Source: Paractinoplanes bogorensis
Lineage (GTDB): Bacteria > Actinomycetota > Actinomycetes > Mycobacteriales > Micromonosporaceae
Direction: 5' to 3'
Assembly (NCBI RefSeq): GCF_018829635.1
Contig: NZ_JAHKKG010000012.1
Coordinates: forward strand, 62,001 to 126,000
Length of the DNA stretch: 64,000 bases
Part shown: one piece after another, positions 1-64,000 of the stretch
How the letters are laid out: each line of letters opens with the position of its first letter
How positions within the stretch are numbered: the first letter of the stretch is position 1
Notes under the pieces: generated by a model
The model's database searches: none
What the model saw: the letters and a program-made list of their open reading frames with translations, nothing else
What the model was told of the DNA's origin: nothing
Translations under genes and position numbers: made by a program

Positions 1-1
1 G

Positions 2-289
2 CCGGACTGCATCGCCTATGACACCGAGCGCACCGGCCGCCGCCAGGCCGGCGTGTTCACCGGTCTGTGGACGGCGGGGGAGACGCTCGGGCTGGCGCTC
101 GGGCCCGGGCTCTACGCACTGGTCCTTCAGCTCTTCGGATATGTGTCGTCGTCGAGCGGCGAGGCCGCCGTGCAGGACGACACCGCCCGTCTGGGTGTGC
201 TGCTCGGTTTCACCGTGATCCCCGCCCTTCTGGTCGGCGTCGCCGTCGCCCTGCTGCGTTCGTATCGCGACGTCATCCGACACCCCTGA
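2..289 (+). CDS. MFS transporter, C-terminal part (5' end outside window)
   Basis: The open frame enters from the left edge and stops at 287-289, leaving about 95 residues. The visible part carries a motif of the kind RTGRRQAG followed by GLWTAGETLGLALGPG and two hydrophobic segments, ending in a short charged tail. This resembles the last helices of glycoside-pentoside-hexuronide (MelB-like) members of the major facilitator superfamily, which are secondary transporters in the cytoplasmic membrane. The substrate cannot be told from this fragment. The next gene starts 78 bp downstream on the same strand, so co-transcription is possible. Confidence 0.7.
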   Translation, partial: PDCIAYDTERTGRRQAGVFTGLWTAGETLGLALGPGLYALVLQLFGYVSSSSGEAAVQDDTARLGVLLGFTVIPALLVGVAVALLRSYRDVIRHP

Positions 290-366
290 CGCCGGTCCGC
301 CCGGCGGTCTCCGCGGCCCCTCTTTGGCGGTCCTCCCCGCTCCCGGCCTGGGATAGCGTGATCGCC

Positions 367-1890
367 ATGTTGGAGGCGCTGCCCGAGAAGGGCGTTCCGG
401 GGGAGCAGATCCTCGCCGAGCTGCAAGGTCTGCGAGCGGCCGATCTGCCCACGCACGGCGGCCGGTTGTTCGCGTATGTCTACGACCCCGCGCTCGAGGG
501 CCTCGACGAGCTGGCCCGAGCCGCCCACGCCATCTCCGCACACGTCAACGGGCTCGACCCGACCGCCTTCCCGTCGCTCCTGGCGATGGAAAACGCCCTG
601 GTCGGCGCCGCGGCCCGGCTGCTCGGCGGCGACGACCAGACGGTCGGCAGTGTCACCAGCGGCGGCACCGAGTCGCTGATCCTCGCCGTCAAGGCGGCCC
701 GCGACTCCCGGCCCGAGCTCGCCACCCCGCGCCTGGTGATCCCGTCGACCGCCCACGCGGCGTTCGCCAAGGCGGCGCACTATCTGCGCGTCGCCCTCGA
801 CGTCGTGCCGGTCGGCGCCGATCTGCGGGCCGATTCGGCTGCGTTGTCCGCGGCCATCACCGCCGACACCGTGCTCGTGGCGGCCTCCGCGCCCTCCTAC
901 GCCCACGGCGTGGTCGACCCGATTCCCGAGATCGCCGCGATCTGCGCCGAGCGGGGCGTGCGGTTCCATGTGGACGCGTGTTTCGGCGGCTGGGTGCTGC
1001 CCTACCTACGGCGGCTCGGCGCCGATCTGCCGGACTTCGACCTCGCCGTTCCCGGGGTCACCAGCATCTCGGTCGACCTGCACAAATACGCCTACGCGCC
1101 GAAGGGCGTGTCGATCCTGCTGCACCGCGACGAGGCGCTGCGCCGGCCGCAGTATTTCGCCTATGCGGGCTGGCCCGGCTACACGATGATCAACCCGATC
1201 ATCTCGTCCACCCGGTCGGGCGGGCCGATCGCGGCGGCGCTGGCCACCCTGCGGCACATCGGCGACGCGGGCTATCTCGAGCTGGCCGAGCGCACCCGCG
1301 ATGCCGTCGCCGTGCTGGCCGAGGCGGTGGAGCGAGTCGACGGCGTGCGCCTGTTCGCGCCACCCGAGACGACGGTCGTGTGCCTCGCGGCCGGCGGCGC
1401 TCAGACAGCCGACGCGGGCCGGGGCGCCGGGACGGTCGACTCGAGCGACGTCGCTCCGACGGTCGGCTCGGGTGGTGGCGTCGATCTATTTGTTCTCGCC
1501 GACGAGTTGGCTGCGCGTGGTTGGCACACCCAGCCCCAGATGGCGTACGGGGAAATGCCCGCCACGATTCACCTCACGGTGACCGCCGCAGTGGCCGCGA
1601 CCGCCGCCGAGTTCGCGTCCGATCTAGCCGATGCGGTGGCCGCAGCCCGGGCCGCCGGCCCGGCCGACCTGCCACCCGCTCCGCTCGAGGCGGCCGGCGC
1701 ACTGACCCCCGAGATGGTCACCCCCGACCTGATCGCCGGCCTGGCCGAGGGCCTCGGGCTCGGCGGTGGCGACTTCACCCGGATGGCCGCGGTCAACTCG
1801 CTGCTCAACGTGGCCCCGCCCGCTCTCCGGGAAGCGCTGCTCACCGGTTTCCTCAGCCTGCTGCAGCGCCCGGGCGCTGCGGGCGAGTAG
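367..1890 (+). CDS. PLP-dependent decarboxylase/lyase, sphingosine-1-phosphate lyase-like
   Basis: A 507-residue fold-type I pyridoxal-phosphate enzyme. The segment VTSGGTESL (cofactor phosphate binding), the HVDACFGGW aspartate motif and the SVDLHKYAYAPKG motif, with the Schiff-base lysine at about residue 240, match the aminotransferase class V/group II decarboxylase family that includes sphingosine-1-phosphate lyase and glutamate/tyrosine decarboxylases. The early YxYDP segment and the SGG after ISSTR favour the lyase-like branch. Between about residues 345 and 375 there is a low-complexity Gly/Ala/Thr/Asp insert that family members usually lack. The ATG at 367 follows a non-coding gap. 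The substrate is not known. nuoB starts 9 bp after its stop. Confidence 0.8.
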   Translation: MLEALPEKGVPGEQILAELQGLRAADLPTHGGRLFAYVYDPALEGLDELARAAHAISAHVNGLDPTAFPSLLAMENALVGAAARLLGGDDQTVGSVTSGGTESLILAVKAARDSRPELATPRLVIPSTAHAAFAKAAHYLRVALDVVPVGADLRADSAALSAAITADTVLVAASAPSYAHGVVDPIPEIAAICAERGVRFHVDACFGGWVLPYLRRLGADLPDFDLAVPGVTSISVDLHKYAYAPKGVSILLHRDEALRRPQYFAYAGWPGYTMINPIISSTRSGGPIAAALATLRHIGDAGYLELAERTRDAVAVLAEAVERVDGVRLFAPPETTVVCLAAGGAQTADAGRGAGTVDSSDVAPTVGSGGGVDLFVLADELAARGWHTQPQMAYGEMPATIHLTVTAAVAATAAEFASDLADAVAAARAAGPADLPPAPLEAAGALTPEMVTPDLIAGLAEGLGLGGGDFTRMAAVNSLLNVAPPALREALLTGFLSLLQRPGAAGE

Positions 1891-1899
1891 GTTGACGTC

Positions 1900-2436
1900 G
1901 TGGCCGGTCTGCCAGGTGTGCTCGGGGAACCCATCCGGTTCGTGCTGAACTGGGGGCGGCGCTATTCGCTCTGGGTGTTCAACTTCGGGCTGGCGTGCTG
2001 CGCGATCGAGTTCATCGCGTCGAGCATGAGCCGGCACGACTTCATGCGCATGGGTGTCATCCCGTTCGCGCACGGCCCGCGCCAGGCCGACCTCATGGTC
2101 GTGTCGGGCACGGTCACCGACAAGATGGCCCCGGCGATCAAGCGGCTCTACGACCAGATGCCCGAGCCGAAATACGTCATCTCGTTCGGCTCGTGCGCCA
2201 ACTGCGGCGGCCCCTACTGGGATTCCTATTCGGTGACCAAGGGCGTCGACCAGATCATCCCGGTCGACGTCTATGTGCCCGGGTGCCCGCCGCGGCCCGA
2301 GGCGCTGCTGCACGGCATCCTGCGCCTGCAGGAAAAGATCGCCGCCGAGCAGTCCGGCCCGGGCGGGGTGTCCAGGCCCGATCCGTTGGCGTTGACTGCC
2401 CCTTTGGTGACTCCGCCGCGTGCAAGTGGGGACTAG
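1900..2436 (+). CDS. nuoB: NADH-quinone oxidoreductase subunit B
   Basis: This 178-residue protein is the complex I Q-module subunit that carries the terminal 4Fe-4S cluster N2. All four ligand positions are visible: the adjacent Cys33-Cys34 in the motif CCAIEF, Cys99 in GSCANCGG, and Cys129 in VPGCPPRPE. The GTG start at 1900 has only a weak ribosome-binding site, but gives the expected N-terminus. It is the first nuo gene of the cluster. nuoA, which normally precedes nuoB, is missing, and a DUF2252 gene separates it from nuoC. Bacterial NuoB proteins are typically 160-220 residues, so this copy is full length. Confidence 0.95.
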
Positions 2437-2446
2437 TGTCCGCACT

Positions 2447-3748
2447 ATGACCGACCAGTCCCGCGCGGATTTCATCATCGACGTTCTGACCAGGGAATTC
2501 GGTGAGTTGATCGCTATCGATCCGGCCGCTTTCCGGCGTAAGTTCCGCAAGATGGCCGCGTCGCCGTTTGCGTTCTATCGCGGCAGCGCCTCGCTGTTCT
2601 ACGCCGACCTGTCCGAGTCTTATGCAGACTCGAGCTTCCTGGACGAGCGCACCAGCCGCGTGTGGATCCACGGCGACCTGCATGCCGAAAACTTCGGCAC
2701 CTACATGAACGCGTCCGGTCACCTCGTCTTCAACGTGAACGACTTCGACGAGGCGTACGTGGGACCCTTCTCCTGGGATCTGAAGCGTTTCGCGGCCAGC
2801 GTGGCCCTGATCGGTTACTCCAAGGCGCTCTCCGACGAGCACATCACCTCGCTGGTCACCGGGTTCACGAAGTCCTACATCACCGAGCTGCGGGCCATCG
2901 CGGTCGGCGGCGACGACGCGATCGGCTCGATCACCCTCGAGAACGCCGACGGGGCGCTGCGCCGCGTGCTGCAGGACGCCCGGCTCAGCACCCGCATCGA
3001 CCTGCTCAACGGTCAGACCACGATCGACGACTACGAGCGCCGGTTCACCATGGCCGACGGCGTCTACGAGGTCGACGAGCCGACCGTCGCGGCCGTGCGC
3101 GAGGCCTTCGAGCAATACCTCGGCACCCTCCCCGAAAAGACCCGGCCGGTGTCGACCACCATCAAGGACATCAAGCTGCGCAAGGGCGTCGGCATCGGCT
3201 CGGCCGGCCTGCCCTCGTACAACCTGCTGCTCGAGGGCCACACCGAGGCGCTCGAAAACGACGTGATCATCTATATGAAGCAGGCGCAGGTGCCGGCCGT
3301 CGCCCGCTGGATCGACGACGAGCGGGTGCGGTCCCACTTCAAGCACCAGGGCCACCGTACGGCCGAGTCGCAGCACGCGTTGCAGGCGCACGCCGACCCC
3401 TGGGTGGGCTACACGACGCTCAACGGCGTGGGCCAGCTCGTCGCCGAGGTCTCGCCCTACGCGGCCGACCTGGACTGGTCCGACGTCAACGAGCCCGAGG
3501 AACTGGCCGGGGTCATCGCCGACCTGGGCCGGGCCGTGGCCCGCATGCACTCGGTGGCCGACGACGAGTCCAGCCACGACCTGGTCGACTTCTCGACCGA
3601 AGAGGCGATCGTGGCCGAGATCGACAAGGACGAGGCCGGCTTCGTGCAGCACCTGGTCGAGTTCGCCCACCGTTACGGCGACCAGGCCCGCGAAGATCAC
3701 CAGGACTTCGTCGACGTCTTCCGCAACGGCCGCCTGCCCGGCCTCTGA
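2447..3748 (+). CDS. DUF2252 family protein (kinase-like fold)
   Basis: A 433-residue cytoplasmic protein with the hallmark of DUF2252: an FYRG segment near residue 45, then HGDLHAENFG at residues 75-84, followed by NDFDEA and WDLKR. The HGDxHxxN pattern resembles the catalytic loop of aminoglycoside phosphotransferase/protein-kinase-like enzymes, with the later NDFDE as a possible metal-binding aspartate. Biochemical function is not established for the family. ATG 2447 is chosen over GTG 2420 because the latter overlaps nuoB. The gene is wedged between nuoB and nuoC on the same strand with gaps of 10 and 15 bp, so it is very probably co-transcribed with them. No role in complex I is known. 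Confidence 0.85.
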   Translation: MTDQSRADFIIDVLTREFGELIAIDPAAFRRKFRKMAASPFAFYRGSASLFYADLSESYADSSFLDERTSRVWIHGDLHAENFGTYMNASGHLVFNVNDFDEAYVGPFSWDLKRFAASVALIGYSKALSDEHITSLVTGFTKSYITELRAIAVGGDDAIGSITLENADGALRRVLQDARLSTRIDLLNGQTTIDDYERRFTMADGVYEVDEPTVAAVREAFEQYLGTLPEKTRPVSTTIKDIKLRKGVGIGSAGLPSYNLLLEGHTEALENDVIIYMKQAQVPAVARWIDDERVRSHFKHQGHRTAESQHALQAHADPWVGYTTLNGVGQLVAEVSPYAADLDWSDVNEPEELAGVIADLGRAVARMHSVADDESSHDLVDFSTEEAIVAEIDKDEAGFVQHLVEFAHRYGDQAREDHQDFVDVFRNGRLPGL

Positions 3749-3763
3749 CCATAAGATGACCCC

Positions 3764-4381
3764 ATGACGCCTGAAGAGGTCGGCGAGCGCCTGGTCGCGC
3801 TGCTGACGGACGACTCGCCGGACGCGCCTCCGGGCGAGATCGTCGCCGGCCTCTCGGGCGGGGGTCCCGGTCACGAGCGCGCGGTGGTCGACGTGCCGGT
3901 CGCCCGCTGGTGGGAGACGGTCGGCACGGCCAAGCACAACGGCGCCGTCGGCTGCGACTTCTTCGACTGGCTGTCCGCCGTCGACGAGCTCGACGAGGGT
4001 TTCCGGGTGGTCGCTCACCTGTGGTCGACCCGCCGGCACCACGCCCTGCTGCTGCGCACGATCGTGCCGCGGGAAGACCCGGTCATCGAGTCGGTGGTCG
4101 AACTCTTCCCGGGTGCGGCGTGGCACGAGCGGGAGACGTACGAGATGTTCGGGATCACCTTCGCCCGGCATCCCGACCTGCGTCCGCTGCTGCTGCCGCC
4201 CGGTTTCGAGGGCCACCCGCTGCGCAAGGAGTTCGTGCTGGCCTCCCGGGTCGCCAAGGCCTGGCCGGGCGCCAAGGAGCCGGGGGAGTCCGAGTCCGGC
4301 ACGACCAAGCGCGCCCCGATGCGCCCGCCCGGCGTCCCCGACCCGAAAGAGTGGGGACCGAAGGCCGGGGGCACCGACTGA
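3764..4381 (+). CDS. nuoC: NADH-quinone oxidoreductase subunit C
   Basis: A 205-residue homologue of the 30-kDa subunit of complex I, part of the peripheral Q-module. The segment with PGAAWHERETYEMFGI, followed by HPDLRPLLLP and GHPLRKEF, is the family signature. It is a stand-alone NuoC: the stop at 4379-4381 overlaps the nuoH start by one base, so there is no fused NuoD domain, and no separate nuoD occurs in the window. The C-terminal 40 residues are Pro/Gly/Lys-rich and probably disordered. Start ATG 3764. Confidence 0.93.
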   Translation: MTPEEVGERLVALLTDDSPDAPPGEIVAGLSGGGPGHERAVVDVPVARWWETVGTAKHNGAVGCDFFDWLSAVDELDEGFRVVAHLWSTRRHHALLLRTIVPREDPVIESVVELFPGAAWHERETYEMFGITFARHPDLRPLLLPPGFEGHPLRKEFVLASRVAKAWPGAKEPGESESGTTKRAPMRPPGVPDPKEWGPKAGGTD

Positions 4382-5340
4382 TGCCGCTCTGGCTCGACCT
4401 GATCGTTCGCGTGGTCGCCGTCGTGGCGGCCTTCCTCGTGCTCCCGCTCGTCGTCGGGCAGGCCGAGCACAAGGTCATGGCCCACATGCAGGGCCGTCTC
4501 GGTCCGATGTACGCGGGCGCCTTCCACGGCTGGGCCCAGCTCGTGGCCGACGGCGTGAAGTTCGTGCAGAAGGAGGACGTCGCCCCCGGCGAGGCCGACC
4601 GACGTGTCTTCCGGCTCGCCCCGCTGGTCGCCCTGTTCCCCTACCTGCTGGTTCTGCTGGCCATCCCGCTCGGCCCGAACGGCCTGGTCGCCCAGGCGCT
4701 CGACGTCGGCCTGTTCTTCGTGCTCGCCGTCCTCGGCGTCGGGGTGCTCGCGGTGCTCATGTCCGCGTGGGCCTCGGCCAACAAGTACAGCCTGCTCGGC
4801 GGCCTGCGCGGCGCGGCCCAGCTGCTCGGCTACGAGCTCCCTCTGGTGCTGGCCGCGGCCAGCGTCGCCATGGCCGCGGGCACGCTCAGCCTGCCCGGCA
4901 TCGTCGAGGCGTGGCGCCCGTGGTGGCTGCTCTGGCAGGCCCCGGCCGCGCTCGTCTTCTTCGTGGCCGGCCTGGCCGAGATCCGCCGCCCGCCGTTCGA
5001 CATGCCGATCGCCGACTCCGAGCTGGTCTTCGGCTACATGACCGAATACACCGGCCTGCGGTTCGCGTTCTTCCTGCTCGCCGAGTACGTCGGCATCGTC
5101 GTGATCGCGGCCCTGACCACGGTGCTGTTCCTGGGTGGCTGGCACGGCCCGTTCGCCGACCAGCTCGGCTGGCTGTGGACCTTGGTCAAGGTGTTCGCGG
5201 TGAGCTTCGTGATCATCTGGCTGCGCGTCAGCTACCCGCGCCTGCGCGAGGACCAGCTGCAACGCCTCTGCTGGCTGGTCCTCGTGCCGGTCGCGCTGGG
5301 TCAGCTGGTGCTGACCGCGTTGGTCAGGGTGCTCACGTAA
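4381..5340 (+). CDS. nuoH: NADH-quinone oxidoreductase subunit H
   Basis: A 319-residue, eight-helix membrane subunit that forms the quinone chamber and the link to the proton channels. The RLGPMYAG segment, ADGVKFVQKED, and EIRRPPFDMP followed by SELVFGYMTEYTG are the recognised NuoH motifs. Compared with the common form PEAESEL after PPFDL, this copy reads PIADSEL, losing one acidic residue. The start overlaps the nuoC stop by one base, implying translational coupling. At its 3' end it overlaps the convergent exported-protein gene by 8 bp. nuoI does not follow directly; it resumes 1.46 kb further on. Confidence 0.95.
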   Translation: MPLWLDLIVRVVAVVAAFLVLPLVVGQAEHKVMAHMQGRLGPMYAGAFHGWAQLVADGVKFVQKEDVAPGEADRRVFRLAPLVALFPYLLVLLAIPLGPNGLVAQALDVGLFFVLAVLGVGVLAVLMSAWASANKYSLLGGLRGAAQLLGYELPLVLAAASVAMAAGTLSLPGIVEAWRPWWLLWQAPAALVFFVAGLAEIRRPPFDMPIADSELVFGYMTEYTGLRFAFFLLAEYVGIVVIAALTTVLFLGGWHGPFADQLGWLWTLVKVFAVSFVIIWLRVSYPRLREDQLQRLCWLVLVPVALGQLVLTALVRVLT

Positions 5341-5734
5341 GCAGCGTCACCGAGTAGTTCAGCGTGGTGCCGCTGGCCGTGTAGGTCGCCGTCTGCCCGT
5401 TGGCGCAGTACGACACGAACACGTTGCCCGCCACAGTGTTGCCGGCGGTCGCGTGCACCAGCGGCCGCACGTCGACCCCTTCGGCGAACGGCGTCGACGC
5501 CAGATCGACGACCCGCCACTGGTTGACCGGGTAGTCGTCGGTCGGCGCCGACAGCTGCCCATCACGCGTAGTGAGCTGGTAGTTCATCACGAACCCACCA
5601 TTGTTGACGACGCTCACCTTCTGCACACACGGCGTCGCCATCACTGCCGGCGCCGCCGCGGCGGGCGATGCGATCGCCCCGATCAGTCCGGCCGATCCCA
5701 CGACGGCAACTGCCACTCGTCCGGTCCTGGTCAT
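5333..5734 (-). CDS. Small exported hypothetical protein
   Basis: A 133-residue protein with a clear Sec signal peptide: a short MTRTGR basic start, a hydrophobic stretch to about residue 24, and an A-rich cleavage region (SPAAAAP). The mature part has two cysteines (in TPCVQK and VSYCANG) that could form a disulfide, and Thr/Val-rich beta-strand-like sequence. ATG 5734 is chosen because AGGAGG lies 8 bases upstream; a longer in-frame start at 5821 lacks this. No family was recognised. The gene runs against nuoH and overlaps its stop region by 8 bp. A promoter-like pair and a possible 5'-UTR hairpin lie upstream. Confidence 0.75.
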   Translation of the reverse strand: MTRTGRVAVAVVGSAGLIGAIASPAAAAPAVMATPCVQKVSVVNNGGFVMNYQLTTRDGQLSAPTDDYPVNQWRVVDLASTPFAEGVDVRPLVHATAGNTVAGNVFVSYCANGQTATYTASGTTLNYSVTLLT

Positions 5735-5817
5735 TCGAAGATCCTCCTTCGCTCGGATGAAGCGGTCACCCGGGTAGTAACCGGACACCAAGGCATCAAA
5801 CCGAGGATCTTCTATAT

Positions 5818-5846
5818 TCATTACTTTTACTGTTATCCACTTTCAA
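5818..5846 (-). promoter_or_regulatory. Putative promoter of the exported-protein gene
   Basis: Reading the minus strand, TTGAAA (5841-5846) and TAATGA (5818-5823) are spaced by 17 bp in a locally AT-rich patch, unlike the GC-rich surroundings. It lies about 85 bases ahead of the chosen ATG at 5734. The call rests on motif spacing only. Confidence 0.45.
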
Positions 5847-5988
5847 GATCACAAACCACCCCATCCCGTACGCCTCGTCGACGCCCCAGAAGCACCAGCC
5901 CAGCCCTCCGCCTCCGGCGGCTGCCGCGGCGACCTGAGCGAGGCGAACGGCCGTAGCGCCCGACCGGGATGTTCCCGGTGGTACAGCT

Positions 5989-6597
5989 TCACAAGAACGG
6001 CGGCGCCAGCTCGGTGAGCGAGATGACTGCCGGCCACGGATCGTCGATCTCCAGCGTCCCGTCGAACTCGCCGGTCGCCCGATACGCTCCGGCATCCCCG
6101 TCGAGGGCGTAAGTGCGGACGGTGACCCGCCCGTCGGTCTCGACGATCCAATAGGACGGAATGCCCGCAGCTGCGTAAAGGGCCGGTTTCGTAATCCGGT
6201 CCATGGTTGCCGAGGCGCCGGCCACGACTTCGATCGCCAGCACGACCTCGCCGGGAAAGAAATGGTTCCCGCACCGCCGAGCGGCATCCTCGGTAACCGC
6301 CAGCACGTCCGGGCTGAACGCCGTTCGTGGGCCCAGTCGAATCTGCACGCCCTGGTTGACGTCGTATTCGGTCGGGCCGCCGTCCTGGAGCGCGGCCATC
6401 AGCCGCATGGCGATCTGCTGATGAACCACCGGGGGCGAGGGCCGCACGAGCAACACTCCGTCGAGCAGTTCCCGCCGTACTCCGTCCTCAGGGAAGGTCT
6501 CGAGGTCGTCGACGGTCCATCCGCCGTCGGGTGGCGCGTCGAGGGCCGTCAGCCGACCGCCCTGGGGACCGGACAGCGCCGGATGAGTCGGGGACAC
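5989..6597 (-). CDS. Uma2 family protein (DUF820, restriction-endonuclease-like fold)
   Basis: A 202-residue protein of the Uma2/DUF820 family, which has a PD-(D/E)XK nuclease fold. Visible elements are RRELLDGVLLV near the N-terminus, FSPDVLAV (the PD aspartate), VVLAIEVV (the second acidic strand), and a lysine in DRITKPALYAAAGIPSYWIVE. These genes are abundant in actinomycetes and cyanobacteria, often in mobile or accessory places; their cellular role is unclear. Start is GTG 6597. It sits on the minus strand in the gap between nuoH and nuoI, and together with the exported-protein gene breaks the nuo operon. Confidence 0.85.
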   Translation of the reverse strand: MSPTHPALSGPQGGRLTALDAPPDGGWTVDDLETFPEDGVRRELLDGVLLVRPSPPVVHQQIAMRLMAALQDGGPTEYDVNQGVQIRLGPRTAFSPDVLAVTEDAARRCGNHFFPGEVVLAIEVVAGASATMDRITKPALYAAAGIPSYWIVETDGRVTVRTYALDGDAGAYRATGEFDGTLEIDDPWPAVISLTELAPPFL

Positions 6598-6798
6598 GTG
6601 AGGCTCCGTTCAAGATCTCGCGACGATGCCGCAGCCGGGATCTTGATGAGGCCGAGTCGCCGGGCGCGACATGTCGCTGGACAGCAGCGACCATGCGAGG
6701 TCTCCGGCGCGGGGCTACTCACTCGCGAGTCAAACTACCGGAAGATCTGATGGGGGTGTGCTCGCATCGAATCGGGCGAAGGGGCAGGATATGCGTTT

Positions 6799-7395
6799 GT
6801 GAGTGACGACGGGGAGCGGAGCACGCCCGGCAAGGGCCTGGTGCAGGGTCTCGCCGTCACCCTCAAGACGATGACCAAGCGGTCGGGCACCCAGCAATAT
6901 CCCGATGTCGAGCCCGAGCTCCCGCCCCGCAGCCGGGGAGTGATCGCGCTCCTCGAGGAGAACTGCACGGTCTGCATGCTCTGCGCCCGCGAGTGCCCCG
7001 ACTGGTGCATCTACATCGACTCGCACAAGGAAGAGGTCGTGGTCCCCGGTGCGGCGCGGGCCCGGCAGCGGAACGTGCTCGACAAGTTCGACATCGACTT
7101 CTCGCTCTGCATGTACTGCGGCATCTGCATCGAGGTCTGCCCGTTCGACGCGCTGCACTGGACGCCCGAGTTCGAATACGCCGAGACCGACGTCCTCGAC
7201 CTGCTCCACACCAAGGACAGGCTGGGCGACTGGATGCGTACGGTCCCGCCGCCCCCGGCCCACGACGTGCTCGGCGAGCCTTCCAAGGAGGAGGCCACCG
7301 CCGCTCGCAAGGCCGCCGGTCCGGGCGCGGCGACTGCGGCAAAGACAGCCCGTCCCCCCGTACGCCGTCCCAGCGCCCCGGAGCAGGAGCGGTGA
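6799..7395 (+). CDS. nuoI: NADH-quinone oxidoreductase subunit I
   Basis: A 198-residue 8Fe ferredoxin-type subunit that carries clusters N6a and N6b and passes electrons towards NuoB. Two CxxCxxCxxxC motifs are complete: Cys56, 59, 62, 66 and Cys104, 107, 110, 114. A C-terminal tail of about 45 residues, rich in Ala, Pro and Lys, follows the ferredoxin domain. GTG 6799 is the start; upstream is a 200-bp gap after the divergent Uma2 gene that probably holds a separate promoter for nuoIJKLMN. nuoJ overlaps the stop by 4 bases (GTGA). Confidence 0.95.
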
Positions 7396-8303
7396 CCGTA
7401 GCGGACGCGCTGATGCTGGCTCTCGGCGCGATCGCGGTCGGCTCCGGCGCCCTCGTCGTCACCAGCGCCCACCTGGTGCGTTCCGGCTTCTACCTGGTCG
7501 TCAGCCTGGGCGCGATCGCCGGCCTCTATCTGGTGCTGGGCGCCGAACTGGTCGCCTGGGTGCAGATCCTGGTCTACGTCGGCGCGGTCGTCGTGCTGCT
7601 TCTGTTCGCCGTCATGCTGACCCGGGCCCCGATCGGCCCGTCCGACGATCTCGACCGGCCCGCCCTTCCGGCCGCCCTGATCGGCGGCGGCGTCGGCCTG
7701 GGGCTCACCGTCCTGCTGGTCGACGCCTTCCGCTGGACCGAATACGAACTGCCCCCGCCCGGCACCGGCCGGCGCGTCGGCGAGCAGATCTTCGGGGCCT
7801 GGGTGCTGCCGTTCGAGGTGCTCTCGATCCTGCTGCTGGCCGCCCTGGTCGGCGCGATCGTGCTGTCCCGCCCCGACATCGGCGCCCGCCCCGACCCGAA
7901 CGCCGGGGCCGAGCCCGCGCCCGAACCCGGCCCGATCGGGGAGTCGCCCGAGGTGGCCGCCCGCCTGGAACGCATCGCCGCCCGGCAGGCCGCCGCCCAG
8001 GCCCGGGTGCGCGCTCAGCACGCCGCCGAGCAGGCCACCGAGGTTGCCGAGCCGGCTCAGGAACAGACCCGCGAGGACGCTCTCAAGGACCAGGCCCGCA
8101 ACGTCGTCTTCCAGGCTCGCGAGGGCGCACCCAAACTGGGCCGGACGCCGGACATGCCGCTCGAGCCCGCCCCCGACCCCCGGGTCATCGAGAGCACGAG
8201 CACCGAGGTGAGCCGGGGCCGCCCCGAGCTGCCGCGCGGCACCCGGAAAGGCCCGCCGAGAGAGCTGCCCTCGGGCCCGACGAGAGATGACGAGGGCACC
8301 TGA
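7392..8303 (+). CDS. nuoJ: NADH-quinone oxidoreductase subunit J
   Basis: A 303-residue membrane subunit of complex I. Five hydrophobic helices occupy about residues 5-165, including the family segment [21 protein letters not shown], whose glycine-tyrosine pair bears the pi-bulge in transmembrane helix 3. The last 135 residues form a hydrophilic tail rich in Ala, Glu, Pro and Arg, much longer than the 160-200-residue proteins of enterobacteria. Long tails are known in actinobacterial NuoJ, but their role is not. GTG 7392 overlaps the nuoI stop; the nuoK ATG overlaps its own stop. Confidence 0.93.
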
Positions 8304-8722
8304 TGCACGCGGTGATCCCGTACGTCGTAGCCGCTCTGCTCTTTGGTCTTGGGGTCTATGGCGTCCTCAAACGGCGCAACGCCATCCTCGTCCTGATGGC
8401 GGTCGAGCTCATGCTCAACGCCGTCAACCTGATCCTGGTCGCCGCCGACAGCACGATCAAGGCGGGTCTGACCGGCGTGCAGCCCGAGGCCTGGGCCTAC
8501 GCCGTCCCCGAGCCCCGGGCCGGCGCGATCTTCGCCCTGTTCGTCATCGTGCTGGCGGCGGCCGAGGTCGGTGTGGGCCTGGCCATCGTGCTGCAGTTCT
8601 ACCGCCTGCGCCGGGCCGTGGTGCTCGACGAGGTGGCGCTGCACGAGCACGACCACGAGCAGGTCTCGGCCGACCACGCGACGGTGGCCGAGCAGAACCG
8701 GAACGCTCAGGTGTCCTCGTGA
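8303..8722 (+). CDS. nuoK: NADH-quinone oxidoreductase subunit K
   Basis: A 139-residue version of the three-helix MrpC-like subunit. The helix-2 segment LMAVELMLNAVNLILV, with the key conserved glutamate, and the second glutamate in AAAEVGVGLAIVLQFYR are present. NuoK is usually about 100 residues; here about 40 hydrophilic residues follow the last helix and include a short His-rich patch (HEHDHEQVSADH). Start and stop overlap nuoJ and nuoL, so the three are translationally coupled. Confidence 0.93.
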   Translation: MHAVIPYVVAALLFGLGVYGVLKRRNAILVLMAVELMLNAVNLILVAADSTIKAGLTGVQPEAWAYAVPEPRAGAIFALFVIVLAAAEVGVGLAIVLQFYRLRRAVVLDEVALHEHDHEQVSADHATVAEQNRNAQVSS

Positions 8723-10605
8723 CGATCGCCGCGCTGATTCCCGCCGTACCGCTGCTCCTGGGCCTGGTGGGTCTGACCCTGCCCCCGGACGACAACCAGG
8801 ACCGCCGCCGCCCCGCCGCCGTCCTCGGCATCGCGGGCGCCGCGATCGCACTCCTGGTGACGATCGTCAGCCTCGTGAGTCGAGAGCAACAGGAGTGGTC
8901 GGCACACTGGGTGAGCATCGGCGACATCCAGCTCACGTTGGGTATCAGCGTCGGCCCCGCGGCCCTCTACATCGCACTGGCCGTCTGCGCGGTGGCCCTC
9001 GCCGTGCAGGTCTATTCGGTGGCCTACCTGCACGACGACCCGCGCTATGCCCCGTACGCGGCCCAGATCAGCCTGTTCACCGGCGCCATGCTGCTGGTTG
9101 TCACCAGCGGCGACCTGATCACCCTGCTGATCGGCTGGGAGGTGATGGGCGCCTGCTCCTACCTGCTGATCGGCCACGACCGGCGACTGCCCGAGGCCCC
9201 GGCCGCCGCGGTCAAGGCCTTCCTGGTCACCCGGGTCGGCGATGTCGGCTTCCTGCTCGGCATCGCGTTTCTGATCGTCGACGCGCGTACCAGCGAGATC
9301 TCGGCCGTGCTGGCTCACCCGCCGCACCCGGCCGCGCTGATCCTGATTCTGGCCGGGGTGGCCGGCAAGAGCGCCCAGTTCCCGCTGCACACCTGGCTGC
9401 CCGACGCGATGGCCGGCCCGACCCCGATCTCGGCGCTGATCCATGCGGCCACGATGGTCGCGGCCGGTGTCTACGTCGTCTTCCGCCTGTACCCGCTCTA
9501 CGCCCAGTCCCCGGCCGCCCTGGCCGTGCTGGGTGTCATGGCCGCGATCACGATCCTGCTCGGCGCGCTCAGCGCGATGGCTCAGGACGACCTGAAACGC
9601 GTGCTCGCCTGGTCCACTGTCAGCCAGATCGGTTACATGACCGGCGCCCTGGCCGTCGGCTCGCCCGCCGCCGCGCTGTTCCACCTGCTCACCCACGCCG
9701 CGTTCAAGGCCCTGCTGTTCCTCGCGGCGGGCGCGGTGATCCACGCCGTCGGCACGAACTACCTCTCCCGCATGGGTGGCCTCCGCCGGCACATGCCGGT
9801 CACCTTCTGGTCGTTCGTGATCGGTCTCGGCGCGCTGGCCGGGCTGCCGCCGCTGGCCGGGTTCTGGTCCAAGGAAAATGTGCTCACCGCGGCCGCGCAC
9901 GCCACCGAGGGCGGGGAGGCGGCGCCGATCTGGGTCGGCTGGCTGGTCTGGATCGCCGCGCTGTTCGCCATCGGGATCACCGCCTTCTACGCCACCCGCC
10001 TGCTGCTCTGGGCGTTCTTCGGCATCTCGCGCGCGCACGGCCCCGACGGCCCCGACTGGGAGGTCGGGTTCGACGACGCCCGCTACACCGAACCGGCGAC
10101 TCCGCACGATCCGCCCGCCGCCATGCGCTGGCCGATCCTGCTGCTGGCGATTCCGGCCGCGTTGCTGGGCGTGGCCGCGTACGCGCCGGCCTTCCGCACC
10201 GCCCTCGAGCTGGAAGATCCGCACCTCAGCGTGGCCATCGTCCTGCCCCTGATCCTGCTGGCGGCCGGCGCGACGGCCGCGTGGTGGCTGTGGCGCGAGG
10301 TGCCCGGAGTCGATCCCGCGATGGCTCTGGGCCGCGCGCGTCCCCTGTTGGCGGCGGGTTTCCGGCTCGATGAGATTCAAGACCGTTTCCTCGTACGCCC
10401 TACTCGCGCCCTCGCCCGTGCCGTCACCACGGTCGACGAGAAGGTGGTGGACGCCGCCGTCGAGGGAACCGGCAAGACCACCTCGACCGTGGGCGCCGCC
10501 CTCGCGTACGCCCACCGCGTTCCCCTGCCCGCAGCGGCCGCCGCCGTCCTGGCCGGCGCCCTGTTCCTGGGCGCCCTGGCCGTCCTGTTCGGAGCCGCCG
10601 CATGA
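8719..10605 (+). CDS. nuoL: NADH-quinone oxidoreductase subunit L
   Basis: A 628-residue antiporter-like, proton-pumping subunit. The segment QFPLHTWLPDAMAGPTPISALIHAATMV is the NuoL/Mrp signature, preceded by LLIGWEVMGACSYLLIG with its conserved glutamate. A lateral amphipathic helix and C-terminal helix fit the hydrophobic segment at the extreme end. GTG 8719 is used; it overlaps the nuoK stop (GTGA). The stop overlaps the nuoM start by 4 bases. Confidence 0.95.
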   Translation: MTIAALIPAVPLLLGLVGLTLPPDDNQDRRRPAAVLGIAGAAIALLVTIVSLVSREQQEWSAHWVSIGDIQLTLGISVGPAALYIALAVCAVALAVQVYSVAYLHDDPRYAPYAAQISLFTGAMLLVVTSGDLITLLIGWEVMGACSYLLIGHDRRLPEAPAAAVKAFLVTRVGDVGFLLGIAFLIVDARTSEISAVLAHPPHPAALILILAGVAGKSAQFPLHTWLPDAMAGPTPISALIHAATMVAAGVYVVFRLYPLYAQSPAALAVLGVMAAITILLGALSAMAQDDLKRVLAWSTVSQIGYMTGALAVGSPAAALFHLLTHAAFKALLFLAAGAVIHAVGTNYLSRMGGLRRHMPVTFWSFVIGLGALAGLPPLAGFWSKENVLTAAAHATEGGEAAPIWVGWLVWIAALFAIGITAFYATRLLLWAFFGISRAHGPDGPDWEVGFDDARYTEPATPHDPPAAMRWPILLLAIPAALLGVAAYAPAFRTALELEDPHLSVAIVLPLILLAAGATAAWWLWREVPGVDPAMALGRARPLLAAGFRLDEIQDRFLVRPTRALARAVTTVDEKVVDAAVEGTGKTTSTVGAALAYAHRVPLPAAAAAVLAGALFLGALAVLFGAAA

Positions 10606-12101
10606 GCGCTCTTCTGGTCGCCGTTCTGCTCGTTCCCGCCCTGGGTGCGGCCGTCATCGCCCTCTTCCCGCGGGGTCGCGACCACGCCGCCCGCGTCACC
10701 GGCACGATCTTCGCCGCGGTCACCCTGATCCCGATCGCCGTGCTCCCGTTCGCCCGTGACGACGGCTGGACCACCTATTCGGCCACGCCGACGGCCCTCC
10801 GCCCGTGGACCGAGTTCGACGTCTCCTGGGTCCCCGCCCTGCGCCTCGACTTCCATCTGGGCGTCGACGGCGTCTCCTACCCGCTGGTCGCGCTCACCGG
10901 CCTGCTCACGGTTCTCTGTTGCGCGTACACCATCGGAAAGGTTCCCAGCGGTGGTCAGGGCCGCACCCTGGTCGCCCTGCTCCTGGTCCTCGAGGCCGGC
11001 ATCCTGGGCACGTTCCTGGCCCTGGATCTGATCCTGTTCTTCCTGTTCTTCGAGGTCGTCCTGCTTCCCATGTACGCCGTGATCATCGGCTGGGGTGGCG
11101 ACGACCGGCGGCGGGCCGCGCGCAAGTTCGTCCTCTACACGCTGTTCGGCTCGGTCCTGCTGCTGCTCGGCGTGATCACGGTCGCCGTCAACGCCGGCAC
11201 CGGCGACCTCGCCCAGCTCACCGGCGGCACCGGCCTGAGCCGTTCCACCCAGCTGGCGGCGTTCGCCCTGTTCGCCGTCGCCTTCGCCGTGAAGGCCCCG
11301 CTCTGGCCCCTGCACACCTGGCTCCCCGACGCGCACACCCAGGCCCCGACCGTGGGTTCGGTCATCCTGGCCGGGGTGCTGCTCAAGATGGGCACGTACG
11401 GTCTGATCCGGATCGGGGTCGGCGTCGCCCCGCTCGGTGCCGAGTGGGCCGCGCCGCTGCTCGGCATCCTGGCCGTCGCCGCCATCCTGGCCGGTTCGCT
11501 GATCTGCCTGCGCCAGACCGAGCTCAAGCGCCTGATCGCCTATTCGAGCGTCGGCCACATGGGTTTCGTGCTGCTCGGCATCGCCACCCTGACCGCCACC
11601 GGCCTGCAGGCCGCGCTGCTCGGCAACGTCGCCCACGGCCTGATCACCGGCCTGCTGTTCTTCCTGGCCGGCGCGATCAAGGACCGGGCCCACACCGGCG
11701 AGCTGGCCGACCTCGGCGGTCTGCGCGAGTCCGCCCCTCGTCTGGCCGGCCTGCTCGGTTTCGCCGCCATCGCCTCGCTCGGCCTGCCCGGCCTGGCCGG
11801 CTTCTGGGGCGAGGCGTTCGCCGTGGTGGCCGCCGTCGAGCGCGGCGGCGGCCTCTGGCTGACGCTGGCCGTGCTGGCCGCGATCGGCGGCGCGCTCACC
11901 GCCGCGTACTTCCTCCGCCTGCTCCGCAAGGTCACCCACGGCCCCACCGGTTCCGCTTCCGTGCCCGCCGGGATAGGCGGCGCCGAGTGGTTCGCCTGGT
12001 CTCCGCTGGCGGCCTTGACCCTGGCCGTGGGCCTGGCCCCCACCCTGGTGCTGGCCGCGACGAGCGCCCCCGTCCGAGCCTTGACGGAGGCCCTGCGATG
12101 A
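10602..12101 (+). CDS. nuoM: NADH-quinone oxidoreductase subunit M
   Basis: A 499-residue antiporter-like subunit, about 14 membrane helices. Motifs seen are DLILFFLFFEVVLLPMY (conserved helix-5 glutamate), PLWPLHTWLPDAHTQAPT and the lysine-containing LKRLIAYSSVGHMGF segment. Length and motif order match a complete NuoM. ATG 10602 overlaps the nuoL stop, and the next start overlaps this stop (ATGA), so expression is coupled along the series. Confidence 0.95.
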   Translation: MSALLVAVLLVPALGAAVIALFPRGRDHAARVTGTIFAAVTLIPIAVLPFARDDGWTTYSATPTALRPWTEFDVSWVPALRLDFHLGVDGVSYPLVALTGLLTVLCCAYTIGKVPSGGQGRTLVALLLVLEAGILGTFLALDLILFFLFFEVVLLPMYAVIIGWGGDDRRRAARKFVLYTLFGSVLLLLGVITVAVNAGTGDLAQLTGGTGLSRSTQLAAFALFAVAFAVKAPLWPLHTWLPDAHTQAPTVGSVILAGVLLKMGTYGLIRIGVGVAPLGAEWAAPLLGILAVAAILAGSLICLRQTELKRLIAYSSVGHMGFVLLGIATLTATGLQAALLGNVAHGLITGLLFFLAGAIKDRAHTGELADLGGLRESAPRLAGLLGFAAIASLGLPGLAGFWGEAFAVVAAVERGGGLWLTLAVLAAIGGALTAAYFLRLLRKVTHGPTGSASVPAGIGGAEWFAWSPLAALTLAVGLAPTLVLAATSAPVRALTEALR

Positions 12102-13561
12102 GCGCCCAGACCGTCGACCACGTTTCCCTGCTTCCCCTGTACGCCGCAGCCGGCACCGCCGTACTGGTGCTGCTCGCCGACCTGCTCGTAGCCCGCCGCG
12201 GCGCGGTCTTCGGCACGCTCGCCACCGGCGGCCTGGCCACGGTCGCCGCCGCGATCATCACCGGTTCCCGCGCCGGCACGTTCTGCGCCCCCACCGGAGA
12301 CGCCTGCTCCTGGGTACCGAGCCCGCTGGCCGCCACCGCCGCGGTAGTGTTCGCCGCCCTGACCGTAGGCGTGCTGGCCCTCTCGATCCCGGCCCTGCGC
12401 CTGGGCACCGCACCGGCGGGGGAGTACTGCTTCCTGCTGGCCGCCTCGATGACCGGCGGCGTAGCGGTCGGCTACGCCGGCGACCTGATCACCCTGATCG
12501 TCGGCCTGGAGACCCTGACCCTGCCGCTCTACCTGCTGGTGGGCCTGCGCCGTTTCGCCCCCGGCGAGAAGCCGATGACCTCGGCCGCCTCCGCCTCGGT
12601 AACGTTCTTCCTGATCAGCGTCATCTCCACGGCGATCGCCCTGTTAGGAGCGGCACTCAACTACGCCGCCACCGGCGCCCTGCACTTCGACCGCCTGATC
12701 AACGGCAGCGGCCCCACGGCCCCCGTAGCCGAGGCCGGTGTCGCTCTCCTGGTGGTCGGCCTGGCCTTCAAGGTCGCCGCCGTCCCCCTGCACGCGTGGG
12801 CCCCACCCACGTACGAGGGCTCGCCCCTACCCATCGCGGCCTACCTCTCCACGGCGTCCAAGCTGGGCGGCGTGCTGGCCCTGGCCGCCATCGTCGTACG
12901 CCTGGACGCCGCCACTCTGACCGCCTTCCTGGCCCTGTTGACCATGACCGTGGGCAACCTGGTGGCATTGCGTCAGACCCGCATGGTCCGCTTGCTGGCC
13001 TGGTCCTCGATCGCCCAGGCGGGCTACATCCTGGCCCCGCTGTCCCTGGGCGCCGACGGCGTCCAGGCGGCCGCCGTCTACGCCGTCTTCTTCGTCATCC
13101 TGGAGTTCATCGCCTTCGGGGTGATCGCGGCCCTGCGTCCCGCCGGCGCCACAGGCGGCGACATCCTCTACTACCGCGGAGCCGCCCGCCGTTCCCCGTG
13201 GTTGGGCGCCGCCCTGGTCCTTTCCCTGGCCGGCTTGGCGGGCCTACCCCCAGGCTTGGCGGGCCTGTTCGCCAAAATCACCATCGTCGACGCCTTGATT
13301 GAGGGCGGCGAGACTTGGCTGGCCGTAGTGGTAGTCCTGAACGCGGTAGTCGCCTTGGCCTACTACGTACGGGTAGCCGCCCTGCTCTACGCCACCCCCA
13401 CAGTCCCCGGCATCCCGGTCGTCGACCCCACCCTGCTCGAGGCCGCCACCCACCCGCGCTTCCCCGTGACCCGCCCACTGGCCGCGGCCTTGATCACCGC
13501 CGCCGCTGCAGCCGTGGTCTTGGGCTTCGCCCCCCAGCTCCTCTTCAACGCATTGTCCTGA
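12098..13561 (+). CDS. nuoN: NADH-quinone oxidoreductase subunit N
   Basis: A 487-residue antiporter-like subunit. The segment DLITLIVGLETLTLPLYLLVG holds the conserved helix-5 glutamate; FKVAAVPLHAWAPPTYEGSP is the helix-7 lysine motif; RLLAWSSIAQAGYIL follows. It is full length and is the last gene of the nuoIJKLMN run. No hairpin-plus-T-tract terminator was seen after its stop; a small hypothetical gene begins 34 bp later. Confidence 0.95.
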   Translation: MSAQTVDHVSLLPLYAAAGTAVLVLLADLLVARRGAVFGTLATGGLATVAAAIITGSRAGTFCAPTGDACSWVPSPLAATAAVVFAALTVGVLALSIPALRLGTAPAGEYCFLLAASMTGGVAVGYAGDLITLIVGLETLTLPLYLLVGLRRFAPGEKPMTSAASASVTFFLISVISTAIALLGAALNYAATGALHFDRLINGSGPTAPVAEAGVALLVVGLAFKVAAVPLHAWAPPTYEGSPLPIAAYLSTASKLGGVLALAAIVVRLDAATLTAFLALLTMTVGNLVALRQTRMVRLLAWSSIAQAGYILAPLSLGADGVQAAAVYAVFFVILEFIAFGVIAALRPAGATGGDILYYRGAARRSPWLGAALVLSLAGLAGLPPGLAGLFAKITIVDALIEGGETWLAVVVVLNAVVALAYYVRVAALLYATPTVPGIPVVDPTLLEAATHPRFPVTRPLAAALITAAAAAVVLGFAPQLLFNALS

Positions 13562-13595
13562 CTTACAGCAGCGGGCATTCGTAGGCTGCTGTCCT

Positions 13596-13784
13596 GTGAG
13601 CAGGAGGCAGTACGTCGCCCGAGGAGTACCCGGCGGCTACCGGATCTGGGACAACAAGAGACGCTGCTGGTGGGGCGACCTCTACGAGTTGTGCCCGGAC
13701 GACCTGCTCACCGAACTGAACGGCGCCGCCGACCAGGACAAGATCACCGCCCTCCTCCGCCGTTATCGAGCCTTGAAGCGGTAG
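13596..13784 (+). CDS. Small hypothetical protein, 62 residues
   Basis: A short protein starting at GTG 13596, with aromatic and basic content (GYRIWDNKRRCWWGDLYELCP) followed by a helical end (LLTELNGAADQDKITALLRRYRALKR). The residue pattern and GC-rich third positions look coding, and it lies 34 bp after nuoN on the same strand. No conserved domain was recognised. It overlaps the 3' end of the convergent hypothetical gene by 41 bp, so at least one of the two may be spurious. Confidence 0.5.
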   Translation: MSRRQYVARGVPGGYRIWDNKRRCWWGDLYELCPDDLLTELNGAADQDKITALLRRYRALKR

Positions 13785-14217
13785 CCGCTCCCCGCGCGGG
13801 GAGCGATGAGGCGCCGGACATGACGGTGGCATCTGTCAGTCGTCGCGTCATGCCTCGCGAGGCGGCGGCCGCCTCCCAGATCACGTCAGCGACGGGCCGG
13901 CAACCGCACCCATCCCCACGCACCGTGCGACGGCATCGCCGCCGAGCCATCCATAGAGGAACCCGGCGGCAGAAGGCCTCTCCGCCCCGTTCGAGTCGAC
14001 CACTGCAGCCGGCGGCGCAGCGCGCGTGTAACGCCCGAACCAGCTCGCCCTCCGGGTCGTCGCCGGTCACGTCGGTGTGCATGGTCGCCACTCCGAGCGT
14101 GTGCAACCCGAGCGCGACGAGATCTCCGGTCTGCGCTGCCCGCGTGTACGCCGACGACGCATGCACGGAGTCGGCCAACGGCAACGGGTCGACCCCAGCC
14201 CCACCGAGCACCGTCAC
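13744..14217 (-). CDS. Hypothetical protein, possibly degraded
   Basis: An open frame of 157 codons whose GTG start overlaps the stop of the MOSC gene by 4 bases (GTGA), the arrangement expected of a translationally coupled downstream gene. The first 75 residues look protein-like (LGLHTLGVATMHTDVTG and so on); the rest becomes Arg/Cys/Gly-rich with little sign of structure, so the 3' part may be frameshifted. No family was recognised. The stretch 13785-14213 holds nothing else that can be supported. Confidence 0.4.
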   Translation of the reverse strand: MTVLGGAGVDPLPLADSVHASSAYTRAAQTGDLVALGLHTLGVATMHTDVTGDDPEGELVRALHARCAAGCSGRLERGGEAFCRRVPLWMARRRCRRTVRGDGCGCRPVADVIWEAAAASRGMTRRLTDATVMSGASSLPARGAATASRLDNGGGGR

Positions 14218-14873
14218 AGGCGGCGGTCGATCTCGGCCCTCAAGTCGGCCGGCAGGGCCTCGGCGACCAGCAACCGGGCCAGCTCCTCAGAGCGGTGCAT
14301 ATAGATGTCGAACGCCTCCGACACCCCGATGCTCCGCGCTGGCCGATGCACCACCGAGATCGGATCGCCCACCTGCAGCGGCCCCGGGGTGATCACGCGT
14401 AGGTAGGTGCCGGTGCGGGCCTCCCGCGCGAACCGCTTCAACCACTGCTTCTCGCCCATCTTGGCCTGGAACGTCGAGCACGGGATGCGCCCGAACGTCG
14501 GCTGCAGCTCCAGCACCTCCCCGACCCGCCAGACCTCGCCGATCTGGGTCTGGTTCAGGTCCATTCCGACCGTCGTCATGTTTTCGCCGAACATGCCGTC
14601 CGGCAGCGACCGGCCCAGCGATTCTTCCCACCACTCGTAGTCTTCGCGGGAGTAGGCGTACACGGCCTGGTCGTTGCCGCCGTGGTGTTTGATGTCGCCG
14701 ATCGGGTCGCCGACCACCCCGCTGTGCAGGCCGGTCGTCTTGGGGCCGGGCGCCCGCACCTCGACGGCGTGCTCGACCGGCAGCTTGTCGATGCCGGTCA
14801 GGCCGCCGTTGCGCTTGGCCGGGTTGGGCCGGGCGACGCCCACGTTCACCGAGAGCACTTTGCCGTCTGTCAT
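14214..14873 (-). CDS. MOSC domain-containing protein (YiiM-like)
   Basis: A 219-residue MOSC (molybdenum cofactor sulfurase C-terminal) domain protein. The GDIKHHGGNDQAVYAYSREDY motif, EDY/WW, MFGENMTT and GRIPCSTFQAKM with its conserved cysteine place it with the YiiM/YuaD group, thought to handle Moco-bound sulfur or to act in N-hydroxylated base detoxification. A C-terminal 3-alpha extension is present. ATG 14873 overlaps the stop of the upstream GNAT gene (ATGA), and the downstream hypothetical overlaps its own stop, giving a three-gene minus-strand operon. Confidence 0.88.
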   Translation of the reverse strand: MTDGKVLSVNVGVARPNPAKRNGGLTGIDKLPVEHAVEVRAPGPKTTGLHSGVVGDPIGDIKHHGGNDQAVYAYSREDYEWWEESLGRSLPDGMFGENMTTVGMDLNQTQIGEVWRVGEVLELQPTFGRIPCSTFQAKMGEKQWLKRFAREARTGTYLRVITPGPLQVGDPISVVHRPARSIGVSEAFDIYMHRSEELARLLVAEALPADLRAEIDRRL

Positions 14874-15715
14874 GCCGTGAACTCCACGATCACTCGATCC
14901 TCGACCGGGCGGTAGCCCAGCCGCTGATACAAAGCATTACTGGTCGGGTTGGCCAGGTCGGTGGTGAGCACCACATCTCGCGCTCCGGTGTCGAGGGCGG
15001 CCTGGCTCGCGACCACAGTCACCGCTCCGGCGTAGCCGCGCCCACGGCGTACGGGAGGGGTGTAGACGATCTGCACGCGCACCATGCCCGCCTCGGGACG
15101 GGAGCACATCGCCATCGATACCGGTTGCCCGCCGTCTTCCCAGAGCAGCACACCCCCGTACGCCAATCGGTCGTCGATCGCCGCTTGCGGGTCGGCCGGG
15201 CGGCGTTCGCCGATCTCGTCGTGGAACGCGAGCAACCAGCCCTGCAGCAGCGCCGAGTCGTGGGCCTCGGCGAATCGCACATGGCCGGGCGGGGGGTCGG
15301 GCGGGAAATTCAACCCCTCCAGGCGATAAAGGCGGGTTCTCCGTACGACGTGGGTCCGCACCCCGGTCCGCCGCCGCCACCCGGCCGCGAAGCCGTCCAC
15401 CGCCTCGGCCGGCAGGTTGGCGCCCGGCAGCGGCAGGCCGTCGAGCACCTCGACCGCGGCCGGCACCGCGCGCGGCGGCAGGTCGCTGAACATCATCGGG
15501 TGCGGCGGCGTCTGCATCAGCACCCCGGTGACCTGCCCGGACGGCGTGCTCCACCAGCCGAGCACGGGCGTTCCTTCTCCGTACGCGTGTGACCCGCGCC
15601 GCTGCAGGGTGGCGAGCACGGTCAGCATCGCGGTGTTCTCGACCGGCCGGGCGCGCAGGAAGTCGCCCGTGGTGGCGGCGAAGGTCTCGACGTCATCGGT
15701 CAGCTGCCAGCTCAT
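14870..15715 (-). CDS. GNAT family N-acetyltransferase
   Basis: A 281-residue protein whose C-terminal half is a GNAT fold: the acetyl-CoA loop appears as PPVRRGRGYAGAV, followed by a helix and NPTSNALYQRLGYRPVEDR, the typical beta-6/alpha-4 end. The N-terminal 130 residues resemble the degenerate first GNAT domain of two-domain actinobacterial acetyltransferases. The acceptor substrate is unknown. ATG 15715 is the first start that gives this N-terminus. It is the first gene of the GNAT-MOSC-hypothetical group, coupled by ATGA. Confidence 0.82.
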   Translation of the reverse strand: MSWQLTDDVETFAATTGDFLRARPVENTAMLTVLATLQRRGSHAYGEGTPVLGWWSTPSGQVTGVLMQTPPHPMMFSDLPPRAVPAAVEVLDGLPLPGANLPAEAVDGFAAGWRRRTGVRTHVVRRTRLYRLEGLNFPPDPPPGHVRFAEAHDSALLQGWLLAFHDEIGERRPADPQAAIDDRLAYGGVLLWEDGGQPVSMAMCSRPEAGMVRVQIVYTPPVRRGRGYAGAVTVVASQAALDTGARDVVLTTDLANPTSNALYQRLGYRPVEDRVIVEFTA

Positions 15716-15760
15716 ACCGCGATCATGTCGTCGCTTTGCGTGATCGCGCGACCCCGCGCG

Positions 15761-15796
15761 GAGCAAAGGCCCTACGTGGAGCGAAGGCCCTACATG
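15761..15796. repeat. 18-bp imperfect tandem duplication
   Basis: Two adjacent 18-bp units (15761-15778 and 15779-15796) differ at two positions. The second unit contains the stop codon and last residues of the LLM oxidoreductase gene, so the first is a duplicated copy of the gene end in the intergenic space. Confidence 0.7.
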
Positions 15797-16782
15797 CCCC
15801 ACGCCTTCGCTATTCGGGCAAGAGTGTCCTGCCTGGTCGCCGGGTCGTAGACCGTGCCGGCCAGCATCAGTTCGCGGGCTCCGGTGCGCTCGATCAGGTC
15901 GTCGAGTCCGGCCACGACCTCCTCGGCGGTGCCGGCGTACTGCGTGCCGGGCAGCTCCGGGTCGAGGTCGGCCGCCTCCTCGGGCGAGACGATCGGACCG
16001 AGGCGACCGGTCCGCAGGCTCTGCACCATGACCCGGGACGGCCCGGCCAGGTAGATGGCCTCCTCGGTCGTCGCGGCGGCGATCACCGAGGCGCTGACCA
16101 TCGGGTAGGGCTCGGGGAACCGTGGCGACGGCTGGAAACCGGACCGGTAGAGCTCGAGGGCGCGGTCCACGTCGGAGCCCATCGCGAAGTGATACGCGTA
16201 ACAGAACGGCAGTCCGAGCGCGGCCGCGACCTGAGCTCCGTAGGTCGAGGAGCCGAGCATCCACACCTCGGGGAAGCTCTCCGGCGCGGGTGTGGCGCGC
16301 AGCCGGGCGGTCGGGCCGGCGTCGATCCGGTCGTCGCCGAGAAGGGCCAGCACCGCGCGCAGGTGGTCGGGGAACTGTTCGACCGTCAGATAGGGCGAGA
16401 CGCCCCGCAGGGCGGCCGCCGTCATCTGATCAGTTCCGGGCGCGCGCCCGATACCGAGGTCGATGCGTCCGGGGTGGAGGGCCTCGAGCATGGCGAACTG
16501 CTCGGCTACCACGAACGGCATGTGATTGGGCAGCATGACGCCACCCGATCCGACCCGAATCGTTCTGGTTTGTGCGGCCACCGACGCGATCAGGACGGGA
16601 GGGTTCGTCGACGCGACGGCGGGCATGTTGTGGTGCTCAGCTACCCAGAACCGGCGGTAGCCCAGATCGTCGGCCGCCCGTGCCACGGCGATCGTGCCCA
16701 GCAAAGCGTCCGTGCTGGAGTGCCCGGCACGCACGGTGGCCAGGTCAAGAACGGACAGTGGCACACGTTCGATCAAGGTCAC
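15790..16782 (-). CDS. LLM class flavin-dependent oxidoreductase
   Basis: A 330-residue bacterial luciferase-like monooxygenase fold protein. The N-terminal LSVLDLATVRAG, then FWVAEHHNMPAVAS, VGSGGVMLPNHMPFVVAEQFAML and RIDLGIGRAPG are typical of the MsnO8/YhbW-like LLM group that uses FMN or F420. The substrate is unknown. GTG 16782 is the start (an ATG two bases away is out of frame). An 18-bp tandem duplication lies across its 3' end and stop codon. Confidence 0.88.
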   Translation of the reverse strand: MTLIERVPLSVLDLATVRAGHSSTDALLGTIAVARAADDLGYRRFWVAEHHNMPAVASTNPPVLIASVAAQTRTIRVGSGGVMLPNHMPFVVAEQFAMLEALHPGRIDLGIGRAPGTDQMTAAALRGVSPYLTVEQFPDHLRAVLALLGDDRIDAGPTARLRATPAPESFPEVWMLGSSTYGAQVAAALGLPFCYAYHFAMGSDVDRALELYRSGFQPSPRFPEPYPMVSASVIAAATTEEAIYLAGPSRVMVQSLRTGRLGPIVSPEEAADLDPELPGTQYAGTAEEVVAGLDDLIERTGARELMLAGTVYDPATRQDTLARIAKAWGM

Positions 16783-16851
16783 ATTTCGACCCTAGCGCGA
16801 CCCGTTCGAGTCGAACTCTCCCCGGCTCCTGAGTACTTTGGTGCGGCGACC

Positions 16852-19011
16852 ATGAATTATTCAGTCCAAGCCCCGATCGTCGGCCAGCGGCCGCCGTCCT
16901 CGAATCCGGACGGTCAGCGCCACCGGCCGGCTCCGGCGAGCCCGAAAGCCGAGGGGCCGCACATCGGGTTCCGGCCCGACATCGAGGGCCTGCGAGCCAT
17001 CGCGGTCGTGCTGGTCGTGCTCAGCCACGTGGGGGTCGGCGCGTTCGCCGGCGGCTACGTCGGCGTGGACGTCTTCTTCGTCATCTCCGGCTTCCTGATC
17101 ACGACGCTGCTGCTCAAGGAACTCGGCAAGACCGGCACGATCTCGCTGCGCGGCTTCTATGCCCGGCGCGCGGTCCGGCTCCTGCCCGTCTCGGCCGTGG
17201 TGCTGGTCGCCACCGTGGTCGCGGCGTGGTTCTGGCTGCCCGCCACCCGGTTCAAGTCGATCTCGCTGGACGCCCTGTACAGCACGTTCTACGGCATCAA
17301 CTGGCGTCTCGCGTACGAGGGAACCGACTATCTCAACGCCACCGCCGCGCCCTCGCCGCTGCAGCACCTGTGGTCGCTCGCGGTCGAGGAGCAGTTCTAT
17401 CTGATCTGGCCGCTGCTGCTGCTCGCCGTCTGGTCGGGGCGCCGGGCCAACCGCCGGGCCATGGTCGCGCTGAGCCTCCTGGTCGTGGTCTCGCTCGTGG
17501 TCAGCGTCCAGCAGACAGCCGGCGCGGCGCCGTGGGCCTACTTCGGGTCGCACACCCGGGCCTGGGAGCTGGGCATCGGGGCGCTCGTAGCGGTGTCCGG
17601 GGGCTTCCTACGCCGTACGCCGAAAGCACTTGCCGCCATGCTCACGTGGGGCGGTCTGGTGGCCGTCGTCGCCGCAGCCGTCACCTTCGACAAGTCGACC
17701 GCGTTCCCCGGCTACGTTGCCCTTCTGCCCGTGCTCGGCACCGCCGCCGTGATCGCCGGTGGCACCAGCGCGGCCGGCTGGGGCGCGGGCACGCTGATCG
17801 GCACCGGCCCGTTCCGCTTCATCGGCAAGCTCTCCTACGGCTGGTATCTGTGGCACTGGCCGGTCCTGATGATCTGGCCGGCCGCACTGTCGCGAACCGC
17901 GAGCGTCAAGACCAACCTGATGTTCGCCGTCGCCGCGCTCGCCCTGGCCTGGGTCACCTACCACCTGGTGGAAAACCCGATCCGGATGCGGCCGTGGCTG
18001 CGCGGCCGGGCCCGCCGGGGTCTGAGCCTGGGTCTCATCCTGTCCGCCTCGGCCGCCGGGTTCGCGCTCTTCGTGAGCCAGTACACGCCCCCGCTGCCGT
18101 CCGGACCGTCGGCCCCGAACACCCAGGCCGAGCTGGCCAACGCGGCCGACCCGCAGGCCCGCCTGACCGAGCTGATCACCGCGTCGACCCGGGGCACGGT
18201 GCTGCCCGGCAATCTGACGCCCAAGGTGCCGGAGGCGGGTGATCAGAGCCCGCAGATCTACCGCGACCAGTGCCACTTCAACTACACCCAGACCAGGCAG
18301 AACAAGGATTGTGTGTACGGCGATCCGGCCGGCACCCGGACGATGTATCTGATCGGCGACTCGCACGCCGCCCACTGGTTCCCGGCCGTCGACGACGTCG
18401 CCAAGAACCACGGCTGGCGACTGGTCGCGCTGACCAAGGCGTCCTGCCAGCTGCCCGAGGTGCTGACCTTCAACCCGGCGCTCAAACGGCCCTACACCGA
18501 GTGCGTGACCTGGCGTGACCAGATCCTCGAGCGGGTCGCGGCCGACAAGCCCGACCTGGTCGTGATGGCCTCCAACGACCTCGACAACGGCGGCATCATC
18601 CAGGCCGACGGGCGCAACCTGGGCGTCACCGGCACCGAAGACAACCCGGTCTGGGTCGAGCGCTGGAAGCAGACCTGGGCCAAGCTCGACGGCATCCCGA
18701 AGGTCCTGCTCCAGGACACGCCGTGGCCCGCGAGCGACGCCCCGGAGTGCGCGGCGGTCAACGCCCGCTTCCTGTCGAAGTGCGACCGCCCGGTGGCCAA
18801 CGCGATCGAGGAGAAGGACAAGCGCGAGCTGGTGGCCGAGGCAGCCGGCGCGGCCGGCATCCGGGTGATCGATCCGACCCCGTGGTTCTGCGACGACACC
18901 AGGTGCCCGGTCATCGTCGGCAACACCCTGGTCTACAAGGACGACAGCCACATGACGCTGGCATACGCCCACGCGCTCGCCCCGGTCGTCGACCGGGCAC
19001 TGTTTCCCTAA
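16852..19011 (+). CDS. Acyltransferase 3-SGNH hydrolase fusion, OafA/YrhL-like
   Basis: A 719-residue membrane O-acyltransferase. Residues about 40-370 form the ten-helix acyltransferase-3 domain, with RPDIEGLRAIAV at the start, GGYVGVDVFFVISGFL, the HLWSLAVEEQFYLIWP motif and WYLWHWP. After a linker comes an extracytoplasmic SGNH domain with GDSHAAHW (nucleophile about Ser504) and the DDSH block (Asp697, His700). Such proteins acetylate cell-surface polysaccharides. The stop at 19009-19011 lies in the target duplication of the adjacent IS, which leaves the gene intact. Confidence 0.93.
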   Translation: MNYSVQAPIVGQRPPSSNPDGQRHRPAPASPKAEGPHIGFRPDIEGLRAIAVVLVVLSHVGVGAFAGGYVGVDVFFVISGFLITTLLLKELGKTGTISLRGFYARRAVRLLPVSAVVLVATVVAAWFWLPATRFKSISLDALYSTFYGINWRLAYEGTDYLNATAAPSPLQHLWSLAVEEQFYLIWPLLLLAVWSGRRANRRAMVALSLLVVVSLVVSVQQTAGAAPWAYFGSHTRAWELGIGALVAVSGGFLRRTPKALAAMLTWGGLVAVVAAAVTFDKSTAFPGYVALLPVLGTAAVIAGGTSAAGWGAGTLIGTGPFRFIGKLSYGWYLWHWPVLMIWPAALSRTASVKTNLMFAVAALALAWVTYHLVENPIRMRPWLRGRARRGLSLGLILSASAAGFALFVSQYTPPLPSGPSAPNTQAELANAADPQARLTELITASTRGTVLPGNLTPKVPEAGDQSPQIYRDQCHFNYTQTRQNKDCVYGDPAGTRTMYLIGDSHAAHWFPAVDDVAKNHGWRLVALTKASCQLPEVLTFNPALKRPYTECVTWRDQILERVAADKPDLVVMASNDLDNGGIIQADGRNLGVTGTEDNPVWVERWKQTWAKLDGIPKVLLQDTPWPASDAPECAAVNARFLSKCDRPVANAIEEKDKRELVAEAAGAAGIRVIDPTPWFCDDTRCPVIVGNTLVYKDDSHMTLAYAHALAPVVDRALFP
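19008..19011. repeat. IS target-site duplication, left copy (right copy 20593-20596)
   Basis: CTAA occurs immediately outside both inverted repeats. The left copy supplies the TAA stop of the acyltransferase gene; the right copy supplies the stop (CTA, read as TAG on the minus strand) of the DUF1707 gene. Confidence 0.85.
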
Positions 19012-19061
19012 CTTGAGTTTTAACGTGTGGCTGGGTGGTATCGACCCCGGTTGATCATGAG

Positions 19062-19119
19062 GGCAGCCCTTGATTGATCATCTTCTTGTCGAGGGAAGAA
19101 AACCGAATCAAGGGCTGCC
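19062..19119 (+). promoter_or_regulatory. Hairpin covering the transposase ribosome-binding site
   Basis: A perfect 14-bp inverted repeat (19062-19075 with 19106-19119) encloses a 30-base loop that holds a further 5-bp stem (19083-19087 with 19096-19100). The AAGGG that serves as Shine-Dalgarno for ATG 19122 (19110-19114, 7 bases away) lies in the 3' arm, so folding would hide it. This fits the known strategy by which IS elements limit translation from read-through transcripts; function here is inference. Confidence 0.6.
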
Positions 19120-19121
19120 TG

Positions 19122-20584
19122 ATGATCAGTGTGCCTGACGTGGATCCGGCTGGTGCTTTCGGGCGTCTGGCCGAGTTCCGGGCCGAGTTCCACCGTTGTC
19201 TGACCGCACGCCGTGATGCGTTGTTCGAGCTGGTAGACGCTGTGTTGTGCGGGGATACACCGGTGCGTTCGCTGGCTGAGTTGTCCCTGGCGGGACAGCA
19301 TCGGCGTGGTCACGGCGCGATGTATGCGGGGTTGAACCGCGGCCGGGTCGATATCGACCGGTTGCGGACCGCGGTGGCCGCGGTGCCGGTCCCGCGGGCC
19401 GCGGACGGCCGGGTCGTCCTGGCCGTGGACGTGACGTGCTGGCTGCGTCCGGAGCCCACACGTCGCCGCAGCGGGTGCTGTGTCACACCTACGGCCGGGC
19501 GAAAGACTCCCACGTCGGTGTTCCAGGCTGGCCCTATTCGGTGGTGGTCGCGTTGGAATCAGGACGGCATTCGTGGACGGCCCCGCTGGACGCCCGCCGC
19601 CTGGCGCCCGTTGACGACGCCGCCACGGTGACCGCCGGGCAGCTGCGTGAGGTCGTCGAGCGGCTGATCCTCGCCGGGCAGTGGCAGCCCGGCGAGCCCG
19701 ATATCTGGATCGTCGCGGATGCCGGCTACGACGGTCCCCGGCTGGCGCTACTGCTGCAAGATCTGCCCGTGAACGTGCTGGTCCGGATGCGGTCGGACCG
19801 GGTTCTGCGACGGGCCGCACCGCCCCGCGAACCCGGCACGATGGGCCGCACGAAACGCCACGGCGGTGAGTTCATCTTCGGCGACCCCACCAGCTGGGGC
19901 AGCCCGGACACCAGCATCACCGCCACGACCCGGCTCTACGGCACGGCGAGTGTGCTGGCCTGGCAACGGCTACACCCCCGCCTGACCCATCGCACCGCGT
20001 GGATCGGTCATGCCGGTGTCCTGCCGGTCATCGAGGGCACCGTCGTCCTGCTACGCGTCGAACGGCTGCCATCGGGCGCGACCGCGAAACCGGTCTGGCT
20101 GTGGTCCTCGATCCCCGCCGCCAACAGCAACACCGTCGACCTGCTCTGGCAAGCCTTCCTGCGCCGCTTCGACGTCGAGCACACCTTCCGCATGCTCAAA
20201 CAAACCCTCGGCTGGACCAGCCCGAAACTACGCGACCCCGCCACCGCCGACCGGTGGACCTGGCTGCTGCTAGCCGCCTACACCCAGCTCCGCCTCGCTC
20301 GAACACTGGTCGCTGACCTACGCCGGCCCTGGGAACGCCCCGCCCCACCCGAACGCCTCACCCCGGCCCGCGTCCGAAGAGGGTTTCGGCACCTGCACAC
20401 ACAAACCGGCACTCCCACCAGCGCACCGAAACCCACCCGACCAGGACCAGGACGACCACCCGGACGCCCCAACAACCGACCAGCCACCCGCCACGACGTC
20501 CACATCGTCACCAGAACAAACCGCCCCAGCAACACCACCAAAAAGAAGACCCCGACCACCCCGCGGCCCCGCCGCACAGGTTAA
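19122..20584 (+). pseudogene. IS transposase, frameshifted
   Basis: The N-terminal part is read in one frame from ATG 19122 to about 19450 (ending in VLAVDVTCWLRPE) and the rest in the -1 frame from about 19450 (AHTSPQRVLCHTYGRAKDS onwards) to the stop at 20582-20584. Joining the frames gives a normal-length DDE transposase of about 485 residues with VLAVDV (first acidic residue), IVADAGYDG (second) and FDVEHTFRMLKQTLGW (the final glutamate helix). One missing base near GGAGCCC explains the break. No heptameric slippery site was seen, so this looks like a mutation rather than programmed shifting. The last 55 residues are Pro/Thr/Arg-rich and poorly structured. Confidence 0.8.
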
Positions 20585-20592
20585 AACTCAAG

Positions 20593-21042
20593 CTAAGCGC
20601 GGTTCCGGATGAGCTGGACGCCGACCGTGGTCGCGGCCAGCGCCGCCCCCGGCACGAGCATCCACACCGGCCAGGGGTAGACGCCCGAGTCGCTGCCGAC
20701 CACGACCAGGCCCCAGACGACCAGGTTGACCACCGTCAGCGAGGCCCAGATGGTCCACAGCACGAGCATCGCGGTCGGTAGCCGGCGGGCCGCGCGGCGC
20801 CGCTCGGCGTCGCGGCGGGCCCGCACCTCAGTCGCGCTCTGCCCCGGCCGGGGCAGGTCGGTCAGGAGCATCAGCAGTTCCTGGTACGTCTTCGACGAAT
20901 AGGCGAGCGCCGTCCGTTCGTCGTACTCGTGCAGCGTGAGACGACCCTCGTCGAGGGCCGTCTTGAGCTGCTCGGCGACCTTCTGCCGGTCGGCGTCGGC
21001 GGCCCGCATCGTCTCGATGTCGGCCCGGACCTCTTTCGCCAT
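20593..21042 (-). CDS. DUF1707 domain membrane protein (SHOCT-like N-terminus)
   Basis: A 149-residue protein. Residues about 12-60 form the DUF1707 domain, with MRAADADRQKVAEQLKTAL, DEGRLTLHEYDERTALAYSSKT and LLTDLP. Two membrane helices follow, the second after YPWPVWML. DUF1707 is common in actinobacteria, usually at the N-terminus of small membrane proteins; its role is not established. ATG 21042. Two related genes lie at 62637-63740. Its TAG stop is inside the IS target duplication, and it still ends at the same residue it would have had before insertion. Confidence 0.85.
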   Translation of the reverse strand: MAKEVRADIETMRAADADRQKVAEQLKTALDEGRLTLHEYDERTALAYSSKTYQELLMLLTDLPRPGQSATEVRARRDAERRRAARRLPTAMLVLWTIWASLTVVNLVVWGLVVVGSDSGVYPWPVWMLVPGAALAATTVGVQLIRNRA

Positions 21043-21118
21043 CAGACGCTCCTTCGCACCCCCGTCGATCGGGTCAGGCTATCGGAGCGTCCCCAGCGCC
21101 CGGCAGAGGGAAATTCCC

Positions 21119-22375
21119 CTATTGGCTGAGTGCCTCGCGCAGACGGTCGGTGGCCCGCCGGTCGGCCCGGGCGATCGAACCGTGCGGCACGGCCGCGACC
21201 AGCGCGGCCACCATCAGCACGGCCGACGCGAACGCGAACGCCCACCCGAGTCCACCCGGCTGGTCCACGATGGCTCCGGCCACCGCGCCACCGGCGGCAC
21301 TGCCGGCCACCGAGACGGTGACGACCCAGGTGTACGCCTCGTTCAGCATCGCCGGCGGCGACAGCCGACCGACCAGATTGGTCTCCACGGTCAGCGCCGG
21401 GGCGATGACCGCACCCCCGAGCACCAGCGCCACGCCCAGCCAGAGCGGGCTCGGCATGAAGGCCAGCACCAGGAAGCTGGTGGAGACCGCGCCGAGCAGC
21501 CACGCGAACTGCCGGGGCAGCTCCATCGCGGGCCGCCGGGTGCCGAACCAGATCCCGCCGATCGCGCTGCCGACACCCCAGATGCCGAGCAGGACGCCGC
21601 CCAGGCCGTCTCCGCCGCCGTGCTGGCTCGCGTAGGCCGGGACGATGACGCCGGCCGCACCGAACCCGATGCCGAGCGCGATCACGCACACCAGCAGGGC
21701 CGGGAAGCCGGACACCTTCAGCGGCCCCAGACCGCGGGCCGCCGCGTCGTGCTCGGGCCGGTGCGGTTGCCGCATGACCGGCAGCCGTGAGATCCACAGG
21801 GTGCCGGCGAACGTCGCCACCGCGGCTCCCAGCAGCGCCGTGGCTGGGCTGGTGACCACCACGAAGGCCGCCACGAGCATCGGGCCGAGCACGAAGACCA
21901 ACTCGAACAGGGAGGTCTCGGCGGCGATGGCGGCACCGCGCAGGTGGTGCCGGCCGCCGCCCGGCTCGGTCATGTCGGTCCAGGCCCGCCGGATGGCCGC
22001 GGTGAGCGGCGGATAGGTGGCACCGGCCAGGGCCGCGGCCACGAAGATCCACGGCAGCGCCGCCGAACCGCCCCGGCTGATCAGCACCAGTGCGACCAGG
22101 GCGAGCGGGTGCAGCACGGCGGTCGCGGTGAGGATCGGCGCCGGGCCGATGCGGTCGGCGAGCCGGCCCGCGACCGGGCTCAGCGCCGCGCCGGCCAGGG
22201 CGTAGACGCCACCGGCGAGGCCGGCCGCGGCATAGCTGCCGGTCGAGGCCTGCACGAGCAGCAGCAGGGCCAGCGGGGTCATGCCGATCCCGAGACGGGC
22301 GAGTACTCCTACGCTCAGCAGGACCCGTCCGCCCGGCAGATGCCAAACGCTCAGATACTGACGCAACGCGGTCAC
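21119..22375 (-). CDS. MFS transporter, drug-export-like
   Basis: A 418-residue protein with about 12 hydrophobic segments and the motif [26 protein letters not shown] (MFS motif A, GRLADR) between helices 2 and 3. The two six-helix halves are separated by a hydrophilic loop near residue 205. Sequence type suggests an exporter of drugs or small molecules in the cytoplasmic membrane; substrate unknown. Start is GTG 22375, preceded by GAGGAGG at good spacing. Confidence 0.85.
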
Positions 22376-22530
22376 TTTCCCGTCCTCCTCGTGTGCTGTG
22401 TAACGACCGATCAGGCCACCCGGACCTTAACGGCCGGAGGCCTCGCAACACATCCGCAATATGAGGTGTGGTGTCGGGAAACACAGCGAGGGGCCGCCCT
22501 TCTCGGGCGACCCCTCGTGCGGAGGAAAGG

Positions 22531-23403
22531 TCAGCGTGCGTACTGGATCGCACCGGCCTGCTGGCGCAGGCGGGCGACGCGCTCCTCCATCGGCGGGTGG
22601 GTGGAGAACAGCTTGGCCAGGCCGCCACCCCGGAACGGGTTGGCGATCATCAGGTGGGCGGCGCTGGTGAGCCGGTTGTCGGCCGGCAACGGCATCCGCT
22701 GAGCCCCGTAGTGGATCTTTTCCAGGGCGCCGGCCAGGGCCAGCGGGTCGCGGGTCAGGGTGGCACCGTCGGCGTCCGCCTGGAACTCCCGGTTACGGCT
22801 GATCGCCAGCTGGATGACACTGGCGGCGAGCGGGCCGAGGATCAGCATCAGCAGCAGGGCGGCCGGGTTCGGGCTGTCGTCGTCGTCCGACCCGCCGAGC
22901 GGCAGGAAGATCGCCAGCTGGGCGAACATCGTGATGATGCCGGCCAGCGCCCCGGCCACGCTCGAGATCAAGATGTCGCGGTTGTAGACGTGCGACAGCT
23001 CGTGCCCGATCACGGCCCGCAACTCACGCGGACTGAGCAGGCGCACGATCCCCTCGGTCACGGCCACCGCCGCGTGCTGCGGGTTGCGGCCGGTCGCGAA
23101 CGCGTTCGGCTGCAGCGTCGGCGACACGTAGAGCCGCGGCATCGGCTGCCCCGCGGTCTGCGAGAGCTCCCGCACCATCTGGTGGAGTTCGGGGAACTGC
23201 GCCTCGCTGACCGGCTGCGCGCGCATCGCCCGCAGGGCCAGCTTGTCGGAGAAGAAGTAGGTGCCGGCGTTCATCGCCAGCGAGATGAGAACGGCGAAGA
23301 CCAGACCGCCACTGCCACCGAGCCAGTAGCCGGCACCCAGGATGAGGGCGGTCAGCAGACCCAGCAGAGCGGCCGTCTTGAGGCCGTTGTGATGGCTGTG
23401 CAA
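22531..23403 (-). CDS. htpX: Zinc metalloprotease HtpX homologue
   Basis: A 290-residue M48 peptidase anchored in the membrane. The HELSH motif at residues 134-138 gives two zinc ligands and the catalytic glutamate; the third ligand is Glu206 in SRNREFQADADG. Helices at about 10-28, 32-50, 146-170 and 180-200 frame the active site, which faces the cytoplasm. HtpX degrades misfolded membrane proteins. The start is TTG 23403, with AGGAG 6 bases before it. The FTSTHPP-type end (LFSTHPPMEERVARLR) is also diagnostic. Confidence 0.93.
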   Translation of the reverse strand: MHSHHNGLKTAALLGLLTALILGAGYWLGGSGGLVFAVLISLAMNAGTYFFSDKLALRAMRAQPVSEAQFPELHQMVRELSQTAGQPMPRLYVSPTLQPNAFATGRNPQHAAVAVTEGIVRLLSPRELRAVIGHELSHVYNRDILISSVAGALAGIITMFAQLAIFLPLGGSDDDDSPNPAALLLMLILGPLAASVIQLAISRNREFQADADGATLTRDPLALAGALEKIHYGAQRMPLPADNRLTSAAHLMIANPFRGGGLAKLFSTHPPMEERVARLRQQAGAIQYAR

Positions 23404-23469
23404 CAGGACTCCTTAGACATGTGACCGGGTTGTGGTCACGTACCTATGGAACGTCGCTGGCCTGCGGTT

Positions 23470-24294
23470 TCATCCATCGTGAGCTGTGAGTTGACTGAGC
23501 GCCAGCCACCCGAAGATTTCCCCGTACGTATCCACGCCCGGGATGTGCCCGCCGGAGTATTCGTATCCACGCGCTCCCGGAACACTCGCCCGGATCCACG
23601 CCTCGTCCTCAGCCGGCACAGCGGTGTCGTCCGAGCCCCGCCAACTGCCCACCGGCACGGCGATCGCACCCGGGTCGAAGCCCCACGGCCGCCCGAAGGC
23701 GAGGGTGTCGTCCACCCATCCGTCGATGCTCTCCACGAACGTAGCCCGCAGCCGGGCCACCGCATCCGGATCGTCGCGGGCCGGAGGTCCCGGCACCCAC
23801 GGCACCTCGGGCCCGCCCGCCGCGATCTTCTCCATGACCCCCGCGCCGTTTCGCGTGACGCTGGAGCGCACCTGTTCCTCCGGCGGGGCCGGCGGCCGCG
23901 GCATGATCCCCGACAGCACAGCGCACCGAGCGACCCGGTCACCGAGCAGGGCGGCGGTCGCCAAGGCATGCGGGCCACCGCCCGAACCCCCGAAGACCCC
24001 AAACCTTCCCCACCCGTACGCGTCGGCCAGCGCCCGCGTGTCCGCAGCGGCGTCGGCCACCGACCGTCCGGGCTGCCGCGTCGACCCGCCGTAGCCGGGC
24101 CGGTCGTAAACGAGCAGGCGCAGCCGGCTGCGCTCCATCACACCGATCAGATCGGGCCGCTTCCATCGACAGCTGGGCGAGCCACTGTGAAAGATCACCG
24201 GGACCCCGTCCGCGGGCCCGTACAGGCAATAGCGAAGCACCCGCCCATCCGGGGTGGCGAGCTCATCAGTAGTCGGCAAGGTCATGCCGGTCAT
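23470..24294 (-). CDS. Alpha/beta hydrolase
   Basis: A 274-residue alpha/beta-hydrolase fold protein. The nucleophile elbow is GGSGGG around Ser104; YDRPGYGGS is the strand-5/oxyanion area; a conserved histidine lies in SGGHIPG near the end. The substrate is unknown. ATG 24294 or ATG 24285 could be the start; they differ by three residues. The tRNA-Tyr terminator lies between it and the tRNA gene. Confidence 0.82.
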   Translation of the reverse strand: MTGMTLPTTDELATPDGRVLRYCLYGPADGVPVIFHSGSPSCRWKRPDLIGVMERSRLRLLVYDRPGYGGSTRQPGRSVADAAADTRALADAYGWGRFGVFGGSGGGPHALATAALLGDRVARCAVLSGIMPRPPAPPEEQVRSSVTRNGAGVMEKIAAGGPEVPWVPGPPARDDPDAVARLRATFVESIDGWVDDTLAFGRPWGFDPGAIAVPVGSWRGSDDTAVPAEDEAWIRASVPGARGYEYSGGHIPGVDTYGEIFGWLALSQLTAHDG

Positions 24295-24316
24295 CTAACC
24301 GAATGGCGGAAACGCA

Positions 24317-24346
24317 AAAGGCCCCCGACCGAAGTCGAGGGCCTTT
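24317..24346 (-). terminator. Rho-independent terminator of tRNA-Tyr
   Basis: A 13-bp stem with one mismatch (24317-24329 with 24334-24346) and a CGAA loop. On the minus strand it is followed by TTTT and a second short T run. It lies directly downstream of the tRNA gene. Confidence 0.75.
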
Positions 24347-24357
24347 CTGTCTGCCTG

Positions 24358-24438
24358 TGGCGGGTGAAGGATTCGAACCTTCGAAGCTTTCGCGACGGAT
24401 TTACAGTCCGCTCCCATTGGCCGCTCGGGCAACCCGCC
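24358..24438 (-). tRNA. tRNA-Tyr (anticodon GTA)
   Basis: Reading the minus strand, 81 bases fold as a type II tRNA. The acceptor pairs GGCGGGT with ACCCGCC; the anticodon arm is GACTGTAAATC with GTA; the long variable arm (CGTCGCGAAAGC...) and GGTTCGAATCC T loop are present. CCA is not encoded. Confidence 0.93.
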
Positions 24439-24585
24439 TGGGCACACCACCACAGTTTCCCGTGGCAGCGGAGAACAGCTTAGCCGTACCGCGGACCGGA
24501 TTCGCAACCGGGTACGGTCGGCATGTCGGGGGCCGGTCGACGGCTCCCGTTCATCCCGCCGAAAGCCAGCCGCAGGAGTCTGATC

Positions 24586-25080
24586 ATGGCAGCCAGCCCG
24601 TCCTTCGACATCGTGAGCAAGGTCGATCAGCAGGAGGTCGACAACGCGTTCCACCAGGCGGAGAAGGAGCTCGGCACCCGCTTCGACTTCCGGGGCACGG
24701 GCACGACCGTCGCCAAATCGGGGGAGAACGGGATCACCATCACCTCGGAGACCGAGGAGCGGGCCTCGGCCGCGCTCGACGTCTTCAAGGAGAAGCTCGT
24801 CAAGCGGAACATCTCGCTCAAGTCGCTCGACGCGGGGGAGCCCCGGCAGTCCGGCAAGACCTACAAGATCGACTGCAAGGTCATCGAGGGCATCGAGACC
24901 GACAAGGCCAAGGCGATCAGCAAGAAGATCCGCGACGAGGGCCCCAAGGGTGTGCAGGCCCAGATCCAGGGTGACCAGCTGCGGGTGACCGGCAAGAAGC
25001 GCGACGATCTGCAGGCCGTCATCGCGCTGCTCAAGGCCGAGGACTTCGGCGTCGCCCTCCAGTTCACCAATTACCGCTGA
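24586..25080 (+). CDS. YajQ family cyclic-di-GMP-binding protein
   Basis: A 164-residue YajQ protein: the N-terminus [21 protein letters not shown] and the middle [21 protein letters not shown] are the family signature; two ferredoxin-like folds make a compact cytoplasmic protein. YajQ homologues bind cyclic di-GMP in Xanthomonas, where they affect gene control, and nucleic acids in other cases. ATG 24586 follows GCAGGAG. It is 2 kb upstream of a GGDEF-EAL protein, an intriguing but unproven link. Confidence 0.93.
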
Positions 25081-25111
25081 TCCGGGCGGCTCATGGCCCC
25101 AGACTGGGGCC

Positions 25112-25414
25112 ATGAGCACCAGTGCTTGGACGATGCTGGCCGGCGGCCTGGCCGGGGCCGGGCTGGCGGTGTTCGGCCTGGTCATCCTGGTGACCGGCCG
25201 GGCTCCGACGCCGACCTCCCGGGCCTTCCGTTCGGTCCGCGACGCCGGTTTCTACCACTTTCTCTTCGGCACCTCGCTGGGCCTGGTGGTGATCGCCACG
25301 GGTATCAACAGTCCCGTCGTCACCACCACGATCACCGTGCTTGCCATGATCATGGCGGCGGTGGCCCTGGTGCGGTTCCGGCCGCGGGCCCGGCAGAGGC
25401 CCGTCAATCGATAG
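25112..25414 (+). CDS. Small membrane protein, 100 residues
   Basis: Three predicted membrane helices: about 8-28, 48-65 and 70-90, with a basic C-terminus (RFRPRARQRPVNR) on the cytoplasmic side. No family was recognised. It starts at ATG 25112, 32 bp after yajQ, and is followed by the sulfurtransferase gene after 12 bp, so the three probably form an operon. Confidence 0.75.
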   Translation: MSTSAWTMLAGGLAGAGLAVFGLVILVTGRAPTPTSRAFRSVRDAGFYHFLFGTSLGLVVIATGINSPVVTTTITVLAMIMAAVALVRFRPRARQRPVNR

Positions 25415-25426
25415 GGAGTTCCGAGG

Positions 25427-26236
25427 GTGATCGAGCCGGTCGTCAGCGCCGAGTGGGTCCGTCGCCGGCGCGATCGGGTGATCCTCGCCGACGTGCGCGC
25501 CTACCTCGACGGGCGTAAGGGCGCCGACGCGTACGCGCGGGGTCACCTGCCCGGTGCCGTGTTCGTCGACCTCGACGCCGATCTGGCCGCCCCGCCCACG
25601 TCCGCCGACGGCCGGCACCCGCTGCCCGACCCGGCGCACTTCGCCGAGCGGATGTCCGCGCTGGGCATCGGCGACGACGACACCGTGATCGCGTACGACG
25701 ACGCGGGTGGCGTGATGGCGGCCCGGCTGGTCTGGATGCTGCGCGCGCTCGGGCAGGACGCGGCACTTCTCGACGGCGGCCTGGACGCGTACGGGGAAAA
25801 GGAACTGGAAACCGCCGTGCCGGAGCGCCCGGTCGCGGCCCGGGTGACGCGCCCGTGGCCGGCCGAGCGCCTGGCCGGTCTGGACGACGCCACCTCGAGC
25901 GACTTCGTGGTGATCGACGCGCGCCAGCCCGAGCGGTTCCGCGGCGAGTCCGAGCCGATCGATCCGCGCCCCGGCCACATTCCGGGCGCCCGCAGCGTTC
26001 CGTGCCGGGAAAATGTCGACGTCGGCGGTCGTTTCCTTCCGCCCGAGGTGCTGCGTGAGCGGTTCACCGCGGCCGGGGTCACCGATGGCGCCGAGGTTGT
26101 CTCCTATTGCGGCTCCGGCGTCACCGCCTGTCACAACCTGCTGGCCCTGGAACGGGCCGGTTTCGCTCCGGGGCGTCTCTATCCCGGTTCGTGGTCGCAA
26201 TACAGCGCGACCGACCGGCCGGCTGCCACGGCGTAA
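25427..26236 (+). CDS. Sulfurtransferase (two rhodanese domains), 3-mercaptopyruvate type
   Basis: A 269-residue protein with two rhodanese domains: residues about 1-125 (inactive, without cysteine) and 145-269 (active). The catalytic cysteine is about Cys228 in SYCGSGVTACHN; CGSGVT is the loop of mercaptopyruvate sulfurtransferase, as opposed to CRKGVT in thiosulfate sulfurtransferase. It transfers sulfur from 3-mercaptopyruvate to thiol or cyanide acceptors. GTG 25427 is the start. The 230 bp that follow hold nothing else I can support. Confidence 0.88.
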   Translation: MIEPVVSAEWVRRRRDRVILADVRAYLDGRKGADAYARGHLPGAVFVDLDADLAAPPTSADGRHPLPDPAHFAERMSALGIGDDDTVIAYDDAGGVMAARLVWMLRALGQDAALLDGGLDAYGEKELETAVPERPVAARVTRPWPAERLAGLDDATSSDFVVIDARQPERFRGESEPIDPRPGHIPGARSVPCRENVDVGGRFLPPEVLRERFTAAGVTDGAEVVSYCGSGVTACHNLLALERAGFAPGRLYPGSWSQYSATDRPAATA

Positions 26237-26466
26237 GGCAAGGTCAAGGGGCGCCTGAGAGGCGAATTGCCCTCACTTCTCCGGTTATTTCGGACGTAAA
26301 GTTGTCAATTTTGCGCGTAACCGTGGGGGGCGTCGCTCAGCCGTTCGGTCAGGATTTCCTCATGTGCGGTTTCGACCCGGCGTCGGACACTGCCAGTCGC
26401 ACAACACGTGTGGCACCATCATGGAACCCCCCACCGGAGCGCGTTCAAAAACCGCAGGAGTGAAAC

Positions 26467-26637
26467 ATGTTCGCAAGGAAGCTGGGCCGCCTCGCCGGCT
26501 TGGTTTTCGTGCTCGCCGCCGCCTTCGGGGGCGTCGCTGCGGTCTCTGCTCACGATGCCACTGAAAGCAATGCGGCTGCGGCACGCAGCGCCAATTCGGG
26601 GCCGGTTCAGTCCAGCCTCGGCATCGAGTGGGATTAG
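26467..26637 (+). CDS. Small exported peptide, 56 residues
   Basis: A 56-codon frame starting at ATG 26467 and ending at TAG 26635-26637, with AGGAG 6 bases ahead of the start. It has a basic start (MFARKLGRLAG), a hydrophobic core (LVFVLAAAFGGVAAVSA) and a short hydrophilic end (SSLGIEWD), typical of a signal-peptide-bearing or single-helix membrane peptide. It lies 55 bp upstream of the GGDEF-EAL gene. No family was recognised; the function is not known. Confidence 0.7.
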   Translation: MFARKLGRLAGLVFVLAAAFGGVAAVSAHDATESNAAAARSANSGPVQSSLGIEWD

Positions 26638-26692
26638 GGGTCCACGCCCGCTGACCGGCAGGTCACGAGCGCCGATATCGACGAGGAGCGCG

Positions 26693-29227
26693 ATGGCCGA
26701 GCGTCTACGAGTGCGGTCGCGTTCCGCGCAGTACGCCTGGCTCATCACCGGCCCGCTGGCCGTCTTCACTCTTTCCTGCTTCGCCGTCTTCTGGGCCAAT
26801 GACCCGGGATGGATCGGCAAATGGCCTTACGGTCTGCTGTCGCTCGCCGGCGTCTGCCTGGTCTATGTCGGTGTCTTCAATGTAGTTATCCGGCGTAGTA
26901 CATACAGCATCGTTCTGGTCGAGGTTCCCTTCGTCCTGGTGCTGTATTACCTGCCGCCGCCGATGGTGATCTGCGTTGTCGCCGTCGGCACCCTGGTGAC
27001 CCAGCTGATCCGGTCCGCGGTGATCACACCGTCCAAGCTGTGGTTCAACGTCGCCAAGAGCTCGACCGGCATCTCGCTGGCCTTGCTGGTCATCGCCGCG
27101 TTCCCGCGGTTCGACGGCCGCGACCCGCGCACCTGGCTCATTCTCGCGGCCGCGCTGCTGGTCTACACGGCGGTCGATGTGGCGTCCGTCGCCGGTGTGA
27201 TGAGCGTCGTCCAGGGCTTCCGGGCCGGTCAGGACGTTCTGCGCAGCGGCGTCTCGGTGCTGATCGTCGCGAGCATCAACACGGTGATCGGCCTGGTCTT
27301 CCTGGTCGCGCTCGACGCCACCTACTGGTCGGCCGTGCCCCTGGCCGTGCTGGTCGCCGCGCTCATCCTCATGTTGCGGTCGTTCGCCGAGTTCTTCCGG
27401 CAGCACCGCACCCTGGCCGAGGTCTACGAGCTCACCAAGGCGGTCCGCGCGGTGGCGGCCGACTCGGGCCTGCCCGACGCGCTGCTGAGCCGGGTGCAGT
27501 CGCTGATGCGGTCGGAATACGCCACGCTCTGGCTCGCCCCGCAGGACAGGCACCCCGAGGTGCTGCTCACCGCCCGCGTCGAGAACAAGGGCCTGCTCGA
27601 TCTCTCCCCGGCCCCGGCCTCGATTCGCGAGCAGGCCGTCGCCGACGGCGGCACCCTGGCCATCGGACCGAGTTTCCCCGACACGCAGGAGCTGCGGAAG
27701 CCGCTGCGCGCGGCGAAGATCAAAGACATCCTGATCGTCCCGCTGCGGTCGGGGCAGACCACGATCGGCACGCTCGAGGTGGTCAACCGGCTCGGTGACA
27801 CGCGTTCCTTCCGGGCCGCCGACATCCAGGTGCTCGAGACGATCGCCGCGCACGCCGCGGCCGCCGTCGAGAACGGGCGCCTGGTCGACCGGCTGCTCTA
27901 CGACGCGTACCACGACCGCCTGACCGCGCTGCCCAACCGCCGCCGCCTCACCGACGCGCTGGCCGAGTCGGTCAAGGTGCGGGCCGAGGACGAGGTTGTC
28001 GCAGTCATGCTGTTCGACGTCGACGGCCAGCGCGACGTGAACGAGTCGATGGGCCACGCCGCCGGCGACAAGCTGCTGGCCGAGGTGGCCGAGCGGCTGC
28101 GGGCCATCGCCGGCCCGGGCGCGCTGGTCGGCCGCATCGGTGGCGACGAGTTCGTGGTGACCCTGCGGGCCGAGAGCACCGACGCGACCGTGCAGATGGC
28201 CACCGAGATGCGCGAGCAGATGCGCGGCGCGATGACCGTGGGCACGCTCACCCTCGACGTCGACACCGCGGTCGGTGTGGCGGTCTATCCCGACCACGGC
28301 GGTGACCCCGAGACGTTGCTCCAACGGGCCGAGCTCGCCGCCAATTCGGCCAAGGTGCTCCCGTACGGCGTCCAGCTCTTCCACCCCGCCCTCGAGTCCC
28401 GCGCCGTCCGCCGCCTCGGCATTGCGGCCGATCTGCGCACGGCCCTCGACAACGGCGCCCTCGACGTCTACTTCCAGCCCAAGGTGACGCTGACCGACCG
28501 CCATCTGGTCGGCGTGGAGTGCCTGGCCCGCTGGCAGCACCCGGCCCAAGGCGAGGTGTCGCCGGAAGACTTCGTGGCCGTGGCCGAGCACACCGGACAG
28601 CTCTCCCGTCTGACCGAGGTGGTCCTGACGCAGGGCCTGCGGCGGTGCCGTGAGTGGGCCGACCAGGAACGTCCGCTGTCGATCGCGGTCAACCTCTCGG
28701 TGCGTACGCTGCTCGACTCGCGCTTCCCCGATCAGGTGGCGTCGCTGCTCGAGCAGTACGGCGTGGCCCCGGCCCAGGTGACCTTCGAGATCTCCGAGCC
28801 GGGCATGCTCGGCGACATCGAGCGCGTGCTGCCCACCCTCTATCGGCTGCGCGACCTCGGGGTGCGGCTGAGCGTCGACGACTTCGGCACCGGCGCGTCC
28901 TCACTGTCCTATCTGCGTCAGTGGCCGGTGCACGAGGTGAAGATCGACGACAGCTTCGTGCAGGGCATGGCGACCGACACCGGCGACCTGGCGATCGTGC
29001 GGGCCGTGATCAGCCTGGCCCGTGAGTTCGGCCTGACCGTGGTCGCCGAGGGTGTCGAGAGCGAGCTCACCCTCGACCTGCTCGAAGAGATGGGCTGCGA
29101 GATCGGTCAGGGCTATCTGTTCAGCCGGCCGTTGCCCTACGAGCGTCTCGAGGCCTGGTTCAGCGCTCAGACCGAGCCGGCGACCACTCCGGCGGGCGAG
29201 GTCCGCAGGCTCCGAGCCGTGATCTGA
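26693..29227 (+). CDS. Membrane GGDEF-EAL protein (cyclic-di-GMP turnover)
   Basis: An 844-residue protein: about eight N-terminal hydrophobic helices (residues 15-225), a GAF-like domain (about 245-395), GGDEF (about 410-565) and EAL (about 580-830). The GGDEF motif is intact at residues 483-487; no RxxD inhibitory site precedes it. The EAL signature reads ECL (609-611). The catalytic glutamate, NLS, EISEPG, DDFGTG, KIDDSF and EGVE elements are all present, so phosphodiesterase activity is likely. ATG 26693. It is a candidate dual diguanylate cyclase/phosphodiesterase, possibly controlling development. Confidence 0.92.
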   Translation: MAERLRVRSRSAQYAWLITGPLAVFTLSCFAVFWANDPGWIGKWPYGLLSLAGVCLVYVGVFNVVIRRSTYSIVLVEVPFVLVLYYLPPPMVICVVAVGTLVTQLIRSAVITPSKLWFNVAKSSTGISLALLVIAAFPRFDGRDPRTWLILAAALLVYTAVDVASVAGVMSVVQGFRAGQDVLRSGVSVLIVASINTVIGLVFLVALDATYWSAVPLAVLVAALILMLRSFAEFFRQHRTLAEVYELTKAVRAVAADSGLPDALLSRVQSLMRSEYATLWLAPQDRHPEVLLTARVENKGLLDLSPAPASIREQAVADGGTLAIGPSFPDTQELRKPLRAAKIKDILIVPLRSGQTTIGTLEVVNRLGDTRSFRAADIQVLETIAAHAAAAVENGRLVDRLLYDAYHDRLTALPNRRRLTDALAESVKVRAEDEVVAVMLFDVDGQRDVNESMGHAAGDKLLAEVAERLRAIAGPGALVGRIGGDEFVVTLRAESTDATVQMATEMREQMRGAMTVGTLTLDVDTAVGVAVYPDHGGDPETLLQRAELAANSAKVLPYGVQLFHPALESRAVRRLGIAADLRTALDNGALDVYFQPKVTLTDRHLVGVECLARWQHPAQGEVSPEDFVAVAEHTGQLSRLTEVVLTQGLRRCREWADQERPLSIAVNLSVRTLLDSRFPDQVASLLEQYGVAPAQVTFEISEPGMLGDIERVLPTLYRLRDLGVRLSVDDFGTGASSLSYLRQWPVHEVKIDDSFVQGMATDTGDLAIVRAVISLAREFGLTVVAEGVESELTLDLLEEMGCEIGQGYLFSRPLPYERLEAWFSAQTEPATTPAGEVRRLRAVI

Positions 29228-29257
29228 CCTGCGCGAATGCGGGTTTGGGGGAGTCGA

Positions 29258-29287
29258 TTTCACCCCCCTGCCCGGGCCGTGTAAGCT
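29258..29287 (+). promoter_or_regulatory. Possible tRNA-Thr promoter
   Basis: TTTCAC (29258-29263) and TAAGCT (29282-29287) are separated by 18 bp and lie about 35 bp upstream of the tRNA. The -35 is weak. Confidence 0.35.
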
Positions 29288-29321
29288 TTCGACTGCGCAG
29301 CAAGCGAGCGATCGCGCGCAG

Positions 29322-29394
29322 GCCCCCTTAGCTCAGTCGGCAGAGCGTCTCCATGGTAAGGAGAAGGTCTACGGTTCGATTCCGTAAGGGGGCT
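29322..29394 (+). tRNA. tRNA-Thr (anticodon GGT)
   Basis: 73 bases with acceptor GCCCCCT pairing AGGGGGC, D arm AGCTCAGTCGGCAGAGC, an anticodon stem TCTCC/GGAGA around ATGGTAA, and a GGTTCGATTCC T arm. CCA is not encoded. Confidence 0.95.
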
Positions 29395-29440
29395 CTACCG
29401 GGTTCGTTCCCGCCACAGGCGCTGGACTTGAGCCTGGCTC

Positions 29441-29513
29441 GGCGGTGTAGCTCAGATGGCAGAGCAAGCGGCTCATAATCGCTGTGTCGCCGGTTCAAGT
29501 CCGGCCACCGCTA
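29441..29513 (+). tRNA. tRNA-Met (anticodon CAT, elongator type)
   Basis: 73 bases; acceptor GGCGGTG pairs with CACCGCT (final G-U), anticodon loop CTCATAA, T arm CCGGTTCAAGTCCGG. The first position pairs (unlike an initiator tRNA), supporting an elongator. CCA is not encoded. Confidence 0.93.
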
Positions 29514-29618
29514 CTTTGCAAGAGGGGATCCCAGCCGGGGTCCCACTTTGCATGTCGGCGTCCTGACGAAGTAGTCTGGAGCGTCGTTTAAACCCCGTTA
29601 GCAGGAAGGCAACCCGTC

Positions 29619-29786
29619 GTGGCCAAGGCGACCGACGTCCGTCCGAAGATCACTTTGGCGTGCACGGAGTGCAAGGACCGGAACTACATCACCCGGAAGA
29701 ACCGGCGTAACGACCCCGACCGGGTCGAGCTGAAGAAGTTCTGCCCGCGCGATGGCAAGCACACCCTGCACCGCGAGACCCGCTGA
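29619..29786 (+). CDS. rpmG: 50S ribosomal protein L33
   Basis: A 55-residue L33, too short for usual ORF cut-offs: [20 protein letters not shown], then [15 protein letters not shown], ending HRETR. GTG 29619 follows GCAGGAAGG. The first CxxC pair (CTEC) is present, but the second reads CPRD rather than CPxC, so one of the four zinc-ligand cysteines of C+ L33 proteins is replaced by aspartate. Its position after tRNA-Thr and tRNA-Met and before hadAB matches other actinobacteria. Confidence 0.95.
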
Positions 29787-29801
29787 CCTTTAAGACAACA
29801 C

Positions 29802-29834
29802 CTGCGCCGTCCGGTCGAGTACCGGGCGGCGCAG
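29802..29834 (+). terminator. Hairpin after rpmG
   Basis: A 13-bp GC-rich stem (29802-29814 with 29822-29834, including one T-G pair) and a 7-base loop, followed by only a short T run (GTCGTTT). A likely but weak terminator. Confidence 0.5.
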
Positions 29835-29864
29835 AGTCGTTTCCGGGGCAGTAGTTTCTAGAGC

Positions 29865-30311
29865 ATGCCCCTGGACCAGTCCTTCATCGGCCGCAGTTGG
29901 CCACCCACCGAGCCCTACCTGGTCGGTCGCGAAAAGATCCGGGAGTTCGCCCGGGCCATCGGCGCCACCGACGCGGAATATCACGACCCCGAGGCGGCCC
30001 GCGCGATCGGCTACGCCGACGTCGTCGCCCCGCCCACCTTCCCGGTCGTGATCACGATGACGTCCAGCCGGCAGATCATCGACGACCCGGCGCTGGGCCT
30101 GGACTACAGCCGCGTCGTGCACGGCGACCAGAAGTTCGCGTACACCCGCCCGGTCGTGGCCGGCGACGCGCTGGTCTGCGTCAACTCGGTCGACGACATC
30201 ACCTCGCGCGGCGGGCACGACTTCCTGACCACCCGCACCGAGGTCTCCACGGCCGAGGGCGAGCCGGTCGTCACCGTGTGGTCCAAGCTCGTGCAGCGGG
30301 GAGAGCACTGA
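29865..30311 (+). CDS. hadA: MaoC-like dehydratase, HadA-type subunit
   Basis: A 148-residue single hot-dog domain protein like the HadA subunit of (3R)-hydroxyacyl-ACP dehydratase in mycobacterial FAS-II: IGRSWPPTEPYLVGREKIREFARAIG, APPTFPVV and GDQKFAYTRPVVAGD. It lacks the D-x4-H catalytic pair found in the HadB partner, so it is the substrate-binding subunit. In non-mycolate actinomycetes its fatty-acid role is less certain. ATG 29865; one-base overlap with hadB. Confidence 0.85.
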   Translation: MPLDQSFIGRSWPPTEPYLVGREKIREFARAIGATDAEYHDPEAARAIGYADVVAPPTFPVVITMTSSRQIIDDPALGLDYSRVVHGDQKFAYTRPVVAGDALVCVNSVDDITSRGGHDFLTTRTEVSTAEGEPVVTVWSKLVQRGEH

Positions 30312-30706
30312 TGAGCGACGAGCTGGAGCCGCAGACCTTCCGGATCACCCGGGCCGACCTGGTGCGCTACGCCGGCGCCTCGGGCGATTTCAACTTCATC
30401 CACTGGAGTGACCGGGTCGCCCAGAGCGTGGGCCTGCCCGGCGTCATCGCGCACGGCATGTTCACCATGGCCCTGGTCGGCCGGGCGGTCACCGCGTGGG
30501 CCGGCGCCCCCGACGCGGTCGTGGAATACAGCGTGCGGTTCTCCCGCCCGGTGCCGGTTCCCGACACCGACGAGGGCACCGAGGTGGTCGTCACCGGCAC
30601 GGTCAAGGGAACCACCGACGAGGGCCACACGAAACTCGCGCTGACCGCCACCTGCCAGGGCGAAAAGGTCCTCTCGATGGCGACGGCGACGATCCGGAAA
30701 CGCTGA
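30311..30706 (+). CDS. hadB: MaoC-like dehydratase, HadB-type subunit
   Basis: A 131-residue hot-dog domain with the hydratase-2 motif: YAGASGDFNFIHWSD (catalytic aspartate and histidine) and GLPGVIAHGMFTMALVGR. With HadA it would form the heterodimer that dehydrates 3-hydroxyacyl-ACP. ATG 30311 overlaps the hadA stop, typical of tightly coupled subunits. There is no hadC between this gene and tRNA-Trp, unlike in mycobacteria. Confidence 0.87.
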   Translation: MSDELEPQTFRITRADLVRYAGASGDFNFIHWSDRVAQSVGLPGVIAHGMFTMALVGRAVTAWAGAPDAVVEYSVRFSRPVPVPDTDEGTEVVVTGTVKGTTDEGHTKLALTATCQGEKVLSMATATIRKR

Positions 30707-30718
30707 GTCGGGGCCGGG

Positions 30719-30748
30719 TTGGGCGAACCTGGTGTGAACCCGTACACT
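30719..30748 (+). promoter_or_regulatory. Putative promoter of tRNA-Trp (and secE-nusG)
   Basis: TTGGGC (30719-30724), 18-bp spacer, TACACT (30743-30748), ending 44 bp upstream of the tRNA. The -10 matches those found ahead of rpoB and infA. Confidence 0.55.
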
Positions 30749-30792
30749 GGTGCGCCGTGGGGCTCCCCCGATAATGGGGTGTGGCTTCACAT

Positions 30793-30865
<73 letters not shown>

Positions 30866-30967
30866 CGCAATCCTCCTAGACGTGCCCGCCCGGTGCGCGG
30901 TCCGCACGACCTCCGCCGCCGGTGAGCGCCGACAGGGGACCCCCACCGATGACGGAAGTAGGGCGCC

Positions 30968-31330
30968 ATGGCCGACAGGAACCGACCCGGTGACGCCGGC
31001 GACCCTGCCGACGACGAGGTGTTCGACGAAGCCGTCGAGGACGACAACGACGCGACCGACGCCGATGAGCCGGTAGGCCGCGGCGGAACCGCCCTCGCCG
31101 AGCGGTCGGCCAAGCCGAAGAAGGAGGTCCGCCGGACCGGCTTCTTCGGTCGCATCGGTGGTTTCTTCCGTGAGGTCGTCAGCGAACTGCGTAAGGTCAT
31201 CTGGCCCACGCGCAAGGAACTGCTGACCTACACGACGATCGTGATCGTCTTCGTGGCGGTCATGACCACGATCGTCGGCCTGCTGGACCTGGGCCTGGGC
31301 AAGGCCATCCTCTGGGCGTTCGGCGGCTGA
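30968..31330 (+). CDS. secE: Preprotein translocase subunit SecE
   Basis: A 120-residue SecE with an acidic N-terminal extension of about 45 residues (rich in Asp and Glu), the amphipathic segment GFFREVVSELRKVIWPTRKEL, and one membrane helix (TTIVIVFVAVMTTIVGLLDLGLG). It stabilises SecY in the SecYEG channel. ATG 30968. A gap of 38 bp separates it from nusG. Confidence 0.95.
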   Translation: MADRNRPGDAGDPADDEVFDEAVEDDNDATDADEPVGRGGTALAERSAKPKKEVRRTGFFGRIGGFFREVVSELRKVIWPTRKELLTYTTIVIVFVAVMTTIVGLLDLGLGKAILWAFGG

Positions 31331-31368
31331 CGCCGCCCCCGAGAAGACATAGCTGGAAGTGAGCGAGC

Positions 31369-32130
31369 GTGCCTGAGTACGACGACGAGACCGCGAAGGT
31401 GACCGACGAGCAGTCGTCGGTGGCCACGGCGGACACCGACGAGTCGGTCGAGGCCGCTGATTCGCTGGAGGTCGAGGCCGAGGAGACCGTCGAGGAGCCG
31501 GCCCCGGTCGCCACGGTGAACCCCGAGGACGACCCCGACTACGACCCGGTACAGGAGCTTCGGCAGAAGCTGCGCTACGCGCCGGGCGACTGGTACGTCG
31601 TGCACTCCTACGCGGGTTACGAGAACAAGGTCAAGACCAACCTCGAGACCCGCATCACGAGCCTCGACATGGAGGATTTCATCTTCCAGGTCGAGGTCCC
31701 GACCCGCGAAGAGGTCGAGGTCAAGGGCGGCAAGCGCGTCCAGGTCAACAACAAGGTCTTCCCGGGCTACATCCTGGTCCGCATGGACCTGTCGCCCGAG
31801 TCCTACTCCTGCGTGCGCAACACGCCCGGTGTGACCGGCTTCGTGGGCGCGACCGACCGGGTCGACCGGCCGGCCCCGCTCTCGCTCGACGAGGTGCTGA
31901 AGTGGCTGGCACCGGCCGTCGAGCAGGAGGAGAAGAAGGCCAAGCCCGAGATCAAGGTGCTCGACTTCGAGGTCGGCGACTCGGTCACGGTGACCGACGG
32001 CGCGTTCGCCTCGCTGCCCGCCTCGATCAGCGAAATTAATGCCGACCAGCAGAAGTTGAAGGTTCTGGTCTCCATCTTCGGCCGTGAGACGCCGGTGGAG
32101 CTGAACTTCAACCAGGTCGCCAAGATCTGA
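31369..32130 (+). CDS. nusG: Transcription termination/antitermination factor NusG
   Basis: A 253-residue NusG. After an acidic N-terminal extension of about 65 residues comes the NGN domain ([19 protein letters not shown] to the FPGYILVRM strand), then the KOW domain ([16 protein letters not shown]...). It binds RNA polymerase and couples to the S10 protein. GTG 31369. Normally rplK follows; here the next gene is rplA, 68 bp downstream. Confidence 0.96.
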
Positions 32131-32198
32131 CAAGCACGTCAGTGGGAGGGCCCGGTAAACCAAGACGGGCCCGCCATCTACCACAGGAGTAAGTGAAC

Positions 32199-32909
32199 AT
32201 GCAGCGCAGCAAGGGCTACCGCAAGGGCGCCGAGACGATCGACGCCAACAAGCTCTACGAGCCCGCCGAGGCGGTCAAGCTGGCCAAGGAGGCCAGCCCG
32301 ACCAAGTTCGACGCCACCGTCGAGGTCGCCATGCGTCTGGGCGTCGACCCGCGTAAGGCCGACCAGATGGTTCGCGGCACGGTCAACCTGCCGCACGGCA
32401 CCGGCAAGACCGCCCGCGTCATCGTCTTCGCCCAGGGCGCCAAGGCCGAAGAGGCCGTCGCGGCCGGCGCCGACGAGGTCGGCACCGACGAGCTCGTCGC
32501 CCGCATCCAGGGTGGCTGGCTCGACTTCGACGCCGCCATCGCCACGCCCGACCAGATGGCCAAGATCGGTCGCATCGCCCGCATCCTCGGCCCGCGTGGT
32601 CTCATGCCCAACCCGAAGACCGGCACGGTGACCATGGACGTCACCAAGGCGGTCAACGAGATCAAGGGCGGCAAGATCACCTTCCGGGTCGACAAGCACT
32701 CGAACCTGCACCTGATCATCGGCAAGGCGTCGTTCAGCGAGCAGCAGCTCGTCGAGAACTACGGCGCCGTGCTCGACGAGGTGCTGCGGGCCAAGCCGTC
32801 CGCGGCCAAGGGCAAGTACCTCAGGAAGGTCACCGTCACCACCACCATGGGCCCCGGCGTGCCGGTCGACCCGAACGTGGTCAAGGGCCTGACCAGCACC
32901 GAGGCCTGA
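32199..32909 (+). CDS. rplA: 50S ribosomal protein L1
   Basis: A 236-residue L1, with [49 protein letters not shown] and the C-terminal [14 protein letters not shown] region. L1 binds 23S rRNA at the L1 stalk and can repress its own operon. ATG 32199 is preferred over GTG 32193 because AGGAG at 32185-32189 is 9 bases upstream. No L11 gene precedes it, though in nearly all bacteria rplK and rplA are adjacent and co-regulated. Confidence 0.96.
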
Positions 32910-32923
32910 TCGGTTTTCGCAAG

Positions 32924-32952
32924 GCCCCCGGGGGACACCCCGGGGGCTTTTT
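32924..32952 (+). terminator. Rho-independent terminator after rplA
   Basis: A perfect 10-bp GC stem (32924-32933 with 32938-32947), GACA loop, followed by five T. It ends the secE-nusG-rplA transcript just 18 bp before the ABC ATPase start. Confidence 0.85.
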
Positions 32953-32970
32953 GTATGGCAAGGTTCCGTC

Positions 32971-33798
32971 GTGCGTTTCGACGGAGTGTGGTTCCGCTAC
33001 GGCCGCCGCGCCGACTGGACGCTGCGAGAGGTCGATGCCGCGGTCGAGCCCGGCCAGACGGTCGTGGTGCTGGGCCGCAACGGCGCCGGCAAGTCCACGC
33101 TCCTGCAGCTCGCCGCCGGCGTCCTGCGTCCGTCCCGCGGCGTCGTGCGCGACCGCCCGCCGATCGTGGGCTGGGTGCCCGAGCGATTCCCGGCCGACCA
33201 GCCGTTCACCGCGGGCGACTATCTGCACCGCATGGCCGAGCTACGAGGCCACGATCCGGGCGAGGCCGACCAGTGGATCGAGCGGTTGCTGCTCACCGCG
33301 CACACCGGCACCCGGCTCAGCGATCTCTCGAAGGGCACCGCGCAGAAGGTCGGTCTGGCCCAGGCCCTGATCGCCCGCCCCGGCCTGCTCATTCTCGATG
33401 AGCCGTGGGAGGGTCTCGACGCGGTCGCGCGCACCCTCGTCCCCGAGATCGTCGCCGAGGTGACCGCGGCCGGCGGCATGGTGCTGCTCAGCGACCATCG
33501 CGGCGAGACCGCCCATCTGCCCGGGGCCATCCACTGGCAGGTCGCCGAGGGCACTCTCGCGCCCGCCGAGCCGCCTCCGCCACCCGCGCACGACCAGGTC
33601 GTCATCGAGATCACCGTGCCGCGCGCCGCCGTGGACGAGACGGTGGTCCGGCTGAGAGCTCAGGGTCACGCTGTTTCTTCCGTACGCGACGTCTCCGCCC
33701 CCAACCGCACCGAGCCCGTCCCGGGCCCGACGGCATCTATCACCCCGGGCGGGGCGAACGCCCGCAAGGCCGCCGACGGCTCATGGGAGCGCGGATGA
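32971..33798 (+). CDS. ABC transporter ATP-binding protein
   Basis: A 275-residue ATPase: Walker A GRNGAGKST at about residues 35-43, the signature loop LSKGTAQKV, Walker B LLILDEPWEGLD, and the switch histidine in LLSDHRGE. The last 80 residues contain a Pro-rich linker and a small C-terminal domain. GTG 32971. It overlaps the permease start by 4 bases. The substrate is not evident; the pair resembles simple two-component exporters. Confidence 0.88.
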   Translation: MRFDGVWFRYGRRADWTLREVDAAVEPGQTVVVLGRNGAGKSTLLQLAAGVLRPSRGVVRDRPPIVGWVPERFPADQPFTAGDYLHRMAELRGHDPGEADQWIERLLLTAHTGTRLSDLSKGTAQKVGLAQALIARPGLLILDEPWEGLDAVARTLVPEIVAEVTAAGGMVLLSDHRGETAHLPGAIHWQVAEGTLAPAEPPPPPAHDQVVIEITVPRAAVDETVVRLRAQGHAVSSVRDVSAPNRTEPVPGPTASITPGGANARKAADGSWERG

Positions 33799-34475
33799 GT
33801 CCCCTGATCCGCATGCGCCTCGCCGGTTTCCTGCGCGGCGGCCGGATGCTGCCGCCTGCCATCGCCGTTCTGGTCGTCCTCGGCGTCATTTACGGCGGGG
33901 GAGCGTCCCCGGCGGCGGTGGCCTACGGCTACTCGGCGGCCGCCCTGTTCCCGGTGCTGGCCTGGCAGACCAAGCTCCTGCTGGACACCGAGCCCGACGT
34001 GCAGCGCCGCCTGGCGAGGGTCGCGGTCGGCGCCCGCACCGAGGCCACCGCCGGCCTGCTCGCCGCCGCCGTGCTCGCGCTGGTCGTCTGCGCCCTGGCC
34101 ATGGGCGCCCCCTGGCTGTTCAACGGCATCGACACCACCAAGGCGCTCGGTCCCGGCGTCGCGCTGGGCGTCCTGGCCCACCTGCTCGCCGTCCCGCCCG
34201 CCATCGCCGTGGGCGCTCTGGCCAGCCGCGCCGTGACCCGGGGCGTCCGCAACGGCGTCGCCGTGCTGGTCACCGCCGCCGTCCTGGTCGTGGTGCTGGG
34301 CCTGCAGGGCTCGGTCGCCCCGTGGCTGGTCCCGCCGGTCATGGCCACCGCGCGGGCTCTCAGCGGCCGGGAGCTGCCCGGCGCACCCGCACTGGCTCTG
34401 CTCACCGGCTGGGCCGCGCTCTGGTGCGCCGCCGCCCTGCTCGGATACGCCCAGCTCCGCCGCTCTCGTTCATAG
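33795..34475 (+). CDS. ABC transporter permease
   Basis: A 226-residue integral membrane protein with six hydrophobic helices in roughly two sets of three. It is the probable membrane partner of the ATPase encoded just upstream (ATGA overlap). ATG 33795 is preferred to the in-frame ATG 33783. There is no clear family signature. It lies between rplA and rplJ, where other actinobacteria have unrelated genes. Confidence 0.78.
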   Translation: MSPLIRMRLAGFLRGGRMLPPAIAVLVVLGVIYGGGASPAAVAYGYSAAALFPVLAWQTKLLLDTEPDVQRRLARVAVGARTEATAGLLAAAVLALVVCALAMGAPWLFNGIDTTKALGPGVALGVLAHLLAVPPAIAVGALASRAVTRGVRNGVAVLVTAAVLVVVLGLQGSVAPWLVPPVMATARALSGRELPGAPALALLTGWAALWCAAALLGYAQLRRSRS

Positions 34476-34517
34476 CCCCGCAGCCTGCCAGCTACCGCAG
34501 CCCCGGTCACCGCACCC

Positions 34518-34545
34518 TGTGGACAACCCGACGCCCTGTGGATAA
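34518..34545 (-). promoter_or_regulatory. Two DnaA-box sequences in tandem
   Basis: Reading the minus strand, TTGTCCACA (34518-34526) and TTATCCACA (34537-34545) are exact matches to the actinobacterial and E. coli DnaA-box consensus, in the same orientation with starts 19 bp apart. The surrounding 16-bp unit is repeated. They lie about 80 bp upstream of the rplJ promoter. Confidence 0.6.
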
Positions 34546-34622
34546 CCCGGCCGACACAACCGCCCCACTGTTTAGGGTGGAGGCCCCCCGGTCGGGTGGG
34601 TTGGGCACGTGACCCGGCCGAT

Positions 34623-34651
34623 TTGGCGGTTGCAGCACCGTCGCGTACTCT
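34623..34651 (+). promoter_or_regulatory. Putative promoter of rplJ-rplL
   Basis: TTGGCG (34623-34628), 17-bp spacer, TACTCT (34646-34651). It precedes a leader of about 215 bases. Confidence 0.55.
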
Positions 34652-34654
34652 TGC

Positions 34655-34875
34655 GAATCGAAGTTCCACCCATAGACCGCTGGTCGCCGTGGCTGCCCCT
34701 TAGCCACGGTCGAAGGTCCCGCACAATGCGGGCGGCCCGCGCAGGGGAGAACGGTTCGTGACTGCGCCTTGACCATTCAGGCCGATCCCGCCCCGTGCGC
34801 CCTGCGCCGGGGCGTTTCTCATTTTGCTCCTCCTTCACTCTCGACCAGCGGTTCGAGCACTGAGAGAGGAGGGAC
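34655..34875 (+). promoter_or_regulatory. rplJ leader (probable L10-binding leader)
   Basis: The 5'-UTR contains three hairpins: 34688-34708, 34718-34732, and 34789-34814, the last followed by TTTCTCATTTT and so terminator-like. In other bacteria the L10(L12)4 complex binds a structured leader here to repress rplJL. Assignment as the L10 leader rests on position and structure. Of the wider gap 34476-34875, the remainder holds the DnaA boxes and promoter. Confidence 0.55.
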
Positions 34876-35421
34876 ATGGCGGACAAGCCGGTCCGGGCCG
34901 ACAAGGCCAGCGCCGTTGCTGAGCTGACGGACGATTTCCGCAACTCGTCGGCCACCGTGCTGACCGAGTACCGCGGTCTCACGGTCAAGCAGCTCACCGA
35001 GCTGCGCCGTTCGCTGGGTAGCGACACCAAGTACGCGGTGTCGAAGAACACCCTGGCGAAGCGTGCCGCAACTGACGCGGGCATCGAGGGCCTCGACAAC
35101 CTGTTTGCCGGTCCTACCGCGCTCGCTTTCATCAGCGGCGACCCGGTCGAGGCGGCCAAGGGCCTTCGGGCTTTCGCCAAGGCCAACCCCGTCCTGGTCA
35201 TCAAGGGCGGTGTTTTCGAGGGCAAGGCGATCTCGGCGGATGACGTCAACAAGATCGCTGACCTCGAGTCGCGTGAGGTTCTGCTGGCCAAGCTGGCCGG
35301 CGCCATGAAGGGCAACCTGGCCAAGGCCGTGGGCACGTTCCAGGCCCCGCTGGCCCAGGTGGCACGCCTCGCGGCCGCTCTTCAGGAGAAGCGCGAGAAG
35401 GACGGTCCCGCGGAGGCCTGA
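34876..35421 (+). CDS. rplJ: 50S ribosomal protein L10
   Basis: A 181-residue L10 that anchors L7/L12 dimers to the stalk. Typical segments: [36 protein letters not shown], and [10 protein letters not shown]. The C-terminal helix that binds L12 follows. ATG 34876 with GAGAGAGGAGGG upstream. rplL follows after 53 bp. In the absence of L11, its normal neighbour at the stalk base, L10 placement is of interest. Confidence 0.96.
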
Positions 35422-35474
35422 GCCACCGCGCACCAGTACGACTTTTCATAAGAAGCTAGGAAAGGTTGCCAGAT

Positions 35475-35861
35475 ATGGCGAAGCTCAGCACCGACGAGCT
35501 GCTCGACGCGTTCAAGGAAATGACGCTCATCGAGCTGTCGGAGTTCGTGAAGCAGTTCGAGGACGTCTTCGACGTCAAGGCGGCTGCCCCGGTTGCCGTC
35601 GCGGCTGCCCCCGGTGGCGGCGGCGCTGCCCCCGAGGCCGAGGCCGAGAAGGACTCGTTCGACGTCGTCCTCGAGGCCGACGGTGGCAAGAAGATCCAGG
35701 TCATCAAGGTCGTGCGTGAGCTGACCGGCCTGGGCCTCAAGGAGGCCAAGGACGCCGTCGAGTCCGCCCCCAAGGCGATCCTCGAGGGTGTCAACAAGGA
35801 GAAGGCCGAGGCCGCCAAGGCCAAGCTCGAGGGCGAAGGCGCCAAGGTCACCCTCAAGTGA
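35475..35861 (+). CDS. rplL: 50S ribosomal protein L7/L12
   Basis: A 128-residue stalk protein: N-terminal dimerisation domain ([26 protein letters not shown]), an Ala/Pro/Gly hinge, and the C-terminal factor-binding domain ([20 protein letters not shown] ... [15 protein letters not shown]). ATG 35475 has GGAAAGG 9 bases upstream. Confidence 0.97.
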
Positions 35862-35888
35862 TCTAACGCTCCACTGCTTTCTCTTGCG

Positions 35889-35924
35889 AATGGCGGGGAC
35901 CCCGTGACGGGGTTCCCGCCATTT
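35889..35924 (+). terminator. Hairpin between rplL and rpoB (attenuator/terminator)
   Basis: A long stem of about 16 bp (35889-35904 with 35908-35923) with a TGA loop, then TTTGTATCTTT. It may end or attenuate rplJL transcripts before rpoB. In the remaining gap to the rpoB promoter (35925-36292) nothing else was seen. Confidence 0.65.
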
Positions 35925-36292
35925 GTATCTTTCCCCTGTCGTCCCAGGTCAGAGCATTGATGCCGGCTGTCCGGCTCCCGACGTACAAAGCGGGGCCAAT
36001 CGGGCAAGCCGTGGAGTATGGTCGCTAGAGCGCGCCGGGTGGGCGACGGTGAGAAGTCGACCCGCGCCGCAGGCCTTGACTGTGTGTCCCCTGACAGGCA
36101 CGCTGACAGCAGCAAGTTTCCGCGCTTGCGACAGCCGCCCCGCGGGCACACCGGTTTCGGCCGGGTCCTGTGGCTAGGCACCAGAGGGAGAGTTGCCGCG
36201 TTCCGAGCGGCCCCGCACGACGGTTCTGACCTAGAGATGCGCAGGTCAGAGGCCGGCGGGGACACGTTCCGCAGGCCCCCTCAGGTGTGGGC

Positions 36293-36321
36293 TGGACAGC
36301 GGTTAGCCGAGCGGCTACACT
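36293..36321 (+). promoter_or_regulatory. Putative rpoBC promoter
   Basis: TGGACA (36293-36298), 17-bp spacer, TACACT (36316-36321): the closest to consensus in the window. It is followed by a GCTAGTTTGCGCTGCCTTCTG-like stretch, similar in my recollection to rpoB leaders of other actinomycetes, and a 140-base leader to the TTG start. Confidence 0.65.
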
Positions 36322-36464
36322 GCTAGTTTGCGCTGCCTTCTGTCTTGAGCCCTGTCGGGACATCCATCCGGATGAATTCCTGGGGGCTCGTCAGAGTGCA
36401 CGCAGACAGTTGCATACCGCAGCTGCAGCCGCATCAGCAGCACCGGTCCTCGGAAGGACGCATC

Positions 36465-39905
<3,441 letters not shown>

Positions 39906-39992
39906 CGGAAGCGTCCCGGGGTGTGAAAGCCCCGGGACGCCAACCGCCGGCCTGGAACCCATCCGAGCAATGAAATACGAGGGATAGACCAA

Positions 39993-43883
<3,891 letters not shown>

Positions 43884-43896
43884 GGCTGTATGAACG

Positions 43897-43938
43897 GAAG
43901 GGCGGTCGCGCGCTGCGCGGCCGCCCTTCTGTTGTCTC
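43897..43938 (+). terminator. Rho-independent terminator after rpoC
   Basis: A 9-bp outer stem (43897-43905 with 43921-43929) and an inner CGCG stem, then a T-rich tail (TGTTGTCTCTCT). It closes the rpoBC transcript. Confidence 0.75.
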
Positions 43939-43958
43939 TCTGTCTCTAGGATGGTCTG

Positions 43959-44309
43959 GTGACCCACCCCGCGGCCGTGCCCACCCGCCACCCGATGGAT
44001 CCGGATCCGGAGCCCTCGTCCAAGGCGCGGGCGGTCTTCGCGCTGGGCCTGGTGGGCTTCCTGACCGGTGTGTTCGTCGGCGGGGTGATCCCGGCCACCG
44101 TCGCGCTCGTGCTCTCCCGTCAGACCGCGCGGCAGGCGTACGAGGCGAAGGGTTATCTGACCGGCTCGGCCTGGATCCGCCGGGGCCGCCGCCTGGCCTG
44201 GGCGGGCATCGTCCTGGCTCTGACGTCGCTGGTGGTGGCGTCGATCGCCGGTCTGCTGCACCTGGCCGGCGCACCCGGTGGCCCCGACTTCTCGCCCGGA
44301 ACGGATTGA
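43959..44309 (+). CDS. Small membrane protein (DUF4190-like)
   Basis: A 116-residue protein with a Pro-rich cytoplasmic N-terminus and two membrane helices (about 27-52, 82-104) linked by a basic loop (SRQTARQAYEAKGYLTGSAW). This resembles the DUF4190 arrangement. GTG 43959 is the start. Its function is not known. It follows the rpoC terminator and is paired with a similar gene 42 bp downstream. Confidence 0.7.
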   Translation: MTHPAAVPTRHPMDPDPEPSSKARAVFALGLVGFLTGVFVGGVIPATVALVLSRQTARQAYEAKGYLTGSAWIRRGRRLAWAGIVLALTSLVVASIAGLLHLAGAPGGPDFSPGTD

Positions 44310-44351
44310 TGCGGGGTGCGGGCGGCATCGTCCGAGTGACATGCTCTTGAT

Positions 44352-44822
44352 ATGACCGTGCCACCCCCGCCGCCGGCGCACTATCCGCCCGCCGTGCCCC
44401 CGCCGCCGCCCTCGGGCCGGTGGCGCCCGGAGCGGGTCGACGCCCTGCCCGGCACGGAGTTCGGCCTGGTCCAGCTGCGGGTCGAACCGATCACCTCGGG
44501 CCTGGCCATCGGGTCGCTCATCGCCGGCATCGGCTCGATTCTCGTCTCGGTGCTCGTGCTCTGCTTCGGCGTGGCCGGCTCCACGGGTGGCTGGGGCGGC
44601 TGGGTCTCGGGCGCCTTCACCCTGCTCAGCGTGCTTGTCGGTGGGGGTGCGATCGCCCTCGGCGTGGTCGCCCGCCGGCAGATCCGCGGGTCGGGCCGGA
44701 CCGGCCAGGTGCGGTTCACCGGCGCCGGACTGGGTATGGCGGGGATCGTGTGCGGATGCGCCGGCGCGGGAATTGCTCTGCTGTCCCTCGCGTTGACTCT
44801 GGTGTTGCAACTGTCGGCCTGA
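44352..44822 (+). CDS. Small membrane protein (DUF4190-like), Pro-rich N-terminus
   Basis: 156 residues: a Pro/Ala-rich N-terminus with PPPPP runs, then three hydrophobic helices (about 50-75, 82-105 and 125-153), with the loop VVARRQIRGSGRTGQVRFTGAGLGMAGIV that is typical of DUF4190 (an RxI-x-R-x-G motif before the last helix). ATG 44352. Function unknown. It lies directly upstream of the str operon leader. Confidence 0.72.
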   Translation: MTVPPPPPAHYPPAVPPPPPSGRWRPERVDALPGTEFGLVQLRVEPITSGLAIGSLIAGIGSILVSVLVLCFGVAGSTGGWGGWVSGAFTLLSVLVGGGAIALGVVARRQIRGSGRTGQVRFTGAGLGMAGIVCGCAGAGIALLSLALTLVLQLSA

Positions 44823-44844
44823 GGCCGGATCTGGTACCGCGGCG

Positions 44845-44871
44845 TTGCTTCCGTGAGGCACCCGGTACACT
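44845..44871 (+). promoter_or_regulatory. Possible promoter of the str operon, with leader to rpsL
   Basis: TTGCTT (44845-44850) and TACACT (44866-44871) are separated by 15 bp, short for a standard promoter. A leader of about 335 bases follows to rpsL at 45208, with no other gene in the gap 44823-45207. Confidence 0.4.
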
Positions 44872-45207
44872 TGTATCGGAGATATCCGTCGCGCGGTCCC
44901 CGGGCTCATTTTGACCTGGGTGCTCGAGGTGGGTAATCTTCTCCCTCGTGCCCGAGCTTGCTCGGGCAACTCGTGCGTGCGCCCCAGTTGCGACTGGGCG
45001 GCGCTCGCCGAGCCGGTGCCCATCGCGGCATCGACAAAGACAGAACCCGGGGCACGCAACAAGCGTGCGGCGGGACCGTGAGCCGGACGACACGCCCGAC
45101 CGCGGGTGCCGGACAACTCTCCGCGAGGGAGAGCTGACCAGCACACAAAAGGCAGAAACAGACGGTGCGGCCGCCTAGGAAGCGGCCGAAGGGAGCGGAG
45201 AAACCCG

Positions 45208-45582
45208 GTGCCCACGATCCAGCAGCTGGTCCGAAAGGGCCGCCAGGCGAAGACGAGCAAGACCAAGACGCCGGCGCTGAAGGGAAGTCCTCAGCGGCGC
45301 GGCGTGTGCACGCGCGTGTACACCACCACCCCCAAGAAGCCGAACTCCGCGCTGCGCAAGGTCGCTCGTGTGAAGCTCAGCAGCCAGATCGAGGTGACGG
45401 CGTACATCCCCGGCGTCGGCCACAACCTGCAGGAGCACTCGATCGTGCTCGTGCGCGGCGGTCGTGTGAAGGACCTCCCGGGCGTCCGCTACAAGATCGT
45501 CCGTGGTTCGCTGGACACCCAGGGTGTCCGCAACCGCAAGCAGGCTCGCAGCCGTTACGGCGCGAAGAAGGAGAAGAGCTGA
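45208..45582 (+). CDS. rpsL: 30S ribosomal protein S12
   Basis: A 124-residue S12 starting at GTG 45208: [28 protein letters not shown] and [27 protein letters not shown]. The lysines equivalent to streptomycin-resistance positions 43 and 88 are wild type. It is the first gene of rpsL-rpsG-fusA-tuf. rpsG starts 1 base after the stop. Confidence 0.97.
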
Positions 45583-45583
45583 C

Positions 45584-46054
45584 ATGCCGCGCAAGGGCCC
45601 CGCTCCGCGCCACCCAGTGGTCGCGGACCCGGTTTACAACTCGCCGCTGGTGACCCAGCTGGTCAACAAGATCCTGGTCGGCGGCAAGCGTCAGCTCGCT
45701 GAGCGCATTGTGTACGGAGCCCTCGAGGGCTGCCGTGAGAAGAACGGCACCGACCCCGTGGTGACGCTCAAGCGCGCCATGGACAACGTCAAGCCGACCC
45801 TCGAGGTCCGCAGCCGCCGCGTCGGTGGCGCGACCTACCAGGTGCCGGTCGAGGTGCGTACCCCGCGCCAGACCACCCTGGGTCTCCGCTGGCTGGTGCA
45901 GTACTCCAAGGCCCGCCGCGAGAAGACCATGATCGAGCGCCTCCAGAACGAGCTGCTCGACGCCAGCAACGGCCTCGGCGCCGCGGTCAAGCGTCGCGAG
46001 GACACTCACAAGATGGCGGAGTCCAACAAGGCCTTCGCGCACTACCGCTGGTAA
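45584..46054 (+). CDS. rpsG: 30S ribosomal protein S7
   Basis: A 156-residue S7 ([23 protein letters not shown]; the [14 protein letters not shown] segment; ending in [10 protein letters not shown]). It binds the 3' major domain of 16S rRNA and nucleates head assembly. ATG 45584. Length fits the actinobacterial family. Confidence 0.97.
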
Positions 46055-46145
46055 GACCCCGCTGCTGCCGGCCCGGTGCTGAACCGGGCCGCGGCGCAAG
46101 TCGTACCGGTCCACGAGACGACGACGAAGAAAAGTAGGGATTGAA

Positions 46146-48242
<2,097 letters not shown>

Positions 48243-48251
48243 TGCGTTGAG

Positions 48252-48282
48252 GCGTGTGCGGTCCGTCGAGGGCCGCACACGC
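48252..48282 (+). other. Hairpin in the fusA-tuf gap
   Basis: A perfect 10-bp stem (48252-48261 with 48273-48282) and 11-base loop, without a T tract. It may be a processing or attenuation site between fusA and tuf; as a terminator it would be weak. Confidence 0.45.
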
Positions 48283-48361
48283 ACGAGCAGTCGACAGAGT
48301 CCCCATCGCCTTATCGGGCGTGCCGGGAAAAAGCAATTCCACAGTCCACAGGAGGACACCA

Positions 48362-49555
48362 GTGGCGAAGGCGAAGTTCGAGCGGACTAAGCCGCACGTC
48401 AACATCGGCACCATTGGTCACATCGACCACGGTAAGACGACGCTGACTGCGGCCATCACGAAGGTCCTGCACGACGAATACCCGGACCTGAACCCGTACA
48501 CCCCGTTCGACGAGATCGACAAGGCGCCTGAAGAGAAGGCCCGTGGTATCACGATCTCGATCGCGCACGTCGAGTACCAGACCGCGGCGCGTCACTACGC
48601 GCACGTGGACTGCCCCGGCCACGCTGACTACATCAAGAACATGATCACCGGTGCCGCGCAGATGGACGGCGCGATCCTGGTGGTTGCCGCGACCGACGGC
48701 CCGATGCCGCAGACCAAGGAGCACGTGCTCCTGGCCCGCCAGGTCGGCGTTCCGTACATCGTCGTCGCCCTGAACAAGAGCGACATGGTGGACGACGAGG
48801 AGCTGCTCGAGCTCGTCGAGCTCGAGGTCCGCGAGCTGCTCAGCACCTACGAGTTCCCGGGCGACGACCTGCCGGTCGTGCGTGTCTCGGCGCTCAAGGC
48901 GCTCGAGGGCGACAAGGAGTGGACCGCCAAGCTCCTCGAGCTGATGAACGCGGTCGACACCGCGATCCCGCAGCCCGAGCGTGAGACCGAGAAGCCGTTC
49001 CTCATGCCCATCGAGGACGTCTTCACGATCACCGGTCGTGGCACCGTGGTCACGGGTCGCGCCGAGCGCGGCATCCTCAAGCCGAACGAGGAGGTCGAGA
49101 TCGTCGGCATCCGCGAGAAGTCGACGAAGACCGTCTGCACCGGCATCGAGATGTTCCGCAAGCTGCTCGACGAGGCCCGCGCGGGCGAGAACGTCGGTCT
49201 GCTGCTCCGCGGCATCAAGCGCGAGGACGTCGAGCGCGGCATGGTCGTCGTGAAGCCGGGCTCGAGCACCCCGCACACGGAGTTCGAGGGCCAGGTCTAC
49301 ATCCTCTCGAAGGAAGAGGGCGGCCGGCACACCCCGTTCTTCCAGAACTACCGCCCGCAGTTCTACTTCCGCACCACGGACGTCACCGGCGTCGTCACGC
49401 TGCCCGAGGGCACCGAGATGGTCATGCCGGGCGACTCCACCAGCATGTCGGTCAAGCTGATCCAGCCGATCGCCATGGAGCAGGGCCTGAAGTTCGCGAT
49501 CCGTGAGGGTGGCCGCACCGTCGGCGCCGGCACGGTCACGAAGATCAACGTCTGA
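48362..49555 (+). CDS. tuf: Elongation factor Tu
   Basis: A 397-residue EF-Tu with GHIDHGKT (19-26), DCPGHADY and NKSDMVDD. It has the switch and domain II/III motifs to the end [12 protein letters not shown]. It delivers aminoacyl-tRNA to the ribosome. GTG 48362, with CACAGGAGGACACC upstream. It is the only tuf in the window. Confidence 0.97.
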
Positions 49556-49623
49556 GCAGGTCGGTAGCCCCGATTAGCATTGTCGGCTTAGATCCGGCAT
49601 ACTAGTCAGGTTGCGTCCGAGCG

Positions 49624-49656
49624 GGGTGGTCAGCTGCCTTGTGCAGCTGGCCACCC
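49624..49656 (+). promoter_or_regulatory. S10 operon leader hairpin
   Basis: A 14-bp stem with one T-G pair (49624-49637 with 49643-49656) and 5-base loop, no T tract. A weak promoter-like pair, TTAGCA (49574-49579) and CATACT (49598-49603) with an 18-bp spacer, lies just upstream. The 331-bp gap 49556-49886 holds no gene; it is probably the structured leader of the S10 operon. Confidence 0.45.
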
Positions 49657-49886
49657 TCGCCGGGTGTCTGGGTGTGTTTACGAGCCGCCCTTTTCGGGTC
49701 TGATTCCGGGCCCGAGACACCTCAAGATCCCCGCGATCTAGAGTGCTGCCCTGCGCAGCTTTCTGAGACTCAGCGCGACACGCCCGACCGCGGGGGTCGG
49801 ACAACGCAGGATCAACGGTCCTGCGGGCATGCGAAGGCCGCCGCTTTCGCACGTAGCGGCATCGAGAGAAGGAAACAGAAGCCACC

Positions 49887-50195
49887 ATGGCGGGACAGAA
49901 GATCCGCATCCGGCTCAAGGCCTATGACCACGAGGTCGTGGACTCCTCGGCGCGGAAGATCGTCGAGACGGTGACGCGTACCGGGGCCCAGGTTGCTGGC
50001 CCGGTGCCGCTGCCCACGGAAATCAACCGTTTCTGCGTCATCCGCTCGCCGCACAAGTACAAGGACTCGCGCGAGCACTTCGAGATGCGCACGCACAAGC
50101 GGCTGATCGACATCATCGACCCGACGCCCAAGACGGTCGACTCGCTCATGCGCCTCGACCTGCCGGCTGGCGTCGACATCGAGATCAAGCTGTAG
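49887..50195 (+). CDS. rpsJ: 30S ribosomal protein S10
   Basis: 102 residues: [35 protein letters not shown], and the [20 protein letters not shown] motif. It heads the S10 operon and also serves as NusE with NusG in transcription. ATG 49887 with GAGAGAAGGA upstream. Confidence 0.97.
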
Positions 50196-50208
50196 GGATC
50201 TGCGACTG

Positions 50209-50859
50209 ATGGACAGGCAAGTAAAGGGGATCCTGGGCGCCAAGCTCGGCATGACCCAGGTCTGGGACAACAACAAGGTTGTCCCGGTGACCGTGGTGCA
50301 GGCCGGCCCTTGTGTCGTGACCCAGGTCCGGACAAACGAGAAGGACGGCTACTCGGCCGTCCAGTTGGCCTTCGGTGCCATCGACCCGCGCAAGGTGAAC
50401 AAGCCCGAGGGCGGTCACTTCGCGAAGGCGGGCGTTTCGCCGCGTCGGCACGTCGTCGAGCTCCGTACCGTCGACGCCGGTGAGTACGAGCTCGGCCAGG
50501 AGATCACCGTGGACTCGTTCCCGGTGGGCGCGCCGATCGACGTCACCGGCAAGACCCGCGGTAAGGGCTACGCCGGTGTCATGAAGCGGCACGGCTTCCA
50601 CGGCCTCAAGGCCAGCCACGGTGTCGAGCGCAAGCACCGCTCGCCCGGCTCGATCGGCGCCTGCGCGACCCCCGGTCGCGTCTTCAAGGGCGTCCGGATG
50701 GCCGGTCGCATGGGTAGCCAGCGCTTCACCGTGCAGAACCTGACGGTGCAGGCGGTCGACGCCGAGAACAACCTGATCCTGGTCAAGGGCGCTGTGCCCG
50801 GACCCAAGGGTGCTCTCGTGCTGGTTCGTACCGCGGCCAAGAAGGGCGGTGCCAAGTGA
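50209..50859 (+). CDS. rplC: 50S ribosomal protein L3
   Basis: 216 residues: [15 protein letters not shown] at the start, [34 protein letters not shown] and [16 protein letters not shown]. Its central loop reaches the peptidyl-transferase centre. ATG 50209; rplD begins within its stop (GTGA). Confidence 0.97.
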
Positions 50860-51503
50860 GCTCGGTCGACGTGATGAACGTTGAGGGCAACAAGGCCGGC
50901 TCGGTGGAGCTGCCGGACTCGATCTTCGACGTCCAGGCCAACATCCCGCTGATGCACCAGGTCGTCGTGGCTCAGCTCGCCGCCGCCCGTCAGGGCACGG
51001 CCAAGGCCAAGACCCGCGGTGAGGTCGCCGGTGGCGGCAAGAAGCCGTACAAGCAGAAGGGCACCGGCCGCGCCCGTCAGGGCTCGATCCGCGCTCCTCA
51101 GTTCACCGGCGGTGGCGTCGTGCACGGTCCCGTGCCGCGCGACTACAGCCAGCGGACGCCCAAGAAGATGAAGGCCGCCGCTCTGCGGGGCGCCCTCTCG
51201 GACCGGGCCCGCGACGGCCGCGTCCACGTGGTCGAGGCGTTCGTCAGCGGCGACAAGCCGTCGACCAAGGCCGCGATCGCGACGCTGCGCAAGGCCACCG
51301 AGTCCACCAAGGTCCTGGTCGTGCTGAGCAGCACCGACGAGCTGAACTGGGTGTCGCTGCGCAACGAGACGACCGTGCACCTGCTCGAGGCCGGCCAGCT
51401 CAACACGTACGACGTGCTGGTCGCCGACGAGGTCGTCTTCACCAAGGAGGCCCTGGACGAGTTCCTGGGCACCCCGGCGACCGCCGAGGAGGAGAACAAG
51501 TGA
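50856..51503 (+). CDS. rplD: 50S ribosomal protein L4
   Basis: 215 residues: the loop [34 protein letters not shown] is the diagnostic exit-tunnel extension, followed by [17 protein letters not shown]. In E. coli L4 autoregulates the S10 operon. GTG 50856 overlaps the L3 stop by 4 bases. Confidence 0.97.
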
Positions 51504-51802
51504 GCACGATCGCCGACCCGCGCGACATCATCTTCAAGCCGGTCGTGTCGGAGAAGAGCTACAGCGTTCTCGACCAGAACTGGTACACGTTCCTCGTGCA
51601 CCCGGACGCGAACAAGACCGAGATCAAGATCGCGATCCAGCAGATCTTCAACGTCCGCGTGCTGACGGTGAACACCGCGAACCGCGAGGGCAAGCGCAAG
51701 CGCACCCGCACCGGCTTCGGTCAGCGTAAAGCGACCAAGCGCGCGATGGTCAAGCTGGCTGACGGTGACCGCATCGAGGCCTTCGGCGGCCCGGTCAGCT
51801 AA
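51500..51802 (+). CDS. rplW: 50S ribosomal protein L23
   Basis: 100 residues: [38 protein letters not shown], and [18 protein letters not shown]. It forms a docking site for trigger factor and SRP at the exit tunnel. GTG 51500 overlaps the L4 stop. Confidence 0.97.
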
Positions 51803-51814
51803 GGGGTTTGAACA

Positions 51815-52654
51815 ATGGCTATCCGTAAGTACAAGCCGACCACGCCGGGCCGTCGCGGCTCCAGCGTCGCCGACTTCGCCGAGCTGACCCGGTCCACCCC
51901 GGAGAAGTCTCTGCTGGTTCCGCTGCCCAAGAAGGGTGGTCGCAACGTCCACGGCCGCATCACCACGCGGCACCAGGGCGGCGGCCACAAGCGGCAGTAC
52001 CGGCTGATCGACTTCAAGCGGGTCGACAAGGACGGCGTGCCGGCCAAGGTCGCTCACATCGAGTACGACCCGAACCGCACGTCGCGCATCGCGCTGCTGC
52101 ACTACGCCGACGGCGAGAAGCGCTACATCCTCGCGCCGAAGGACCTGAAGCAGGGCGACCGCGTCGAGTCCGGTCCGGGCGCGGACATCAAGCCGGGGAA
52201 CAACCTGCCCCTGCGCAACATCCCGGTCGGTACGACGATCCACGGTGTGGAGCTTCGTCCCGGCGGTGGCGCCAAGCTGGCCCGTTCGGCCGGTGTCGGT
52301 ATCCAGCTGCTCGGTCGTGAGGGCGCGTACGCCACGCTGCGTATGCCCTCCGGCGAGATCCGGCGGGTCGACATCCGTTGCCGCGCGACGGTCGGCGAGA
52401 TCGGCAATGCCGAACAGTCGAACATCAACTGGGGCAAGGCCGGCCGCATGCGCTGGAAGGGCAAGCGCCCGACCGTCCGCGGTGTCGCCATGAACCCGAT
52501 CGACCACCCGCACGGTGGTGGTGAGGGTAAGACCTCCGGTGGTCGCCACCCGGTCAACCCGGGTGGTAAGCCCGAGGGCCGTACCCGCCGCAAGGGCCAG
52601 GAGAGCGACAAGCTGATCGTTCGCCGCCGCTACGCCACCCGCAAGCGCGGGTAA
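51815..52654 (+). CDS. rplB: 50S ribosomal protein L2
   Basis: 279 residues: [43 protein letters not shown], and [20 protein letters not shown] with the conserved histidine loop near the peptidyl-transferase centre. ATG 51815, preceded by AAGGGG. Confidence 0.97.
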
Positions 52655-52668
52655 CGGGAGTTTAGAAG

Positions 52669-52950
52669 ATGCCACGCAGCCTGAAGAAGGGCCCGTTCGT
52701 CGACGACCACCTGATCAAGAAGGTGGAAGTCCAGAACGAGAAGAACTCGAAAAACGTCATCAAGACCTGGTCGCGGCGCTCGACGATCATCCCCGACATG
52801 CTCGGGCACACGATCGCCGTGCACGACGGGCGCAAGCACGTCCCGGTGTTCATCACCGAGGCCATGGTCGGTCACAAGCTCGGCGAGTTCGCTCTGACCC
52901 GCACGTTCAAGGGTCACGAGAAGGACGACCGCAAGAGCCGTCGGCGCTAG
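52669..52950 (+). CDS. rpsS: 30S ribosomal protein S19
   Basis: 93 residues: [48 protein letters not shown]. Full length, binds the 16S head with S13. ATG 52669, 14 bp after rplB. Confidence 0.97.
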
Positions 52951-52982
52951 TCGGACCACGGATAAGAAAGGGGTTTACAGCG

Positions 52983-53444
52983 ATGCCAGCAAAGAATGAC
53001 GCTCCGGCTCTGCCGGGCAGTCGCGCGGTTGCGAAGCACGTCCGCATCTCGCCGAACAAGGCTCGCCGTGTGATCAACCTCGTCCGCGGTCTGCCCGCGA
53101 AGGAGGCTCTCACGGTCCTGCAGTTCGCGCCGCAGGCCGCGAGCGAGCAGGTCTACAAGGTGCTCGCGAGCGCTATCGCGAACGCGGAGAACAACGAGCG
53201 GCTCGACCCGGACGCGCTCCTGGTCAGCGAGGCGTTCGTGGACGAGGGTCCGACGCTCAAGCGGTTCCGGCCGCGGGCGCAGGGCCGGGCGTACCGGATC
53301 CGCAAGCGCACCTGCCACATCACGATCGCCGTCGAGGCGGTCCAGGTCGCCCGGCCGGCGAAGAAGGCCGCCGCGGCGAAGAAGGCGGCTCCGGCCAAGA
53401 AGGCCGCGCCCGCCGAGCCCCAGACGACGGAGGAGTCCGAGTAA
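52983..53444 (+). CDS. rplV: 50S ribosomal protein L22
   Basis: 153 residues. The L22 core spans about residues 8-118, with [19 protein letters not shown] and the [17 protein letters not shown] hairpin lining the exit tunnel. A C-terminal tail of about 30 residues, Lys/Ala/Pro-rich and ending acidic, goes beyond the E. coli protein; such tails occur in actinobacteria. ATG 52983; one-base overlap with rpsC. Confidence 0.96.
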
Positions 53445-54289
53445 TGGGCCAGAAAGTTCACCCCACCGGATTCCGCCTCGGTATCTCCACCGACTGGAAG
53501 AGCCGCTGGTTCGCGGACAAGCTCTACAAGGACTACATCGGCGAGGACGTCAAGATCCGCCGGATGATGTCCAAGGGCCTCGAGCGCGCCGGCATCTCCA
53601 AGGTGGACATCGAGCGGACCCGCGACCGGGTCCGGGTCGACATCCACACCGCCCGGCCGGGCATTGTCATCGGCCGTAAGGGTGCGGAGGCGGACCGGAT
53701 CCGCGGCGAGCTCGAGAAGCTCACCGGTAAGCAGGTCCAGCTCAACATCCTCGAGGTGAAGAGCCCGGAGTCGGACGCTCAGCTGGTGGCGCAGGGCGTC
53801 GCCGAGCAGCTGTCCTCCCGGGTCAGCTTCCGCCGGGCGATGCGCAAGGCCATGCAGTCGGCCATGAAGAACCCGATCTGCAAGGGCATCCGGGTGCAGG
53901 TCTCCGGTCGCCTCGGCGGCGCGGAGATGAGCCGCACGGAGTTCTACCGTGAGGGTCGCGTCCCGCTGCACACGCTGCGCGCCAATATCGAGTACGGCTT
54001 CTTCGAGGCCCGTACGACGTTCGGCCGCATCGGCGTGAAGGTGTGGATCTACAAGGGCGACGCCGTGCCCGGCCGCGAGGCCGTGCAGGAGGCGCCCGCG
54101 CGTCCGCGCCGTGACCGTGGTGACCGCCCCGAGCGTCCGCGCCGTGGCCGTTCCGGCTCGTCCGGCACGACCGCGGGTGGCACCGAGGCCGGCCGTGCGG
54201 CTCAGCAGGCTGCGGCCGCCGAGTCGACCGCGCCGCAGAACGACAGCGCCGCTGCTCCGGCCGCGGCCGAAACGCAGCAGGAGGGCTGA
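53444..54289 (+). CDS. rpsC: 30S ribosomal protein S3
   Basis: 281 residues. The KH domain ([25 protein letters not shown]) and the C-terminal S3 domain are complete; the final 65 residues are Arg/Gly then Ala/Glu/Gln-rich and probably disordered. It binds mRNA at the entry channel. ATG 53444 overlaps the rplV stop by one base. Confidence 0.96.
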
Positions 54290-54292
54290 CCC

Positions 54293-54718
54293 ATGCTGAT
54301 GCCGCGTAAGCCCCCGAACGGCTTCCGTAAGCCGCACCACCCGGACCGCCACGGCGCGTCCAAGGGCGGCAACCGGGTCGTCTTCGGCGAGTTCGGTATC
54401 CAGGCGCTCGAGCCCGCGTACGTGACCAACCGGCAGATCGAGTCGGCCCGTATCGCGATGACCCGTCACATCAAGCGTGGCGGCAAGGTCTGGATCTCGA
54501 TCTTCCCGGACAAGGCGCTGACCAAGAAGCCGGCCGAAACCCGCATGGGTTCCGGTAAGGGTTCGCCCGAGTGGTGGGTCGCGAACGTCAAGCCGGGACG
54601 CATCCTCTTCGAGATGTCGTTCCCGAACGAGGCGATCGCGCGCGAGGCGATGCGCCGCGCGATCCACAAGCTCCCGATGAAGTGCCGCATCGTGACACGC
54701 GAAGTGGGTGAAAGCTGA
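54293..54718 (+). CDS. rplP: 50S ribosomal protein L16
   Basis: 141 residues: [57 protein letters not shown] and [14 protein letters not shown] 54293 is chosen over ATG 54299: AGGAGGG is 7 bases upstream and MLxPR is the conserved start. It overlaps rpmC by one base. Confidence 0.96.
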
Positions 54719-54951
54719 TGGCAGCGGGCGTTAAGGCAGCCGAGCTGCGCGAACTGACCGGGGACGACCTGGTCGCGCGGCTGCGGGAGGCCAAGGCGGA
54801 GCTGTTCAACCTTCGCGTGCAGGGTGCGACCGGTCAGCTCGACAACCACCGTCGGCTGCAGGTTGTCCGTAAGGACATCGCGAAGATCTACACGATCATG
54901 CGTGAACGTGAGCTCGGGCTCTCGGTTGCGCCGGACGAGGTGACAGCATGA
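54718..54951 (+). CDS. rpmC: 50S ribosomal protein L29
   Basis: 77 residues: [37 protein letters not shown], then the helical end with [17 protein letters not shown] 54718 overlaps the L16 stop. ATGA overlap with rpsQ. Confidence 0.95.
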
Positions 54952-55223
54952 GTGACGAGAGCACGGCCACGGTCCGCGCGAACCGCAAGGTCCGCGAGGG
55001 TCTCGTGGTCAGCGACAAGATGGACAAGACCGTCGTCGTCGAGGTCGAGGACCGTGTCAAGCACGCCCTCTACGGCAAGGTTCTGCGGCGCACCCGCAAG
55101 CTCAAGGTGCACGACGAGCAGAACGCGTGCGGCGTCGGCGACCGGGTTCTGCTCATGGAGACCCGTCCGCTGTCGGCCACCAAGCGGTGGCGTGTCGTGG
55201 AGATCCTCGAAAAGGCCAAGTGA
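54948..55223 (+). CDS. rpsQ: 30S ribosomal protein S17
   Basis: 91 residues: [55 protein letters not shown]. It is an early 16S-binding protein. ATG 54948 overlaps the rpmC stop by 4 bases. A 93-bp gap precedes rplN. Confidence 0.96.
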
Positions 55224-55316
55224 GTGCGCGGGGCCGGCCGCGGTCGGCCCCGCCACCATCGTTCCGCCAAGCTTCGCCGCAGGTCAGCGAAGAACTGGCA
55301 GACATAGGAGACAGAC

Positions 55317-55685
55317 GTGATTCAGCAGGAGTCGCGACTGCGCGTCGCTGACAACACGGGTGCCCGGGAGATTCTGTGCATCCGCGTGCTCGGCGGCTCC
55401 GGTCGCCGTTATGCGGGCATCGGCGACGTCATCGTGGCCACGGTCAAGGACGCCATCCCCGGCGCCGGTGTGAAGAAGGGTGACGTCGTCAAGGCGGTCA
55501 TCGTTCGCACGGCCAAGGAGCGGCGTCGCCCGGACGGCTCGTACATCCGCTTCGACGAGAACGCCGCCGTCATCATCAAGGACGGCGGGGACCCCCGCGG
55601 TACCCGCATCTTCGGCCCGGTCGGGCGCGAGCTGCGCGACAAGCGGTTCATGAAGATCATCAGCCTGGCGCCGGAGGTGCTCTGA
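55317..55685 (+). CDS. rplN: 50S ribosomal protein L14
   Basis: 122 residues: [39 protein letters not shown], and [31 protein letters not shown] 55317 with ATAGGAGACAG upstream. First of the spc series here. Confidence 0.97.
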
Positions 55686-55687
55686 CC

Positions 55688-56002
55688 GTGAAGATTCGCA
55701 AGGGCGACACGGTCGTCGTCATCGCCGGCAAGGACAAGGGTGCCAAGGGCAAGGTCATCGCGGCCTTCCCGCGGCAGGACAAGCTCCTGGTCGAGGGCGT
55801 CAACCGAGTCAAGAAGCACGAACGCATCCGTACCACCCAGCGTGGTTCGAAGACCGGTGGCATCGTGACCCAGGAAGCCCCGATCCACATCTCGAATGTG
55901 CAGATCGTGGACGACCAGGGCAAGCCGACGCGCATCGGTTACAAGGTCGACGAGAACGGCAACAAGGTCCGTATCGCGCGTACGACCGGTAAGGAACTCT
56001 GA
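55688..56002 (+). CDS. rplX: 50S ribosomal protein L24
   Basis: 104 residues: [23 protein letters not shown] (KOW domain), [24 protein letters not shown]. An assembly initiator of the large subunit. GTG 55688; its stop overlaps the rplE ATG by one base. Confidence 0.96.
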
Positions 56003-56571
56003 TGACTGCCGCTACCGAGACCAAGACGCTGCCCCGTCTCAAGCTCAAGTACCGCAACGAGGTAGTTGCCGGCTTGAAGGAGCAGTACAGCTACGGCAAC
56101 CCCATGCAGATCCCCGGCCTGGTCAAGGTCGTCGTGAACATGGGTGTCGGTGAGGCCGCGCGGGACGCCAAGCTGATCGACGGCGCCGTGCGTGACCTGA
56201 CCACCATCACCGGCCAGAAGCCGCTGGTGCGGCGGGCGACCAAGTCGATCGCGCAGTTCAAGCTGCGCGAGGGCATGCCGATCGGCGCGAAGGTGACCCT
56301 TCGTGGCGACCGGATGTGGGAGTTCCTGGACCGGCTGCTGTCGATCGCGCTGCCGCGTATCCGTGACTTCCGCGGCCTCGACGGTCGCAAGCTCGACGGC
56401 CACGGCAACTACACGTTCGGTCTGACCGAGCAGTCGGTGTTCCACGAGATCGACCAGGACCGGATCGATCGCACCCGGGGCATGGACATCACGGTGGTCA
56501 CGACCGCCAAGACCGACGACGAGGGCCGGGCGCTGCTCAAGCTCCTGGGCTTCCCGTTCAAGGAGAACTGA
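56002..56571 (+). CDS. rplE: 50S ribosomal protein L5
   Basis: 189 residues: [63 protein letters not shown] and [20 protein letters not shown]. It binds 5S rRNA. ATG 56002. Confidence 0.97.
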
Positions 56572-56573
56572 GC

Positions 56574-56759
56574 ATGGCTAAGAAGGCGCTGATCATCAAG
56601 GCGGCCGCGAAGCCGAAGTTCGCCGTGCGTGCGTACACCCGCTGCCAGAAGTGCGGTCGCCCGCACTCGGTCTACCGCAAGTTCGGCCTGTGCCGCGTTT
56701 GCGTGCGGGACATGGCCCACCGTGGTGAGCTGCCCGGCGTCTCGAAGGCTTCCTGGTAA
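56574..56759 (+). CDS. rpsN: 30S ribosomal protein S14, zinc-binding type
   Basis: 61 residues of the short C+ form, with CQKCGRPH and [16 protein letters not shown] giving four zinc ligands, and the end SKASW. ATG 56574, 2 bp after rplE. Confidence 0.96.
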
Positions 56760-56834
56760 CCCTTTAAGCAACACCGCTTCGCCGTAGGCCTGCCCCACGG
56801 TGGGAACCCCGGCGAGAAAGGTTGACGAACACCC

Positions 56835-57242
56835 ATGACGATGACGGACCCGATCGCAGACATGCTGACGCGTCTGCGTAACGCCAACCAGGCGTACCAC
56901 GACAAGGTGACCATGCCCTTCTCGAAGATCAAGGCGAACATCGCCGAGGTCCTCAAGGCCGAGGGTTACATCGCCTCCTGGACGGCTGAGGAGCCCGAGG
57001 AAGGCGCTGTCGGCAAGCGTCTGGTCGTTGAGCTCAAGTACGGCCAGAACCGCGAGCGCAGCCTCGCCGGCATCAAGCGCGTTTCCAAGCCCGGCCTCCG
57101 GGTGTACGCCAAGTCCGACGAGCTCCCCAGGGTGCTCGGTGGCCTGGGCGTCGCGATCATTTCGACGTCCCAGGGACTGCTGACCGACCGGCAGGCCCGC
57201 AAGCGGAGCGTTGGCGGGGAAGTCCTCGCCTTCGTCTGGTAA
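56835..57242 (+). CDS. rpsH: 30S ribosomal protein S8
   Basis: 135 residues: [66 protein letters not shown]. In E. coli it regulates the spc operon. ATG 56835 (alternative ATG 56841) after GAAAGGTTGACG. Confidence 0.96.
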
Positions 57243-57259
57243 CTGGAGACTGAGAAACC

Positions 57260-57799
57260 ATGTCGCGAATCGGACGTAAGTCGATCCCGGTCCCGGCCGG
57301 CGTCGATGTCACCATCACCGGCCAGACCGTCAAGGTCAAAGGCCCCAAGGGCGAGCTCTCGCACACCGTCTCGGAGCCGATCACGGTCGAGCAAGAGGGT
57401 GCCGAGCTGCACGTCAACCGCCCCAACGACGAGCGCAAGGCCAAGGAACTCCACGGCCTCTCCCGTACCCTGGTCGCCAACATGATCGTCGGCGTCACCG
57501 AGGGGTACAAGAAGACCCTGGAGATCAACGGCACCGGTTACCGGGTCACGGCCAAGGGCAAGGACCTCGAGTTCGCCCTCGGCTTCTCGCACCCGGTCAA
57601 CATCGTGCCGCCGGCCGGTATCACGTTCTCGGTCGAGAAGCCGACCCAGTTCACGGTCGCGGGCATCGACAAGCAGCTGGTCGGCGAGGTCGCCGCCAAC
57701 ATCCGGAAGATCCGCCCGCCGGAGCCCTACAAGGGCAAGGGCGTCAAGTACCAGGGCGAGGTCATCCGCCGTAAGGCCGGAAAGGCAGGTAAGAAGTGA
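57260..57799 (+). CDS. rplF: 50S ribosomal protein L6
   Basis: 179 residues, two L6 domains: [19 protein letters not shown] and the C-terminal [15 protein letters not shown]. It sits near the factor-binding site next to L11 and L10. ATG 57260; GTGA overlap with rplR. Confidence 0.97.
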
Positions 57800-58191
57800 C
57801 CGCCACGCTGCTCAAGCGCCGCAACGGCGCGGGTGCCGCTGCCAAGCGGGCTGTCGGAAAGGCGCGTCGGCACTTCCGGGTCCGTCGGAACCTCCGCGGT
57901 ACCGCCGAGCGTCCCCGCCTGGTCGTCACGCGTTCTTCGCGGCACATCACCGCGCAGATCATCGACGACCTCAAGGGCCACACGCTGGCCTCGGCCTCGA
58001 CCCTCGACGCCTCCCTGCGGGGCACCGAGGGCGACAAGAGCGCTCTGGCCGGCAAGGTCGGTGCTCTGCTCGCCGACCGGGCCAAGGCCGCGGGCGTGTC
58101 CAAGGTCGTCTTCGACCGCGGTGGCAACAAGTACGCGGGGCGGATCGCCTCGCTTGCGGATGCCGCTCGCGAAGCCGGACTCGAGTTCTAG
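57796..58191 (+). CDS. rplR: 50S ribosomal protein L18
   Basis: 131 residues: [61 protein letters not shown]. Binds 5S rRNA. GTG 57796. Confidence 0.96.
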
Positions 58192-58204
58192 GAGGAATTG
58201 ACCA

Positions 58205-58828
58205 ATGCCTGGTCAGCAGCGCCGAGGCGGCGGGTCCGGCGGTAACACCGAGGGTGGCAACCGCCGGGACAACCGCCGTGAGGGCGGCCGCGGTAACGCG
58301 CCCGTCGACAAGACCCCGCATCTCGAGCGGGTCGTCGCGATCAACCGTGTCGCCAAGGTCGTCAAGGGTGGTCGTCGCTTCAGCTTCACCGCTCTGGTGA
58401 TCGTGGGCGACGGCGACGGCACCGTCGGCATCGGCTACGGAAAGGCCAAGGAGGTGCCCGCGGCCATCGCCAAGGGCGTCGAGGAGGCCAAGAAGCACTT
58501 CTTCAAGGTTCCGCGGATCGGCGCCACGATCCCGCACCCGATCACCGGTGAAGCCGCCGCGGGTGTCGTGCTCCTCAAGCCGGCGTCGGCTGGTACCGGT
58601 GTTATCGCCGGTGGCCCGGTGCGCGCCGTGCTCGAGTGCGCGGGTATCCACGACATCCTGTCGAAGAGCCTCGGCTCGTCGAACCCGATCAACATCGTGC
58701 ACGCGACTGTGGCCGCTCTGAAGGGCCTCGAGTCGCCGGAGCAGGTCGCGTCGCGTCGTGGCCTCCCGGTCGAGGACGTGGCGCCCGCAGCGATGCTGGC
58801 GGCGCGTGCGGAAGCGGCGGTGCACTGA
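58205..58828 (+). CDS. rpsE: 30S ribosomal protein S5
   Basis: 207 residues: a Gly/Arg/Asn-rich N-terminal extension, then [32 protein letters not shown] (dsRBD-like) and the C-terminal domain with [25 protein letters not shown] 58205 with AGGAGGAATTG upstream. Confidence 0.97.
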
Positions 58829-59010
58829 TGGCCCGTTTGAAGGTCACCCAGATCCGGTCCGAGATCGGCCGCAAGCAGAACCAGCGGGACTCCCTGCGGT
58901 CGCTCGGCCTGAAGCGGATCAACGATGTGGTGGTCAAGGAGGACCGTCCCGAGATTCGGGGCATGATCTTCGCCGTGAACCACCTCGTAGACGTTGAGGA
59001 GGTCGAGTAA
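58828..59010 (+). CDS. rpmD: 50S ribosomal protein L30
   Basis: 60 residues: [29 protein letters not shown] and [14 protein letters not shown] 58828 overlaps the rpsE stop; the L15 start overlaps its own. Confidence 0.95.
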
Positions 59011-59459
59011 TGGCGATCAAGGTCCACCACCTGCGCCCGGCGCCCGGCGCCAAGACCGCGAAGACCCGTGTCGGTCGCGGTGAGGGCTCCAAGGGCAAGA
59101 CCGCCGGCCGTGGTACCAAGGGCACCGGCGCTCGGAAGAACACCCCGGCGGCGTTCGAGGGTGGGCAGATGCCCATCCACATGCGTCTGCCGAAGATCAA
59201 GGGGCTCAAGAACCGGCCCCGCAACAAGGTCGTCTTCCAGGTCGTCAACCTGGACCGCCTGGCCGAGCTGTTCCCGAACGGCGGCCAGGTCGGACCGGAC
59301 GAGCTGTTCGAGGCCGGCGCGGTTCGCAAGAACCAGCCGGTGAAGGTCCTCGGCTCCGGTGAGCTGGGCGGCGTGACGCTGACCATCAGCGCGCACGCGT
59401 TCAGTGAGTCGGCCAAGGAGAAGATCGCTGCTGCTGGTGGTTCGACCACCGAGCTGTGA
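59010..59459 (+). CDS. rplO: 50S ribosomal protein L15
   Basis: 149 residues: [51 protein letters not shown], and a Ser/Ala/Gly-rich end. ATG 59010. The secY gap that follows has a hairpin. Confidence 0.96.
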
Positions 59460-59474
59460 GGCTTGTGGGGGTGT

Positions 59475-59509
59475 CTGCCCGGGCGTTGCCAAACGCGTCG
59501 CTCGGGCAG
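59475..59509 (+). terminator. Hairpin between rplO and secY
   Basis: Outer stem CTGCCCG/CGGGCAG (59475-59481 with 59503-59509) with an inner 5-bp stem, followed by ATCCCCTTTG. A weak terminator or processing site. The rest of the gap to 59701 has no clear gene; a TTAGAGT-like -10 near 59607 might belong to a secY promoter, but no well-spaced -35 was found. Confidence 0.45.
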
Positions 59510-59701
59510 CATCCCCTTTGTGGCGTCTGACCTGGCATTTCCTCGGCCGGTCAAATGCCTACGCGCGGTGACGGCTACCGTGACACACCGCGCTCCGGCA
59601 AGACTGTTAGAGTCCGTTCCCAGCTAGGGATATCGGTCGTCCGGACCGATGCCTTCCCCCATCCGCCGTTTTCGGCGGTAACCTCGCGCAGGAGGAAGAA
59701 G

Positions 59702-61048
59702 TTGCTCTCCGCCTTTACCAGTGCGTTCCGGACGCCTGACCTGCGCAAGAAACTGCTGTTCACGGTTTTCATCATTGCGCTGTACCGGCTTGGCGCCACC
59801 TTGCCCAGCCCAGGTGTCTCCTACACCAACGTGCAGCGATGCATTGACATCGTGAACTCTTCAGACTCCGGCAGTGGCGTGCTCAACCTGCTGAACCTGT
59901 TCTCAGGTGGCGCGCTGCTCCAGCTGTCGGTGTTCGCGCTGGGCATCATGCCGTACATCACGGCATCCATCATCCTGCAGCTGCTGACCGTGGTCATTCC
60001 CCGCCTCGAGCAGCTTCGCAAGGAGGGCCAGTCCGGCCAAGCGAAGATCACGCAGTACACGCGTTACCTCACGCTCGGCCTCGCCGTCCTGCAGTCCTCG
60101 GCGTTCGTCGCCCTGGCGCGGACCGGCCAGCTCTTCGGCAACGCCTGCGACCAGAACAACGCCACCCTGCAGATCATCCCGGAGAACACCGGGCTGCCGA
60201 TGTGGCTGACCCTCTCGGTCCTGGTGCTGACCATGACCGCCGGCACCGGCATGGTGATGTGGCTCGGCGAGCTCATCACCGACCGCGGCGTCGGCAACGG
60301 CATGTCCGTCCTGATCTTCACCTCGATCGCCGCCCGCCTCCCCGGCGAGGGCTGGTCGATCAAGGAGTCGAGCGGCGTCGGCAAGTTCGTTCTGGTCATC
60401 GTCCTGGTGCTGGTCATCATTGGTCTGGTCGTCTTCATCGAGCAGGCGCAGCGGCGCATCCCCGTGCAGTACGCCAAGCGCATGATCGGCCGCCGGATGT
60501 ACGGCGGCACGTCCACCTACATCCCGCTCAAGGTCAACCAGGCGGGTGTCGTCCCGGTCATCTTCGCGTCGTCGCTGCTGTACCTGCCGCAGCTGTACCT
60601 GCAGTTCTTCGACCCGAACAACCTCAAGGGCTACCAGATCTGGATCCAGCGCTGGCTGGCCGACCCCACGAGCGAGCTGTACATCGGGGTCTACTTCCTC
60701 CTGATCATCTTCTTCACGTACTTCTACGTCTCGATCACGTTCAACCCGACCGAGGTCGCGGACAACATGAAGAAGTACGGTGGTTTCGTGCCGGGTATCC
60801 GCCCGGGCAAGCCGACCGCCGACTACCTGGACTTCATCCTCAGCCGGATCACGCTGCCGGGTGCGCTGTACCTTGGTCTGATCTCGGTCCTGCCGAACTT
60901 CTTCTTCATCTGGCTGAACCAGCAGCAGTACCAGAACTTCCCGTTCGGCGGTACCGCGGTGCTGATCATGGTGGGTGTGGGTCTGGAGACGGTGAAGCAG
61001 ATCGAGAGCCAGCTGATGCAGCGCAACTACGAAGGGTTCCTCCGGTAG
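59702..61048 (+). CDS. secY: Preprotein translocase subunit SecY
   Basis: 448 residues from TTG 59702, which has AGGAGG six bases upstream and gives the usual actinobacterial start (LLSAFTSAFRTPDLRKKLLFT). Ten membrane helices form the channel; the plug region is SGGALLQLSVFALGIMPYITASII, and the cytoplasmic loops have QRRIPVQYAKR. Longer in-frame starts upstream are unlikely. It pairs with SecE above. Confidence 0.96.
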   Translation: MLSAFTSAFRTPDLRKKLLFTVFIIALYRLGATLPSPGVSYTNVQRCIDIVNSSDSGSGVLNLLNLFSGGALLQLSVFALGIMPYITASIILQLLTVVIPRLEQLRKEGQSGQAKITQYTRYLTLGLAVLQSSAFVALARTGQLFGNACDQNNATLQIIPENTGLPMWLTLSVLVLTMTAGTGMVMWLGELITDRGVGNGMSVLIFTSIAARLPGEGWSIKESSGVGKFVLVIVLVLVIIGLVVFIEQAQRRIPVQYAKRMIGRRMYGGTSTYIPLKVNQAGVVPVIFASSLLYLPQLYLQFFDPNNLKGYQIWIQRWLADPTSELYIGVYFLLIIFFTYFYVSITFNPTEVADNMKKYGGFVPGIRPGKPTADYLDFILSRITLPGALYLGLISVLPNFFFIWLNQQQYQNFPFGGTAVLIMVGVGLETVKQIESQLMQRNYEGFLR

Positions 61049-61122
61049 TGGGGACGCGGGGCCGGGGGGCTCTTGCGTCAGCGGTAAGCGTGGCTCGTTC
61101 TCACCGAAGCGAGGCGATGTAG

Positions 61123-61776
61123 GTGCGGCTGGTACTGGTGGGCCCTCCGGGGGCCGGCAAGGGGACCCAGGCTGAGTTCATCGCTGCCCATCTGGCCGTA
61201 CCTAAGATCTCGACCGGTGACATCTTCCGGGCCAACGTCTCCCAGGGCACGCCCCTGGGTCTGGAAGCCAAGCGGTACATGGACGCCGGCAACCTCGTGC
61301 CGGACGAGGTGACCATCAACATGGTTCGCGATCGTCTGGCCGAGCCCGACGCCGGTGACGGCTTCCTGCTCGACGGTTTCCCGCGCACCGTGCCCCAGGC
61401 CTCGGCCCTGGACAAGCTCCTGGCCGACCTGGGCACGGCGCTCGACCTGGTGATGGAGCTCGTGGTCGACGACGACGAGGTCATCCGGCGGCTCTCGGGC
61501 CGCCGGACCTGCCGCGGTTGCGGCAAGATCTGGCACGTCGAGTTCGACCCGACGACCAAGGAGAACATCTGCGACCGCTGTGGGTCGGAGCTGTTCCAGC
61601 GGGACGACGACAAGGCCGAGACGATCGCCAACCGCCTGGTGGAATACACCGACAAGACGGCGCCGCTGGTCGACTTCTACGGCGCTCAGAACAAGCTGGT
61701 GGGGATCGACGCGACCGGACCGGTCGAGGACGTAACGGTGCGCGCCATCGACGCCCTGCGGTCCTACGGGGGCTGA
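61123..61776 (+). CDS. adk: Adenylate kinase
   Basis: 217 residues: P-loop [10 protein letters not shown] (about residues 7-16), [20 protein letters not shown] and a lid with a CRGCG ... CDRCG zinc site. It equilibrates ATP, ADP and AMP. GTG 61123. The map start is 1 bp after its stop. Confidence 0.97.
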
Positions 61777-61777
61777 C

Positions 61778-62611
61778 GTGCGCCGCCAGCAGCTGGATAT
61801 TCAGCTGAAGACGCCCGAGCAGATCGAGAAGATGCGCGGCGCCGGCCTGGTGGTCGCCGCCGCGCTCGACGCGATGCGGGATGCGGTGGCCCCCGGCGTC
61901 TCGACCGGTGACCTCGACGCGATCGCCGAGAAGGTCATCCGCGACGCGGGGGCGGTCCCGTCGTTCAAGGGCTACCACGGCTTCCCGGCGTCGATCTGCG
62001 CGTCGGTCAACGAGCAGGTGGTCCACGGCATCCCGAGCACCGAGCAGGTGCTCAGCGAGGGCGACCTGATCTCGCTGGACTGCGGCGCGATCCTGGACGG
62101 CTGGCACGGCGACTCGGCGATCACCGTCGGCGTCGGCCCGACCGACCCCGCTCTGCTCAAGATGGCCGAGGTGGCCGAGGACGCCATGTGGGCCGGGATC
62201 GCGGCTGCGGCGCGCGGTGCGGCCAACGGCCGGGGCCGGCTCACCGATATCTCGTTCAACGTCGAAAAGGCGATCCGTAAGGCGGGCCGCTACGGCATCG
62301 TCGACGGCTACGGCGGGCACGGCATCGGCACCGAGATGCACCAGGACCCGCACGTGCTCAACCACGGCAAGCCGGGCAAGGGCCCGCGCCTCGAGCCCGG
62401 CCTGTGCCTGGCGATCGAACCGATGATCACGCTCGGCTCGCCCCGGACGGCCGAGCTGTCCGACGGCTGGACCGTGGTGACCCGCGACAACTCGATCGCG
62501 GCCCACGTCGAGCACACGATGTGCCTGCTCGACGACGGGGTCTGGGTGACGACCGCGGTCGACGGCGGCCGGGCCCGGCTGGGCGATCTGGTCACCGCAC
62601 GCCAGCCCTGA
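61778..62611 (+). CDS. map: Methionine aminopeptidase, type I
   Basis: 277 residues; the five metal ligands are visible as LDCG (Asp), WHGDSAIT (Asp), GGHGIG (His), AIEPM (Glu) and VEHT (Glu). It removes the initiator methionine from nascent proteins. GTG 61778. infA normally follows in this group, but here two DUF1707 genes intervene. Confidence 0.96.
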   Translation: MRRQQLDIQLKTPEQIEKMRGAGLVVAAALDAMRDAVAPGVSTGDLDAIAEKVIRDAGAVPSFKGYHGFPASICASVNEQVVHGIPSTEQVLSEGDLISLDCGAILDGWHGDSAITVGVGPTDPALLKMAEVAEDAMWAGIAAAARGAANGRGRLTDISFNVEKAIRKAGRYGIVDGYGGHGIGTEMHQDPHVLNHGKPGKGPRLEPGLCLAIEPMITLGSPRTAELSDGWTVVTRDNSIAAHVEHTMCLLDDGVWVTTAVDGGRARLGDLVTARQP

Positions 62612-62636
62612 CTACCGATGGGTGATTCTCTCGGGC

Positions 62637-63077
62637 ATGCTGGGACGCATGGGCCGGGAAGAGATGCGAGCGGGCGACGGTGACCGCAAGGCCGTCGCCG
62701 AACAGTTGAAGTCAGCGCTCGACGAGGGTCGTCTCGACCTGCACGAGTACGACGAACGCCTGCAGCGGACGTATGCCGCCAAGACCTTCGGCGACCTCGA
62801 CGGGCTGCTCGACGACCTGCCCGGCACGGTGCCCGTGCAGCACTCCCAGGTCCAGCCCGCCGCCGCGCCACCACCTCCGGCCGCCGCGGCCGGCCCCGCC
62901 GCCGTCCGCCGGCCGCCCTGGGTGGGTGGCTACGGGGGCGTCGTGGTCGTCTGCGTGCTGATCTGGCTCTTCACCATGCTGGCCTCCGGTCATTGGATCT
63001 ACCCGTGGCCCGTCTGGATGCTGATCCCCCTGGTCCTGGGCTTCTTCGGGCAGCGCTTCGGCGGGCGCGGGCGCTGA
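62637..63077 (+). CDS. DUF1707 domain membrane protein
   Basis: 146 residues from ATG 62637 (alternatives GTG 62622 and ATG 62649). The N-terminal DUF1707 has MRAGDGDRKAVAEQLKSAL and DLHEYDERLQRTYAAKTFGDL. A Pro/Ala linker and two hydrophobic segments around YPWPVWMLIPLVLGFFG follow. Related to the protein at 20593-21042. Function unknown; it sits 25 bp after map. Confidence 0.82.
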   Translation: MLGRMGREEMRAGDGDRKAVAEQLKSALDEGRLDLHEYDERLQRTYAAKTFGDLDGLLDDLPGTVPVQHSQVQPAAAPPPPAAAAGPAAVRRPPWVGGYGGVVVVCVLIWLFTMLASGHWIYPWPVWMLIPLVLGFFGQRFGGRGR

Positions 63078-63107
63078 GCCGGCCCGTACTGGATGAGGGC
63101 TGTCACG

Positions 63108-63740
63108 ATGGAGAACATGGGCCGGGAGCAGATGAGGGCCGCCGACGAGGATCGTCGCCAGGTCGCCGAACAGCTGCAGGCCGCCCTGACCGAGGGCCGG
63201 CTTGACCTCACCGAGTACGACCAGCGCGTCCAGGAGGCCTACTCGGCCAAGACGTACGCCGATCTCGACCGGCTGCTGACCGACCTGCCCAACGCGGCCC
63301 CGCTGGTGCCGGCCACCCCGGCCCCGGCCCCGGTGGCAGTCGAGGACAACGCCACCCGGGCCTGGCTCGGGCACGTCTGGGGCACGTGGGCCCGGATGGC
63401 CGCCTTCTTCACGCTGATCTGGGGCATCGCCTCGATCGCGAGCGGCGAGCCACTCTTCTACTGGCCGGTCTGGGTGATCGGGCCGTACGGCGTGGTCCTG
63501 GTGTTCCAGACCATCGACGGCCTGGCCCACGGCAAGCCCCGTCGCTATGCCGAGGAGTCCGAGCACCGGCGCCGGTTGCGGACGCACAAGCAGGAGCGCA
63601 AGGAACTCTACCGGCGGGCCATCGCGGCCGGGGAGCTGTCGGCCAATCCGTCCAAGGAGCAGCGCAAGGCGTTCATCGCCGAGGCGATCTCGCGGGGCGA
63701 TCTGGCGCCGAAGCCCCGGCGACCGGACACGCAAGGGTGA
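63108..63740 (+). CDS. DUF1707 domain membrane protein with C-terminal helical tail
   Basis: 210 residues from ATG 63108, chosen because GAGGG lies 8 bases upstream (ATG 63093 is an in-frame alternative). It has the DUF1707 domain (MRAADEDRRQVAEQLQAAL, LTEYDQRVQEAYSAKT), two membrane helices (FFTLIWGIASIAS; YWPVWVIGPYGVVLVFQ), then a charged helical tail ending RRAIAAGELS ... EAISRGDLAPKPRR. It follows a paralogue after 30 bp. Confidence 0.83.
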   Translation: MENMGREQMRAADEDRRQVAEQLQAALTEGRLDLTEYDQRVQEAYSAKTYADLDRLLTDLPNAAPLVPATPAPAPVAVEDNATRAWLGHVWGTWARMAAFFTLIWGIASIASGEPLFYWPVWVIGPYGVVLVFQTIDGLAHGKPRRYAEESEHRRRLRTHKQERKELYRRAIAAGELSANPSKEQRKAFIAEAISRGDLAPKPRRPDTQG

Positions 63741-63806
63741 AATAATGTTTCTTGTCCGTTTTTAGCGGGGGCGACACACCCGACTCCAGGTCAGGGCGAC
63801 CTCGGT

Positions 63807-63836
63807 TTGGCGTGGCCCGTGCGGCGCGCGTACACT
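63807..63836 (+). promoter_or_regulatory. Putative infA promoter
   Basis: TTGGCG (63807-63812), 18-bp spacer, TACACT (63831-63836), with a leader of about 140 bases to infA. It matches the rplJ and rpoB promoter type. Confidence 0.55.
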
Positions 63837-63981
63837 GGCTAGCTGGCGCGCAGCGTCCACTCCCGCATGTCTTCAGCGCTTCGAAGGCGGCGGGTGCCGC
63901 GGCTGGTCTGAGTTCCCACAAGGTGCTCGGGTTGAACGCTGCATTGCCAGCCCCGAACCCCAATGTCAGGTAGCGGAGGAC

Positions 63982-64000
63982 ATGCCTAAGAAAGACGGAG
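63982..64000 (+). CDS. infA: Translation initiation factor IF-1, first codons only
   Basis: ATG 63982 begins MPKKDG, the actinobacterial IF-1 start, with CGGAGGA directly upstream; the window ends after six codons. Position after map supports the call. Confidence 0.8.

Follow-up and report, generated by a model that had tools for sequence, protein, structure and literature searches.

The uL11 ribosomal protein of Actinoplanes in the broad sense (Actinoplanes, Paractinoplanes and Amorphoplanes, hereafter the genus) appears to have been exchanged. The native gene, rplK, is missing from its place between nusG and rplA, and each genome instead carries a single, conserved, divergent homologue at an unlinked site, which we call L11'. 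We read this as a xenologous replacement of native uL11 by L11', and give that reading as a whole a probability of about 0.82. The replacement of rplK by L11' is well supported, descent of L11' from an inducible accessory copy can fairly be inferred, and we hypothesize that a drug was the reason for the swap. The titles and abstracts that we searched contained no report of rplK loss in Actinoplanes.

The window, a stretch of 64,000 nucleotides from Paractinoplanes bogorensis, lies on contig C3 of a 10.19-Mb draft assembly in 40 contigs. On its forward strand, an ORF from the ORF list (30968..31330), presumably secE-like given the usual gene order, is located 5' of nusG (31369..32130; PF02357 and TIGR00922 above cut-off). 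The next gene is rplA, encoding uL1 (32199..32909, forward strand; PF00687 and TIGR01169 above cut-off). As the initial annotation held, rplK is missing here, nusG ending at 32130 and rplA starting at 32199 with only 68 bp between them, and the window has no L11 match, since the sole PF00298 and PF03946 matches of the genome are on contig C37. The order was nusG-rplK-rplA in all 18 relatives that were fetched for their canonical L11. Beyond rplA, positions 32971-34475 hold an ORF that we take from its translation to be ABC-type ATPase-like and a second ORF, followed by an ORF that we read in the same way as rplJ-like. A published survey with its own operon criteria gives, in the passages available, rplK-nusG in 553 of >1800 genomes (PMC9514032).

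The 68-bp spacer (32131..32198, forward strand) is the site of rplK loss and the equivalent of the ancestral rplK-rplA spacer. It does contain, as first described, two GGGCCC motifs (32148-32153 and 32167-32172) and an AGGAG (32185..32189, forward strand), the latter a Shine-Dalgarno-like sequence of rplA that is nearly invariant across the spacer alignment. The view that rplK had been cleanly excised stands insofar as the gene and its upstream region are gone. The GGGCCC pair, however, is not an excision scar, but part of an ancestral hairpin (32142..32184, forward strand), whose outer stem pairs 32142-32145 with 32181-32184 and whose inner stem pairs 32148-32154 with 32166-32172, and which also stands before rplA where relatives have kept rplK. 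Between rplK and rplA, a hairpin with GTGGGAGG and ACCACAGGAG is found in 12 of the 18 canonical relatives, and a GTGGNNGG variant in the remaining six. The covariation set consisted of 28 spacers: 18 from Actinoplanes (out of 29 distinct ones), that of genome G343 and nine from canonical relatives. In all of them the outer stem is invariant. In this set, 93.1% of the hairpin cells are paired and 30 cells show two-sided changes, neither value being reached by any of 500 shuffles; the count of four pairs that show such changes is not unusual, 155/500 shuffles having reached it. The junction therefore retains a conserved, irregular stem-loop with covariation just before rplA, near which Rfam gave no gathering-level match.

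This stem-loop is likely to be a uL1 operator, a candidate assignment made from its sequence and position. According to the passages available of PMC10931766, the uL1 repressor site of Actinobacteria precedes the L1 cistron and forms an irregular, internally bulged stem-loop. The hairpin in the window is likewise irregular, its stem being interrupted by an internal loop, and immediately precedes rplA; it differs from that autogenous operator in that it stands directly behind nusG, rplK being gone. Since the hairpin is also present in the rplK-rplA spacer of relatives, the deletion would have removed rplK and its upstream region and spared the likely uL1 operator. With the operator kept behind nusG, uL1 feedback on rplA could continue.

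As for the uL11 that remains, the Pfam search of the whole genome found one gene, outside the window, on the forward strand of contig C37 (177274-177699; PF00298 and PF03946), which encodes a protein of 141 aa. Of the two possibilities first raised, that L11 had moved or that it was lacking, part holds: the genome does have an L11 at another place, yet this is a divergent homologue, which has replaced the native one. L11' scores above the cut-offs of both Pfam L11 domains (PF00298, 93.6 bits; PF03946, 51.1 bits) and below that of the NCBIfam equivalog TIGR01632 (L11_bact), with 134.1 bits against 141.85, making it a divergent homologue rather than a standard equivalog. An AlphaFold2 model of the Actinoplanes solisilvae protein, which is 99% identical to that of the window genome, has a pLDDT of 82.6 and the uL11 fold, its best PDB match being a ribosomal uL11 (8fmw_AK) with a TM score of 0.93. 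L11' shares with canonical actinobacterial uL11 this fold, the two Pfam domains, P74 and P75 and the GTARSMG motif. In contrast, the two are only ~50% identical, fall into separate clades, have different loci and promoters, and L11' lacks P20, P22 and P23.

The loss is not peculiar to one strain, as had been considered, because L11' is fixed in the genus genomes searched: exactly one PF00298 match was found in each of 67/67 genomes. All 30 L11 loci that we fetched encode proteins 88-98% identical to the L11' of the window genome. In that genome, L11' has a transglycosylase gene on one side; on the other is a convergent gene of ClpP type, past which lies an isochorismatase-like gene. The ClpP-like neighbour is present at 30/30 of the fetched loci and a transglycosylase match at 26/30. 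The median dN/dS of L11' is 0.16 (199 sampled pairs), which indicates purifying selection. L11' probably does the job of uL11 in the ribosome.

L11' has lost the N-terminal prolines that characterize canonical L11. At columns that we take to be E. coli positions 20, 22, 23 and 26, the numbering used throughout, proline is found in none of 109 distinct L11' sequences; column 22 is a gap and column 26 a Lys in 109/109. Canonical L11 has P20, P22 and P23 in 65/65 sequences and P26 in 42/65, being without it in the other 23. A proline in a neighbouring column occurs in 29/109 L11' sequences, 27 of them in column 19, and is not seen in the Actinoplanes L11' displayed. These counts leave aside 6/180 unique sequences that fit neither pattern, one of which (L068) is evidently an L11'. 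According to the passages seen of PMC5960728, prolines of the uL11 N-terminal domain stack with thiazole rings, and thiopeptide resistance arises from mutation of these prolines or of A1067 or A1095 in 23S rRNA. A thiopeptide link thus fits the residues lost in L11', which may well be drug-insensitive.

On the rRNA side, A1067 and A1095 are kept in the 23S contact region of nine Actinoplanes genomes and of five other genomes in which L11' is the only L11 (G343, G452, G539, G616 and G631). A compensatory 23S change was sought in the GAC of the nine Actinoplanes genomes and none was seen; with the contact region unchanged there, no compensating rRNA change seems to be needed. The 23S pattern found no match in 5/30 genomes (that of the window, G000, and G028, G038, G495 and G458). 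As a separate observation, one 23S rRNA locus (L299) of another L11'-only genome, G595, shows A1067G and U1097A.

Many L11' copies fall outside the L11'-only set, and most of these accessory copies have MerR-type promoters. We scanned up to 90 nt upstream of start codons, the accessory class comprising 58 distinct upstream sequences, three of which are of a Nonomuraea type, with a canonical partner checked for part of the 58. The pattern TTGANN-N19-TANNNT, which has the 19-bp spacer of MerR-type promoters, is present in 48/58 accessory upstreams; spacers of 14-18 or 20-24 bp occur in 0/58, and the 19-bp pattern in 0/51 L11'-only and 0/65 canonical upstreams, counts that carry no P value, related sequences not being independent. 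A stricter MerR-type pattern is matched by 40/58 accessory upstreams, 33 of the 40 with a palindrome, against a background of 15 matches in 755,252 bases of 20-kb loci, L11' sites included. A 19-bp spacer, usually with a palindrome, thus marks accessory L11', and CTCCAGTNNCTGGAG is a candidate MerR-type operator. In 41/48 of these promoters, 6-8 nt separate the -10 box from the start codon, and the accessory L11' mRNA is probably leaderless.

Spacers of 19-20 bp with palindromes are typical of MerR promoters, and TipA is listed as a thiopeptide sensor, in the passages available of PMC9909328. The accessory L11' promoters share with this class the 19-bp spacer and, usually, the palindrome, a likeness that rests on these two features and not on the TipAL operator sequence. 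They differ from MerR-type systems in that a regex scan of 70 loci, run with a positive control, revealed hardly any linked MerR gene: of its seven matches, only the two HspR-like ones in L081 and L083 look to be of MerR type. In Actinoplanes, L11' has a more ordinary-looking promoter, TTGACN-N18-TANNNT occurring in 42 of the 51 distinct upstream sequences of 200 nt and, in the four shown, lying 80-83 nt before the start codon. The accessory copy closest to the L11'-only subclade, that of G327, has no MerR-type promoter although its genome has a canonical rplK, showing that promoter loss and rplK loss are not exactly coincident. The Actinoplanes L11' leader is conserved and ~80 nt long (e.g., L001:1210-1290) and has AGCTGC...GCAGCT arms before the ribosome-binding site; it was considered as a structured leader, for which covariation support is weak.

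No thiopeptide gene cluster was seen around L11'. In 43 genomes, no YcaO gene was found less than 100 kb from L11' along its contig, some contigs being short (17.8 kb in G458); the nearest YcaO is ~106 kb away (G657), and the window genome has none anywhere. Selected neighbouring genes from seven loci were also scanned with Pfam (L065, L081, L083 and one L082 neighbour standing outside the scan) and included no thiopeptide cluster genes, so that linkage to such a cluster was rejected. Few gene clusters are common to the 20-kb L11' neighbourhoods. We also observed a gene of ~110-150 aa directly 3' of accessory L11' in eight loci (L066:9528-9911, L069:9784-10101 and L082:9428-9883 on the reverse strand, L072:10304-10678 and L075:10520-10939 on the forward strand, and in L067, L071 and L077); among the five scanned, one matches a CGNR zinc finger and another gives a weak ABATE match below cut-off.

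The closest parallel from the literature is TclQ/TclT, L11 paralogues of the thiocillin cluster of Bacillus cereus ATCC 14579 (PMC10704990). Compared by context and not by sequence, and as far as the passages available go, TclQ/TclT resemble accessory L11' in being extra divergent L11s beside a native rplK with a proposed role in thiopeptide protection. However, TclQ/TclT sit inside the gene cluster of the drug and the native rplK stays, whereas for L11' no cluster link was found, YcaO is absent from the window genome and native rplK is gone in several lineages. In the portion of the literature searched, we found no measurement of thiopeptide resistance in Actinoplanes. Work on A. teichomyceticus used a vector with a thiostrepton marker (PMC3897980, in passages that carry no selection details), which is odd for a resistant genus. 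A Psi-footprinting paper, in the part available, includes rplK among its indicator genes for resistance and gives Actinoplanes friuliensis a minus for this gene.

These findings bear on whether L11' spread for reasons unrelated to drugs, for example as a uL11 for the stringent response or for translation under stress, the missing prolines changing its contacts with factors or Rel. The lack of a linked biosynthetic cluster and the scarcity of shared neighbours would suit this account, as would the CGNR- and ABATE-like matches in two of the five small genes scanned and the fact that MerR-type promoters respond to oxidative stress and metals besides drugs (PMC9909328, passages available). Nevertheless, the residues lost are within the very proline set named for thiopeptide contact in the passages seen of PMC5960728, and G595 additionally has a contact change, A1067G. 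We consider a spread unrelated to drugs rather unlikely.

The family search covered 354 genomes, in which a single divergent copy was found only in the 67 genus genomes and in G343, from another genus (84% identity). A further 19 carry a pair of L11 genes of which one is divergent (54-72%). Two genomes, both <90% complete, have no L11 match, and the other 265 have canonical-level matches only (two in G172; weak and partial in two others). The order search (397 genomes) gave six Pseudonocardiaceae genomes (f15) with one match only, at a divergent level, and PF00298 confirmed one L11 each in these six and in G343. In each of these seven genomes, nusG and rplA are separated by 59-136 bp that include the hairpin and no L11; rplK is in place in the 13 two-copy genomes whose junctions were read beside them. 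Outside the order, the class search (394 genomes) gave best matches at a clearly divergent level in G878 and G840 alone, with two copies each; the next best, G911, is canonical. Of 29 named genomes, which partly overlap the others and whose completeness is not given, Actinoalloteichus spitiensis, two Allokutzneria and six of Actinoplanes type have one L11, and 20 have two matches, three of these being Nonomuraea with another divergent type. This second type (L174, L179 and L182), which lacks the PxPP motif, occurs alongside another L11 copy and also has a 19-bp-spacer promoter, L174 and L179 falling outside the main L11' clade.

A NusG+RplA tree (67 rows) unites Actinoplanes and G343 in one clade (100/97) and requires four changes for rplK loss, two of them forced by well-supported branches. 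An AU test rejects a single common loss (p 0.003) and does not reject a single loss within Pseudonocardiaceae (p 0.137), where the number of losses is uncertain. There are thus at least two independent losses of rplK. Six other sampled members of the genus of G495 have canonical-level matches only, their junctions being unread, which suggests that G495 represents a third event.

Phylogeny also speaks to a translocation, in which native rplK would have moved in the Actinoplanes ancestor and diverged fast, drift or adaptation removing its prolines. The single L11 per genome and the fold common to L11' and uL11 agree with this. However, a divergent L11 coexists with a canonical one in the 19 two-copy family genomes, and 20 of the 29 named genomes have two matches. 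Moreover, in a tree of 88 chosen rows, the L11' clade (100/98) is apart from the canonical clade (99/92), and Actinoplanes L11' groups with Pseudonocardiaceae L11', not with the canonical L11 of its own family. All L11'-only proteins form one subclade (99/78), to which the accessory copy of G327 is nearest. A translocation is accordingly very improbable. The grouping disagrees with the species tree, which suggests that L11' was transferred horizontally, although support is rough over 143 columns. Among the 80 named and 23 order loci checked, no L11' lies between nusG and rplA, the position of nearly all canonical L11 genes. A search for mobile carriage with one accessory L11' (G334) gave plasmid and phage matches all <60% identical.

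An assembly gap or annotation error concealing a normal rplK, which the draft state of the window genome might have allowed, can be set aside, since all 30 junctions fetched from the 67 genus genomes with rplA lack L11 (gaps of 63-126 bp), several from one-contig assemblies (e.g., G001, G009 and G059), and none of the 67 genomes has a second L11.

Under xenologous replacement, the Actinoplanes ancestor would have held L11' at another locus, native rplK and its upstream region would then have been deleted, and the rplK-rplA spacer with its presumed uL1 operator would have been left directly behind nusG. An inducible, probably thiopeptide-insensitive spare L11 would thereby have become the sole L11, now driven by a promoter of ordinary appearance at an unlinked locus, and thiopeptide-like inhibitors may have favoured the swap. 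More tentatively, and at somewhat worse than even odds, this could reflect on-demand ribosome remodelling, in which a spare non-PxPP uL11, kept by many actinomycetes under a MerR-type sensor promoter, would be induced by an inhibitor, perhaps a thiopeptide, to yield insensitive ribosomes. In the L11'-only lineages, namely Actinoplanes, a neighbouring genus and some Pseudonocardiaceae (Actinoalloteichus and Allokutzneria), the spare would have turned constitutive and rplK been discarded.

The proline helix of uL11 has roles in GTPase activation and Rel signalling. A whole antibiotic-producing genus uses a divergent version, without the proline motif, of a core ribosomal protein that is the target of thiopeptides, which makes Actinoplanes a natural test of the need for this helix in both processes. 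One practical consequence is that L11-based markers mix two non-orthologous genes. Finally, the accessory L11' copies with their sensor-type promoters suggest that inducible target-swap resistance may exist outside biosynthetic clusters.
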